From the IMG/VR virus record IMGVR_UViG_3300010401_000046, positions 1 to 44,971 of that record: a stretch of 44,971 bases of DNA, one strand, 5' to 3'. Shown here one piece after another: positions 1 to 44,971 of this stretch (the first letter of the stretch is position 1; each line of letters starts with the position of its first letter). A program made the position numbers and the translations under genes. The DNA comes from a virus. The notes under the pieces are model-generated. The model had not been told where the DNA came from, did not search any database, and saw nothing but the letters and a program-made list of their open reading frames with translations.

Positions 1-1
1 C

Positions 2-805
2 GATTATTACAATGAACCGATGGCTTGTTTTTCTATAGCTGCTCACGAACACTCAACAATGTGATTGTGGAAAAAGGAACATGAAGTAGACGCCTTTCGA
101 AACATGCTTGAAAAATATGGTGGTCAGGGACAAATATTTGCATGTGTTTCCGACACCTATGACATTTTTAACGCTACTTCTAATTTATGGGGCGGAACTC
201 TTCGAGAGGAAGTTATCAATAGTGGTAGCACTTTGGTGATTCGTCCAGATAGTGGTCATCCTGCAACAATAGTGTTACAGGTGTTACAACGATTGGAAGA
301 AAAATTTGGAATTACAATCAATTCGAAAGGATATAAGGTTCTTAACAACGTCCGTGTAATTCAAGGTGACGGCATCGAATATGATTCTATCGCTGAAATT
401 TTATCAGTAGCGACAGACGCCGGTTATTCTGCAACAAATATTGCGTTTGGAATGGGTGGAGCACTTCTTCAAAAAGTGAATCGAGATACTTTCAATTTTG
501 CTCATAAGGCGTGTTATGCGGTCGTAAACAATGAACTAAGGGATATCTATAAAGACCCAGTAACAGGTAGTTGGAAGAAGAGCAAATCTGGAGACCTCGA
601 TTTGTATAGTTGTTATGATAGCAACGGAAAGAATTATAAAACACTCGTTCCGAACAAGTCACATATTCATCTCAAAAATGGTGATTTGTCATGGCTTCCT
701 TCTGCGACTCGGATTGTTTACGAAAATGGTAATATCGTTGTAGACGATACGTTCAGTGCTATTCGTGCTCGGGCATGCGAAACCTTAGATTTACCAACAG
801 TATGA
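2..805 (+). CDS. nadV: Nicotinamide phosphoribosyltransferase (NAMPT/NadV), C-terminal part, with in-frame TGA at 62-64
   Basis: The enzyme makes NMN from nicotinamide and PRPP, the first step of NAD salvage. The gene is open at the window's left edge. Family landmarks run in order: an SIAAHEHST segment holding the phospho-accepting His (bases 32-58), SDTYDIFN, IRPDSGHP, VIQGDGIEYD and AFGMGGALLQK, then a C-terminal KDPV/KSKSGDL region. These align with the C-terminal half of vertebrate and phage NAMPT. The oddity is a TGA at 62-64. It sits exactly in frame, directly after EHSTM, where homologues have an ordinary residue; the frame then continues as LWKKEHEVDAF. No Shine-Dalgarno precedes the TTG at 65, so a separate second gene is unlikely. 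It could be a nonsense mutation, readthrough or a sequencing error. Family assignment is very secure; whether it is functional is not. Confidence 0.92.
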
Positions 806-981
806 ATACAGAAAAATGGACCACAATAGACAACACCATTAGAGTTGCTCCAAGCTCTTATCCCATGCGTACGACGAACAAACGTATCTGCATTGATTGT
901 GGAGATTCGTTTCACTCTAAAAGAATGGCAGAACGATGTTCCGTTTGCTTGATAAAATGGCTTGTTAAGTTAGGCGAATGA
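802..981 (+). CDS. Small zinc-ribbon-like protein (59 aa)
   Basis: The start is the ATG at 802, which overlaps the NAMPT stop (ATGA); the stop likewise overlaps the next start at 978, so translational coupling is likely. The protein has two Cys pairs, CIDC and CSVC, separated by about 16 residues with basic residues between them. This is typical of a one-zinc knuckle that binds nucleic acid or protein. No family recognised. An upstream ATG at 775 would extend it further inside NAMPT and is less likely. Role unknown; it is co-transcribed with NAMPT and the DUF4406 gene. Confidence 0.7.
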   Translation: MNTEKWTTIDNTIRVAPSSYPMRTTNKRICIDCGDSFHSKRMAERCSVCLIKWLVKLGE

Positions 982-1331
982 AATTTGCAAGTGTTTTTAT
1001 TTCAGGACCATATTCTGGTGACGTTGAAGAGAACGTTCGTAAAGCACTTGAAGCTGCTGATTCGTTAATGGCTTTAGGTTACGTACCATACGTTCCTCAT
1101 CTTTGTCACTATTGGGAACTTAAGAGTCACAAGTCTTATGAAGAATGGAATTGTTACTTTAATAAATGGCTTACGATTTGTGACTACGTTCTTCGATTAC
1201 CCGGAGAAAGTTCAGGAGCAGATGCAGAAGTAAAATTGGCAAATGAACTTGGAATTAGAGTTGTTGACTCAATTGATTCTTTGGTGATAGCTTCTGCTTG
1301 TTATCCTTTGGGAAAGGAAATTGAAACTTAG
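978..1331 (+). CDS. DUF4406 / nucleoside 2-deoxyribosyltransferase-like protein
   Basis: This 117-residue protein has the Rossmann-like layout of the nucleoside 2-deoxyribosyltransferase superfamily (DUF4406 branch). An N-terminal strand leads into SGPYSGD (9-15). An EENVRKALEAADSL helix follows, then GYVPYVPHL, and then RLPGESSGADAEVKLANELG (73-92), where the Glu of the SGA.AE segment is the expected catalytic or ligand-binding acid. Phage members are usually annotated as hypothetical; superfamily members act on nucleosides or bind nucleotides. The start overlaps the preceding stop. Together with NAMPT it suggests nucleotide and nicotinamide metabolism, but the substrate is unknown. Confidence 0.8.
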   Translation: MKFASVFISGPYSGDVEENVRKALEAADSLMALGYVPYVPHLCHYWELKSHKSYEEWNCYFNKWLTICDYVLRLPGESSGADAEVKLANELGIRVVDSIDSLVIASACYPLGKEIET

Positions 1332-1740
1332 CAAATCATCAATAGCGTATTTGGAACTTCTAAGTCTGAATCTTGGTTGTATTAGATGATGAGAGACTGA
1401 ATTTGTAACACTTCTAATCCATTGCGATGTGTGCGACATGTTAGACAATGGAAGCTGGCGATTCGCACAAAGACCAGAGGCAGTGTTACTTTGAATTATC
1501 ATAATGAGAGCGGACTGCTCTTGATTAAAAACGGTTACGACTGACAACCGGGAGTCTGTGAAAAAGTCGTTATTAGTAACAGACGTGAATTTCTCTCATC
1601 AAAGTCCGTTTGGTTTTGACGAATCAGCGGACTCTAATTTTAATAGAAGTTTGAACACAGTTCAAATGGTGGAGTGGATGAATCAATCATCCCCAAACAA
1701 AAATTCCCACTTGATGAGATTCAAGTGGGTTTTGTTTTAT
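1332..1740 (+). ncRNA. Candidate structured non-coding RNA (~400 nt) ending in an intrinsic terminator
   Basis: No convincing protein is encoded here. A GTG-initiated frame from 1558 crosses the terminator and is not protein-like until the ATG at 1753. Perfect inverted repeats are dense: 1405-1412 with 1482-1489 (8 bp) encloses 1419-1424/1446-1451 (6 bp) and 1455-1458/1474-1477 (4 bp), forming a multibranch junction. Simple hairpins follow at 1507-1521, 1532-1550, 1554-1584, 1603-1633, 1650-1666 (7 bp, 3-nt loop) and 1676-1692. Upstream, 1335-1340/1385-1390 and 1363-1367/1394-1398 interleave, which would allow a pseudoknot. A textbook terminator closes the region. No tRNA, tmRNA, RNase P or group I intron core was recognised. 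The exact 5' end is unknown. Confidence 0.6.
1706..1738 (+). terminator. Intrinsic terminator
   Basis: A perfect 9-bp stem (1706-1714 with 1721-1729), 6-nt loop TGAGAT, followed by TTTTGTTTT (1730-1738). It ends the structured-RNA region 15 bases before the exonuclease ATG at 1753. The exonuclease therefore needs its own promoter or depends on readthrough. Confidence 0.85.
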
Positions 1741-1752
1741 AAAAACAAGAAT

Positions 1753-2397
1753 ATGAAAAATCTAAAATCAGTTTGGAAAATTTGGAATCAGTTAGACCGA
1801 CTGTTTGGACGCGTCCAAATTCCTTGTAAATACGCAAAGAACATTGTCGTGATTGATTGTGAAACGACCGGAACCAATGCAGGTTATCATGAGTCTTTTG
1901 AATGGGGTGCGATTTTGGTCGATGGTCACACTTTTGAATCTATTGGAGAACTTTGTTGGAGGCATAAAATTCTATATCCTGAACGAGCTACTTCGAAAGC
2001 CATGAAAGTTAACGGTCAGTCTTTAGAAGAACTTTCAACATTGCCGATGACAGAAGCTCAATTTGTTAAGAGCTTTCATTCATTTTTTATTAAAAGCTCT
2101 TCTATACGTCTGTGCGCTTGGAATGCTGGTTTTGATGTGGCGTTTCTTAAAGCTGCTTATGAGCGAACAGGATACCAAAAAGAGTGGGAAGAAATAGACC
2201 ATCATATCATCGACCTGTGGACCATCTTTGACTACTACAATCATACTCGCTTGAATGGTTCAAATACTAATTGGCTTGGCATTACAGGGGCAGCAAAGGC
2301 TCTTAATATCGAGATACCAAAAGACCTCAATCTTCATCGTGCTCTTGATGATTGTAAAATTGAATACCTTATTTTGAAAAAGCTGTTTCAAATTTGA
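1753..2397 (+). CDS. DEDDh-family 3'-5' exonuclease (DnaQ/RNase T-like)
   Basis: This 214-residue protein has all the DEDDh exonuclease motifs. Exo I is VVIDCETTG with D35 and E37. Exo II is WNAGFDVAFL with D128. Exo III is HRALDD with H195 and D200. These two-metal enzymes remove 3'-terminal nucleotides from DNA or RNA; there is no polymerase domain, so it is a stand-alone exonuclease like RNase T or the Pol III epsilon subunit. I chose the ATG at 1753 because the frame extending upstream to 1558 runs through a strong terminator and is not protein-like. The leader is A-rich with no Shine-Dalgarno. RNase H follows after a 31-base gap, so an RNA-primer or nucleotide-recycling role is plausible. 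Confidence 0.88.
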   Translation: MKNLKSVWKIWNQLDRLFGRVQIPCKYAKNIVVIDCETTGTNAGYHESFEWGAILVDGHTFESIGELCWRHKILYPERATSKAMKVNGQSLEELSTLPMTEAQFVKSFHSFFIKSSSIRLCAWNAGFDVAFLKAAYERTGYQKEWEEIDHHIIDLWTIFDYYNHTRLNGSNTNWLGITGAAKALNIEIPKDLNLHRALDDCKIEYLILKKLFQI

Positions 2398-2428
2398 ACT
2401 TTGAGTTGTTATCATTGGTTTCAAAATC

Positions 2429-2896
2429 ATGTTTGTTAGTCTTTTTTCAGATGCATCTCATTGTAGCAAATTACAAGTAGCTGCTTGGGGCGCATGGATA
2501 AAATCTGAACGAGGTCGCATATATGGAGGAGCGCCATTTAAAAACACTGTGGCAAATTCATTAGCGGCTGAAATGATGGCTGTGGCAAACGCATTGACAC
2601 TTGGAATCAATAAGGGAATCATACGTTCTGGTGATACTGTATTGATTCAATCCGATTGTAAAGAAGCACTCGCATTTTTCGAGAAACACAATCGTGGTAC
2701 CAGAACGTATGACGAATTGTCTCGATTCGTTCGCAAACTGTCTGTCACACATAACATTCTCTTGAAATGGAAGCACGTTAAAGGTCATGTGACTGGCGGG
2801 GCAACGAGAAATGAAGTAAATAATATTTGTGATAGAATAGCGCGAAGAGAAATGAGAAAAGCTAGAACACTTAAAACAGGAGAAATAAATGTCTGA
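2429..2896 (+). CDS. Ribonuclease H (RNase HI type)
   Basis: This 155-residue protein carries the RNase HI catalytic set: D8 in FSDASH, E48 in LAAEMMAV, D76 in QSDCKEAL and D135 in ICDRIARRE, with the KHVKGH loop (His 120) before the last acid. It cleaves the RNA strand of RNA-DNA hybrids, most likely removing replication primers or R-loops. Length is normal for the family. It follows a DEDDh exonuclease and its end overlaps the next small gene by 8 bases, consistent with one operon. Confidence 0.92.
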   Translation: MFVSLFSDASHCSKLQVAAWGAWIKSERGRIYGGAPFKNTVANSLAAEMMAVANALTLGINKGIIRSGDTVLIQSDCKEALAFFEKHNRGTRTYDELSRFVRKLSVTHNILLKWKHVKGHVTGGATRNEVNNICDRIARREMRKARTLKTGEINV

Positions 2897-3089
2897 CCGT
2901 CACAGGGGTTATATCGTTATTTTGGAAAACGACATCAAAGATGAATATTCCGAAGAAGTAATCAATGCTATTCGAATGTTTAAAGGTGTCATTAATGTTG
3001 AACCAATTGTAACAAATCCTGATAGTCTGATTTCGGAAGAAAGAGCTAAACGCGAACTTCGAACGAAAATCTTTGATATTCTTAAGTAG
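2889..3089 (+). CDS. Conserved small phage protein (66 aa), function unknown
   Basis: The protein begins with an RGYIVILENDI strand, then a helix (EEVINAIRMFKGVINVEPIV), then a charged C-terminal helix (SEERAKRELRTKIFDILK). I recognise this layout, a strand followed by a 'KGV..V.P' segment and a terminal 'R.EL...I..IL' helix, as a recurrent small hypothetical protein of tailed phages; no biochemical function is known to me. The ATG at 2889 is preceded by an AGGAG Shine-Dalgarno inside the end of the RNase H gene. Confidence 0.8.
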   Translation: MSDRHRGYIVILENDIKDEYSEEVINAIRMFKGVINVEPIVTNPDSLISEERAKRELRTKIFDILK

Positions 3090-3097
3090 AGAATTGA

Positions 3098-3805
3098 ATG
3101 AAAAAATATTGGACCGAATTCGTAGATTATACATATCAAGACGCCGTTTTAGATTCGAAAGATGATAGCGGCCAAGATTTTTCTTGGAGTGCCATTCAGT
3201 ATTATCTCTGTTGGTGGGGCAGGAAAATATGGAAGGGTGGAAAAGACCTCGACCTTTCGGTCCCAAATTCACTTCATCTCCTAGAAGAAGCACAGGAGCT
3301 TATCAATGCTATTGAAGCTTATAAGAAGAATCCGACCAACAGAAAGCTTTTTGATGATGTTCGATACGAGCTTGCTGACATTGTAGGGTTTGCCTATGAT
3401 ATTGCAGGAGACTTTGGAATCAATCTCACGACAGCCATTCTTGAGAAGATGGAAATAAACAAGAAGCGGAAATGGCATGAGCCAGATGAGAATGGAATGA
3501 TTCGACATATTGAAGAACCAGACCCATCACTTAGTGTGCCAATAGTTGCCTGTGGCCGAGTTACATCAAATTTCAGTGTAACCAACGCTTCAAAAGATGG
3601 TATAGAAAAAACTCTAACTGGAATCAAAATACCAAATTTGAATAATTGGCTTTGGTTTCATGATAATGATATGAAAAGCGATGGAAACGTTTTTATTGGA
3701 ACCAATGGCTTCATATCAGTTGATGAAGGATTTAAACACGTTCCATATTTGGAAATTGACCGAAGTCTTATCCAAGGTACGGTTCGTTCGTTTTTCTTTT
3801 TTTAA
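3098..3805 (+). CDS. MazG-like nucleotide pyrophosphohydrolase with C-terminal extension
   Basis: Residues ~60-150 form an all-alpha NTP pyrophosphohydrolase domain: HLLEEAQELINAI supplies the EExxE acids and YELADIVGFAYD supplies the ExxD pair. This region then runs into NKKRKWHEPDENGMIRHI, which resembles the tail of phage MazG-like proteins. Such enzymes hydrolyse (d)NTPs, or (p)ppGpp in some phage MazG proteins; the substrate cannot be read from sequence. The ~85-residue C-terminal part has no recognised domain. It ends in FFFF encoded by a T-rich run directly before the next gene, so its terminus could be altered by a slip there. Spacing to the next gene is 3 bases. Confidence 0.75.
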   Translation: MKKYWTEFVDYTYQDAVLDSKDDSGQDFSWSAIQYYLCWWGRKIWKGGKDLDLSVPNSLHLLEEAQELINAIEAYKKNPTNRKLFDDVRYELADIVGFAYDIAGDFGINLTTAILEKMEINKKRKWHEPDENGMIRHIEEPDPSLSVPIVACGRVTSNFSVTNASKDGIEKTLTGIKIPNLNNWLWFHDNDMKSDGNVFIGTNGFISVDEGFKHVPYLEIDRSLIQGTVRSFFFF

Positions 3806-3808
3806 AAA

Positions 3809-4411
3809 ATGGCTGTTAGAACGTGTCTTTGGTGTGGTGAACCGATTCAATTGAATTTTGATAATCGGTTTGTTGCGCATCTTACGGTAGAATCGAATCC
3901 GAAAGAGTGTAAAGGCAGTTATGAACAACAACTTATGAAAGCAGAGATTATCGTAACTTCTGGTGACATGTTTTCAGTTAATGCTGATGGAATAGTGAAT
4001 CCTTGTAATGCTTTAGGAATTGCTGGTGCAGGACTGTCTAAGCTTTTTCGAGAGATGTATCCGGACAATTTCGAGCTTTACGTAGAGGCTTGCAAGAACC
4101 GTGTTCTCAAGCATTCGATTGTGTTTATGACACACAATCCAGAACGAAGACATCCGTTTGTGTTCAATTTCCCTTCAAAGCCAAATCCTCGTATTCCAGC
4201 AAATCTTGGAAACATATCTTCTACAATGCCAAGCTTCATTCAGAAGCTAAAAGAAGCTCAGATAATGGGATTGTCTTCTGTAGTTGTTCCTGCTTTGGGA
4301 TGTGGTCTTGGAGGATTGTCGTGGGACAAAGTCTTACTCATACTGCAATATTATCTTGAGCGAGTTGAATGGACTTTTCCAATCACAATTTATCTTTTTG
4401 GACCTCAATGA
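3809..4411 (+). CDS. Macrodomain (ADP-ribose-binding, DarG-like) protein with N-terminal zinc finger
   Basis: Residues 1-40 hold C6, C9, H24 and C34, a plausible zinc finger. Residues ~46-200 form a macrodomain: SGDMFSVNADGIVNPCNALG, then IAGAGLSKLFREMYP, then FNFPSKPNPR, then VVPALGCGLGGLSWDKV. The 'NFP[ST]K' and 'P.LGCGLGGL.W' signatures are characteristic of the DarG/Alc1-like branch. Known members bind ADP-ribose and many remove it; DarG reverses DNA ADP-ribosylation by the toxin DarT. I infer, without proof, that this phage protein may remove host-defence ADP-ribosylation or process ADP-ribose. It lies about 3 kb from a NAMPT gene. Confidence 0.85.
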   Translation: MAVRTCLWCGEPIQLNFDNRFVAHLTVESNPKECKGSYEQQLMKAEIIVTSGDMFSVNADGIVNPCNALGIAGAGLSKLFREMYPDNFELYVEACKNRVLKHSIVFMTHNPERRHPFVFNFPSKPNPRIPANLGNISSTMPSFIQKLKEAQIMGLSSVVVPALGCGLGGLSWDKVLLILQYYLERVEWTFPITIYLFGPQ

Positions 4412-4421
4412 AATTTTCGCT

Positions 4422-4724
4422 ATGTCAAAAACGTCTTATCAAATTCCATTTGATTCAAAAGGAAATTTGGAATCATATCCTTCAACACATACGGTCTGGA
4501 AGGAAAATTTTGAGTTTGATGCAACATTGACGTTTGATGGATTCTATCGAGGACGAAGTGCGGCAGGTACGACATTTATTAATAAACAAACGGGTCTATC
4601 TTATTCCATGTTCCTTAAGGACTTTGATGAGGTTATACGAAAAGGTATCTTCAATGGAGGTTTAATCATAGGTCGATTCACATTTCAAAAGCGCGGAAAA
4701 AATTATGGAATCAGAATGATATGA
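4422..4724 (+). CDS. Hypothetical protein (100 aa)
   Basis: The start is the ATG at 4422, 11 bases after the macrodomain stop. The frame is open further upstream inside the macrodomain gene, but that part is a shadow. The sequence suggests a small mixed alpha/beta fold with a central DATLTFDGFYRGRSAAGTTF segment and a basic C-terminus (FQKRGKNYGIRMI). No signal peptide and no Cys motif. No family recognised. The stop overlaps the start of the YqhA-like gene (ATGA at 4721). Confidence 0.65.
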   Translation: MSKTSYQIPFDSKGNLESYPSTHTVWKENFEFDATLTFDGFYRGRSAAGTTFINKQTGLSYSMFLKDFDEVIRKGIFNGGLIIGRFTFQKRGKNYGIRMI

Positions 4725-5212
4725 AAATTTTCGAACGTTTAATTTATGCTGGCCGGTGGGTCATTGCTCCAATGTATGTCGGCCTCTTTGTTGGCAATCT
4801 CATCTATGTTTATAAGTTTTTCGTAGAACTGCTTGATTTGTGCGAACGCATTCTTGTTATTACAGAAGCAGAGCTTCTAATAGGAATTCTCAATCTTGTC
4901 GATATTACGATGATTGGGAATCTTATCGTTATGATTATGATAGGAGGATACTCCATCTTTATTCAGAAAATCGTAATCCGCAATGAAGAAGAACGCCCTC
5001 AGTGGTTAAACAATATCAACTCTGGAACCTTGAAGGTTAAAATGGGAATGTCGCTTATTGGAGTTTCAAGCATTCATCTTCTTAAAGATTTCGTCTCTCA
5101 AGGAGACATCAATTGGAAACATGTGGTCATTCATTTGATTTTTGTAACGTCATCATTTGCGATGGCAAAGATAGACAGTATCTTACATCCAGTAATAAAT
5201 CATGGTAAATAA
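4721..5212 (+). CDS. UPF0114 / YqhA-family inner-membrane protein
   Basis: This 163-residue protein follows bacterial YqhA (UPF0114) along its length. It opens with a YAGRWVIAPMYVGL first membrane segment, continues with FFVELLDLCERI and a second hydrophobic segment (LVDITMIGNLIVMIMIGGY), then PQWLNNINSGTLKVKMGMSLIGVSSIHLLKDF, and ends with a final membrane segment before a short basic tail. Three to four membrane helices are predicted by eye. Cellular function is unknown. In a phage it may alter the host inner membrane (superinfection exclusion or ion homeostasis); that is inference. It overlaps the following lipoprotein gene by 11 bases. Confidence 0.88.
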   Translation: MKIFERLIYAGRWVIAPMYVGLFVGNLIYVYKFFVELLDLCERILVITEAELLIGILNLVDITMIGNLIVMIMIGGYSIFIQKIVIRNEEERPQWLNNINSGTLKVKMGMSLIGVSSIHLLKDFVSQGDINWKHVVIHLIFVTSSFAMAKIDSILHPVINHGK

Positions 5213-5615
5213 AAAATATGTGTTCGTATTGTGTGCGTTCGTCTTCACGTTTAGTTGTTGTTCAAAAAAGCATAGGACCATCTCGTCTCATTCTAAAGTG
5301 TATCATTTGAAAAATGGAACATACGGAATACAAAATGATGGGGACTTTTTTATTTACTATTTGGGTTCCGACCCATATAACGGTTCTAACACTTCTCTAA
5401 CGCTTACATCAAGCGGTCGATGGGTGAATGAAGGTAAAATTACACCAAGCGAAAAAGAAGAAATAGAGACAGAACAACCGGTCGAAGAAATAGAGACGAC
5501 TGAAACAGCCACCGAATCGGATGCTAATGACGCCGGAGAAAGTTCCGATGGGAGCGATGGTGGAGGAAGTGATGGAGGAGACGGCGGCAGCGATGGAGGT
5601 GGAGGAGGCGACTAA
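5202..5615 (+). CDS. Putative lipoprotein with acidic Gly/Ser/Asp-rich tail
   Basis: The N-terminus is a classical lipoprotein signal: basic NKK, hydrophobic core, then a TFSCC lipobox around residue 19. About 60 residues of possible globular sequence follow. The rest is low complexity: a Glu/Thr-rich stretch, then a run of GGSDGG-type repeats to the end (roughly 35 residues). The tail is probably disordered and strongly acidic. With the adjacent YqhA-like membrane protein it forms a two-gene envelope module, so a role at the host surface (for example blocking superinfection) is conceivable but untested. Confidence 0.7.
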   Translation: MVNKKYVFVLCAFVFTFSCCSKKHRTISSHSKVYHLKNGTYGIQNDGDFFIYYLGSDPYNGSNTSLTLTSSGRWVNEGKITPSEKEEIETEQPVEEIETTETATESDANDAGESSDGSDGGGSDGGDGGSDGGGGGD

Positions 5616-5714
5616 TTTTCTAAAAGAAATAAATAAAACAACCCTAGTTTTTGAACTTCAAAGTGAAACTGCTGGTTGTATCATCATAAGTTACTTAACA
5701 AAACAATTAAACAC

Positions 5715-6815
5715 ATGAATGATACACTCGATTTAAGTAATGTTCTTAAAGGAACAGGAGTCATCTCAACAGCGGTCGGCCCAAAGCATCTTTTGGATGT
5801 TAATCCAGACGAGGGAACTATTGTCGGCTGTCTTAACAGCAATGATAACATTTATCATCGTTCAACATCGAAGAATTGGACTGAACAATCGTATGGTAAT
5901 CTTCCTTACGAGCGTTTGGAAGGCGTAACAATCGAAAATCTTCTAACTAAGACCCACCTCGATTGGCAGGTCAACAAGGTTCCTCTATACACAGAGGTTG
6001 GTGATTCGAAGATTCTTGTTCCAGATTATTACGGAACGTTACGAGAAGATACAAATGAAGTTCTCGGAATCGTGAAGTCGCGATACGAAGTATTGCAAAA
6101 TTCACAACTCGTTGACGCTGTCACACCGTTCATGGAAATCGAAGACCTGTGTCTTGAATCGGGCGGTTATTTCAGTGACAACAAGAACAACCGTGCTGGT
6201 CACAAGGTCTACATTCAATTCAAGCTTCCAAATTACATCACAGTAAACGGAGACCCGACAGAAACAATGCTGTTCATCAGCAATTCGCATGATGGAACGT
6301 CTGGAGTGTTCATTGGATTGACGTGCGTTCGTACTGTATGCCGCAACACGTTTCAGATGAATTTAAACAGTGCTTCTATTCGTATTCGTCACACAGCAAC
6401 GATGAACGACAAAGTCATTCAAGCATACAAGACTTTGAACATTGCAAATCAGCTTACGACGCAACTCAATGACATCTTCAACCAGATGTCGAGTGTTTCT
6501 GTCAACACGAAGCAAATCAACGAGGTTCTTACACTTGTTGCGACTCCTGAGTACAAGCAAAAGGGTAAGGAAAACGAGGAGCAGAGTACGCGCATCAATA
6601 ACATTGTTGCTGACATGAGCGAGTGGGTTGAGAAGGAGTTCAACAGTTCTCCGGCACTCAACGGCAATATGTATGGACTTTGGAATGGCATTACGGCTTA
6701 TTACAATCATGGTGTAAACTTCCGTAAATCAGACCGGTTCAATCAAATTATCATGGGCACGTCTGCAAAGAAAATGGATAAGGCATTTGGTATTCTTACC
6801 AAGACGTTAGCCTAA
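5715..6815 (+). CDS. DUF932 phage/plasmid-like protein
   Basis: This 366-residue protein matches the DUF932 (phage/plasmid-like protein) family. The central part is typical: KSRYEVLQNSQLVDAVTPFM, a middle segment with IQFKLPNYITVNGDPTE, then LFISNSHDGTSGVFIGLTCVRTVCRNTF, followed by a helical region with RIRHTA. The family is common on large phages and plasmids, often near replication or recombination genes, and its function is unknown. I chose the ATG at 5715; an earlier in-frame ATG at 5676 adds 13 unconvincing residues. No Shine-Dalgarno, A-rich leader. Confidence 0.88.
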   Translation: MNDTLDLSNVLKGTGVISTAVGPKHLLDVNPDEGTIVGCLNSNDNIYHRSTSKNWTEQSYGNLPYERLEGVTIENLLTKTHLDWQVNKVPLYTEVGDSKILVPDYYGTLREDTNEVLGIVKSRYEVLQNSQLVDAVTPFMEIEDLCLESGGYFSDNKNNRAGHKVYIQFKLPNYITVNGDPTETMLFISNSHDGTSGVFIGLTCVRTVCRNTFQMNLNSASIRIRHTATMNDKVIQAYKTLNIANQLTTQLNDIFNQMSSVSVNTKQINEVLTLVATPEYKQKGKENEEQSTRINNIVADMSEWVEKEFNSSPALNGNMYGLWNGITAYYNHGVNFRKSDRFNQIIMGTSAKKMDKAFGILTKTLA

Positions 6816-6836
6816 GACCAAAAACGATACGCAACC

Positions 6837-6859
6837 GGGACCATTCGTTGGGTGGTCCC
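6837..6859 (+). terminator. Probable terminator hairpin
   Basis: A perfect 7-bp stem, GGGACCA (6837-6843) with TGGTCCC (6853-6859), around a 9-nt loop. It lies between the DUF932 and ParB-like genes. Only a weak, interrupted T-rich tail follows, so termination may be partial. Confidence 0.45.
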
Positions 6860-6896
6860 AAATAATCTTTAATTACTCATAAAAACAATATAGACT

Positions 6897-7640
6897 ATGG
6901 CAGTAAAATGGGATGTACCTGTTCAACGTGGCGGAGATATTCACAACTTCTTTCCGCAAAATATCAAGATAAATCCAGACCTTAACGGTCGGGCAGAAAC
7001 GCCAGACATTGAAGAAATGATAGAAAGCATTTTTCATCATGGCCAAATCAATCCGGTTGAAATTCGTAAAGAGGCGGGTGTTCCCGTTCTTGTTTCAGGA
7101 TTCTCTCGATACCGGTCGATTGTAGAAATCAATAAGCGGAATCTCATTCCGGGTGGTCTTCGACTAAAATGTGTTTACGTCCAATGCGATGAGAAAGAAG
7201 GTTTTATTCGAAATATTGCGGAGAACCTTCATCGTAATGCGACTACACCTTTAGATGATGCTCACAATTGTCGTAGACTTCAACAGTGGGGCAAAACCAT
7301 TGAAGAGATTGCAACATTAATCCATCAAAAACCAGCATGGGTAAAAAGTCGTCTCGCTTTGTGCGAAGCTTCACAAGAAGTCAAAGAGGCATTGAAAAAT
7401 AAGCGCATCAAAGCAACTGCTGCCGTAACGCTTTCAAAGGCGAGTGCTCAAGCTCAAAAAGACGCTGTGAGTGGAACAAATAAAATCACTACTCGTGACA
7501 TTCAGAAAGCAATCGGCAAGAAGAGCAGAATAAGCTTTAAGGAGCTTCGAGACTTCATAAGTTCGCGTACAGGTCCAGCAGAAGATAGTTCTGTAAAGAC
7601 CTTTGCGGAAGAGCTTCTAAAGATGATGGATGGTGAGTAA
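6897..7640 (+). CDS. ParB/Spo0J-family DNA-binding protein
   Basis: This 247-residue protein has the ParB N-terminal domain: HGQINPVEIRKE (48-59), a GFSRYRS box (68-74) in the place of the GERRxRA CTP-binding motif, and ENLHRNATTPLDDA (109-122) matching the 'N.HR..L.P.E.A' box. A KorB/ParB helix-turn-helix follows (TIEEIATLIHQKPAWVKSRLAL, about 134-155). Canonical members bind CTP and parS-like sites and slide on DNA; phage members are used in partition, regulation or genome packaging. No ParA is visible in the window, so a regulatory or packaging role is at least as likely as partition. Confidence 0.88.
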   Translation: MAVKWDVPVQRGGDIHNFFPQNIKINPDLNGRAETPDIEEMIESIFHHGQINPVEIRKEAGVPVLVSGFSRYRSIVEINKRNLIPGGLRLKCVYVQCDEKEGFIRNIAENLHRNATTPLDDAHNCRRLQQWGKTIEEIATLIHQKPAWVKSRLALCEASQEVKEALKNKRIKATAAVTLSKASAQAQKDAVSGTNKITTRDIQKAIGKKSRISFKELRDFISSRTGPAEDSSVKTFAEELLKMMDGE

Positions 7641-7646
7641 TAGTTA

Positions 7647-7667
7647 CAAGGAGCCTGTAGCTCCTTG
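7647..7667 (+). terminator. Hairpin between ParB-like gene and tRNA
   Basis: A perfect 8-bp stem (7647-7654 with 7660-7667) and 5-nt loop, ending three bases before the tRNA. There is no T tract, so it may be a processing or attenuation hairpin rather than a true terminator. Confidence 0.45.
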
Positions 7668-7670
7668 ATT

Positions 7671-7744
7671 GGGCCTTTAGCTCAGTTGGTTAGAGCAACC
7701 GACTCATAATCGGTAGGTCGTAGGTTCAAGTCCTACAAGGCCCA
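7671..7744 (+). tRNA. tRNA with CAT anticodon (tRNA-Met or tRNA-Ile2)
   Basis: A complete cloverleaf is visible. The acceptor stem is 7671-7677 with 7737-7743 (7 perfect pairs). The D arm is 7680-7683/7693-7696 and the anticodon stem 7698-7702/7710-7714, with loop CTCATAA and anticodon CAT at 7705-7707. The T stem is 7720-7724/7732-7736 with loop TTCAAGT. The discriminator base is A; the 3' CCA is not encoded. The GACTCATAATC stem-loop and GGTTCAAGTCC T arm resemble bacterial tRNA-Ile2, whose CAT is modified to lysidine to read AUA. Elongator Met shares much of this, so identity is left open. Confidence 0.95.
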
Positions 7745-7760
7745 CAATAAAAACAAGATA

Positions 7761-7994
7761 ATGCGAAAGATTACAATAAATTTCGAAGATGGTAGCGTTC
7801 ATACAATAACAGAGCGGGAAATCATGGAAAATTATGCAACCAAAACTTGCCGTAAAAACGGTTGGGATGTGCATAGTCCAGCATGGTACGAACTCGCTCG
7901 TTCTTCTAGTGCGGTTGATTCCTTTCTTGAAGAGCAGGTCAAAGAACAATATGAACACTTTTTTCCTGCAATTGAAACAATAAATTTACTATGA
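7761..7994 (+). CDS. Hypothetical protein (77 aa)
   Basis: A small acidic protein starting with a strand-rich RKITINFEDGSVHTI segment, then a TCRKNGWDVHSPAWYELARSSSAV segment and a helical C-terminus (SFLEEQVKEQYEHFF). No motif recognised. It starts 16 bases after the tRNA and its stop overlaps the next start (7991), suggesting coupling with the following gene. Confidence 0.6.
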   Translation: MRKITINFEDGSVHTITEREIMENYATKTCRKNGWDVHSPAWYELARSSSAVDSFLEEQVKEQYEHFFPAIETINLL

Positions 7995-8452
7995 CCAGAG
8001 CCAAACAAGCAGAGCCGCTTTTGAAACTCTCTGATGAGAAGCTTACTGAAAAATTTCTCAAACAACGAGGATTCAAAGCTGTTCTATATCGTGATGATGG
8101 TCGTAAGAGCTATTATTTGACTGACAAAGATAAAACCTTTGAGTATTCCTACATTGATGGTTCGACTGCAAAAGAATGTTGGGCTGATGCTCCTTCTGTA
8201 CTATCGCAGCTATGGCAAAACGAATTATACGAAGAGCTTGTCAATGCTGGATACAATATTGGTACGTATCCTGAAAAAGGAAAAATAATAACTCGCATCT
8301 GGGAGCAGCGTGATACTCCTTATGATATTATCGAAGTTGTCGGTCGAAAGGATGCTTGCAATCATAGTGGTCCTGTCGGTCAAGCATTAGATAGTCTGAG
8401 ACGAGCACTTGCTATAGCATCAATTATTCGAGATAAGGAATTAAGCAAATGA
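7991..8452 (+). CDS. Hypothetical protein, possibly a phage ABA-sandwich domain
   Basis: This 153-residue protein has an alpha-beta-alpha order. A helix with LSQLWQNELYEELVNAGYNI is followed by strands (IITRIWEQRDTPYDIIEVVG) and a final helix (GQALDSLRRALAIASIIRDKE). That order, with a C-terminal 'AL..A...A.I' helix, resembles the small BC1872-like phage ABA-sandwich proteins seen again at 25784-26314 and 35309-35797. Their function is unknown. The gene overlaps both neighbours by 4 bases. Confidence 0.65.
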   Translation: MTRAKQAEPLLKLSDEKLTEKFLKQRGFKAVLYRDDGRKSYYLTDKDKTFEYSYIDGSTAKECWADAPSVLSQLWQNELYEELVNAGYNIGTYPEKGKIITRIWEQRDTPYDIIEVVGRKDACNHSGPVGQALDSLRRALAIASIIRDKELSK

Positions 8453-9171
8453 AAATTGAAGATTCGATTCTTGCCATATTGAGCAAGGCAGAGGTCGTGA
8501 ATGAAGTTGTTCTTCTAAAAAGTGGACAACTCGACAGACCAACGTATGTGGCTGTAAACAAAGTCCTGGAAATGCTTGGTGGTAAATGGTCCAAGAAACA
8601 TGGAGGACATGTATTTGCGAGTGACCCGTCTGAGGTACTTGAAAGCGCATTGCTATTTGGTGAAGCTACGGACCTCAAGAAACAATATCAATTTTATCCA
8701 ACACCTCATAACGTCGCTTTACGATTATTGGAGTTAGCCAAGATTGGTCCAAATATGACAGTGCTCGAACCATCTGCGGGTCAGGGCGCGATTTCTGACT
8801 TGTTATCAAATCCGGACGTGATTGAATTGAATCCAGAAAACAGGAAGGTGCTCGAATCAAAGGGATATAAGATTTTAGCCGATGATTTCTTGTCTTTTAC
8901 TGGAAGTTATGACCGAATCATAGCAAACCCACCATTTTCAAAACAACAAGACATCATTCATGCAACACACATGATAGAATGTTTGAGTGATGTTGGAAGG
9001 CTTGTAACTGTGATGTCAACAGGCGTTCTATTCCGTACAAATAAGCGAACAACAGACTTTAAGGCGCTTCTCGATTCAACAGGGGAATATAGCTTTGAAA
9101 AGCTTCCAAGTGATGCTTTTGCTTCATCTGGTGTCGGAGTGAATACCTGCATTTTGACTTTACAGAAATGA
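8449..9171 (+). CDS. DNA adenine-N6 methyltransferase-like protein
   Basis: A 240-residue class I SAM-dependent methyltransferase. QFYPTPHNVALRLLE precedes the SAM-binding motif I VLEPSAGQGAI (105-115), and the catalytic motif IV is NPPF (160-163), the signature of N6-adenine DNA methyltransferases. There is no evident target-recognition domain beyond the ~80-residue N-terminal part, and no restriction gene nearby. It is therefore probably an orphan modifier that protects phage DNA or sets regulation. Start and stop both overlap neighbours by 4 bases. Confidence 0.85.
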   Translation: MKIEDSILAILSKAEVVNEVVLLKSGQLDRPTYVAVNKVLEMLGGKWSKKHGGHVFASDPSEVLESALLFGEATDLKKQYQFYPTPHNVALRLLELAKIGPNMTVLEPSAGQGAISDLLSNPDVIELNPENRKVLESKGYKILADDFLSFTGSYDRIIANPPFSKQQDIIHATHMIECLSDVGRLVTVMSTGVLFRTNKRTTDFKALLDSTGEYSFEKLPSDAFASSGVGVNTCILTLQK

Positions 9172-9686
9172 AGAAGATAACCGAGAATCTTTATCAAGGT
9201 AGTGTCGATGATATTACAAATTCAAATTTACCAGAAAACATCACTGCTATAGTTTCTGTTGGTCATAGCTGCATTGTTGATGTTGACGAACATGGAAAGA
9301 AAATTATTCCAACTTACCACATACCATTAGTTGAATTCATTGGAAATCCAAATAAGCATCCTCGAACGCTGGTTCGCGTTTCTTCGGACAACGAAATTAT
9401 TGCAGTAGTAGAATTGATGGTGAAACTTATTGAAAAAGGTCACGTCGTCTTTTGTCATTGTGATGCTGGTATTTGCAGAAGCGTTGGAATTTGTGCAGCT
9501 TATCTTATTAGGGCGGATATGTACGGTACGTTAAAGACAGCACATGAACGAGTATCAGGACACAAAGAAAGCTTTCGTCTTGCGAACGTGTTCAATCAAG
9601 CTTTAGATAAAATTTATGGAAGGCTTTCAAATAAGTATTGGGTCGGAATGGACCAATACGTCGATATGCTTAATGGTGTAGTGTAG
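9168..9686 (+). CDS. Dual-specificity (Cys-based) protein phosphatase
   Basis: This 172-residue protein carries the P-loop of Cys-dependent phosphatases, HCDAGICRS, with nucleophile C98 and arginine R104 (HCx5R). It follows a VVF strand and precedes the usual VGICAAYLIRADMYGTLKTA helices. ENLYQGSVDD at the N-terminus is the typical opening of DSP domains. It could dephosphorylate Tyr/Ser/Thr residues, RNA 5' ends or other phosphates; the target is unknown. A phage phosphatase could counter kinase-based defence or alter host signalling; that is inference. The gene ends two bases from a convergent gene. Confidence 0.85.
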   Translation: MKKITENLYQGSVDDITNSNLPENITAIVSVGHSCIVDVDEHGKKIIPTYHIPLVEFIGNPNKHPRTLVRVSSDNEIIAVVELMVKLIEKGHVVFCHCDAGICRSVGICAAYLIRADMYGTLKTAHERVSGHKESFRLANVFNQALDKIYGRLSNKYWVGMDQYVDMLNGVV

Positions 9687-9687
9687 T

Positions 9688-10122
9688 TTATTTTACACTA
9701 ACCAACACACAAGCTACTCGTTCGGATTCGTCCGTGTTATATACGGCACTAAGACGATGATATCCATCCGCAACAATCAATCGGTTGTTGTGACGAACGA
9801 GTAAAATAGGATTTAATTTTTCCCCGTTTTGTATCTTGTTTATTTTGTGACCGACAGTCTGATTCTCTCGCGGTAGTGGATTCAATTTTGAAGAACGAAT
9901 GATGTCTTTTGCTCGATACCATTCAATCCTGTCACGATGTTTTAAAAACAATTTGGTAGCTTCTTCAGAAAGATGTCGAGGCATGTTGAGATTTAGATAT
10001 TCTGATGCAGCACGAATATCATCATCCGTCAAATGATTTTTCCAAGAAATAACCTTACTGAGCTTAACACCTTTGTCTCCTTTTGTAACAAATCGCTCCA
10101 TCAAGCTTTTGAATGTTATCAT
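9688..10122 (-). CDS. ParB/sulfiredoxin-fold protein
   Basis: This 144-residue protein has a helical N-terminal half and a C-terminal ParB/Srx-like core. GEKLNPILLVRHNNRLIVAD precedes the ADGYHR box (118-123) and LSAVY. The 'I.V.DG.HR..A' pattern is that of ParB N-terminal nucleotide-binding domains; there is no HTH or C-terminal dimer domain. Similar stand-alone proteins are frequent in phages and of unknown role (CTPase, nuclease or kinase-like activities are known across the fold). It lies directly downstream of the SWIM/intein gene with no gap, so the two share a transcript. Confidence 0.75.
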   Translation of the reverse strand: MITFKSLMERFVTKGDKGVKLSKVISWKNHLTDDDIRAASEYLNLNMPRHLSEEATKLFLKHRDRIEWYRAKDIIRSSKLNPLPRENQTVGHKINKIQNGEKLNPILLVRHNNRLIVADGYHRLSAVYNTDESERVACVLVSVK

Positions 10123-12405
10123 TTACATCTCTTTCCTATGTGCAAGACGGGTCCACAAATCATCATCATGGTCATTACCACCTTTACTATGATGCATTTT
10201 GTAAAGATTGTCAAGCCATTTTTTTACATCCAGAGAATCAAGGTCTGTTTCAATCCGAATCCAATGATGTTTCTTTTTCTTGTGTTTGGGATGATGCATG
10301 TGCCCTTTTGATGTCGATTGAACAGGCTCTTCTCCCATTGGCGGAGAACCTGCTGGTATTTGAGTATCAGTAGCGTTTCGTGTTGCTGTTGGAACTTCTG
10401 GTTCTGTTTGCGGCTCTTCTTCTGGTTCCTCTGTTGTTGGGACCGTTGGATTTGAAATGGGTACTTTTGGATTCTTTGGTTTTTTTATTGGAACTTTTGG
10501 AACAACAGGTTGAGCAGTTGGAGTCAAATCCGTATTGTCTGGCGTCATGGTCCTTTGAGTTGTTGTCGTTGGAGCTTTTTCGCCTCCAATAACCGGCGCG
10601 TTCGGATTGTGTAAATTGAGTTTTGATTGTAACATATCAACAATAGTCGCAATCCATTTGTCGATGTTTGCAACTAATCCTGCAAGATGCTTGCAACAAA
10701 TTCCTCTCTGATTTGGATTTGTTTTGTTTGGTGGTCGTCTTTCCTTCTGGTCTGCAAAATTGGATTTGTTGAACCAAGCAAGGTATTTAAACCCTCCAAA
10801 AGTAAAACTGTTATGCACATAAACACCAGATGCTAACGCAAAATTTTCTGTATCAGGAACAGAAATATCATACAGAGGCGTAGGTTCAACATCAATGATT
10901 TTCACAGAAACTATCTTGTGATTTTTCTTTGAATAAAAATCCAATGACTCTTTAAACGACTCAAATAATTTTTCAGGATAAGGAGTTGTTTTTCCCTTAT
11001 ATGTTAGAAATGTTGATTGTGTTATCTCAAGATTGTTTGATTTTATTTCATCATAAACTTTAAACAATCTACCAATCAGTTGATTTCTAATAATGCGAGG
11101 GTCTTTATTGCGCTGTCTTGTTTTCTCCTTCGATTTTTCAGATTGGTTTATTGAAATCAATCTTGATATGTTTTTTTCTCTACCTTTTTTGTGGTTTTCT
11201 ATAAAATTTGAATCATTCCACAAGTTGTTAATTAATTTGGACGCTCGAACAGAATATTCTTCTCGAAGCTTTGGGTCGTTTTCAAGTCTTAACTTTACGC
11301 CGGTACCATTCTTTACTTTTTCGCTTACTTTTATAGACTCAATGGCCTTTTTATGAACTTCTGGATTTGTTGCAAAATTATTTTTCTTTCCGTTTTCTCT
11401 CATTACCTCGACATGAGACTTATAATAGTCTGGGTCATCCCAATATTTCCATGTTTTTGAAAGACGCTCGGTTCCTTCCTTTGCATGATGCTCCCAATGT
11501 TCTTTTATTCCCATCCACAAAAGATTTGATGGAACATTATTTGTTTTGTTTGCGTCAACGTGATGAGATATTAAACAACGTTCACCAACTTTAGAACGCC
11601 ATTCCATTTTTTCTTCGAAATACGAATCGTTAACAGTTCGATTTACGACCGTATGAGTTTTCTTTTTCTTTCCATCATTATCGAAAACAGTTTCATAACC
11701 ATCGACAATTTCCGTATAAAGAGGCATCAACGAATCACCTGCCATTAAGTATTTTGCCTCTTTATATGAACCATCCCGAAGTCTCCATTGATGATTTAAA
11801 GAACAGCGTTCAGTAATTCCGTTATCCAGAGTAACTTCTACAATTTGGTCAACCGTTTTAGTTATTCCTAATGCAGTCGCTTCTTTGGGCACAAAATTTC
11901 CGTTTTCATCGGAAGAATAAATCCAATATTTCTCTCCTTCTACAAGTTCATCAATTCTCTTGTTTGAGCCATCAAGCATTTTGATGAGAGTCTCGCCTAC
12001 AAAACATTCACAACTGCAGTAGAAATTTGTGTGTCCGTGTCTTAAAAAACCATTGACAACAAATGCAGTAAGTGCTGGTTTGTTATTTCGAATGAGAAAT
12101 AAACGCTGTGCTGTTTTCCACTTATCTTTATCGAGACGTTTATTGATTTGGAATTGAGAGGTGTGATTCCGACCGGAACCTTGCCCACCTTCTTCTTTCG
12201 TTAGAATATCTCGTGTGTAAAAAGAAATGATGAATTGCTCTGTATCAATGTCCTGAAAACTTGCCTCAATTTGAAATCGTTTTGCAATGGGAGCCTTTTT
12301 GTCTTTGCTCATGCGAAGCAAATCAGAAAACATTAATTCGTTCAGTAATTCTTCTTGCTGGTAAATGTCGCCTTCCAATAAAAGAAATTCTTCCATGATT
12401 TTCAA
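10123..12405 (-). CDS. SWIM zinc-finger protein interrupted by an HNH intein
   Basis: The 760-codon precursor is a 361-residue host protein plus a 399-residue intein. Extein residues 1-133 end in FYCSCE; after the intein the sequence resumes as SFTFGGFKYLAWFNKSNF and continues to GICCKHLAGLV. Joined, this gives CxC...CxH, the zinc ligands of a SWIM domain. The C-terminal ~150 extein residues are low complexity (Pro/Thr/Glu-rich, then a His/Lys-rich HPKHKKKKHH patch), suggesting a disordered virion or DNA-contact tail. Function is unknown. The gene is preceded by an overlapping 104-aa gene and followed by a ParB-fold gene on the same strand. Confidence 0.85.
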   Translation of the reverse strand: MKIMEEFLLLEGDIYQQEELLNELMFSDLLRMSKDKKAPIAKRFQIEASFQDIDTEQFIISFYTRDILTKEEGGQGSGRNHTSQFQINKRLDKDKWKTAQRLFLIRNNKPALTAFVVNGFLRHGHTNFYCSCECFVGETLIKMLDGSNKRIDELVEGEKYWIYSSDENGNFVPKEATALGITKTVDQIVEVTLDNGITERCSLNHQWRLRDGSYKEAKYLMAGDSLMPLYTEIVDGYETVFDNDGKKKKTHTVVNRTVNDSYFEEKMEWRSKVGERCLISHHVDANKTNNVPSNLLWMGIKEHWEHHAKEGTERLSKTWKYWDDPDYYKSHVEVMRENGKKNNFATNPEVHKKAIESIKVSEKVKNGTGVKLRLENDPKLREEYSVRASKLINNLWNDSNFIENHKKGREKNISRLISINQSEKSKEKTRQRNKDPRIIRNQLIGRLFKVYDEIKSNNLEITQSTFLTYKGKTTPYPEKLFESFKESLDFYSKKNHKIVSVKIIDVEPTPLYDISVPDTENFALASGVYVHNSFTFGGFKYLAWFNKSNFADQKERRPPNKTNPNQRGICCKHLAGLVANIDKWIATIVDMLQSKLNLHNPNAPVIGGEKAPTTTTQRTMTPDNTDLTPTAQPVVPKVPIKKPKNPKVPISNPTVPTTEEPEEEPQTEPEVPTATRNATDTQIPAGSPPMGEEPVQSTSKGHMHHPKHKKKKHHWIRIETDLDSLDVKKWLDNLYKMHHSKGGNDHDDDLWTRLAHRKEM
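10810..12006 (-). mobile_element. Intein (399 aa) with HNH homing endonuclease
   Basis: Coordinates mark precursor residues 134-532. The N-terminal splice block starts with Cys134 in CFVGETLI. A block-B-like CSLNHQW follows, and the protein ends with LYDISVPDTENFALASGVYVHN, where the terminal HN precedes Ser533 as the +1 nucleophile. These are the residues needed for standard Cys/Ser splicing. Internally, an HNH-like centre (CLISHHVDANKTNNVPSNLLWM, about 277-298) and a long basic helical region indicate a homing endonuclease. The splice junction lies inside the SWIM zinc motif, a conserved site as is usual for inteins. Confidence 0.9.
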
Positions 12406-12716
12406 AATGAGTCAATCAATGCTTCATCCGGAATTTCAAACACCTCATCACGTTCATCAACTGGTTGTTCGAACGGAATAATAAACTCTTCTGAATGTCT
12501 TTGGTCTCGTATTGGATGTGCTTCCATTACGGGTTCTGTTGAGATACCGATATCTTCAACGAAATCCTCTTCCATCAACATGTCCGACTCATCGTCTCGA
12601 TAAAAGTCATAGTCTTCGTTCATGTGAACATATTTGTAACGGGACGAGTCAATGCTCTGGACACCGATTTGTGACCACCGATTGAACAATTTGGAGGTAT
12701 CGAGTTTCGTTGACAT
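12402..12716 (-). CDS. Hypothetical acidic protein (104 aa)
   Basis: A highly acidic protein: an N-terminal LFNRWSQIGVQSIDSSRYKYV segment, then a Glu/Asp-rich region (MNEDYDFYRDDESDMLMEEDF and further) to the end. No Cys motif, signal or membrane segment. Its stop overlaps the start of the SWIM/intein gene by 4 bases, so the two proteins are probably made together. The acidic tail could pair with the basic C-terminus of the SWIM protein; that is speculation. Confidence 0.65.
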   Translation of the reverse strand: MSTKLDTSKLFNRWSQIGVQSIDSSRYKYVHMNEDYDFYRDDESDMLMEEDFVEDIGISTEPVMEAHPIRDQRHSEEFIIPFEQPVDERDEVFEIPDEALIDSF

Positions 12717-12772
12717 GTTTTTGTGTTTCCTTGCTTTAATAAATACAATTTGGGATTAAAAAGAAAGCAGAT

Positions 12773-13636
12773 GTGGCGTTAAACTCTTACTTTCAGCAAG
12801 ATAATTATAGAAAAGCATTTTTTATGAACTTCAATTATCCTCATCAGCCGACTCCTATTCCTATTGAACCTCGGAATTCGATTCCGCTTCCAACCCCTAT
12901 TCCAATTGAGCCTTCTCAATTTGTACCGCTTCCAACTCCTATTCCAATTGAATCAGGAATGCATTCGATTCTTCCGGCAATCATTGACCGCCAACCGACT
13001 CCGATACCAATCGAACCGAAACAAACACAACAGGAGCGTCATGAAGGTCAAACGAAATTCAACTCATGGAAGACTGGTAAAGACAAGGAATTGAAGAAGA
13101 GGCGATTTGCTAGGAAGTATGAAAAAGCAGAAGGACACTTGCGTTCTGAAATAACAAATCTTGTTGGAGAATCGAAGTTGGAACTCCGACTGGATATGAC
13201 ATTTGATAATGAAGCCCAAGCATTGAATGCCTTACATCAACTCTCTGCTGTGCTTGCAAACGTTATTGAAACGAAATCGTTCGGAGTTGCTGCTGAAACC
13301 GAAACAACTGCTCTCGCGCCTATCGTAAACAACTTGCCTGTTGTTGTTGAGCGCAAGCCATTGGAGAATATTGCTAAACCACAAATAATCAAGGCCAGAG
13401 ATAAAGAAACAGGATTCATGTCTATTGTTACAGAATTGGATTCTAGATTGATGTCGGAGAAGGCAAAACGAGATTGGGGTTTTATTGATGATATTGATTT
13501 GGACCCAATGGTTGAAACTGCACCACCTCAGTTTAAAACTGATGAAGTTGCATTGGTCGATGAAGATATTGAGTGGACTGCATTTGAAGATGATGATTTT
13601 GAGAAATCAGAAAGCAAGTACGAAGTTATCAATTAA
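12773..13636 (+). CDS. Protein with four PTPIPIE repeats (structural-like, function unknown)
   Basis: The N-terminal part has four near-identical PTPIPIE[PS] units within about 60 residues, spaced by short variable linkers. A basic segment (KDKELKKRRFARKYEKAEG), a helix-rich middle and a strongly acidic C-terminus (VDEDIEWTAFEDDDFEKSESKYE) follow. Proline repeats of this sort usually form extended linkers or docking sites. The start is uncertain: GTG 12773 follows an A/G-rich stretch, while ATG 12824 lacks any Shine-Dalgarno but also gives a full repeat region. It is divergent from the minus-strand SWIM operon. Confidence 0.7.
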   Translation: MALNSYFQQDNYRKAFFMNFNYPHQPTPIPIEPRNSIPLPTPIPIEPSQFVPLPTPIPIESGMHSILPAIIDRQPTPIPIEPKQTQQERHEGQTKFNSWKTGKDKELKKRRFARKYEKAEGHLRSEITNLVGESKLELRLDMTFDNEAQALNALHQLSAVLANVIETKSFGVAAETETTALAPIVNNLPVVVERKPLENIAKPQIIKARDKETGFMSIVTELDSRLMSEKAKRDWGFIDDIDLDPMVETAPPQFKTDEVALVDEDIEWTAFEDDDFEKSESKYEVIN

Positions 13637-13674
13637 TTGGAACTAAATCGCAAATCATATTCGTTTGATGGCGA

Positions 13675-14256
13675 ATGATTTGGGAACAAGAGATACAAAC
13701 AATACTGGCTCACATTGAAGAATTAAAGAACAAAGCTAAAGTCTGGCTCGTTCTTAGTGTGGGTATCAGCGGTTCAGGAAAAAGCACTTTCATATTTGCA
13801 TACTCTAAGCAACTGGAGAACAGTTGTATTTCTTATGAGGTTGTGTGTCCAGACCAATTGAGGAAAAAGTACGGCACCAGTGTAAACGACCAGAGCGTTA
13901 ATGGGAAGGTTTGGGACGTTGCAAGAAGACAAGCTGTCAAGGCGTTTGAGAATGGAAAACAAGTGGTTATTCTTGACGCTATGAATATTCGGGCCAAGGA
14001 ACGTAAACAGTTTATGAAGTATGTTAGAGACAGGCTTCCAGATTTACATCTTTATACCCAAGCCTTTGTGTTTCCAGTCGATGCGGAACTTTCTAAACAA
14101 CGCATACAGGAAGATATCAGCAATGGGCTTGATAGGGCAAATGTTCCGCCAGAGATTATCGACAAAATGACAGAGATATACGTCAATGGTTTGAAAGACA
14201 TTGAGAGAGAGTTTGATGTAACGATAACATTTAAATCATGTTTGAAAGACTCATAG
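13675..14256 (+). CDS. P-loop polynucleotide/nucleotide kinase-like protein
   Basis: This 193-residue protein has a Walker A motif GISGSGKST (30-38) after a hydrophobic strand. The next strand leads into VVCPDQLRKKYGT, the 'D..R...G' lid/substrate loop found in T4 Pnk-type 5'-kinases, and VVILDAMNIRAKERKQF matches the kinase's 'D.(T/M)N.....R' segment. Length equals an isolated kinase domain; the phosphatase half of T4 PseT is absent. It would phosphorylate RNA or DNA 5'-OH ends (known of the family) and, with the ligase at 17034, could repair cleaved tRNA (inference). It overlaps the next gene by 19 bases. Confidence 0.78.
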   Translation: MIWEQEIQTILAHIEELKNKAKVWLVLSVGISGSGKSTFIFAYSKQLENSCISYEVVCPDQLRKKYGTSVNDQSVNGKVWDVARRQAVKAFENGKQVVILDAMNIRAKERKQFMKYVRDRLPDLHLYTQAFVFPVDAELSKQRIQEDISNGLDRANVPPEIIDKMTEIYVNGLKDIEREFDVTITFKSCLKDS

Positions 14257-14525
14257 AACATTTAGAAAACACCTCGTTCATTCCAGATGGTGAATTTGAA
14301 CAACAACGTATTGATGCTATTAAAATATTGACAAATTCAAAGCATGAATTGCAAGCAAATATCGTGACAGAACTCGGAAAAGCAAGAGTCGATATTTATG
14401 TCGCTCTAAAAGATTCGATTGATAATAATGCTGATGAGGAACTTGTAAAATTGCTTGTTGAGCAACATAGCAATATCATTAATCATATTGCAAATTTGGG
14501 AGGTGTCAATGTTATATCCACTTAA
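14238..14525 (+). CDS. Hypothetical helical protein (95 aa)
   Basis: Almost entirely helix-forming sequence (for example RIDAIKILTNSKHELQANIV and DEELVKLLVEQHSNIINHI), acidic overall, with no Cys motif or membrane segment. Not recognised. It overlaps the kinase gene by 19 bases and contains the Shine-Dalgarno for the next gene (GGGAGG, 14498-14503), so it is tightly embedded in the operon. Confidence 0.6.
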   Translation: MFERLIEHLENTSFIPDGEFEQQRIDAIKILTNSKHELQANIVTELGKARVDIYVALKDSIDNNADEELVKLLVEQHSNIINHIANLGGVNVIST

Positions 14526-14766
14526 GTCACTTATTTTTATCGGTAGAAGTACGCCAACAGATGCTGATTTCAGTGTTGTCGAGGCGGATTCTTTTGAAGA
14601 AGCTTGGGAGAAAGTTCAAGAAAATTTACGTTCTTGCAACGTGGAGATTGACAATGTTTCCATTTCGGACAAGGAAATTAGATTTGAAATTATACAACCT
14701 AAGTCTGACATATCAACAGGTTGTATTGGTATTTTGATGAATTCGGAACTTAAAATTTTGCGATGA
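14509..14766 (+). CDS. Hypothetical protein (85 aa)
   Basis: The ATG at 14509 has a strong GGGAGG Shine-Dalgarno 5-6 bases upstream, one of few in the window, and this fixes the start. The frame is open further upstream but that is the other reading of the previous gene. The product opens with a hydrophobic strand (YPLKSLIFIGRS), then FSVVEADSFEEAWEKVQENL, a strand-helix pattern, and finishes with a second strand-rich half. No family recognised. Confidence 0.65.
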   Translation: MLYPLKSLIFIGRSTPTDADFSVVEADSFEEAWEKVQENLRSCNVEIDNVSISDKEIRFEIIQPKSDISTGCIGILMNSELKILR

Positions 14767-15575
14767 CTATAATTGAAGAGGATATAAAGATGGTGTCGTG
14801 TATCTGCGGCAAAACAGATGGAAGAGTTAGAGCCGTATGTCCAAATCCGCTTTCAGAATTTTACAATTCTTGTTACATTACTGTTTATGCATGCATTTGT
14901 TCATGTGGTTTAAAAGGGCCAACTGTTCCTGTTGATTTGACATCTAAACCAGAAGAGCAAGAAGCAGATAAGCGGAAATGCGTCGAGCTTTGGAATATGA
15001 TGCACGCGAAAATCGAACCTTGTTTAAGATGTAAAAAGACTGATGGTAAAGTTCAAAGGATGAAAAATCCTTATAAAATGTTTGATGCGGCTTATTTTGC
15101 CTATCATTGTTCGTGTGGTGAAATAGGTCCGCGAATTCTTTTTAGCACACGAATTAAATCGACAGAAGAATCTGTAGTGCAAAACAACAAAAAGTGTATT
15201 GACGCTTGGAACGAACAAATACGCAAAACTGGATTCACGACTGGTCAGGTTGATGTGGTTGTAGGTAAAAATGAATCATTTGGAATTGTCGGAACAGGGG
15301 ATGGTTATGGTTGCATTAAAACATCAAATGTTACTAGAGGAACCCTTCCAACTCCTGATAGAACTATGACGATAATAGAAGAAGAGATGGTCAAAGGCAC
15401 AAGAGTTCTGTTCAAATATCATAAGCCTGATTCGTTATATTTCAAGTTGAATGAATTTGAGACTAAAGGATTTATCGCTTTTAGTTCGATTCGAGAAGTA
15501 GAAATTCTGGTTCCTGTTGAACCAAAAAGACCTTACTCCCGGCAATTTTTCAGAACCGATATTGCTTGCAATTGA
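14763..15575 (+). CDS. Protein with two tandem Lar-like zinc ribbons
   Basis: The N-terminal ~150 residues hold two copies of a zinc-ribbon module. Copy 1 is CICGKTDG...VYACICSCGLKGP...CVELWN; copy 2 is CLRCKKTDG...FAYHCSCGEIGP...CIDAWN. Each has two Cys pairs and ends in the 'A..xWN' helix typical of the Lar restriction-alleviation family. The C-terminal ~110 residues (VDVVVGKNESFGIVGTGDGYG and following) have no recognised motif. Lar of Rac prophage alleviates type I restriction; whether this protein does is unknown. It overlaps the next gene by about 59 bases if that gene starts at 15517. Confidence 0.7.
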   Translation: MTIIEEDIKMVSCICGKTDGRVRAVCPNPLSEFYNSCYITVYACICSCGLKGPTVPVDLTSKPEEQEADKRKCVELWNMMHAKIEPCLRCKKTDGKVQRMKNPYKMFDAAYFAYHCSCGEIGPRILFSTRIKSTEESVVQNNKKCIDAWNEQIRKTGFTTGQVDVVVGKNESFGIVGTGDGYGCIKTSNVTRGTLPTPDRTMTIIEEEMVKGTRVLFKYHKPDSLYFKLNEFETKGFIAFSSIREVEILVPVEPKRPYSRQFFRTDIACN

Positions 15576-16554
15576 AAAGGTTTTTGGCGAACCTTATTCA
15601 GAAGAATTGGGAAAGACCTACAAGATTAGCAATATAACTTATGAGCCGTTTACCTTCATTCATCGTGACTTCTATAAGCATCATGGAATGGAGCGTCTCA
15701 CGATTGCCAAAGACGTAGAATGTAGTTCTGATAAACCTCAAAGAGGAACGCACCCATTTGTTGCCACAAAACATTTTACAATTTGCCAATGTTCTTGTCA
15801 CAAGGGAGTTCGAATGGTAACTCCATGTGGTTGTTGTGACAAAGTGAATGAACAATACATTCGAGAAGATGGAGTGATTGATTCCGATTTGTATTATGAT
15901 TCATTGGTTAGAGAATATATTAAAACAATTGGCGTTCGTGGAGCACAGTGCGGTGAAGCCCAACAAATTGCTAGAAACCTCTACAGATTTCCAGAACTAA
16001 ACAAAGAATCTGTCTTCGGAAAACTGGATTCTCAAATTCAAAAGGTGAGAGTTGATAGAACTGCTTGCGATTTTAAAGACTTGAGTCGATATCTTGTCTC
16101 CATAGATTACAACAAACCATGTACCGTTATTAGCGGAGAGACAGCAAGTGGAAAAACAACCGTTGCCATTCAAATTGCTGTTGAAGAATATCTTAAAGGC
16201 AATTCGGTGTTTATTGTGACGTTCGAAAATACAACATTTGATATTAACAAGAAAATACGAAACGTTGTTAGCAAACGAGGGAAAAAACCAACTGGCAATG
16301 ACTTGTTGTGGATTCAATCGCTCTACTATGATATTCCAGAATCTACAAACGTAGATAAAATAAAAGAATCTATAGATAACGTCAGCATAAATGCAAATAA
16401 GAGTTTCAACATTCTCGTTGTTGATGGTTTGCATTTTAATGACCGTTCTGCTGGCAAAGAACCAATAGTTTTGGAAAAATTGATAGAGATGTGTAAGGCC
16501 AATAATCTCCACTTAATAACAACACTTACAAGATATGCACAAACACATTCTTGA
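15517..16554 (+). CDS. DnaB/RecA-like P-loop ATPase with N-terminal Cys cluster
   Basis: The C-terminal half is a RecA-fold ATPase. CTVISGETASGKTTVAIQIA contains the Walker A GETASGKT (207-214). FIVTFENTTFDINKKI occupies the place of the DnaB 'FSLEM' segment, and FNILVVDGLHFND is the Walker B. The N-terminal half carries a tight Cys cluster (C90, C92, C94, C104, C106, C107) that should bind metal. Candidates are a replicative-helicase-like or KaiC-like ATPase; no primase domain is seen. The TTG start at 15517 is the longest option and overlaps the previous gene, so the true start may be later. Confidence 0.72.
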   Translation: MNQKDLTPGNFSEPILLAIEKVFGEPYSEELGKTYKISNITYEPFTFIHRDFYKHHGMERLTIAKDVECSSDKPQRGTHPFVATKHFTICQCSCHKGVRMVTPCGCCDKVNEQYIREDGVIDSDLYYDSLVREYIKTIGVRGAQCGEAQQIARNLYRFPELNKESVFGKLDSQIQKVRVDRTACDFKDLSRYLVSIDYNKPCTVISGETASGKTTVAIQIAVEEYLKGNSVFIVTFENTTFDINKKIRNVVSKRGKKPTGNDLLWIQSLYYDIPESTNVDKIKESIDNVSINANKSFNILVVDGLHFNDRSAGKEPIVLEKLIEMCKANNLHLITTLTRYAQTHS

Positions 16555-16837
16555 ACTAGACGTTTCTGATTTAGACCCAAAGATAGCTCCTTACGTTATC
16601 GCATTGAATACAAAAGCTTCAATTGTGACGTATGAGTCATGTCAAGGTGGTGAAGGTCATTGTTCTCCAGAACCATTTATCCATTTTCGTGGAAGCATTA
16701 ATGAAGGTCACAAAGCATTGGCATTCGCAAATATGAATTGCTGGCCTGTCTCAGAGCTTCAACGAGTTTGGTCGATGATAGATGGCGAACCGAACGGACC
16801 TTATTGGCGATTGATTTTTATAGGAAGTAAATTGTAA
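16535..16837 (+). CDS. Conserved hypothetical phage protein (100 aa)
   Basis: The most characteristic part is ESCQGGEGHCSPEPFIHFRG, followed by ALAFANMNCWPVSELQRVWS and IDGEPNGPYWRLIF. I recognise this 'SCxGGxGH...PEP.I.F' pattern, followed by an 'L.R.W...DGEP.GP.W.L.F' end, as a recurrent hypothetical protein of phages and some bacteria. Function is unknown. It overlaps the ATPase gene by 20 bases. Confidence 0.75.
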   Translation: MHKHILELDVSDLDPKIAPYVIALNTKASIVTYESCQGGEGHCSPEPFIHFRGSINEGHKALAFANMNCWPVSELQRVWSMIDGEPNGPYWRLIFIGSKL

Positions 16838-17033
16838 ACAGGAACCAAATCAACATTGAGTTCGGTTTAGCATACGCTTGTAACAATGATTAGTGTAATA
16901 GCAGACGCTATATAAAAACTGCACGGCTTTGGTAGTCCCAATAAACACTCGAATAGTCGGGTCGAGTTGTAGCAAGAGTTGGTGGAGAAGCGGGAATCCA
17001 ACACATTGATACAAGTAATAAACGATATAGATT
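16838..17033 (+). other. 196-base non-coding leader before the RNA ligase gene
   Basis: No ORF is supported here. Inverted repeats include 16947-16952 with 16962-16967 (6 bp, 9-nt loop). Near the ligase start, 16992-16994/17038-17040 plus 17001-17005/17033-17037 form a composite stem that would bury the GTG start codon at 17034. A TAG directly precedes the start in frame (17028-17030). No tRNA could be closed: a TTGGTGGAG stretch resembles a D loop but no T arm follows. Confidence 0.4.
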
Positions 17034-18275
17034 GTGTCCCTAGAAATTCAAAAATATCTTAGAAGTCACTCCGAAGAAGAAGCTGTATCTTACTTTGAAA
17101 ACGAACTTGGTCTGAAAATAAATCGCAAAGATGGTTTTGCGTTGTTTAATTATGACCAAATTAAAAGTCCAAAGGACCATCCAATTGTAAAAGAATCGCG
17201 AGGTCTTATTTTGAAAGATAAAACGTGGGAGCTTGTTCTTCTACCGTTTACTCGTTTCTTCAATTATGGTGAAGGTTGTGCTGAAACTATAGACCTATAC
17301 ACAGCAACGATTCAATCGAAAGAAGATGGTTCTCTTATGAGTCTTTGGTATGATGGGACTCAATGGCAAGTCTCGACCAGAAAAATGATGTATGCAGAAG
17401 GAATTGTACAACATCCATTTCTTGCATCAGAAATGACATTTGCTGAACTCTTCTTTTCTGTGTTTGATAGAAACAAGCTGCAACATCTTTCTAAAGATAG
17501 CAGCTACTCATTTGAACTATGTACTTCGTACAATCGAATTGTGAAGAAGTATGACGAGTCGAAGATATTTCTGTTGTCAGCACGCGACAACAGAAACGGA
17601 TTGGAATATTCGTCTTTGTGTTTATCAATATTGGCTGAAAAGTTAGGAGTGCGACGACCAAAAACATACAGTCTTGCAACCGACAACTATGAAGAATTAA
17701 AAAAGACGATGGAAGCGTTTCCACCGGATGAAGAAGGTTATGTAGTTGTGGATGAGAAATCTTTTGAGGGCGATGCAGCTTGGTCAACTTATCGTCGTGT
17801 GAAGTTCAAGAATCCTCGATACGTTCTTTTGCATCATACGCGAATGAGTCTCAGCATTCGTAATTTTATCGAGCTTATCTTCGCTGGAGAAGTAGACGAA
17901 TTTGTCGCCTATTTTCCGGAGTACGCACATTATGTCGATAACATCTTGAAGATATATTACGAGTTCTTGGCAGAGCAGAGTTTCAATGCATTTACACTAC
18001 TTGCAAAGCTTCATGGACCTCTCAAAAACACAGAACGTAAAGAACGGGCAAGATATATTCAAGGTCTGAACATAACACCTCAATTGATGTATTATGTGCT
18101 TGATAAACCAAAAATTGATGCTCGGTCGTATTGGTCTGAGATAGCTAAGAAGAAGATTGATTCCTTTATTAAAATCATTGGATTCATTGAGAAGTTGGCG
18201 ATAGATGAAAATACAACACTTAATGTATCTGATAATTCTATGTTGATAAAAACAGGAGGTGATGATGAGCTTTGA
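17034..18275 (+). CDS. T4 Rnl1-like RNA ligase
   Basis: A 413-residue ATP-dependent RNA ligase of the T4 Rnl1 (RnlA) type. Motif I is SKEDGS with K96 as the adenylated lysine. It is preceded by VKESRGLIL and FTRFFNYGE, as in Rnl1, and followed by EEGYVVVD (motif IV) and YRRVKFKNPRYV (motif V). The C-terminal ~120 residues would be the helical tRNA-recognition domain. It seals 5'-PO4/3'-OH RNA ends, classically tRNAs cut in the anticodon loop. The GTG at 17034 is the first possible standard start after an in-frame TAG. It is followed by a strongly translated small gene and Thg1, making an RNA-repair block. Confidence 0.92.
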   Translation: MSLEIQKYLRSHSEEEAVSYFENELGLKINRKDGFALFNYDQIKSPKDHPIVKESRGLILKDKTWELVLLPFTRFFNYGEGCAETIDLYTATIQSKEDGSLMSLWYDGTQWQVSTRKMMYAEGIVQHPFLASEMTFAELFFSVFDRNKLQHLSKDSSYSFELCTSYNRIVKKYDESKIFLLSARDNRNGLEYSSLCLSILAEKLGVRRPKTYSLATDNYEELKKTMEAFPPDEEGYVVVDEKSFEGDAAWSTYRRVKFKNPRYVLLHHTRMSLSIRNFIELIFAGEVDEFVAYFPEYAHYVDNILKIYYEFLAEQSFNAFTLLAKLHGPLKNTERKERARYIQGLNITPQLMYYVLDKPKIDARSYWSEIAKKKIDSFIKIIGFIEKLAIDENTTLNVSDNSMLIKTGGDDEL

Positions 18276-18627
18276 AGCAAAAGTAAGAATGCGCGAATAT
18301 GGAAAAGACCTTTCAAATGGAGAAAAAGACATTGTATTTGAAATGGATTCAAACGGTTTGGTCAAAATAACGATTATCAATTTGAATCTAGAGTGTTGTC
18401 AAGTTGGAGACACTTGTCAATTATGTCGTGGAGAATCCATTAACCTTTATATCGACGAACTCTTTGAGCATCTTTCGAAATTGAAAGCAGCAAATGATAT
18501 TGGAAGAGAACCGGAACAAAAGCCAAATCCAAAACCGTTTTTCGGTATGCATCAGTTTGATAAATTGTTTCATTCGCAACCTCATATAACTTGCCAATGT
18601 CAAAGTTGTGTGACCAGCAGATATTAA
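18265..18627 (+). CDS. Hypothetical Cys-rich protein (120 aa)
   Basis: The start at 18265 is set by an AGGAGG Shine-Dalgarno (18254-18259) within the ligase gene, 5 bases upstream; the ATG at 18262 and the GTG at 18259 are also in frame. Features are a CCQVGDTCQLCRGES cluster in the middle and CQCQSC near the C-terminus, so up to two metal sites. No family recognised. It sits between RNA ligase and Thg1 and has one of the best ribosome-binding sites in the window, suggesting high expression. Confidence 0.7.
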   Translation: MSFEAKVRMREYGKDLSNGEKDIVFEMDSNGLVKITIINLNLECCQVGDTCQLCRGESINLYIDELFEHLSKLKAANDIGREPEQKPNPKPFFGMHQFDKLFHSQPHITCQCQSCVTSRY

Positions 18628-18631
18628 GAAA

Positions 18632-19426
18632 ATGGCTAAGACAGATACATTAGGAGACCGCTGTAAAGCATACGAAGAATCAACGCGATTTGTTCTTCCA
18701 CCAAGAATCCCAAAGATTCTGCGATTGGATGGGCGAGCATTTCATACATTTCTTCGTAAAGCAGTTCGACCGTATGATATAGATGTAATGAAGGCGATGA
18801 TTGATGGTGCTATAACCGTCATGGAAGATTTGGGAGGTATCGCCCGATTTGCTTACATTCAAAGTGATGAGGTAACGATTGGTATTAATGACGCAATTGA
18901 ACTCGACACTCAAATGTATTTTGGAGGTAATATCCAGAAGATTGTATCAGTATGTGCTTCAGTTATGGCTAATGCTTTTAACAGACATTACGGTCATGCA
19001 AAGACTGATGAAAAAGTATATGAAACGTTAGAGTATGAATTGTATGGTCCTTCTTATCCTCTTGCTTCTTTCGATGCAAGAATTTTTACCGTACCAGACA
19101 GAGACTTAAATAATGTGGTGCTCTGGAGACAACAAGACGCTGCACGCAATTCCGTTCAACAATATGCCAGATTTTATTTCTCGCACAAAGAGGTTACTAA
19201 AAAGAATGTTTCGCAACTTCAGGAAATGATGTTTTCAAAACACAACTTCAATTGGAACGATGCTCGACCATGGACAAAACGAGGAGTTGTGATTGGTCCG
19301 GACAGAAATGTGATATGGGATATTCCCTTGTTCTCTCAAGATAAGGAATTTTTGCCCAAGCTATTCTGGCCAGAAAAAGAATCCGTTGAAATTAACACGG
19401 TGCCGAAAGATGAAGTGTGCGCCTAA
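18632..19426 (+). CDS. Thg1-like tRNA(His) guanylyltransferase / 3'-5' RNA polymerase
   Basis: This 264-residue protein matches the Thg1 superfamily. ILRLDGRAFHTFLR carries the first metal-binding Asp (D33) and the 'GR.FH.F' nucleotide loop. YIQSDEVTIG holds D79/E80, and further family blocks are PLASFDARIF and WRQQDAARNSVQQYARF. Thg1 proteins add G to the 5' end of tRNA-His; Thg1-like proteins repair 5'-truncated tRNAs by templated 3'-5' addition. The window's only tRNA is not tRNA-His, so repair of host or phage tRNAs is the more attractive inference, given the neighbouring ligase and kinase. Confidence 0.9.
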   Translation: MAKTDTLGDRCKAYEESTRFVLPPRIPKILRLDGRAFHTFLRKAVRPYDIDVMKAMIDGAITVMEDLGGIARFAYIQSDEVTIGINDAIELDTQMYFGGNIQKIVSVCASVMANAFNRHYGHAKTDEKVYETLEYELYGPSYPLASFDARIFTVPDRDLNNVVLWRQQDAARNSVQQYARFYFSHKEVTKKNVSQLQEMMFSKHNFNWNDARPWTKRGVVIGPDRNVIWDIPLFSQDKEFLPKLFWPEKESVEINTVPKDEVCA

Positions 19427-19808
19427 TTACTATATGATTATACATTCAAGTTTGTCGAACATCAATCCGGATTCTGAATATTCTCAGCAACTCAAAGCAT
19501 ACTTGTTGACATGCGAAGTTTTGTTCATACATGAAAATTCACCTATGGTTCGAGTTAAGGCTCCTGATGAAGAAAAACAAAATATCATTCCAAAGCGCAT
19601 ACTTGGAGAATTGAAACTTAAAGTGGAGAACAACAAAATTTTCGAATCTGATGATGTTGTTGAACCGAAAAAGAAATCAAAATCAGAAATTGAAAGCTCC
19701 GGTTCAATCAAATCGGATTCCTCAATGAGCTTCAAGCCAATTGTTGTTTTTCCTCCTGTAAGGTCCAAAAGCTTTGTTACGGCTGATGGAAAATTGAAAC
19801 TGAAATAA
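19410..19808 (+). CDS. Hypothetical protein with Ser/Lys-rich middle (132 aa)
   Basis: The start is probably the ATG at 19410, overlapping the end of Thg1; the ATG at 19434 (MIIHSSLSNI) is an alternative. The N-terminal half looks globular (AYLLTCEVLFIHENSPMVRV). The second half is a charged low-complexity region (EPKKKSKSEIESSGSIKSDS) ending in FVTADGKLKLK. No family recognised. Confidence 0.55.
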   Translation: MKCAPNYYMIIHSSLSNINPDSEYSQQLKAYLLTCEVLFIHENSPMVRVKAPDEEKQNIIPKRILGELKLKVENNKIFESDDVVEPKKKSKSEIESSGSIKSDSSMSFKPIVVFPPVRSKSFVTADGKLKLK

Positions 19809-19818
19809 CGTTTACAGG

Positions 19819-20106
19819 ATGAAGAAGTTGCGGCAGATAAATCTCGAAGAGGATAGGCGTGACTGGCTTGGTTATCCTATCCAAGAGGACAGAGAAGATG
19901 AAGTTGATGGACGTTGGATTGATGCCGTAGCCGAATATGCTTCAACTTGTGATGGTTGTTCTGAACTTACAATGCACGATTCGATGGAGATGGACCATGA
20001 AACACAATTTGGGTTTTGTGAGAGATGCATGAAAAATGGTACTGTTAATAATGTGTTGGGCCGCGACCTTGTTCCTTACTCCGACAAGGATTCTTCTTTT
20101 TTCTAA
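19819..20106 (+). CDS. Small zinc-finger-like protein (95 aa)
   Basis: An acidic protein with a CDGC pair and a CERC pair about 25 residues apart, with two His between them, in a TCDGCSELTMHDSMEMDHET context: a likely treble-clef or zinc-ribbon site. It is the last gene of the plus-strand block before a terminator hairpin. Function unknown. Confidence 0.65.
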   Translation: MKKLRQINLEEDRRDWLGYPIQEDREDEVDGRWIDAVAEYASTCDGCSELTMHDSMEMDHETQFGFCERCMKNGTVNNVLGRDLVPYSDKDSSFF

Positions 20107-20119
20107 AAGTCCCTCCATT

Positions 20120-20140
20120 TGGCTATTTTAGCCAGTTGTT
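20120..20140 (+). terminator. Terminator of the RNA-repair block
   Basis: A perfect 6-bp stem TGGCTA (20120-20125) with TAGCCA (20129-20134), 3-nt loop, followed by GTTGTT. It lies 14 bases after the last plus-strand stop. Stem and tail are both modest. Confidence 0.5.
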
Positions 20141-20261
20141 CCTTCCATATAGAAAACTATGAATTTGCCCTCTCAAATGCTCTCAGACGGCCTTGAGCCT
20201 TTAGACGCACTCTCCTATGTTTTACGACCCAGAGCCTCTTAAACTCAAAAAGAACACTGTA
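20141..20261. other. Convergent intergenic spacer, nothing recognised
   Basis: Non-coding spacer between the plus-strand terminator hairpin and the tail-sheath terminator. I see short repeats of GAGCCT (20194, 20231) but no RNA gene, ORF or clear regulatory site. Confidence 0.4.
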
Positions 20262-20288
20262 GAAACAACAAAGCCGCTATAAGCGGCT
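20262..20288 (-). terminator. Tail-sheath terminator
   Basis: A perfect 7-bp stem (20272-20278 with 20282-20288), 3-nt loop. Read on the minus strand it is followed by TTGTTGTTTC (20271-20262). It lies 27 bases beyond the sheath stop codon. Confidence 0.75.
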
Positions 20289-20314
20289 CTGCTGAGAAAG
20301 GATGTGGGTTGAAA

Positions 20315-22852
20315 TTACTGATTGAGACTCTGTTGGATTTCCGTGAATACGGCACCACTTGGAGTAATGACGTAATTGAAAATGATGATTTCGGCAACTT
20401 TTGTAGGTTCGATAATAATCGTTCCTCGAAGTTCGTTTCGATTGATAACATCGTCTGTATTGTTGGTACGGTCGATGATAAGCTGAAATCTGTTGAGTCC
20501 TTGGTCAGTTTGAATGCGTTGGAAGATTGGCGCAAGTGCATCGTATAATCGCTGACGACCCTTTTCGTCGTTGAACTCAAAGAGTGAAAGACGCGCAATA
20601 CCTGCAACCACCTTCTTGATGTAGATAAGCAATCGTCGAACATTCACACGGTTAAGTGCCGTGTCATCCAATTGCAACGTTTTTTGACCATTGATGATGA
20701 TACCTTGATTGACATAAAACGCAATCGGATTGACGCGCCCTTCATACAAGGAATCTCTTTGGTCTTGTGTAAGTCTCTTGCGAACTTCCAAAACGCTATT
20801 GAGTTTTCCACGAGTGAATCCACCGATAGCAAACCATGGTTGCGCTACTCTATCATTATATGCATACGCACCAAACGCTTCAACAGACGGTGGCACATAA
20901 ACTAAACGATTTTCACGATTATCGTAAATTCTAACCCATGGATAATAGACAGCAACATAGTTGGAATCCAAACCTGCTACGGATTGTGTTGCCTCATCAA
21001 CAGACGTGTCTTGAGCATCTGTCGTGATATTTGTTGCCGTTGGGTCAAGTGCCTTGCCAAGGTCCGCAATGTAGAAACAATCTCCACGGTCTTCACACAT
21101 AGAAATAGCCGCCTGTACAAAATTTCCGTTGTACAATGCTGCTCCCATGTGAATACCCGGAACGCAGAGTAAATTGATGTCAATTTCATCTGGATTTGCA
21201 AGAGTTGCCAATGCACTTAAAAACTCTGCAGAAAGTGTTCCATCATTGATTGCCTTCGTGTAACTGATAGACGGTGGAATTCCATCGTGACCGCCAACCA
21301 ATGGCATAGTAAAGTTTGCCTGACCTTGAATGATGCTTTGACTACCAGTTACAGAAACATCAACCAATGTGAATTGAGATGTTAAAGTATTGTTGTAGTA
21401 TGCGCTCAAACTTGGCGTCCAAAATGTTGATTCGCTTGTGGTAGTTAATACCATAAATCCACGACTACCAACCGCACCATCAACTGCGCAAACAGAACCT
21501 TTCAAACGGTCTTCAAATCCGATGGCATTGCTCCCTTCAAAATCGAATCCGAGATATACCTTGTTGGACTTATAACCATCTTCGTTCAAATGGGTCGATT
21601 GAAGCGGAATGTCATTTTGATATGCAAATTGACCGTTTGGTAAAGTAGCTACAAATGGATTGATGGTTTTTGGTCCACGGAATCCAGCAGGACGAGAATC
21701 GAATTTGTATCCTGTAGCAATATCAACTCGAATGAATTGTGATTTATTAGGATAGTGTTCTGCCGGTAAAAATACCGTTTCTGGAGTAAGACCCGGACCC
21801 GGAATAATTGTCGATTGATAACGATTACCAATTACACGCTCAATATAGAAATTTGATTCTGGGTCCAAATCACAACGGAAGCTCTCAAGAACTTGTGGAC
21901 GAGAATCTATGTCATCGAACGCACGAACTTGTACCGTAAACTTTGGAGCAATCTTTGGTCCAGCAGTCTCGGTTTCAACATCTGTAATGGAAATTTTGCA
22001 ATCAGTGTTAGACGCTTCGCCATCTGTGCGTGATTCCAATTGGAACAAATCGTATGTAACAGCAGCCGTTCCGCTCACGTAAGGCTGTGACACAATCATT
22101 GGAGTTTTTGCTGTCTTGTATCCGCCAACAACATAACGCATTCCAGATACAGAAGCAGATGCCGCATTGTTGATAGAACCATACGCAGAACCTGTGTATG
22201 AACCCTGATAACCCGATACACGATAATCCCAAACGGAATCAATGTATACGCCCGAAGCAGAATCACCAGAATGTGCAGTCTTCGCGTCTGTCCCTAAAAT
22301 GTTCTTGATGTAGTTCTTTTTGGTGTTATCCAGAGACAAATTGGTGTAGACTGTTCCATCTACACTCAAGTCAAAACTTTCTACCGTACCAGTGTACGAT
22401 ACGTTTGAAACGATATCTACACCAGAGGTTTGACGTGAACGCAAAATACCGACCGTTTCAATAGCACTCAGTGAATTAAGAAATACTGCTCCAGTTACGC
22501 CAGTATTATTGAGTCCACCACTTGCAGGAAATGCAAGGTCAAATGCTCGGCCCAAATCAACATTGAAACCATTTGCTGGATTTCCTTTTCCCAATACACG
22601 AACAACCGTTAAAACGGGTGCATTAGCAAGATATGCGTTAGCAGCATAAGTTGCATACAACTCTTTATCTGTTTGCCCAAATCGCGCTGTAAAAGAAGAT
22701 TGACTTCCTACTGGGACCGGCAAAAATGCTGGCCCTTTTTGAGTCAATCCAATGATAGCCCCTCCGATTTGTGTTGCGGCTTGTGGAATATGACTGAGGT
22801 CCGTTTCAATGGAATATATTCCCGGAGAGACAAATGAAGTTTTCTGAGCCAT
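20315..22852 (-). CDS. Contractile tail sheath protein (gp18-like)
   Basis: The 845-residue protein begins with FVSPGIYSIETDLSHIPQA and IGGAIIGLTQKGPAFLPVPVGS, the typical opening of phage sheath proteins. It contains the extended Ig-like and variable insertion region, and ends with the conserved C-terminal domain: PWFAIGGFTRGKLNSVLEVR, NPIAFYVNQGIIINGQKTLQ, VNVRRLLIYIKKVVAGIARL and LNRFQLIID. It forms the contractile outer tube around the tail. It is longer than T4 gp18 (659 aa), the extra length lying in the middle. Leader without Shine-Dalgarno; the motif CTATTGTTT (plus-strand sense, 22865-22873) is shared with the capsid leader. Confidence 0.95.
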   Translation of the reverse strand: MAQKTSFVSPGIYSIETDLSHIPQAATQIGGAIIGLTQKGPAFLPVPVGSQSSFTARFGQTDKELYATYAANAYLANAPVLTVVRVLGKGNPANGFNVDLGRAFDLAFPASGGLNNTGVTGAVFLNSLSAIETVGILRSRQTSGVDIVSNVSYTGTVESFDLSVDGTVYTNLSLDNTKKNYIKNILGTDAKTAHSGDSASGVYIDSVWDYRVSGYQGSYTGSAYGSINNAASASVSGMRYVVGGYKTAKTPMIVSQPYVSGTAAVTYDLFQLESRTDGEASNTDCKISITDVETETAGPKIAPKFTVQVRAFDDIDSRPQVLESFRCDLDPESNFYIERVIGNRYQSTIIPGPGLTPETVFLPAEHYPNKSQFIRVDIATGYKFDSRPAGFRGPKTINPFVATLPNGQFAYQNDIPLQSTHLNEDGYKSNKVYLGFDFEGSNAIGFEDRLKGSVCAVDGAVGSRGFMVLTTTSESTFWTPSLSAYYNNTLTSQFTLVDVSVTGSQSIIQGQANFTMPLVGGHDGIPPSISYTKAINDGTLSAEFLSALATLANPDEIDINLLCVPGIHMGAALYNGNFVQAAISMCEDRGDCFYIADLGKALDPTATNITTDAQDTSVDEATQSVAGLDSNYVAVYYPWVRIYDNRENRLVYVPPSVEAFGAYAYNDRVAQPWFAIGGFTRGKLNSVLEVRKRLTQDQRDSLYEGRVNPIAFYVNQGIIINGQKTLQLDDTALNRVNVRRLLIYIKKVVAGIARLSLFEFNDEKGRQRLYDALAPIFQRIQTDQGLNRFQLIIDRTNNTDDVINRNELRGTIIIEPTKVAEIIIFNYVITPSGAVFTEIQQSLNQ

Positions 22853-22972
22853 TGTGTTTGTTATCTATTGTTTGAATTTAGCTGTCGTACCATAATTAGT
22901 CAGAGTAACGTGCCAAAAAACAAGGGTACGCAATAATTACGGCCCGAGAAAGATAGAATGGATTTTTGGAAA

Positions 22973-23929
22973 TCAGGAATTCAATATTCCTCTTTCTGTT
23001 AGCTCCTGATACAACTCTTTCATGGCTTGTTTATAGAGAGGGTGGGCATAAAACTTGATAACCTCAATGAACTTGTTGTGATGCCAGAAAAAATGACCGT
23101 CAATTCTGACAGATTCATGCATATTGGTTGTGTCAAACATCTCTTGAAATTCTTTGTGAGTCAATGGGCGCTTCAAATCGTTTTTGACAAAATCTTCGAT
23201 GGTCAATACAACAGAATTTAGATTGGCCTTAAACTCCTTGGGCTGAATAAAGTAGTTTAGTTCTTTTGAAATGTATCGAGGATGCTTTGCCATAAATAAA
23301 TTACGCTCTTTCGATACTTTAGGAGTATTAAAAAGTCGCTGACTTCTCGATGGAGTCCTGTCTAACCCAATGCTTTGGAAATAGTGAGTCAACTCATGCC
23401 CTGCGGTTTCCATTGCTTCTGTAATCCATTCTTCCAGTTCTTCTGAAATACTTACCGACTTTCTTTTCCACGGATTATGTGAAGCTGCAATAGGATTATC
23501 ATATTCTCGGAAACGATAGTTTGGGTCAATGATGGAATCATAGAAACCAATAATTATTGTGCTAATCTCCCTATCAAACATGCCATGTATCTGACCGTAC
23601 TTTTTTATGAGGACACTTAATGGCCAGACCTCAAGTATGAACTGATTAGGAAGTTGCCCAATATGAGAAAGATACTCTGGCGAGACATCTTGTTCTTGTA
23701 TGAAAAAATGTTGAATGTTGTCACGCATTTGCTTTGGAACATAGCCATGCGTAAATAGCTGCTTGCAAAAAGCAGCCACATTAGAATCAGTCGATTCTCC
23801 AAATGTAGCTAAGAATTGGTCGCAAGCAATTGTTCTTATTGCTTGATGTACTCGCTCTAAAAGAGCGGGGGCAAACTTTATAAGGTGTTCAGGTAATGTA
23901 CGCATACCATAAGTATGCGCACAAATCAT
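22973..23929 (-). CDS. HExxH putative metallopeptidase-like protein
   Basis: This protein of up to 318 residues carries GHELTHYF (177-184), an HExxH zincin motif, in a helix preceded by EELEEWITEAMETA. A third zinc ligand cannot be assigned. The rest is helical with no recognised domain. It lies between the sheath gene and the accessory block, so a virion-associated or maturation protease is conceivable. Two starts are possible: ATG 23929, or ATG 23905 (MRTLPEHL). The latter sits inside a perfect inverted repeat. Confidence 0.65.
   Translation of the reverse strand: MICAHTYGMRTLPEHLIKFAPALLERVHQAIRTIACDQFLATFGESTDSNVAAFCKQLFTHGYVPKQMRDNIQHFFIQEQDVSPEYLSHIGQLPNQFILEVWPLSVLIKKYGQIHGMFDREISTIIIGFYDSIIDPNYRFREYDNPIAASHNPWKRKSVSISEELEEWITEAMETAGHELTHYFQSIGLDRTPSRSQRLFNTPKVSKERNLFMAKHPRYISKELNYFIQPKEFKANLNSVVLTIEDFVKNDLKRPLTHKEFQEMFDTTNMHESVRIDGHFFWHHNKFIEVIKFYAHPLYKQAMKELYQELTERGILNS
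23901..23919. repeat. Inverted repeat over a candidate start codon
   Basis: CGCATAC (23901-23907) and GTATGCG (23913-23919) form a perfect 7-bp inverted repeat with 5-nt spacer. It overlaps the second in-frame ATG of the HExxH gene. It could be an operator or a translation-blocking hairpin. Confidence 0.4.
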
Positions 23930-23942
23930 ATCAATTTGAGAA

Positions 23943-24188
23943 TCAAGGTTCTACAATACGATAAGTTTTTGTAATCGTAACCTCGACAGCAACAACAATT
24001 CCATGACGATTTTTCTTCTTGGGATACCACTCCTTGATACGATGTACAATAGCTTCGGCTTCTGCATACGTATCAAGCTGATATGCATCCTCTACATCTT
24101 TTGGAAGACCTCTCCACGAGCCGTTATTAAAAAGTGAATATCGTCCAGTTGGAAACTGGATGGCGTATTTTGTTCTCGTCGTTGTCAT
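23943..24188 (-). CDS. Hypothetical protein (81 aa)
   Basis: A small basic protein with a beta-rich N-terminus (TKYAIQFPTGRYSLFNNGSW), a helix containing DTYAEAEAIVHRIKEWYPKK, and a final strand (VVAVEVTITKTYRIVEP). This strand-helix-strand layout resembles small phage proteins of unknown role. The start overlaps the preceding gene's stop by 4 bases. Confidence 0.6.
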   Translation of the reverse strand: MTTTRTKYAIQFPTGRYSLFNNGSWRGLPKDVEDAYQLDTYAEAEAIVHRIKEWYPKKKNRHGIVVAVEVTITKTYRIVEP

Positions 24189-24436
24189 TTTACGTAATGT
24201 TTAAAACGTTCATTCTTCACTATAAACCAACCGTTCCAATCATCGAGTTCAAAATATTTCCCGTTCTCCTTATCTACAATAGCAAGCACCTCATTTTTGG
24301 GAATGAACTCGCCAATGCTTTTGTACCCATATAAAAAATGAACGAGATAATCATTTTCGTATTCTTTTGTGACAGTAGCTATCTCAAGATGCTTCTTATC
24401 GCCAGCAGTGTAACACCATTCAAAAGCAATGTCCAT
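24185..24436 (-). CDS. Hypothetical protein (83 aa)
   Basis: A beta-rich small protein (LEIATVTKEYENDYLVHFLY, then FIPKNEVLAIVDKENGKYFELDDW) that looks like a small barrel of the type seen in phage accessory regions. No motif recognised. It overlaps the downstream gene and lies one base from the stop of the upstream zinc-ribbon gene. Confidence 0.6.
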   Translation of the reverse strand: MDIAFEWCYTAGDKKHLEIATVTKEYENDYLVHFLYGYKSIGEFIPKNEVLAIVDKENGKYFELDDWNGWFIVKNERFKHYVK

Positions 24437-24437
24437 T

Positions 24438-24923
24438 TTATTTGTTAATTTGAGTTGGATAATTTCGAAGCAATGAGCGAAGCTTTACTGAGTCTTCGTT
24501 GCACAATTTGCGCAATAAATTGTCCGATATTTTGTAAAGCGCATGAAGATAGTGTTTCTCAAATTTCCACATTTCCATCTCATAATCGGTGCCACTCTTC
24601 GTTACATAACATCCTATTCTTTTTTTATGAGCTTCGCAAGATTCAGCAATACGAGCCAGTTTGTCGTCGAAGAACGCAACTGTTTTGTTAATCTGAGCCT
24701 CCAGTCCCCGCTGTTCAGCAAGAATTAATTCGTTCTCAACTTGCATTCTGGTATTCCAATGAAGCGCAGCCTCTTCTCTGTTCTTTCCAACGGCTCCTTC
24801 AGAGCCGCAATTCGTACAAACAATACAGCCACGAGGATTTCTTTTGTAAGCATCATAAAATGTAACCTTGAGTTTTGTTTTTTCTGAGCCACAGAACGGA
24901 CAAGGTTTGAATTTTTCAATCAT
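24438..24923 (-). CDS. Lar-like restriction-alleviation zinc-ribbon protein
   Basis: The N-terminal ~50 residues form a single zinc ribbon: FKPCPFCGSEKTKLKV..., then CIVCTNCGSEGAVGKN, then REEAALHWNTR. This is the full Lar-family signature (CPFCG ... C..C(G) ... A...WN). The remaining ~110 residues are helical and begin with ENELILAEQRG, a segment repeated in the next gene upstream. The start is the ATG at 24923, since residues upstream of it are not part of the domain. Family members can alleviate type I restriction; the long helical extension is unusual. Confidence 0.75.
   Translation of the reverse strand: MIEKFKPCPFCGSEKTKLKVTFYDAYKRNPRGCIVCTNCGSEGAVGKNREEAALHWNTRMQVENELILAEQRGLEAQINKTVAFFDDKLARIAESCEAHKKRIGCYVTKSGTDYEMEMWKFEKHYLHALYKISDNLLRKLCNEDSVKLRSLLRNYPTQINK
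24711..24738. repeat. Direct repeat, copy 1 of 2 (partner 25071-25098)
   Basis: 28 bases, 25 identical to 25071-25098, both encoding ENELxLAEQRG on the minus strand in adjacent genes. This suggests partial duplication or a shared module. Confidence 0.6.
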
Positions 24924-25296
24924 GCAATTTATGAATAGTTGGTTGAAGAGCATGACAGTCTACTACAACTCTTTTACGGGCACTCGCCGTAAAAAACTTA
25001 ATCTTTCCTTTGTCAGAATATTTTGTTTCAATCATAGTAACACAGGCTGTTTTACCTGCTGTAAATCCACGCTGTTCAGCAAGAGCTAGTTCGTTCTCAT
25101 TAGATGAAACTTTAATGTGTTTCTGCATAAATAAAATACCAGCTTCGAATCCAGCGTCGAAACAGTTTTCTCCTCTAATTCGAAGTAATTCCTCTTTCTC
25201 GGACAACGCCCTATACTTAAAGAGCATGTTTGGTATCTCTGTTTCTACCCATTTCTCTCTTGCTACCTTTAATCCGTCGTTCTGTTCTTTGGTCAT
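24916..25296 (-). CDS. Hypothetical helical protein (126 aa)
   Basis: Mostly helical and charged. It has a middle segment NENELALAEQRGFTAGKTA that repeats the ENELxLAEQRG peptide of the adjacent Lar-like gene, also at DNA level (25071-25098 versus 24711-24738, 25 of 28 bases identical). A possible leucine/Ala-rich coiled coil surrounds it. No known family. It overlaps both neighbours. Confidence 0.6.
   Translation of the reverse strand: MTKEQNDGLKVAREKWVETEIPNMLFKYRALSEKEELLRIRGENCFDAGFEAGILFMQKHIKVSSNENELALAEQRGFTAGKTACVTMIETKYSDKGKIKFFTASARKRVVVDCHALQPTIHKLHD
25071..25098. repeat. Direct repeat, copy 2 of 2 (partner 24711-24738)
   Basis: Second copy of the 28-base repeat. The three differences fall in the middle, in a six-base stretch, and the encoded peptide changes at only one position (Ile to Ala). 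Confidence 0.6.
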
Positions 25297-25787
25297 TGTT
25301 TACCCCTTCTATTTTCCCAGACTTCGAAATCTGCGAGGAGGTCGGATTCGTATAGCCAGCCGATAACCTGTTCGTAGTTTATGTAGATAGTTAAGTTACT
25401 ATCGTTGGTCTTACGGTCAAGCCTAAAGGACTCTTCATCCGTGAAGACTGCCGTATCCACTAGATAATCCATAATGCTATAGCCCTCAGTATCCCACTCC
25501 CTGCCATAGAATGAATTGTCCCACCGTAAGATTACGCGTCTCTTCTTGTCCGGTGTTTCTTCCTTCGAATGCCACGGTAGCACCGGCTTCAGTTCTTTCG
25601 CTTCTGACGAAATTGACTCCATGTGAAGTATTATCTCGCGAAGTTCATCTATATCGGCAGAACCAGTAAAATGTCCGTTCGAGATTTTCCCAAGCCAATG
25701 CCCGTGACCGGCACCCTTAATTCCGCTCTGACCAACTCTAATGTAGGTCCGCGCTGGATACTGTACAAAATGAACGTATTTATTCAT
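25293..25787 (-). CDS. Hypothetical protein (164 aa)
   Basis: A soluble mixed alpha/beta protein. The N-terminal part (YVHFVQYPARTYIRVGQSGI) and middle HGHWLGKISNGHFTGSADID are beta-like; a segment KRRVILRWDNSFYGREWDTE follows, and the C-terminus has SNLTIYINYEQVIGWLYESD. No Cys motif or catalytic signature recognised. It overlaps its neighbours by 4 bases on each side. Confidence 0.6.
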   Translation of the reverse strand: MNKYVHFVQYPARTYIRVGQSGIKGAGHGHWLGKISNGHFTGSADIDELREIILHMESISSEAKELKPVLPWHSKEETPDKKRRVILRWDNSFYGREWDTEGYSIMDYLVDTAVFTDEESFRLDRKTNDSNLTIYINYEQVIGWLYESDLLADFEVWENRRGKQ

Positions 25788-26314
25788 GACTGCTGCCCAC
25801 TAACGTTTGATTTGAAGAACTGGATTTCGTTTGCAATGCTCTCTTCTTTCGATAAAATAAATGCGATAGTGATTGCCTTGGAAAGACTAGCGGACATCTC
25901 GCCATCTTTGAATTCTAGGTATCTCTGTCCGTTTATCCCGTGCAAATTTTTCGTACGATGTGCGATAACCACGCTGTTAGTAAATGGGAAAACATAAAAA
26001 TAATAGCCGCTTTCTTTTATATCATCCAGTAGCTCCATAGCACTCGTTGCATCTGTCGAGTATTCTTTGCATACCTCTGTCCAAAACTTTTCTTCATCGG
26101 TTTTTACCGTATAAAGAATTTCGATTCCATTCTTATACAAGAAAAGCGCGTTTGGTTTAGTCCTCGAATCCCATATATTGAATATTTCGCGACGTGGATT
26201 CTCTTCGTACTCAGGATTCTTTCCTTTGACAATAGTATATCCCGCCAACGTTCCGGCTAACTTATTAAGTCCATCATTGGACATCGCAATCAATTCTTCT
26301 ATCGAGTGTGTCAT
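25784..26314 (-). CDS. Hypothetical protein, phage ABA-sandwich-like
   Basis: The start is the ATG at 26314 (MTHSIEELIAMS), which overlaps the upstream gene's stop. The layout is an N-terminal helix, an IFNIWDSRTKPN segment, then TDATSAMELLDDIKESGYYF, then strands, then a C-terminal helix SLSKAITIAFILSKEES. The helix 'TDA..AME.L' followed by strands and a terminal 'A...A.I.A.L' helix is the pattern of BC1872-like phage ABA-sandwich proteins. Role unknown. Similar folds are suspected at 7991-8452 and 35309-35797. Confidence 0.6.
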   Translation of the reverse strand: MTHSIEELIAMSNDGLNKLAGTLAGYTIVKGKNPEYEENPRREIFNIWDSRTKPNALFLYKNGIEILYTVKTDEEKFWTEVCKEYSTDATSAMELLDDIKESGYYFYVFPFTNSVVIAHRTKNLHGINGQRYLEFKDGEMSASLSKAITIAFILSKEESIANEIQFFKSNVSGQQS

Positions 26315-26601
26315 TGAAGTCCGTTTAATGATTCTGGATTGAATTTTTCGAAGAACGCACAAGCCAAATGCGCGAGTTCATCAATCTGTCTCCAATCTCC
26401 GTCAATGCCAGCAAAGCTACGTAAGCCGCTTGGACCTCGTGATGAGAGAAAATAATCCAATACATGGTCCGGTCTAATCGTATTGTCGATACCATTCGCA
26501 CAAATAACGAATGTCTCAGGCGTTGTCGATTCAAGAATGACCCATCTCGGAACATCTCCATTAAAAAACTCTGCAAGCTCATTAAATTCAATTTGTCTCA
26601 T
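26311..26601 (-). CDS. Hypothetical protein (96 aa)
   Basis: The start is taken as the ATG at 26601 (MRQIEFNELAEFFNGDVPRW), overlapping the preceding gene by 14 bases; upstream in-frame codons are less protein-like. An acidic alpha/beta sequence with VILESTTPETFVICANGID and a C-terminal helix. No known motif. Confidence 0.55.
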   Translation of the reverse strand: MRQIEFNELAEFFNGDVPRWVILESTTPETFVICANGIDNTIRPDHVLDYFLSSRGPSGLRSFAGIDGDWRQIDELAHLACAFFEKFNPESLNGLQ

Positions 26602-27109
26602 TGTAAACATAATATTCGATGTTGTATGGTCTCTTGAGTCCGTCAAAACCTTCAGTCTTCAATTCAAGACTGAGAGTATCCTCGCAATCCCTAATTGTCG
26701 ATTCATCCATTCGCTGGAAACCGGCAGCAATCATCAAAGATTCTATCGTTGGATATTTCCATGCCCATGATTGATAATCAATATGGGGAACATCGACATT
26801 TAATTCATAGAGATTCGGAATGATGGGAGGCTTTATTCTATTGAAACGGACACCATCAAATTTTGATGTTTCCTCACCTTCCGCCCTAACACATAAAATT
26901 CCCATCTTAACCATCCGACCTTCTACGTAATCATACGAGAGTCCCGGATAGCCCAACTTGTAATCAATTTCGGCAACATCCTTTGGTTCAAAAATATGGC
27001 TTGGTCGATAATGCATTCTTCCCATACCCGCTGGTCGAGAGGCATTAATAACAAGCGCAATCATCTTGGCAAGTTGGTCTGAGTTTGCAAAAAATCGAGT
27101 AATAGTCAT
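26588..27109 (-). CDS. Hypothetical protein (173 aa)
   Basis: A soluble protein with ITRFFANSDQLAKMIALVIN at the start, a Pro-rich middle (NRIKPPIIPNLYELNVDVPH) and a helical end. No Cys motif, membrane segment or signal. Not recognised. Same strand and tight spacing as its neighbours. Confidence 0.55.
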   Translation of the reverse strand: MTITRFFANSDQLAKMIALVINASRPAGMGRMHYRPSHIFEPKDVAEIDYKLGYPGLSYDYVEGRMVKMGILCVRAEGEETSKFDGVRFNRIKPPIIPNLYELNVDVPHIDYQSWAWKYPTIESLMIAAGFQRMDESTIRDCEDTLSLELKTEGFDGLKRPYNIEYYVYNETN

Positions 27110-27122
27110 TGTGGTCTTTTAA

Positions 27123-27485
27123 TTAAGAATGAATTTTTCCATCATCACCAAGATACAGTTCGCATTCTCCAAAAGAATGCGCGTAGTCTGTGAGTGCAAT
27201 TCTCATTTCTTTGGGATAATCGCCATCCCAAAATCCAGCACCATGTCTGTTCCGGGTAAGCCAGAAATCATGGGCTACTTTTGATTCATCAAATTCAGCA
27301 TCCCCTACAATTGCTGGATAACCTTCTTGAAATTTCAAGCAATCAGCGGTAAACTTTGCCAGCGTTTCAGGTGCAAGTTCGTAATCTGCTGAATCAAAAT
27401 GAAAGTCCTGTCCTTCGTCGTCCGTGCTATGACTCGACCAAAGAGCGGTTTCTATGTAATGTTGTAAAAACTCTGTGCTCGTCAT
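27123..27485 (-). CDS. Conserved hypothetical phage protein (120 aa)
   Basis: The start is the ATG at 27485 (MTSTEFLQHYIETALWSS). Notable segments are ETALWSSHSTDDEGQDFHFD, FTADCLKFQEGYP and HDFWLTRNRHGAGFWDGDYP, ending GECELYLGDDGKIHS. I recognise 'ALW(S/T)S...' followed by 'HDFWLTRN.HG.GFWD' and 'LY.GDDGKI' as a widespread hypothetical protein of phages and mobile elements, of unknown function. Confidence 0.75.
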   Translation of the reverse strand: MTSTEFLQHYIETALWSSHSTDDEGQDFHFDSADYELAPETLAKFTADCLKFQEGYPAIVGDAEFDESKVAHDFWLTRNRHGAGFWDGDYPKEMRIALTDYAHSFGECELYLGDDGKIHS

Positions 27486-27498
27486 TTTGCGTATTGAT

Positions 27499-27753
27499 TC
27501 AAGAAAGATTTTCAGATTCAATAAGCGCGTCCATATCTGTCACAAACCTGTTGAGAATTTCACGACGCATTTTTAATTCATCAGACTTCATTGAATCACC
27601 TATGATACGAGAAATATGTTTATCTGCCTTGTCTTTGAGCTTCACCAATTCAACTCGAATTTCCTCTGAAAGAAGAAAATCAGCATACTCTGAACAATTA
27701 AGAGGAAAAATTGACTCTTTATCTGATGGACTAACTTCTAAACCTGTATCTTT
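27499..27753 (-). pseudogene. Displaced-frame continuation of the 27738-28013 gene (84 codons, no start codon)
   Basis: This frame has no ATG, GTG or TTG before its middle, yet reads as a convincing protein: KDTGLEVSPSDKESIFPLNC, then a helical region (LLSEEIRVELVKLKDKADKH) to a TGA at 27499-27501. It begins where the upstream gene reaches TTTTAAAAAG and stops seven codons later, so it is in the -1 frame of that gene. A single-base change in the A5 run, or a -1 ribosomal slip on AAG, would join them. A short separate ORF from an internal ATG is the alternative. Confidence 0.5.
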
Positions 27754-28013
27754 TTAAAACGATATTCAATACCATCTTTGCGAACAACAACAATCTGTGT
27801 TTTTGTTAAACGCTTAATGGTGCAGCTATTCCATACAAAATAACTTCCCTTAATTCCGACCGAATCACCAACAGCTAACGTTTCAATCCATTTTGGAATG
27901 GACATCAATTGGCCATTAATTGTCCAACCTTTATCGAAAGTTCGTTCGTTAAGTAGTGTACCAGTAAAATTGAACATGTCTTTATTAGTAACTGTTAAAA
28001 CAACACGAGTCAT
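27738..28013 (-). CDS. Hypothetical beta-rich protein (91 aa), probably C-terminally truncated by frameshift
   Basis: The start is the ATG at 28013; a TTG at 28034 lies further upstream. The C-terminal part (WNSCTIKRLTKTQIVVVRKDGIEYRFKK) matches the 'V.R.TKTQI....G..R(F)R' core of a small beta-barrel family common in phages. There the sequence normally continues into a helical tail instead of stopping. Here a TAG follows after IQV, and the expected tail is present in the -1 frame (27499-27753). Confidence 0.6.
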   Translation of the reverse strand: MTRVVLTVTNKDMFNFTGTLLNERTFDKGWTINGQLMSIPKWIETLAVGDSVGIKGSYFVWNSCTIKRLTKTQIVVVRKDGIEYRFKKIQV

Positions 28014-28030
28014 CGAATCGAAGTTCAAAA

Positions 28031-28390
28031 TCAACCATTCAATTTCTTGAGTGACTTTTCAGAAAACACCGTCAATCCTTTCGGGGTCCGAATGGTATAG
28101 GCGTATCCATAGAATTTCGAAACCATGTCTTTGGCCTCGCCAAGAATACTCTTGGGATAGCTTACGACCAGTGTTACGCCATCGAATGTAGTTGGTAAAC
28201 AACCAAGAGGAATGGTATCTTCGGACGTGCATAAACCGCCCCTACGAAATTTGCCGTTTTCCCATTCCTTGAATATGCGCTCGACCTCAACAATCTCTCC
28301 TTCCGTTTCATTGTATAAAGTCTTTGGACACGTTACTGTGTCTCCAATTGCGTATTTTGGGGTGCTTAAGGAACTAACCGCTTTATTCAT
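28031..28390 (-). CDS. Hypothetical protein (119 aa)
   Basis: The start is the ATG at 28390 (MNKAVSSLSTPKYAIGDTVT). The first half has an SH3/KOW-like beta pattern (YAIGDTVTCPKTLYNETEGE, IVEVERIFKEWENGKF). The second half is mixed (VTLVVSYPKSILGEAKDMVS, TVFSEKSLKKL). The Cys residues (CPK, CTSE, CLP) are not arranged as a clear zinc site. No family recognised. A hairpin lies four bases upstream of the start codon. Confidence 0.6.
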   Translation of the reverse strand: MNKAVSSLSTPKYAIGDTVTCPKTLYNETEGEIVEVERIFKEWENGKFRRGGLCTSEDTIPLGCLPTTFDGVTLVVSYPKSILGEAKDMVSKFYGYAYTIRTPKGLTVFSEKSLKKLNG

Positions 28391-28393
28391 AAT

Positions 28394-28420
28394 TTGTATT
28401 GTTATCTGATAGCAATACAA
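28394..28420. promoter_or_regulatory. Leader hairpin / palindromic operator candidate
   Basis: A perfect 8-bp inverted repeat (28394-28401 with 28413-28420), extendable inward by about four pairs including one G-T. It ends directly before the ATG at 28390 of the minus-strand gene. It could act as an operator or as a translation-modulating hairpin. Confidence 0.45.
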
Positions 28421-28470
28421 CGTCAACCGCTACAACCAAAGTTCAAAATACAGACTATTCTATATGAAAA

Positions 28471-28746
28471 TTAATGGTCTGTTTTCTCGGGGTAGAACCT
28501 TTTCGTTAATGGATTCATTCTCAATTCAAGATGGACTGCTTCGACAAAGCCCTGCTCGAAATCAATCTCCAATTTCTCTTCTTGAATTTCATGGAAGCAA
28601 AGCCACATACAATTTTCAAAAATCAGTTTCGAAATATGCTTTAGAAAAAACGCCTCTTTATCTGTTTCTTCTGAAACGAATTTTGGTATCATGTCTAACG
28701 CAACTGCTCGACCTTCATTTCGACCGCGTTCAAATTTGCTCATCAT
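28471..28746 (-). CDS. Hypothetical helical protein (91 aa)
   Basis: The start is set at the ATG at 28746 (MMSKFERGRNEGRAVALDMI; 28743 is equally possible), overlapping the upstream gene by about 17 bases. A longer version from 28785 would overlap by 56. The sequence is helical, with FFLKHISKLIFENCMWLCFH and EEKLEIDFEQGFVEAVHLEL. No family recognised. Confidence 0.55.
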   Translation of the reverse strand: MMSKFERGRNEGRAVALDMIPKFVSEETDKEAFFLKHISKLIFENCMWLCFHEIQEEKLEIDFEQGFVEAVHLELRMNPLTKRFYPEKTDH

Positions 28747-28975
28747 TTCGTGGTAATTCAATCCATTCCGTGTAAGGATAGTCATCAGAGTTGTGCTTGA
28801 TAACAGTCATTATTTCGCTGTCAATAGTTTCTATCTCAAAGACCAATTGACCATTAGGTATAATAAACGATTTGTTGAGAGAAAATACATAAGAGATGAG
28901 TTCTAATGGTTCACCTTCTTCATCTAAAAACCCAACCGTATCATTCTCTTCGGGCATCGTAAAGAGGTCTCGCAT
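28730..28975 (-). CDS. Hypothetical protein (81 aa)
   Basis: An acidic, beta-rich small protein: DTVGFLDEEGEPLELISYVF, IIPNGQLVFEIETIDSEIMT, EWIELPRNDEQI. No Cys or catalytic motif. It is the first gene of the long minus-strand accessory run that ends near the sheath. The start lies in a ~135-base divergent spacer (28976-29110) opposite the small gene at 29111, where a shared promoter region is expected; no confident -35/-10 pair was seen. Confidence 0.55.
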   Translation of the reverse strand: MRDLFTMPEENDTVGFLDEEGEPLELISYVFSLNKSFIIPNGQLVFEIETIDSEIMTVIKHNSDDYPYTEWIELPRNDEQI

Positions 28976-29110
28976 GATTTTGTATGGTTAAGTTTAATGC
29001 ATTTTGTGCGTTATAGTCACACACTAAATATCCTTATACGAAGCCTCGCTGTCGTATTTTCAAATCAATAATTTTGGGAACAAATCATCTTGAAAAGTGA
29101 TTTAGAAAAC

Positions 29111-29326
29111 ATGGAAGATAGCAAGATAATAAAAGCATTTCCGCCTTCTTCATGGACTCCATCTGGACATCTTTGTTTAAATGGAATAGCTCTTTCATTT
29201 AATGCCCTATTTTGCTCTCGTTGTATGGGCAAAGGATTGAGTCACAATATGACAGAAGATGAGTGTCGCGAATTTAATTTAAAACGTAAAGATGCCAAAA
29301 CCAAGAAGTCATTTGATTCACTGTGA
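29111..29326 (+). CDS. Hypothetical Cys-containing protein (71 aa)
   Basis: The ATG at 29111 is preferred over a TTG at 29090. The product has HLCLNGIALSFNALFCSRCM, with a CSRC pair, and a basic C-terminal helix (ECREFNLKRKDAKTKKSF). Probably a small metal- or nucleic-acid-binding protein. It overlaps the following small Cys-rich gene by 35 bases. Confidence 0.5.
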   Translation: MEDSKIIKAFPPSSWTPSGHLCLNGIALSFNALFCSRCMGKGLSHNMTEDECREFNLKRKDAKTKKSFDSL

Positions 29327-29471
29327 GAGCGAGAAGGATAAAGAGAAAACGTTGTGTGGGAAACGGTTCATACTGAATCGACGAATGGATTGGGTTCCAA
29401 AAAAAGACTTCAGACTCATTTCTCAGTCCTGTGAAAAATGTCGTTCCGAATATAGTAGATTATACAAATGA
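29292..29471 (+). CDS. Small basic Cys-rich protein (59 aa)
   Basis: A short ORF starting at ATG 29292 and ending in a TGA that overlaps the uracil-DNA glycosylase ATG (29468). It is basic, with Cys at HCESEKD, TLCGKRF and SCEKCRSE, so a CxxC pair plus two further Cys, consistent with one zinc site. Coupling to the glycosylase start argues that it is genuinely translated. No family recognised. Confidence 0.6.
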   Translation: MPKPRSHLIHCESEKDKEKTLCGKRFILNRRMDWVPKKDFRLISQSCEKCRSEYSRLYK

Positions 29472-30109
29472 AGCCACAATGGAAAAGCATTCTCTCGTCT
29501 GAAATACAGGATAGATACTATCGTCGTATCATCGAGTATCTTAAAGAGAATCCTTCTTTTTATCCGCCTGTCAAGAAGATACTTCGCGTATATGATACTC
29601 TTGATTTTGATGAGGTTAAGGTTGTTGTTCTCGGTCAGGATTGTTATCATGGGCCTTCTCAAGCCAATGGCTTTGCTTTTGCAGTAAATGATGGAATTAC
29701 AATGCCGCCATCTTTACGTAACATTTTCAAAGAAGTAAAGAAAGAGTTTGGAGCTTGTCCTGCATCTACGACTTTGGAAGGTTGGTCATCTCAAGGCGTG
29801 TTTCTTCTCAATTCTTTTCTGACGGTCGAGCCTCGCAAACCATTGAGTCATCAACATATTGGATGGGATAGATTCACTGATGCAACAATTGAAGCTCTTG
29901 GAAAGAGAGAAGAACCATTGGTGTTTATGCTCTGGGGCGCTTTTGCTCGAAAAAAGAAACACCTCATTGAAAATTCTAAACACTTGATTTTGGAGGCCGC
30001 GCATCCGTCTCCTTTTTCCGTTCAGAATTTTATGGGTTGCAATCATTTTTTGAAAGCAAATGAGTTCTTGCAATCAAACAATCTTGAACCGGTGGATTGG
30101 ACGAAATAG
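29468..30109 (+). CDS. ung: Uracil-DNA glycosylase (family 1)
   Basis: This 213-residue protein has the complete family 1 fold. VVVLGQDCYHGPSQANGFAF carries the water-activating loop with D58 and Y60, and HPSPFS is followed by GCNHFLKANEFL at the C-terminus. It excises uracil from DNA, starting base-excision repair. The usual GQDPYH is GQDCYH here: Pro replaced by Cys at residue 59. A phage coding Ung presumably does not use uracil DNA. It sits alone with two tiny Cys-rich genes in a short plus-strand block and is followed by a strong bidirectional terminator. Confidence 0.95.
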   Translation: MKPQWKSILSSEIQDRYYRRIIEYLKENPSFYPPVKKILRVYDTLDFDEVKVVVLGQDCYHGPSQANGFAFAVNDGITMPPSLRNIFKEVKKEFGACPASTTLEGWSSQGVFLLNSFLTVEPRKPLSHQHIGWDRFTDATIEALGKREEPLVFMLWGAFARKKKHLIENSKHLILEAAHPSPFSVQNFMGCNHFLKANEFLQSNNLEPVDWTK

Positions 30110-30152
30110 ATAGTAAACGCCAGCGAATCGCAAACCCAAAAATTAGCAATAA

Positions 30153-30194
30153 AATAAGCCCAATGTTCATGTAATAAATAACATTGGGCTTATT
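30153..30194. terminator. Bidirectional terminator
   Basis: A perfect 15-bp stem (30153-30167 with 30180-30194) and 12-nt loop between the convergent glycosylase and Gly-rich protein genes. The stem ends in AATAAG/CTTATT, giving T-rich 3' sides on both strands. Confidence 0.8.
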
Positions 30195-30203
30195 ATGCGA
30201 ACA

Positions 30204-30716
30204 TTATTTATTGCTACAGTTGTAGCAATTACAATTTGCAATTCCGGATACACCAGATAAACCAGATAAAGCAAATGTTCCTGAATGACCTTGACCGTAA
30301 TAATTTGAAATTCCGGATACGCTATCAAAACCAGACGCTCCTGAAACATCTCCCGGCTTATAGCTGTATAGCCATGACTCATCTTGTCCAGAAACGCCAC
30401 TTACTCCGATTGGACCGGTACCACAAGTACCCTGAATGTAACCAGATGCTCCTGAATTTCCGTACATAGTTTGACCCTGATAGCTTTTGAAAATCTCATC
30501 ATCTTTTTCAACAGCCATTGGATATCCCGGTTTCATTTCTATAATTCCCAAATAATCCAGAACTCCTGCCAATCTAACAATTTCTGCTACATTATCACTA
30601 TTAAGTTCTAGCGGAATTACAATAGAGGCTTCTGATGAATCCGACATGTGGGCATTGTAAGGGGATGTGTTGCGCAACTTTGCGCGAACGATAGTTGTTT
30701 TTTGAAGTGTAATCAT
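30204..30716 (-). CDS. Gly/Ser-rich collagen-like protein, possibly virion-associated
   Basis: The N-terminal ~80 residues look globular (TTIVRAKLRNTSPYNAHMSD, VAEIVRLAGVLDYLGIIEMK). The C-terminal ~85 residues carry irregular GxSG repeats (SGASGY, GVSGVSGQ, DVSGASGF, SGLSGVSG). The protein ends in CNCYNCSNK, a compact Cys cluster. The layout resembles phage decoration or fibre proteins with an extended repeat tail, but no homologue was recognised. Confidence 0.6.
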   Translation of the reverse strand: MITLQKTTIVRAKLRNTSPYNAHMSDSSEASIVIPLELNSDNVAEIVRLAGVLDYLGIIEMKPGYPMAVEKDDEIFKSYQGQTMYGNSGASGYIQGTCGTGPIGVSGVSGQDESWLYSYKPGDVSGASGFDSVSGISNYYGQGHSGTFALSGLSGVSGIANCNCYNCSNK

Positions 30717-30806
30717 AGTATGTTTTCTTTAATTGGACTGCGAACCATTCGACAGCCATCATGAAATACATACAATCAACTTCAAAAACGCTCAATCTTG
30801 TAAACC

Positions 30807-31502
30807 TTAAAACACTTCAGCAAGTTTAATTTTGCCGCATCGTTCACAAGTACATGTTTTTTGAACATGGTTTCTAACTTGCATCTTTATCCACTTTCTG
30901 TCCCCACAGGCTTTTAAGAACTTCAATGTTTCAGACACATCAATATCGTTTGCCCATTCACAATTTCTGGTCCAATTAGTCTTCTTCTTTGTGCTTTTAT
31001 CAAACCAATAGGTAGTTCCATCAGACTTTACAAATACAAGAACATCGTATTTTTTCCCCAATTCATTATTGGATTTTTTAAGATACGTTTTGAATTGACG
31101 CTCGGAATCACTTGCCTTTACTTGGACGCGCTTCCAAACATCATCGAGAATAAGAAGGTCATAACCTTTATGGCCTTCGGGCATGTGAACCGTTGAAACG
31201 TTCAACGTCTCCAATTTAAAAGCAACAAGAAACTCAGGAGCTTGAACACGATAGTGAATTCTTCTGATTTTCTTTTTGAGAAAAGGTCTTCCGCCTTGGC
31301 GATTTTCCTTTTCTGCTTTCATAGATGCTTGCCAATTTTCGTACTGTTCTGGCGTTAATTTGCATTTGAGCTTTGAGAAAAATGATGGGTCGAGACTTTT
31401 TAGTCTTCTAAATATTTCACGTCGCTTGATATTTTGTTCTTTTAGATTGCTGCCCAATAGCGGCACAATCTCCTCTAGCAAATTATCGACTTCGTTTTCC
31501 AT
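30807..31502 (-). CDS. Putative PD-(D/E)XK nuclease
   Basis: A 231-residue basic protein. The segment HKGYDLLILDDVWKRVQVKA has the spacing of a PD-(D/E)XK active site (D115, then QVK 127-129 as the ExK variant). This is the pattern of small homing or restriction-like endonucleases with a 'YDL(L/I).......VQVK' core. The C-terminus has CTCERCG, a possible zinc knuckle. A homing or host-DNA-degrading role would fit, but the catalytic Glu replaced by Gln leaves activity open. It lies among unrelated small genes. Confidence 0.5.
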   Translation of the reverse strand: MENEVDNLLEEIVPLLGSNLKEQNIKRREIFRRLKSLDPSFFSKLKCKLTPEQYENWQASMKAEKENRQGGRPFLKKKIRRIHYRVQAPEFLVAFKLETLNVSTVHMPEGHKGYDLLILDDVWKRVQVKASDSERQFKTYLKKSNNELGKKYDVLVFVKSDGTTYWFDKSTKKKTNWTRNCEWANDIDVSETLKFLKACGDRKWIKMQVRNHVQKTCTCERCGKIKLAEVF

Positions 31503-31525
31503 ATCACTTCAAACGTTCCATCTTT

Positions 31526-32155
31526 TTATTCGAGTCGCTCATGCTCATCACCTAAAAGAGGATGTGTAAGTCCACATATCAATGCACTCGAACTGGAAAT
31601 ACCATCAAGGACTCCGGACTGATAGGACTTCAACATATCCAAACTGGTAAACGACTTTTCCGTATCTTCGTCTTCTTCCTCAGAAATGAATTCGTCACTA
31701 TATGTATCATACATTTTATCAACGCTCTCTAATGAAAGAATAAGAGTATCAGCATCCAGTTTTTTTGATTTTTCTTGATGATGTTCTAATACATGTTGCA
31801 TTATGCTCTCTCCTAGTTCGTGTGCAAATCTATCAAGAGAGCTTGTGTCGTCATCAATAAATCCACCAGTAGCATCTACTATCTCAGTAGTACCCGATTC
31901 TATTAAGGTGCAATAAGACATATTATCTTCCTTAACAAAAGCCGATTGAAAATCTAAAGCACTTTGTTGAGTTGAGAACTGAAATTTTGCAATTTGGGTA
32001 GTATCTTTTCCTGACCCAACACTTGCCGTGGTAAGTAATGTGCCATTGAATTGTTTTGCTATATCCTTTACACGCTCATAATACAGCTCGACAAATTCAT
32101 CTTCACCAGTAAAGAATGCGGCATCTACATAAAATTCAACTTGGCCCATATCCAT
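31526..32155 (-). CDS. Hypothetical acidic protein (209 aa)
   Basis: The first ~100 residues are alpha/beta (VEFYVDAAFFTGEDEFVELY, QIAKFQFSTQQSALDFQSAF). The rest is acidic and helical, with a run EFISEEEDEDTEKSF. No Cys motif, signal or membrane segment. Not recognised. Adjacent small genes on the same strand flank it closely. Confidence 0.55.
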   Translation of the reverse strand: MDMGQVEFYVDAAFFTGEDEFVELYYERVKDIAKQFNGTLLTTASVGSGKDTTQIAKFQFSTQQSALDFQSAFVKEDNMSYCTLIESGTTEIVDATGGFIDDDTSSLDRFAHELGESIMQHVLEHHQEKSKKLDADTLILSLESVDKMYDTYSDEFISEEEDEDTEKSFTSLDMLKSYQSGVLDGISSSSALICGLTHPLLGDEHERLE

Positions 32156-32158
32156 TTT

Positions 32159-32332
32159 TCAAGTACACACTAAACTTTGAACTTCGACAGAAATCGGAAC
32201 AAATTCTGCGTCCACTGTCAATTTTGGTTTTCTTTTTGGAGTCTCATCTACTATGATTTCATAACTTTGCAAGTTCCGTGGTTTTTGCCAGTAAACATCA
32301 TCCAAAACTTCTTGTAATTGTTTTTGAGTCAT
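32159..32332 (-). CDS. Small hypothetical protein (57 aa)
   Basis: An ORF from ATG 32332 to TGA 32159, lying 3 bases before the next gene's start. The sequence is MTQKQLQEVLDDVYWQKPRN, then a central YEIIVDETPKRKPKLTVDAE and a hydrophobic end. It reads like a real small protein and its position in a tight minus-strand run supports it. Function unknown. Confidence 0.5.
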   Translation of the reverse strand: MTQKQLQEVLDDVYWQKPRNLQSYEIIVDETPKRKPKLTVDAEFVPISVEVQSLVCT

Positions 32333-32633
32333 GTTGTTTATAGATTATAAGACCAACGGCAACAGAGGCCGAAGTATCAGGATTTCGACTTTACCTGAAG
32401 TTCCATTAAAAGCGTGTTGCCACACATTGGTCGTTTCGATACTTACAACAAGGTGGGTATCGACCACCATCCTCAAAAACAACAGCAAATGTTAAACAAC
32501 TAGTCGCACGTGTTTAAACCATTCTGCTGTTCTCGATTCATCCATTTTTACCTGTTACGTGGAAATGGAACCACGTTCGGTATGTTTTACGATACCTGCG
32601 CAAATCTTACAACCACGACATCAAATGAGAAGT
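32333..32633 (-). other. 301-base non-coding stretch with several inverted repeats
   Basis: No supported gene lies here, although flanking genes are on the same strand and almost all other genes in this block abut. Inverted repeats include a GGTGG/CCACC hairpin with 7-nt loop (32451-32467), an overlapping CGATAC...GTATCG pair (near 32437 and 32457), CAGG...CCTG (near 32379) and ACGTGG/CCACGT with 8-nt loop (near 32557-32576). These overlap partly and could be alternative folds. It is a candidate regulatory leader or small RNA for the downstream genes. A 17-codon ORF is also present but unsupported. Confidence 0.35.
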
Positions 32634-32960
32634 TCAATTTGACCAATCAACAATCAAATATTCTTCTCCTACAATCGCCACAAGTTGACGCATGTGCCTT
32701 TCATATTCTGACCACGATTTTGATTTTGTAATGTGTTTCACATACTTCCACATTTTCCATTCTTGAACTCGTTTTTCACGATGTGTCATCTCTTTAACTG
32801 ACTTGTCGGAAGAAGGACAACAAGACCGTTTCAGGATTGAATAGAACCTAATAGCACGACGCATTATTTTTTGACGGTCTTCAATAGAAGCGTCTTCATA
32901 CTGCTTCTGGTCCCATCGAATGTAATATCGTATTGGGCTTGGTGTTGTGTCTTTAGCCAT
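32634..32960 (-). CDS. Hypothetical basic protein (108 aa)
   Basis: The start is the ATG at 32960 (MAKDTTPSPIRYYIRWDQKQ); an ATG six codons upstream is also in frame. The protein is strongly basic and helical: EDRQKIMRRAIRFYSILKRS, MTHREKRVQEWKMWKYVKHI, EYERHMRQLVAIV. It may bind nucleic acid. No family recognised. It is divergent from the methyltransferase-like gene. Confidence 0.55.
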   Translation of the reverse strand: MAKDTTPSPIRYYIRWDQKQYEDASIEDRQKIMRRAIRFYSILKRSCCPSSDKSVKEMTHREKRVQEWKMWKYVKHITKSKSWSEYERHMRQLVAIVGEEYLIVDWSN

Positions 32961-33180
32961 TGATTTTTTTCCATTCAAAAGTCACATTGGTAGTTTTCCC
33001 GTCAATGTACTGAGATGTTCTAACAAGATGTGTTCCGCTTATTTTTTCAATAAGCCACAGTATGACTTGAGAATGCCAATACAACCAGACATGGAAACGG
33101 AAATATTTGTCGCCTTTTTTTATTACCATAGATGTTTTAAACTATTCAAGTTTCAGAATGGTTCTGTCAGTAATTATAAT

Positions 33181-33729
33181 ATGGGACTAATCATTCTACC
33201 GCTGTTCAAAGCAGACATTTTTATAGAAACCGGCACTTATCGAGCGGAATCATTGCAGGTCGCAATTGATAGTGGTTTCTATTCTGAATTTCATTCTATA
33301 GATGTAGACGAAGAGTTGATTTCAAAGGCGCAAGCCAAATACGCCAAACAAGAAAACGTACACATTTACCTTGGAACATCTCCAGATATTCTCAGAGAGA
33401 TTCTACCAAATCTACTTAACAAAACCATTCTATTCTGGCTCGATGCACACTTTCAAGGAATATCGAAAACAGAATTGGATTTGAAATATGGAGAATGCCC
33501 ACTTTTGGAAGAGTTGAAGGTCATTAAAGAACTTGCACCACACTCTATTATCTTTATTGATGATGCTTTTATGTTCGGTGAATCGTTTTGGACCACAGCC
33601 CCTCACGCTCATCTCTTTAAGAGAGACCAATGGCCAACAATTAAAGAGATTGAAGACTCACTGCAAAGCACACACATCCTCAGTCTAAACGGAAACATCA
33701 TTTACTGTTTACCGAAATTTCAGCAGTAA
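33181..33729 (+). CDS. Class I SAM-dependent methyltransferase-like protein
   Basis: The product (182 aa from ATG 33181) has a motif I-like IFIETGTYRAESLQVAI and an acidic second strand HSIDVDEELISKA (the ribose-binding acid). Next come VHIYLGTSPDIL and ILFWLDAHF, then IIFIDDAFM. This is the usual order for class I methyltransferases, of the kind that modify glycans or small molecules; the substrate is unknown. The frame is open back to 32947 with possible ATGs at 33073 and 33091, but the upstream part is not protein-like. It is a lone plus-strand gene whose stop overlaps the convergent sigma gene by 10 bases. Confidence 0.65.
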   Translation: MGLIILPLFKADIFIETGTYRAESLQVAIDSGFYSEFHSIDVDEELISKAQAKYAKQENVHIYLGTSPDILREILPNLLNKTILFWLDAHFQGISKTELDLKYGECPLLEELKVIKELAPHSIIFIDDAFMFGESFWTTAPHAHLFKRDQWPTIKEIEDSLQSTHILSLNGNIIYCLPKFQQ

Positions 33730-34403
33730 TATAAATCTTTGATTGATGCGTATGAATCCTTCAATTGAGCGCGGTACTTTGTGATGTCCCTCGTATTCAG
33801 GTTAGAAAGGGCACGCAACATTATATAAAGATGCCTTTTCTTTGACAAGTCAATGTTATTTCTGGATTCCAGTATCTGTATGATATATTTGAGTAGTCTG
33901 TTTCTATCCTTTTTGTTTTGCAATCGAAACAGGAGAAAGTCAACAAACTCTTCGTCCATCTTTGTCAAATATGAATTATCGACTAGCACTGAGTTTTTTA
34001 GAAATTCTACCTCGATAAGTGTGAGAGTTTGAATGTTGTTCTTTTTATGTTCTTCGGTCTTATCAAATATTCGAACGTATTTTTTCTCTCGGTTGATAGC
34101 ACTCCACAAAAAGTTACGAGCGCAAGTATTGTAGTAAGAGAACGGCTTATCTCTTAAATCATACATCTGTATTGCCTCAATAAGATGTGACAAGCAGTCT
34201 TGCTTAACGTCCTCAATATTTGGAATTTGATTGAGTTTATAACCATCAACATAATGTTTAATCAACTTCAAGAAAGCAGGAATAACAATGTTGTTTAGTA
34301 GCTTTTCTTCCTTCGATAATTCAAGAATTTGTTGTGTGTTACCAGCCCATTTGTTTTTGAAATATGTAAGTGCTTCTTGAACCTCACTGCCAAAGTAAAT
34401 CAT
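33720..34403 (-). CDS. Putative T4 gp55-like late sigma factor
   Basis: A 227-residue basic/helical protein. The segment from NIVIPAFLKLIKHYVDGYKL through IEDVKQDCLSHLIEAIQMYD to KPFSYYNTCARNFLWSAINR resembles sigma region 2 as it appears in T4 gp55-type late sigma factors: 'D......L......YD....PF.Y........I.......'. There is no region 4, as expected for gp55. It would direct the host RNA polymerase to late promoters. The assignment rests on pattern only. It lies with accessory genes about 5 kb downstream of the capsid genes. Confidence 0.6.
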   Translation of the reverse strand: MIYFGSEVQEALTYFKNKWAGNTQQILELSKEEKLLNNIVIPAFLKLIKHYVDGYKLNQIPNIEDVKQDCLSHLIEAIQMYDLRDKPFSYYNTCARNFLWSAINREKKYVRIFDKTEEHKKNNIQTLTLIEVEFLKNSVLVDNSYLTKMDEEFVDFLLFRLQNKKDRNRLLKYIIQILESRNNIDLSKKRHLYIMLRALSNLNTRDITKYRAQLKDSYASIKDLYYC

Positions 34404-34409
34404 CTTGCA

Positions 34410-34682
34410 TTAATCTTTTTCTCTCATTTGCTTAAAATTAGCTTTGATACGCTCATCGGCTTCTTCTCTTATTTGTTTGAAATCAGCTATGATGAATTCT
34501 TTGTGCTCATCAAACCAAATCTGAGCCTCATCAACCAAATCACTTCTTAATTTGCTCTTGGTCACACATCCTTTACTATCAATCTCAACAACTTCGAATG
34601 GGAAAAGATTGGGTTTTGGACCGTGAGTTACAATCATAATATCTCCGATATCGTATGGCCAAATATATTTAAATACTGTCAT
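34410..34682 (-). CDS. Hypothetical protein (90 aa)
   Basis: The start is ATG 34682 (MTVFKYIWPYDIGDIMIVTH); a TTG at 34703 is the alternative. A beta N-terminal half (DIMIVTHGPKPNLFPFEVVE) is followed by a charged helical tail (EHKEFIIADFKQIREEADER, then a similar IKANFKQMREKD), in which FKQ(I/M)RE appears twice. No family recognised. Confidence 0.55.
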   Translation of the reverse strand: MTVFKYIWPYDIGDIMIVTHGPKPNLFPFEVVEIDSKGCVTKSKLRSDLVDEAQIWFDEHKEFIIADFKQIREEADERIKANFKQMREKD

Positions 34683-34733
34683 ACTATAATCCCATAGTTG
34701 CAAGATTCGAAAAATTCCTCTGTACTCATCATA

Positions 34734-35312
34734 TCAATAGGTTTTGCTGTCATCTGATTCTCTAAATTCAATATGTAGTTCTCTTAACATACCGACAAGC
34801 CAACGCATGTCCTTTTCCCATTCGTTGTCAACCGATTCAGCATGCAACAAATAACGAATGTGTATGTTCTCAAGTCGTTTCTTCTGAGCAGTGTTCATAG
34901 CTTGAACAATCTCAGAGTTCGATTTTTTAAGAGCAACAATTAAGGCATTAGTTATCAGTGCCGCTTCTTTTGAATCTCTGTCACTCCAAATTGAATTAAG
35001 TACGTTTTCTTGTTTTTTGTTAAGCCTAGAATATCCTAAAGGACTATAGCCATATCGCTCAAACCATTCGTTCGTTAGATATGCAAAAATTTCTTCGAAA
35101 TTTTCTTTTCTACCTATCTCTAAAAAGAGGCTCACATCTAGTTCTATCTCTCTTAAGTCTTTCTCGTTCCAAATTTCCACACTAAACCATTTACCATCAT
35201 GGCCTGATGTAGCCCAAAATTTTGTACCACAATGAGTACACTTGTTCTTTCCAGTATCAGCTTCGTAGCGCGTTTGCTGGTTGCATTTTCTGCATGTTGT
35301 ATCTCGTATCAT
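34734..35312 (-). CDS. Hypothetical protein with N-terminal zinc ribbon (192 aa)
   Basis: The N-terminus carries CRKCNQQTRYEADTGKNKCT then HCG, giving two CxxC pairs (a one-zinc ribbon). The remaining ~150 residues are helical and acidic with no known motif (for example EIGRKENFEEIFAYLTNEWF, KKLRNEWEKDM-type helices near the end). It may be an RNA- or protein-binding accessory factor. It overlaps the next gene by 4 bases. Confidence 0.6.
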   Translation of the reverse strand: MIRDTTCRKCNQQTRYEADTGKNKCTHCGTKFWATSGHDGKWFSVEIWNEKDLREIELDVSLFLEIGRKENFEEIFAYLTNEWFERYGYSPLGYSRLNKKQENVLNSIWSDRDSKEAALITNALIVALKKSNSEIVQAMNTAQKKRLENIHIRYLLHAESVDNEWEKDMRWLVGMLRELHIEFRESDDSKTY

Positions 35313-35797
35313 TTCTGTTTCATGATTTGTAAAAACGCCTCACTAACTGCTCCTGATAAATAATCCGACGTTCCAAAACCTATAGTTGGATGACAATGTT
35401 TACAATCACAATCTGGACCTGACATAATTGGTCCATCGTATATCTTGCAAACAAATCCATTAACTGGTTCTTCATAACCCTCATAATACCATGGTCCCTC
35501 GATTCGAACATACCATTTCTTTTCTTTGAAGTAGTCGAAGAGATAACGTTGAACTGCCCATATATCAGTTGTAAAACTTGGAGTGATACGGTCCCACACT
35601 TCCTCTTCTGAGGCTTGATGTGAAGCCGTCATATCATCACCATCTACAGTTTCACCATCATAAACCATGTGATATGCCATATCCCCATCAAAATACCTTC
35701 TACCACCAGAATCAAGAACCATGTCTTCTTCGACCTTGAATCCAAGAAACTTTGCTATCTCGATATTTTTAGCTTTGTTTTCTTCCCAGTTTGACAT
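35309..35797 (-). CDS. Phage ABA-sandwich (BC1872-like) protein
   Basis: This 162-residue protein shows the ABA order. A long N-terminal domain is followed by a PSFTTDIWAVQRYLFDYFKE helix, a strand pair (KWYVRIEGPW, FVCKIYDGPI), and finally SDYLSGAVSEAFLQIMKQK, the typical C-terminal helix. An inserted CDCKHCHP motif may bind a metal. Function unknown; related-looking proteins occur at 7991-8452 and 25784-26314. Confidence 0.65.
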   Translation of the reverse strand: MSNWEENKAKNIEIAKFLGFKVEEDMVLDSGGRRYFDGDMAYHMVYDGETVDGDDMTASHQASEEEVWDRITPSFTTDIWAVQRYLFDYFKEKKWYVRIEGPWYYEGYEEPVNGFVCKIYDGPIMSGPDCDCKHCHPTIGFGTSDYLSGAVSEAFLQIMKQK

Positions 35798-35801
35798 TGT
35801 T

Positions 35802-36380
35802 TTAAAGTCCTATATAATTTGGATGATAATTCGTATCGTCATGTTGAAAACATCTATGAGAACCTTTTATAATTTGTGAAGCCGTTCTTGTGCATTGGTG
35901 CGGTTTACTTCCACGCCTCGTTACTCTAGATTCGCATCTTCTTAACTTCTCGTATTTTGGATAACGATTTGTGTCCCTGTGTTGATAGCATCTATAAAAA
36001 CCATTTATAATTTGATTTGTTTTTGTCATGCATTGGCCAAACTCTGTTTTTTTTGAATTTGTTGAACGAATCTGTGTTCCGGCATCACACTGTTCATACG
36101 ATTTTTTATGCTTTGTGACGACTTCATCATGAAGAATATTTGGGTTGATTAAAGGAATTTTAATCGCAATTTCAAAGGCATTCCATTCATCAAGAAATTC
36201 TTGAATTTCATCAAGTCCTTTTGTAAGAGGAGTATTGAATGTGGAAATAAATCCATATCTACCATTATTCAATTGTGTAATTGTACCAAGAAGTTGACCA
36301 TTACTTTTGCCCATTACTCTCCACACATTTCTAACCTCTGCTTCATAACGTTCTATTTCGACATTCTTAGTTCTCTTCAT
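35802..36380 (-). CDS. Protein with two tandem Cys/His repeats (192 aa)
   Basis: The C-terminal ~90 residues are two copies of a ~40-residue Cys/His unit. Copy 1 runs CDAGTQIRSTN... QCMTKTNQIINGFYRCYQHR and DTNRYPKY; copy 2 runs CESRVTRRG... QCTRTASQIIKGSHRCFQHD and DTNYHPNY. Each has C, QC, RC and QH ligands, a plausible zinc-binding C-C-C-H unit. The N-terminal ~95 residues are helical and unrecognised. Repeats of this sort suggest nucleic-acid binding, but no family is known to me. Confidence 0.6.
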   Translation of the reverse strand: MKRTKNVEIERYEAEVRNVWRVMGKSNGQLLGTITQLNNGRYGFISTFNTPLTKGLDEIQEFLDEWNAFEIAIKIPLINPNILHDEVVTKHKKSYEQCDAGTQIRSTNSKKTEFGQCMTKTNQIINGFYRCYQHRDTNRYPKYEKLRRCESRVTRRGSKPHQCTRTASQIIKGSHRCFQHDDTNYHPNYIGL

Positions 36381-37057
36381 AATCTCTCTGACAATATTCT
36401 TTCAATCATGTCTTCAATTATTTTTTTGCCCCATCCTGCTCTATCGGTAGTTTCTTTTTTGTCTGAACCCAAATACATTATTTGGAGTCTACTTGTATTT
36501 CCCGGACAAAGAGCCTGTGCAATTTCTTTTGCTATTGTGCGAAGATTGTTTTCCTGTTCGGCTTGTTTTAATTCCGGGAATACACATTCCCAGTCTTGTT
36601 CTCTGTCACAATCATTTTCTACTGAACGAACATATTCAAACAAACCGTGTGGGTCAACCTCCAATTTATCATATCGACTCTCCCACACTTCTATTATCTC
36701 TCGCATATAGTTCATAGAACATGTGTGCTCTTCGTAATAAAATCTTTGATGTTCCTCTTCATCTTTGTCTTTGTCTCTAAACGCCATTCCTTTTACAACG
36801 AGATAGAGGTTATTGCGCCTCAACAACACTGCAATCGACCTCTTGCGTTCTGATTCTGGATGCTCGACAATAAATACGCGACCATCTTTAATCTCTCCAC
36901 TTATCTTTGTGCCACAAGAATTGCAATACCAAGGACCAAACGAAGTGTTCCTCATTATTAATAAATGTCTAACACCAAAGCCAGCTTCGTAATTCTCTTT
37001 ACATTTGGGACATTGAATATAGCTCTGTGTTCTTTCTGTAATTGGTACTTCAATCAT
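36377..37057 (-). CDS. Hypothetical zinc-ribbon protein (226 aa)
   Basis: The N-terminal ~55 residues hold YIQCPKCKENYEAGFGVRHL and WYCNSCGTKIS: two CxxC pairs forming a zinc ribbon. The middle includes RRNNLYLVVKGMAFRDKDKD and a YEEHTCSMNYMREIIEVWES segment; the C-terminal half is helical. No family recognised. It overlaps the downstream gene by 4 bases. Confidence 0.6.
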   Translation of the reverse strand: MIEVPITERTQSYIQCPKCKENYEAGFGVRHLLIMRNTSFGPWYCNSCGTKISGEIKDGRVFIVEHPESERKRSIAVLLRRNNLYLVVKGMAFRDKDKDEEEHQRFYYEEHTCSMNYMREIIEVWESRYDKLEVDPHGLFEYVRSVENDCDREQDWECVFPELKQAEQENNLRTIAKEIAQALCPGNTSRLQIMYLGSDKKETTDRAGWGKKIIEDMIERILSERL

Positions 37058-37059
37058 CT

Positions 37060-37200
37060 TTATCTTTTTCTAAGTCCAAACTGTTCATAACGCATTAAGA
37101 TGCCTCTACGCTTGCCATGAGGAGTAAGACACGGATAAACAAAGTAACAATCAAGGAATAACGTTATCTTCAATCCTATCCGTCTTATAATAATGTTCAT
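37060..37200 (-). CDS. Possible very small basic protein (46 aa)
   Basis: A short frame from ATG 37200 ends two bases before the next minus-strand gene. It has a hydrophobic strand (LKITLFLDCYFVYPCLTPHG) and a basic tail (KRRGILMRYEQFGLRKR). It is on the operon strand and well positioned, but short; a longer frame to 37371 is antisense to a better candidate. Confidence 0.3.
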   Translation of the reverse strand: MNIIIRRIGLKITLFLDCYFVYPCLTPHGKRRGILMRYEQFGLRKR

Positions 37201-37261
37201 GGGAGGTCGAAACCAATCCAGTATGATTTTGGTTCTCAGGATTCCAATAAAATTTAAAAAC

Positions 37262-37459
37262 ATGTTGCAAGCAAAACCATTCCAAATTATAGACGGGAAG
37301 TTTGAATGTCCACTCTGCTTTGAGTTATTGCCATTAGATTGCGATAAAGACCAAACGGTGTTTAGATTCAAGTGCTCTCAAAACGGAAACATATATCTTG
37401 TGAATAGAAACGGAAAGCCTATTTTTATATTATTGGCTCAGAAAAGTAAGACCACCTAA
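37262..37459 (+). CDS. Possible zinc-ribbon protein on the opposite strand (65 aa)
   Basis: The frame reads MLQAKPFQIIDGKFECPLCF, then FRFKCSQNGNIYLVNRNGKP. It has a CxxC pair, a third Cys and a beta-rich pattern like small zinc ribbons. The start could also be at 37193 or 37223. It is the only plus-strand candidate within this minus-strand block, and its end overlaps the GIY-YIG gene by 35 bases, so it may be a moron or an artefact. Confidence 0.4.
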   Translation: MLQAKPFQIIDGKFECPLCFELLPLDCDKDQTVFRFKCSQNGNIYLVNRNGKPIFILLAQKSKTT

Positions 37460-38111
37460 ATCCACCAGCAGAAAACCTCTTTCCTTTGCAACACTTTGTG
37501 ATTGAACTGTTGTCGATTCTAAGAGCTTCGAAAATTTCATACGTTGAGTTCCATTGCTTAATGACTTCTCCTGTGTTAAGGTCCAATTGAAGAATTGGTT
37601 TGTTTACATTAAACTTGTTGTTTTGTCCTATGAAGGCTTTGGTTTCTGCTGTATGTTGACGACCATAGAACGGATTTTTATCTCCGCTTAATGCTTTGCT
37701 TATTTGATTCTTGTGAAAATCTGAAAGATTTTTTCCGCGCTTTGAATCCGATATCTTCTTTCGAGTTTCTGCGGTTAAAACCTTGCCGCCACGACCTCCT
37801 CCATCACCATTTGTCAGTTCTTTAGAGCAGATGGTTCGAAACAATCGTACGTATTCTTTTTCAAGATTTTCGATTTCCATCTTAGTTTCTCCCCAGTCCA
37901 CAATTTCCATTTTTGGAATTATTCCTTGTTGAATGAGAGAACGAATCCATTTTTCCTTATGACTTCTGCCAAGCCAACACTCCTTCAAATGCGTTTTATA
38001 TCGTTCGGATGGGTCATTTGTGTATCCTACATAGCGCACAATCCATTCAGAATTTGATGGATGTTTGAAATTGACTGGTTCAAGAAGCGTGTATATCCAA
38101 AAACGGTTCAT
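37425..38111 (-). CDS. GIY-YIG homing endonuclease with NUMOD3 and NUMOD1
   Basis: This 228-residue protein starts with a GIY-YIG domain. WIYTLLEP and IVRYVGYTNDPSERYKTHL give the paired 'IY' and 'YVGYT' strands and the conserved Arg; a Glu follows in the ENLEKEYVRLF helix. NUMOD3 motifs come next (SDFHKNQISKALSGDKNPFY with GRQH), and a C-terminal NUMOD1 helix-turn-helix (PILQLDLNTGEVIKQWNSTY ... ITKCCKGKRFSAGGFRW). It is a free-standing, Seg-like homing enzyme that would nick or cut related phage DNA and spread itself. Confidence 0.92.
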   Translation of the reverse strand: MNRFWIYTLLEPVNFKHPSNSEWIVRYVGYTNDPSERYKTHLKECWLGRSHKEKWIRSLIQQGIIPKMEIVDWGETKMEIENLEKEYVRLFRTICSKELTNGDGGGRGGKVLTAETRKKISDSKRGKNLSDFHKNQISKALSGDKNPFYGRQHTAETKAFIGQNNKFNVNKPILQLDLNTGEVIKQWNSTYEIFEALRIDNSSITKCCKGKRFSAGGFRWSYFSEPII

Positions 38112-38113
38112 TA

Positions 38114-38788
38114 TTATTCCTCTGGTAAGTTTAATTTGTCGCCATCATATCTCCAAACACAACCAATGGCATAATCTGTTTTGCCAGTACAAGCATCTTG
38201 AATTGTTTCTTTTGCAATTTCAAACGCTTTTGCGGCAACTTTTGCTGAGGACCATTCTCCAATCAATTTTCCGTCCGGGTCGTATTGCAACACTCGTTTT
38301 CGCTTACTTTCATTTCGTTTTTCGAGAAATGAGACATCTAAAATTTGTGGCGCTTCTCCATTTGGAAAGTTCTCAAGTTTTCGAAATATGAATCCTTTGA
38401 TTTGATTGGATTTTCCGCGAGCACATCGCTTTACATTAGACACATCAACATTTAAATTTTTAGCGGCCTCTGCAATAGTATTGAAAATTCTTATTAATTT
38501 GCCATCTAAATCATATTGCGCTATCGGTTTAATGTTATGATGTCCGCCACTTATTTTCAATTGAACGTCTATTATTGATGGCAATTTTGCCCCAAATTCT
38601 GACCGATATTTCCAAACGCTTCCGAAGGATTTGGATGTTTTTCCAGAAAGACATTTTACCAATGCGCTTTCCAGAATTCCAGTTACTTCTGAAGCGTTTC
38701 TTATGCTCGGAAAAGTTCTTAAAAATTTCCCATCTAATTGAAATTGTATTATTTCTCTTTCTCCGTAAAGTGTTCCATCTTTTCTCAT
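38114..38788 (-). CDS. Triple NUMOD1 DNA-binding protein, no nuclease domain
   Basis: Three NUMOD1 modules follow one another: EIIQFQLDGKFLRTFPSIRN..., KPIAQYDLDGKLIRIFNTIA... and KRVLQYDPDGKLIGEWSSAK.... Each has the '..Q.DL.GK.I..F.S...A' opening and ends in 'C.GK...GF.(W/F)(R/K)'. NUMOD1 is the DNA-binding module of homing endonucleases. No GIY-YIG or HNH catalytic part is seen, so this is either a remnant of an endonuclease or a stand-alone DNA-binding protein. I chose ATG 38788; ATGs at 38821 and 38908 are also in frame but add unrelated sequence. It sits between the capsid gene and the GIY-YIG gene. Confidence 0.8.
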   Translation of the reverse strand: MRKDGTLYGEREIIQFQLDGKFLRTFPSIRNASEVTGILESALVKCLSGKTSKSFGSVWKYRSEFGAKLPSIIDVQLKISGGHHNIKPIAQYDLDGKLIRIFNTIAEAAKNLNVDVSNVKRCARGKSNQIKGFIFRKLENFPNGEAPQILDVSFLEKRNESKRKRVLQYDPDGKLIGEWSSAKVAAKAFEIAKETIQDACTGKTDYAIGCVWRYDGDKLNLPEE

Positions 38789-38900
38789 AAATTGATTCTT
38801 TAATTGAATATGCACAACCATCAATATAAATACTTGGTTCCCATTATTGGGGGCAAATTTATAGGGATTAAAAATACTTGGAATGAAATTATTCAGAGCA

Positions 38901-38930
38901 TAAAACAAAAGAGGCCGCTAATGCGGCCTC
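38901..38930 (-). terminator. Major capsid gene terminator
   Basis: A perfect 8-bp stem (38911-38918 with 38923-38930), 4-nt loop, followed on the minus strand by TTTTGTTTTA (38910-38901). It begins 21 bases past the capsid stop and separates capsid transcription from the homing genes. Confidence 0.9.
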
Positions 38931-38951
38931 TCTGTAAATCTTTTTTTACAC

Positions 38952-40706
38952 TTAGAATGTGTAGAAATCAAGATTCAAAATTCTAATCACACCATAGTAA
39001 TCGTTACGAATAACGGTCTTACCATTCCTTGTGATACAACCTTTTATGGGGTTAAAGTTGTCCGGATTGAATATAGTCGGGGTAACTATCAAAGGGATAT
39101 AGGGACACCAAATGTATCCACCTTCAAGAGCATTCTTACCCTTGTATCCGAGAAGCATTCTATCTTCTGGGAAGTATGGGTCTTTGAAGATGGTCCAGCG
39201 ATTCATAGTACCAATCTTCTCAATACCAAACGTGTACTGACTATTTGCGTCATCCGTAGAATTGTCACTGGAAGCGAATTGCTTGCCCATTGTTTCAATA
39301 ATGGAAGACACCTGTGGTCCGACCACTGCCCAGTTAGCACCTTGACGCAAGTTGAGCTTCATGATACGGTTCGATACAGCGTTCATAACGTGACCGAGAG
39401 TGTTGTGCCACTGGTCTTGGTCGCCATAGAAAGCCTGAGTTCCTGTGAAGACACCTTGGTACGTTGCGTCTTGGATTGCGCCTGTTCTGTCAATATAGAC
39501 ATATCGACCAATCATACGGCTCCATGCGGCCTTTACGTAAGCTACCGAGAGCAAGTCTGAAAGAATTTCACGGTCAATTTCAGTAGCAATCTGTTCGGAA
39601 AGGATGTTCGTAAGTTCAACCTCTGCGTCCAGCGCCATAAAAGCGTTCAAATCCTGAGACATTTCCGGAGTCCATACCGTCTTCAACTTCTTGGTTTGAG
39701 CGGAGACCTGTGAGCTAAGAATCTTGAAGTTGATTTGAGGAATCTCAATCGTGTTTTCAAAATCACCAAGCAATGTCTGAGCACCATTGGTTGATGCAGA
39801 ATCCTGAAGAAGTGTCTTGACACGTCCAAGAAGAATTGCTTGTGCCATTGCAGAAGCGGAAGCTGCAGCAAGGTTAGCAGTGGAATAAATACGAACGGTT
39901 GTTCCACCTGATGGATACTCCGTAAGCGTATTGTCAATTCTTGTTGCTAAGGAATCAGCACTGAGAGACTTGATTGCATTGGTGCTACGGAAGCTATTCC
40001 ATGCAGTCGAATACTGATTGTTGATACCATTCTGCTCAAAATTGATTTCACCGGATAGACATGGACGCATTTCATAACGGCTCATCCAATCAACAACGTT
40101 TGCATTGTCAACGGTGAAGTCGAATCCGCTAAGAGTACCACTAATACGATAGCTGGTTGCAGTTACCGAAGCATAAGATGGTCGCGATGTTCCGAGTGTG
40201 AAAATACGGTTGGCATATCCAAGACCTGCGAAGTCATAGAATCCACCCGTACCCTTAGATGGTCCAATACCGCCCATTGTCGGGTCTTGTACGGTATCTC
40301 TGTCACCATAGACCGAACCACCTGCTGTCTGACCAGCACGAGTTCTATCATACGTAAAGTCCGTGTAGAATACAAGTCCTGCTGGCATCTGCATCGGCTG
40401 AACCGATACAATGTCATTCGTCAAAAGACTTGCGAATACACGACGTACAAGTGGGAATGCGATTTTGTTAAATCCTGCAATGTCACCAACGTTGGTCTGC
40501 TCATTGAGAATTTTTGCGCGAAGTTCCTTTGCTTCGTTCTCAAGCAAGAACGCAAGGTTCTGCTTTTTCTCTGGATTGAGACCTTCCAGAAGCTGAGTAA
40601 CTCCCCATTTCTCTACCAAACGTTCTGCTTCCTTCTGTTTGTTAGAAGCGTTTTGGTCGCGAGTCATCTCAAGGATGATGTCATGTGTTAAATTGTAATT
40701 CGCCAT
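38952..40706 (-). CDS. Major capsid protein (gp23-like)
   Basis: This 584-residue protein has the T4 gp23 signature near the N-terminus: WGVTQLLEGLNPEKKQNLAF, then LLENEAKEL. It then has NVGDIAGFNKIAFPLVRRVF, followed by VSVQPMQMPAGLVFYTDFTY. In T4-type phages the short N-terminal segment is removed by the prohead protease during maturation; here the cut would fall before the VGDIAGF region, but the exact site is not evident. It builds the icosahedral shell. Its leader lacks a Shine-Dalgarno and contains TATAAACAATAG (minus-strand sense, 40785-40774). Terminators lie both before and after, so it has its own transcript. Confidence 0.93.
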   Translation of the reverse strand: MANYNLTHDIILEMTRDQNASNKQKEAERLVEKWGVTQLLEGLNPEKKQNLAFLLENEAKELRAKILNEQTNVGDIAGFNKIAFPLVRRVFASLLTNDIVSVQPMQMPAGLVFYTDFTYDRTRAGQTAGGSVYGDRDTVQDPTMGGIGPSKGTGGFYDFAGLGYANRIFTLGTSRPSYASVTATSYRISGTLSGFDFTVDNANVVDWMSRYEMRPCLSGEINFEQNGINNQYSTAWNSFRSTNAIKSLSADSLATRIDNTLTEYPSGGTTVRIYSTANLAAASASAMAQAILLGRVKTLLQDSASTNGAQTLLGDFENTIEIPQINFKILSSQVSAQTKKLKTVWTPEMSQDLNAFMALDAEVELTNILSEQIATEIDREILSDLLSVAYVKAAWSRMIGRYVYIDRTGAIQDATYQGVFTGTQAFYGDQDQWHNTLGHVMNAVSNRIMKLNLRQGANWAVVGPQVSSIIETMGKQFASSDNSTDDANSQYTFGIEKIGTMNRWTIFKDPYFPEDRMLLGYKGKNALEGGYIWCPYIPLIVTPTIFNPDNFNPIKGCITRNGKTVIRNDYYGVIRILNLDFYTF

Positions 40707-40773
40707 TTGAAATTGTCTATGGTTTAAATTGTCTTAAAATTTTGAAAATCTAAAGTTGTTTAGGTTTTCGTTG

Positions 40774-40785
40774 CTATTGTTTATA
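40774..40785 (-). promoter_or_regulatory. Candidate late-promoter element of the capsid gene
   Basis: On the minus strand the sequence reads TATAAACAATAG, one mismatch from the T4 late consensus TATAAATA in its first eight bases, 68 bases upstream of the capsid ATG. Its AAACAATAG part recurs 13 bases upstream of the sheath gene (22865-22873). Suggestive only. Confidence 0.3.
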
Positions 40786-40834
40786 GAGCAATGCGTTTTA
40801 AATACTACTGTATCTTTCGCATTTGTATTATTTG

Positions 40835-40886
40835 TAAAAACTGACAGGAAATTTTTAGGGACGCTTCTAATTATATTCCTGTCAGT
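40835..40886 (-). terminator. Terminator between prohead-core and capsid genes
   Basis: A perfect 11-bp inverted repeat (40840-40850 with 40876-40886) with a 25-nt loop, starting 10 bases after the core-protein stop and followed on the minus strand by TTTTTAC. It probably tunes the ratio of core protein to capsid protein. Confidence 0.7.
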
Positions 40887-40895
40887 GGTATTATC

Positions 40896-42224
40896 TTAAT
40901 AGAATTTTCTCAAACCGGACCAAAAGTTCGATGTCTCTTCATCAGTTGGGGTTCTCGTCGCAACAGCACTTTCAAGTAGTCCTTGTTTTGCTGTTCCAGT
41001 AGAGGAAGTGGTTTTGGCATTGGCAGACTCTTTTAATACAGTACGCTTTGCGGTCTCAAGATTGAAGTTCTTTTTACCCTTTGTTGCGCCTTCTGCAATG
41101 ACAGGTTTTTCTGGATTCTTTGCAGTAAGTCCTTCACCTAAAAGTTGAGCTTTGACAAGACCTGCAAAATGTTTAGCGGTCTTGTTCATCTTGTGATAAA
41201 CATTTTCCGCCGCTTGCAAAGTATCAGCATTATCGAAATTCTCTAAAATGATATCTCTTGCGTTTTCAATACTCTTGATAATAGTTGGATTTGTGACAGA
41301 ATCAAATTGATTGAAATTCTCAGCAATGATAGTCTTTAGATATTCTGTTTTTTGCTGGAAGAGACGAATACTTCGTAGTTCTTCCACCAAGCTTTTTGCA
41401 AAGTTGTTTGATTCGTCTAACTGTTCTTTTGTTTTTTCAAGCTCTTCGCGTAAGTGGTCCTTCGATGTATCGAAGTCCGGGCCTTCTCCTTGTTCCTGAC
41501 CGTCTTCTCCTTCATCTTGAATGATGAATGTATTTCCACCATTGCCTTGTGGAGCATCATTATGTTCTTCGCCTTCTTCATTGCCTTCCGATTCACCACC
41601 CTCTGAACCATCTGGAACAATCATAATATCATCATCACTATCAAAATCGCCATCACTATAATCATCTCCCTCGCCTTCTCCACCATCTGGAGATTCAAAC
41701 GGAATTCCACCATCATTTTCACCACCCTCTAAATCGCCAGAATCAATTTGAGATTCTCCATTAGCAGCAGCTTCGACAGCACTTTTAACAGCCTGAGAAA
41801 CTGCATCACCAAGTGCTTGTGCAAATTTCTTAGGGTCCAATTGAATTGTTTCTCCTTCACCGGAATCTCCATCTTCTGGCATTCCATCAGTTCCGGATGT
41901 TTCATCTCCAGTCGATGGAACGGCTTCATCTGTAGAAGTTGGGGCGGTTGTATCCTCTCCTGCTCCTGCATCGCTTCCTGTTGCATCTCCTACTGGAGCA
42001 TCAGAAGAAGAATCGGGACCGGTTTCATCGGTATCTTCGTCATCCGTATCAGTATCTTTTTCATCTAAATCGTCTGCTTCCATCAACGATTTTACAGTCT
42101 CTTGAAGAATCTTCTCGTTCTTTTTGGCGAGTACATTCAGAGCAGCAGCCTCAGCCCCCTCTTTAAGAGCCATTACATCTGCAACTGCATTTTTGAAAAG
42201 TTCATTGTCTAATAGGTTCGCCAT
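40896..42224 (-). CDS. Prohead core scaffold-like protein (gp22-like)
   Basis: This 442-residue protein has a helical N-terminus (VADVMALKEGAEAAALNVLA). An extremely acidic low-complexity region of about 200 residues follows (Asp/Glu/Gly/Ser), then a coiled coil (HLREELEKTKEQLDESNNFA) and a helical C-terminus. Position directly upstream of the capsid gene, acidity and coiled coil all fit the T4 gp22 prohead core, which is degraded by the prohead protease after assembly. Identification is by composition and location, since scaffold sequences are poorly conserved. No separate gp21-type protease is visible in the window. Confidence 0.7.
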   Translation of the reverse strand: MANLLDNELFKNAVADVMALKEGAEAAALNVLAKKNEKILQETVKSLMEADDLDEKDTDTDDEDTDETGPDSSSDAPVGDATGSDAGAGEDTTAPTSTDEAVPSTGDETSGTDGMPEDGDSGEGETIQLDPKKFAQALGDAVSQAVKSAVEAAANGESQIDSGDLEGGENDGGIPFESPDGGEGEGDDYSDGDFDSDDDIMIVPDGSEGGESEGNEEGEEHNDAPQGNGGNTFIIQDEGEDGQEQGEGPDFDTSKDHLREELEKTKEQLDESNNFAKSLVEELRSIRLFQQKTEYLKTIIAENFNQFDSVTNPTIIKSIENARDIILENFDNADTLQAAENVYHKMNKTAKHFAGLVKAQLLGEGLTAKNPEKPVIAEGATKGKKNFNLETAKRTVLKESANAKTTSSTGTAKQGLLESAVATRTPTDEETSNFWSGLRKFY

Positions 42225-42306
42225 TGTATTATAATTTGGTTCAATTTAGAGTTATGCTGTAATTATGTGTCGGAAATCCAATATTGGAAATGTGTAAATT
42301 ATCACC

Positions 42307-42954
42307 TTATATCATTGGAATTCCGGAAGGAGCACTTTCTGCAATACCTTCTGTCCCAAGCACAAGAGCCAACGTTGTTCTTTCTTGTTCGCTGAGATGT
42401 GGATTGGAAATTACTCTTTCTATTTTTTGATTGATTTTTGCTTCTTGAATTGGGGCACCACCAAAACCACTAGATGTTCCAGCAGTTATTACATTTCTCA
42501 TTATGGCATCTTGAGGATTGATGTTTTTAGAAGTCACATTTTCATCAATTCCACTATCAATACCACCATGCATTTTCCTCATGCTCTCACGAGACTTTGC
42601 AAGAACTTCTGCGTATTTAGAACTCGCTATTTTAGATTCAGAAACTGTATTGTAAGCAGTTTGTCGAGGAGATAATTGTTCCTTTAGTGCTTGCAAACCA
42701 TATTGTCCGTACTCACCAGACTCTTCTAATTGCAAAATCTCTTCGTCCAATCGTGCGACTTCATCCATAAGATATTCTCGTCTTTCTAAAAGGACATCGA
42801 CCTTTGTTTTTGGTCTATTTAAATTTACAATTCCTCCAAGTTGTTCTTGAAGAACTTTGCCTAATATGTTCGGCAACAATTTAACCAACTGCTTGGAAAC
42901 TGCTTCTTCTAGTTGTGTTTGTGTTGCTTTCTTTGGACTGTTTTGGGCTGACAT
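42307..42954 (-). CDS. Hypothetical protein of the capsid gene cluster (215 aa)
   Basis: The N-terminal half is a probable coiled coil (LLERREYLMDEVARLDEEIL, LQLEESGEYGQYGLQALKEQ). The C-terminal half is less ordered (MHGGIDSGIDENVTSKNIN) and ends in a short helix plus SAPSGIPMI. No family recognised. Its place upstream of the prohead-core gene suggests a morphogenesis or internal head protein. A 12-base perfect palindrome (42277-42288) lies just after its stop. Confidence 0.6.
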   Translation of the reverse strand: MSAQNSPKKATQTQLEEAVSKQLVKLLPNILGKVLQEQLGGIVNLNRPKTKVDVLLERREYLMDEVARLDEEILQLEESGEYGQYGLQALKEQLSPRQTAYNTVSESKIASSKYAEVLAKSRESMRKMHGGIDSGIDENVTSKNINPQDAIMRNVITAGTSSGFGGAPIQEAKINQKIERVISNPHLSEQERTTLALVLGTEGIAESAPSGIPMI

Positions 42955-42966
42955 AAATTGTTGATG

Positions 42967-43482
42967 TTAAAATTTGCTAACACTTTTTCCTTTTGGAATT
43001 AACCGAGCATTATCCAAAGATGGAGGGTTCTCCTCCACTGTGAGTTTATGCGCCTGAATATATTTTACAAGAGGTTCACGAGGACGTTTTAATACACCAT
43101 CTTTTTCGAATGAAGCGACATCAACTTTAATGATGGTGCCCATTTTACCTATTGCTCTACCATGAAACACTATTTCTTTTTCAGGATTTAATTCACTTCG
43201 TTCCTTCCACGAGACATTCTTTGGATTCTCTTCAATATGATTGAAATCAACATCTCTATTCATCCCTAAAGATGAATTAAAGGGTGATTCAACTGGTATA
43301 TTGCGCGGGTCAACTGATACCTTCGGACCATATCCATTTATGGAAAAGTCATCGTCTTCATCTTCCGTAATATCAGGGTCTTCCATTTCATAAGAATTTG
43401 GGATGTATTCTTTGATAATTGAATACACGCGATTCTCGACAATTTGTCGTATCCTGTTCAAGTCGTTAGATTCAGTTTTCAT
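42967..43482 (-). CDS. Hypothetical protein of the capsid gene cluster (171 aa)
   Basis: A helical start (NRIRQIVENRVYSIIKEYIP), then an acidic stretch (EDPDITEDEDDDFSINGYG), then a more basic C-terminal half with HGRAIGKMGTIIKVDVASFE and a LIPKGKSVSKF end. No Cys motif or membrane segment. Not recognised; probably structural by position. Confidence 0.6.
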   Translation of the reverse strand: MKTESNDLNRIRQIVENRVYSIIKEYIPNSYEMEDPDITEDEDDDFSINGYGPKVSVDPRNIPVESPFNSSLGMNRDVDFNHIEENPKNVSWKERSELNPEKEIVFHGRAIGKMGTIIKVDVASFEKDGVLKRPREPLVKYIQAHKLTVEENPPSLDNARLIPKGKSVSKF

Positions 43483-43603
43483 TGTTATTGTGGTATCAGA
43501 TTATATTGTTATTGTTTTCAGATTTTCGGGAAGACTTTCGACTGTCTTTCGCTGAAGGTAGCTCATTTATGTTCTATAAAAGCCCATCTGAAATTGATTG
43601 TAT

Positions 43604-43903
43604 TTATTGTGCTGATGGACCAGAAGCCTTTGCTAATGCAGCAAGAATTGCTGACCCGTTTTTATTGATTCTCTCTACATAGGTTGGCGCATCACTATTC
43701 TCGTTATGGTTATAAACCATATTCGAAAGACCATTCTCTGGCGCAGATGCAACATACGTTAAACCATCGGAATATTTGCTTTGAGGAAGATGAGCATTCT
43801 TAAGATACAACTCACTTTGTGATTTCTTATCCTTTGGGTCTTTGCTCGATACATCTAAACTTGAGAATAACGGTAGCCCATTTTCTGTTGTGCTATCTGC
43901 CAT
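43604..43903 (-). CDS. Hypothetical protein (99 aa)
   Basis: The start at 43903 is preceded by an AGGAG Shine-Dalgarno, rare among the genes of this cluster. The sequence is polar and low in hydrophobics: two similar ENGL segments (TTENGLPLFSSLDVSS, SAPENGLSNMVYNHNE), ending ILAALAKASGPSAQ. It may be a small head or tail component. A palindrome 42-60 bases upstream (43945-43963) may control it. Confidence 0.6.
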   Translation of the reverse strand: MADSTTENGLPLFSSLDVSSKDPKDKKSQSELYLKNAHLPQSKYSDGLTYVASAPENGLSNMVYNHNENSDAPTYVERINKNGSAILAALAKASGPSAQ

Positions 43904-43944
43904 AATTCATTCTCCTACTATGTTAATATGATTGTTTGTTGTGT

Positions 43945-43963
43945 TGTATGCAAATTGCATACA
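43945..43963. promoter_or_regulatory. Palindromic operator candidate
   Basis: TGTATGCAA (43945-43953) and TTGCATACA (43955-43963) form a perfect 9-bp inverted repeat with a single central base. A 1-nt spacer cannot form an RNA hairpin without losing pairs, so a dimeric DNA-binding protein site is more likely. It lies in the 81-base spacer upstream of the 43604-43903 gene. Confidence 0.5.
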
Positions 43964-43984
43964 TCTTAATTACTATCCAAATAT

Positions 43985-44365
43985 CTAATGTACAGGCTGA
44001 ACATGTGAGACTCTTGCAATCTTGTCTCCAAGAGTTTTTAAAAAATCATGAACAGACATCTTGGAATCAGTATACATTTTCTTCATACTCTTATTTCTAA
44101 ATGTAACCATAAACGCATTGTATTCTTCTTCTTCCGGTTTAGGTTCAACATTGAGTAATCTATGAAGAAAGCTTTCCTGAATTGGCTCAACCTTACTTAT
44201 TTTTTGCTGTTGCTTCAGACTAAAGAGTTCAACAAATTCCTTAACCTCTAAAGGCTCATATAAGTCATATTTATACGCCGAACCGTCCCGACATATTACT
44301 CTGTATGTAGAATATGCTTTGTGATTTTGATGATATGCCCAGTGCTCTTGAACGGTATCAGACAT
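43985..44365 (-). CDS. Hypothetical protein (126 aa)
   Basis: An alpha/beta protein: HWAYHQNHKAYSTYRVICRD, YKYDLYEPLEVKEFVELFSL, then a Glu/Pro linker (VEPKPEEEEYNAFMVTFRNK) and a second small domain with MYTDSKMSVHDFLKTLGDKI. No family recognised. It overlaps the upstream gene by 8 bases. Confidence 0.55.
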   Translation of the reverse strand: MSDTVQEHWAYHQNHKAYSTYRVICRDGSAYKYDLYEPLEVKEFVELFSLKQQQKISKVEPIQESFLHRLLNVEPKPEEEEYNAFMVTFRNKSMKKMYTDSKMSVHDFLKTLGDKIARVSHVQPVH

Positions 44366-44705
44366 GCTCTTGCAATAATTCTATGATTGTTTCCAACATC
44401 ATTTGATTCGGATATGAATCTCTTGATAATTTGTCGTGAAATACAACTACCGGAATTTTGTTCTCAATTTGTCTCAATATCCCTGAAACTATTTTGGTGC
44501 AAATTTTTCTCATCACTGGATAACTTTGTGCATGATAACGTTTTAACGTAGCCTCCGGACTATTTTTTTCTGCATACTCTTTGTTCTCAGGACGATTGAC
44601 CCAAACACCAAATGGTATCGGTCCTTTTTCTAACAACAATGTATCGACACGTTCTTGAATTAAACGTTCGACTTCTTCTTCTCTCATTATTGCTGCTTTG
44701 TTCAT
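44358..44705 (-). CDS. Hypothetical protein (115 aa)
   Basis: The start is ATG 44705 (MNKAAIMREEEVERLIQERV), whose ATGA overlaps the upstream stop. Helical N-terminus, then PIPFGVWVNRPENKEYAEKN and KIPVVVFHDKLSRDSYPNQM. An upstream extension in this frame is out of phase with the preceding gene. No family recognised. Confidence 0.55.
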   Translation of the reverse strand: MNKAAIMREEEVERLIQERVDTLLLEKGPIPFGVWVNRPENKEYAEKNSPEATLKRYHAQSYPVMRKICTKIVSGILRQIENKIPVVVFHDKLSRDSYPNQMMLETIIELLQEHV

Positions 44706-44971
44706 GGTGTTTCTCCAGTTATCTTTGCTTGCGAAATCAATTGCGCCGCATTCCAATGTATCACTTTCTTGTAAATTTCAGGAATGCTTTCATCAAAAGG
44801 ATAAGATTCACGCCCAATTCCCTGAATGCCTAACATGGCACACTTTTCCATTTTCATATTCAGATTGGCAAACGCTGACTCTAAATCGTTGATGGTCGAA
44901 GTAAAATCTCCAATAGCTGTAGTTTTAATCGAATTTTCAATGTCGAAATCGGAATCAACTTTGGCCGCAAA
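44702..44971 (-). CDS. C-terminal part of a gene continuing beyond the right edge (89 aa seen)
   Basis: The frame is open from the window edge to a TGA at 44702-44704 and reads as protein: FAAKVDSDFDIENSIKTTAI, a helix NDLESAFANLNMKMEKC, then GIQGIGRESYPFDESIPEIY and a C-terminal helix. Its stop overlaps the next start (ATGA). No start codon is inside the window, and no family is recognised from this fragment. Confidence 0.65.
   Translation of the reverse strand, partial: FAAKVDSDFDIENSIKTTAIGDFTSTINDLESAFANLNMKMEKCAMLGIQGIGRESYPFDESIPEIYKKVIHWNAAQLISQAKITGETP

What the first reader, a model, noticed from the sequence alone, without database searches (positions are those of the whole stretch)
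1332..1740. Possible new ~400-nt structured RNA with its own terminator
The largest gene-free stretch in a densely packed region contains at least nine perfect inverted repeats. They include an 8-bp long-range helix enclosing two further helices and an interleaved pair compatible with a pseudoknot, and the stretch ends in a textbook terminator. It does not match tmRNA, RNase P, tRNA or group I intron cores that I could recognise. Large phage RNAs such as GOLLD and ROOL show such regions can be genuine ornate RNAs, so an undescribed class is possible.
Basis: partly seen in the sequence, partly recalled or inferred. Interest (0 to 1): 0.75.

Follow-up and report, generated by a model that had tools for sequence, protein, structure and literature searches.

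The report
Orphan structured RNA in a phage
A stretch of a virus of bacteria that holds no gene appears to make a roughly 350-letter folded RNA with its own start and stop signals, but no relative of it could be found anywhere, so its class and its job are still unproven.

Summary
The gap 1332-1752 in a phage fragment has far more compatible helices than chance allows. Total helix energy with pseudoknots allowed gives z about -5, no shuffle in 1,000 reaches it, and the region ranks first of 893 windows in the record. The features are a 10-bp closing helix, an 8-bp helix around two interleaved 7-bp helices (a pseudoknot), two hairpins with 6 complementary loop bases, and an intrinsic terminator.

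Rfam (gathering and E<=10), ARAGORN and DNA searches of phages and plasmids find nothing. No IMG/VR or genome contig gave a relative, so covariation could not be tested.

New here: a bipartite element GAACTTC-N13-TGGTTGTA lies at 1354-1381. The identical element occurs exactly twice more in the window, both times in other gene-free gaps: 37 nt before a start codon (5653-5680) and before a second pseudoknot-rich gap (32601-32333, minus). Best reading: a ~350-nt structured RNA with its own promoter and terminator. Whether it acts in trans or as leader of the exonuclease gene 14 nt downstream is open; the one antiterminator found is thermodynamically disfavoured.

The parts
1354..1381 (+). Bipartite promoter-like element GAACTTC-N13-TGGTTGTA; predicted RNA start about 1387-1389
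   Evidence: Exact copies only at 1354(+), 5653(+) and 32635(-) in the window, all in gene-free gaps; 0 expected in shuffles. Promoter role inferred from the copy 37 nt before the ATG at 5718.
1387..1738 (+). Proposed structured RNA (RNA1), about 350 nt
   Evidence: Fold z -4.4, 0 of 200 shuffles; helix-energy rank 1 of 893 windows.
1387..1396 (+). P2, 5' strand of 10-bp closing helix (partner 1592-1601)
   Evidence: Perfect 10 bp; mean pair probability 0.96 when folded from 1387.
1592..1601 (+). P2, 3' strand
1405..1412 (+). P3, 5' strand of 8-bp helix (partner 1482-1489) enclosing the pseudoknot
   Evidence: pair probability 0.94-1.0
1482..1489 (+). P3, 3' strand
1418..1452 (+). Pseudoknot stem 1 (1418-1424/1446-1452, 7 bp)
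   Evidence: Interleaved with stem 2; probabilities 0.43 and 0.56 sum to about 1 in a pseudoknot-free model.
1430..1469 (+). Pseudoknot stem 2 (1430-1436/1463-1469, 7 bp)
1502..1527 (+). Hairpin 4 (10 bp with one bulge, loop GGACT)
   Evidence: pair probability 0.83-1.0 for its inner 6 bp
1532..1550 (+). Hairpin A; loop ACGACT (1537-1542) complementary to the loop of hairpin B
   Evidence: loop-loop pairing inferred from sequence
1554..1584 (+). Hairpin B; loop AGTCGT (1565-1570) pairs with hairpin A loop (putative kissing pair)
1603..1633 (+). Hairpin 5
1649..1667 (+). Hairpin 6 (8 bp); replaces the doubtful outer helix 1355-1362/1644-1651
   Evidence: Pair probability 0.84-1.0 when folded from 1387, against about 0.2 when folded from 1332.
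1676..1692 (+). Hairpin 7 (6 bp)
1706..1738 (+). Intrinsic terminator (9-bp stem, TTTTGTTTT tail)
1753..2397 (+). Exonuclease (RNase T / DnaQ-like) gene starting 14 nt after the terminator
   Evidence: PF00929, phrog_192
978..1331 (+). Upstream gene, DUF7768/DUF4406 (nucleoside deoxyribosyltransferase-like)

Best explanation
The gap encodes a stand-alone structured RNA of about 350 nt. Transcription starts from a phage promoter-like element at 1354-1381 near 1387-1389 and stops at the intrinsic terminator at 1706-1738 (start inferred, terminator predicted). The RNA folds into a closed domain (P2) holding an 8-bp helix with a pseudoknot, a hairpin and a pair of loop-complementary hairpins, followed by three hairpins and the terminator. 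It most likely works in trans as a folded RNA, in the manner of other large phage RNAs; the downstream exonuclease is served by read-through of a leaky terminator (inferred, untested).
For: Helix content far above chance, with all main helices mutually compatible once the start is set at 1387. Terminator. Promoter-like element found exactly three times, always gene-free, once at promoter distance from an ATG. 5' end predicted at the closing helix. No coding support. Precedent: ICP1 makes its most abundant transcript, about 800 nt and noncoding, from an ORF-less gap (PMC7567579).
Against: No homologue and hence no covariation. Nothing shows a transcript. The terminator sits 14 nt before a start codon with no room for another promoter, which also suits a leader RNA. 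A shuffle control cannot separate RNA structure from DNA-level inverted repeats.
Confidence: 0.5

Rival explanations
1. The RNA is a cis-acting leader of the exonuclease operon: the promoter at 1354-1381 drives leader plus exonuclease, and the terminator is an attenuator governed by the fold (metabolite, protein or ribosome).
For: Only 14 nt separate the terminator from the exonuclease ATG and no other consensus promoter was found between. The terminator repeats 8 nt of the P2 strand (TGATGAGA at 1387-1394 and 1712-1719), so 1594-1602 can pair with 1711-1719 (9 bp; chance of a 9-bp match to the terminator about 0.012). The second pseudoknot-rich region also sits between the same promoter element and a start codon.
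Against: Forcing that antiterminator costs 10-15 kcal/mol and the terminator stays at probability 0.996 even without the P2 5' strand. A leader of 350 nt with pseudoknots would be unusually large. No aptamer matches in Rfam.
Confidence: 0.3
2. The inverted repeats are chance plus ordinary intergenic hairpins (terminator, small palindromes); the gap is just a promoter, spacer and terminator with no functional folded RNA.
For: Single sequence only; four windows from other phage contigs score higher, and the one read holds plain hairpins. Some statistics were chosen after seeing the region.
Against: 0 of 1,000 shuffles, rank 1 of 893, still extreme without the terminator, and two independent loop-crossing pairings inside one closed domain.
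Confidence: 0.13
3. A DNA-level element (replication origin, regulator or packaging site) whose inverted repeats work as double-stranded sites.
For: Fold statistics are as strong on the minus strand. GAACTTCT has its complement AGAAGTTT only at 1645(+) and 32312(-), each downstream of an element copy.
Against: Helices of different sequence, nested and interleaved, rather than repeated sites; terminator and promoter geometry fit transcription.
Confidence: 0.07

Closest known systems
GOLLD and ROOL RNAs (large ornate phage RNAs)
   Same: Phage-encoded, multi-helix with pseudoknots or kissing loops, function unknown (PMC12286853).
   Different: Much shorter than GOLLD (many over 800 nt); no Rfam match; not beside a tRNA island (the only tRNA in the window is 6 kb away); oligomerisation unknown.
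ICP1 abundant noncoding transcript (PMC7567579)
   Same: Noncoding RNA from an ORF-less gap of a virulent phage; not in a tRNA array.
   Different: About 800 nt; transcript shown by RNA-seq there, only predicted here.
Attenuator or riboswitch leaders
   Same: Promoter, structured RNA, terminator and gene in that order.
   Different: No known aptamer; the one antiterminator found is disfavoured.
tmRNA
   Same: 350-400 nt with pseudoknots.
   Different: No tRNA-like domain, no tag reading frame recognised; ARAGORN and Rfam negative.

Membership tests
GOLLD / ROOL / HEARO | Match to the Rfam covariance model | tested here: not met
   No hit at gathering score or at E<=10
GOLLD / ROOL | Location near phage tRNA islands (usual, not universal) | tested here: not met
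   One tRNA-Met at 7671-7745, 6 kb away
tmRNA | tRNA-like domain with tag reading frame | tested here: not met
RNase P / group I / group II intron RNA | Rfam core match; interruption of a gene (introns) | tested here: not met
   both neighbouring genes are intact at their junctions with the gap
Attenuator / riboswitch leader | Terminator directly upstream of the regulated gene | tested here: met
   Terminator ends 14 nt before the ATG at 1753
Attenuator / riboswitch leader | Alternative antiterminator of comparable stability | tested here: not met
   10-15 kcal/mol worse; terminator probability 0.996
Independent phage ncRNA | Own promoter and terminator | tested here: inconclusive
   Recurrent promoter-like element and terminator found; activity not tested
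Independent phage ncRNA | Conserved, covarying structure | not testable with these tools

The most novel reading that the evidence does not exclude
This phage lineage carries a set of large pseudoknotted RNAs (RNA1 at 1387-1738 and a second at about 32601-32333 minus) expressed from a dedicated phage promoter, forming an undescribed class of phage structured RNA.
Probability: 0.22. Interest if true: 0.72.

Novelty: new variant of a known kind. Interest (0 to 1): 0.48.

Why it matters
Large structured RNAs of phages such as GOLLD and ROOL are few and their roles unknown. A shorter example with a clear promoter-like element and terminator, and possibly a second one in the same genome, would be easier to express and probe. 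If it proved a leader instead, it would be an unusually elaborate gene-control RNA in a phage.

Tried and rejected
Rfam at gathering score and at E<=10: only chance hits. tRNA/tmRNA: none in the gap. DNA relatives in 50,697 phages and 72,556 plasmids: none. Neighbour proteins as bait in IMG/VR (exonuclease, DUF4406, NAMPT, a putative head protein): no relatives. Tail sheath alignment: 80 loci, one at 65% identity on a 17.5-kb contig that shares only the sheath gene. Sheath alignments in genome contigs: one 34% relative. An RNA pattern and a protein-motif DNA pattern in viral contigs: nothing syntenic. Single-sequence covariance model over held loci and 12 whole phage records: nothing significant. 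Terminator/antiterminator switch: disfavoured. Homology of the two RNA regions beyond the shared promoter element: not significant (the model of RNA1 does not find the second region). An exact match of the AACTTCT-N12-TGGTTGTA pattern in Synechococcus phage B23 is coding, so chance.

Full report
What is there. The window is a 45-kb linear virus record from a tailed phage with a contractile tail: sheath, major head protein, NAMPT, RNase H, ParB-like, Thg1 and RNA ligase genes. The gap in question lies between a DUF7768/DUF4406 gene ending at 1331 and an exonuclease gene that most likely starts at ATG 1753. The longer GTG-started ORF (1558) runs through the terminator and its extra N-terminus matches nothing.

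Is the structure more than chance? Pseudoknot-free folding gives z -3.3 to -4.4 with the terminator and about -2 to -3 without it. The gap has 11 perfect helices of at least 7 bp against 3.6 expected, and an interleaved pair that no shuffle equals. When helices are chosen greedily with crossing allowed, the region gives z -5.2 to -5.5, 0 of 1,000 shuffles, and the best score of any 339-nt window of the record. Over 9,411 windows of phage DNA, GC-corrected, it ranks 5th; the four above it come from three contigs that share a DUF7768 gene, and the one I read has simple long hairpins. Fold statistics are as good on the minus strand, so strand rests on gene direction, the promoter-like element and the absence of a minus-strand terminator at the low-coordinate end.

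Where does the RNA begin? A bipartite element GAACTTC-N13-TGGTTGTA lies at 1354-1381. It occurs exactly three times in 45 kb (0 in shuffles), always in gene-free DNA although only 9.6% of the window is gene-free. One copy (5653-5680) ends 37 nt before the ATG of a DUF932 gene, ordinary promoter distance. Read as a promoter (TTGAAC-like, 18-nt spacer, TG-extended TTGTAT/A), it places the start near 1387-1389, the first base pairs of the 10-bp P2 helix. Folded from there, P2, P3, hairpins 4, 5, 6, 7 and the terminator all have high pair probabilities, and the two pseudoknot stems share the probability between them. The outer helix 1355-1362/1644-1651 then falls outside and is replaced by hairpin 6. 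This is inference: no transcript data exist. One fact does not fit easily: the complement of GAACTTCT, AGAAGTTT, occurs only twice in the window, at 1645(+) and 32312(-), each some 300 nt downstream of an element copy. I cannot say whether that is coincidence.

A second region. Ranking windows by helix energy also picked 32333-32634 (minus), the second largest gap. It has three H-type pseudoknot candidates (ACGTGG/CCACGT with TCCATTT/AAATGGA; GGTGG/CCACC with TCGATAC/GTATCGA; TCAGG/CCTGA with GTCGAA/TTCGGC) and greedy z -4.6, and it follows the same promoter-like element (32635-32608). Plain folding is weak there (z -1.7). It has no Rfam or phage DNA match and no significant alignment to RNA1 beyond the element.

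What does it do? Two readings remain. As a stand-alone RNA it would resemble GOLLD, ROOL or the ICP1 transcript in kind, not in family. As a leader it would control the exonuclease that starts 14 nt after the terminator. The only antiterminator I could find reuses eight bases shared by P2 and the terminator loop, but is 10-15 kcal/mol worse than the terminated fold. I favour the stand-alone RNA at about 5 to 3.

Limits. So absence of relatives here is weak evidence, and covariation remains untested.

Noticed in passing
window 32333-32601 (minus strand): Second gene-free, pseudoknot-rich stretch (three H-type pseudoknot candidates) downstream of the same promoter-like element; no Rfam, ARAGORN or phage DNA match.
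   Followed up: partly
window 1354-1381(+), 5653-5680(+), 32608-32635(-): Bipartite element GAACTTC-N13-TGGTTGTA, three exact copies, all intergenic; likely a phage promoter. A weaker relative lies at 2396-2423 before RNase H.
   Followed up: yes
window 1645-1652(+) and 32305-32312(-): AGAAGTTT, complement of the element's GAACTTCT (with a G-U pair), occurs only at these two places, each about 300 nt after an element copy; unexplained.
   Followed up: partly
window 62-64: In-frame TGA inside the NAMPT gene near the contig end (EHSTM*LWKKEH), while many other genes end in TGA; assembly error, mutation or recoding not resolved.
   Followed up: no
window 10123-12405 (-): 760-aa protein with an intein splicing domain and a weak HNH endonuclease match.
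   Followed up: partly
window 33720-34403 (-): Weak match to sigma-70 region 2 (below the Pfam cut-off); a phage sigma factor might read the promoter-like element.
   Followed up: no
window 1532-1550 (-): Terminator-like hairpin on the minus strand (CGGTTGTCAGTCGTAACCG then TTTTT) inside the RNA region; it is the complement of hairpin A.
   Followed up: no
window 17034-19426 (+): T4-type RNA ligase and a Thg1-like tRNA-His guanylyltransferase, with an AAA_33 kinase at 13675-14256: possible tRNA repair set.
   Followed up: no
L102: Tail sheath of 34% identity in a contig binned to a Flavobacteriales genome; faint hint of host group only.
   Followed up: no
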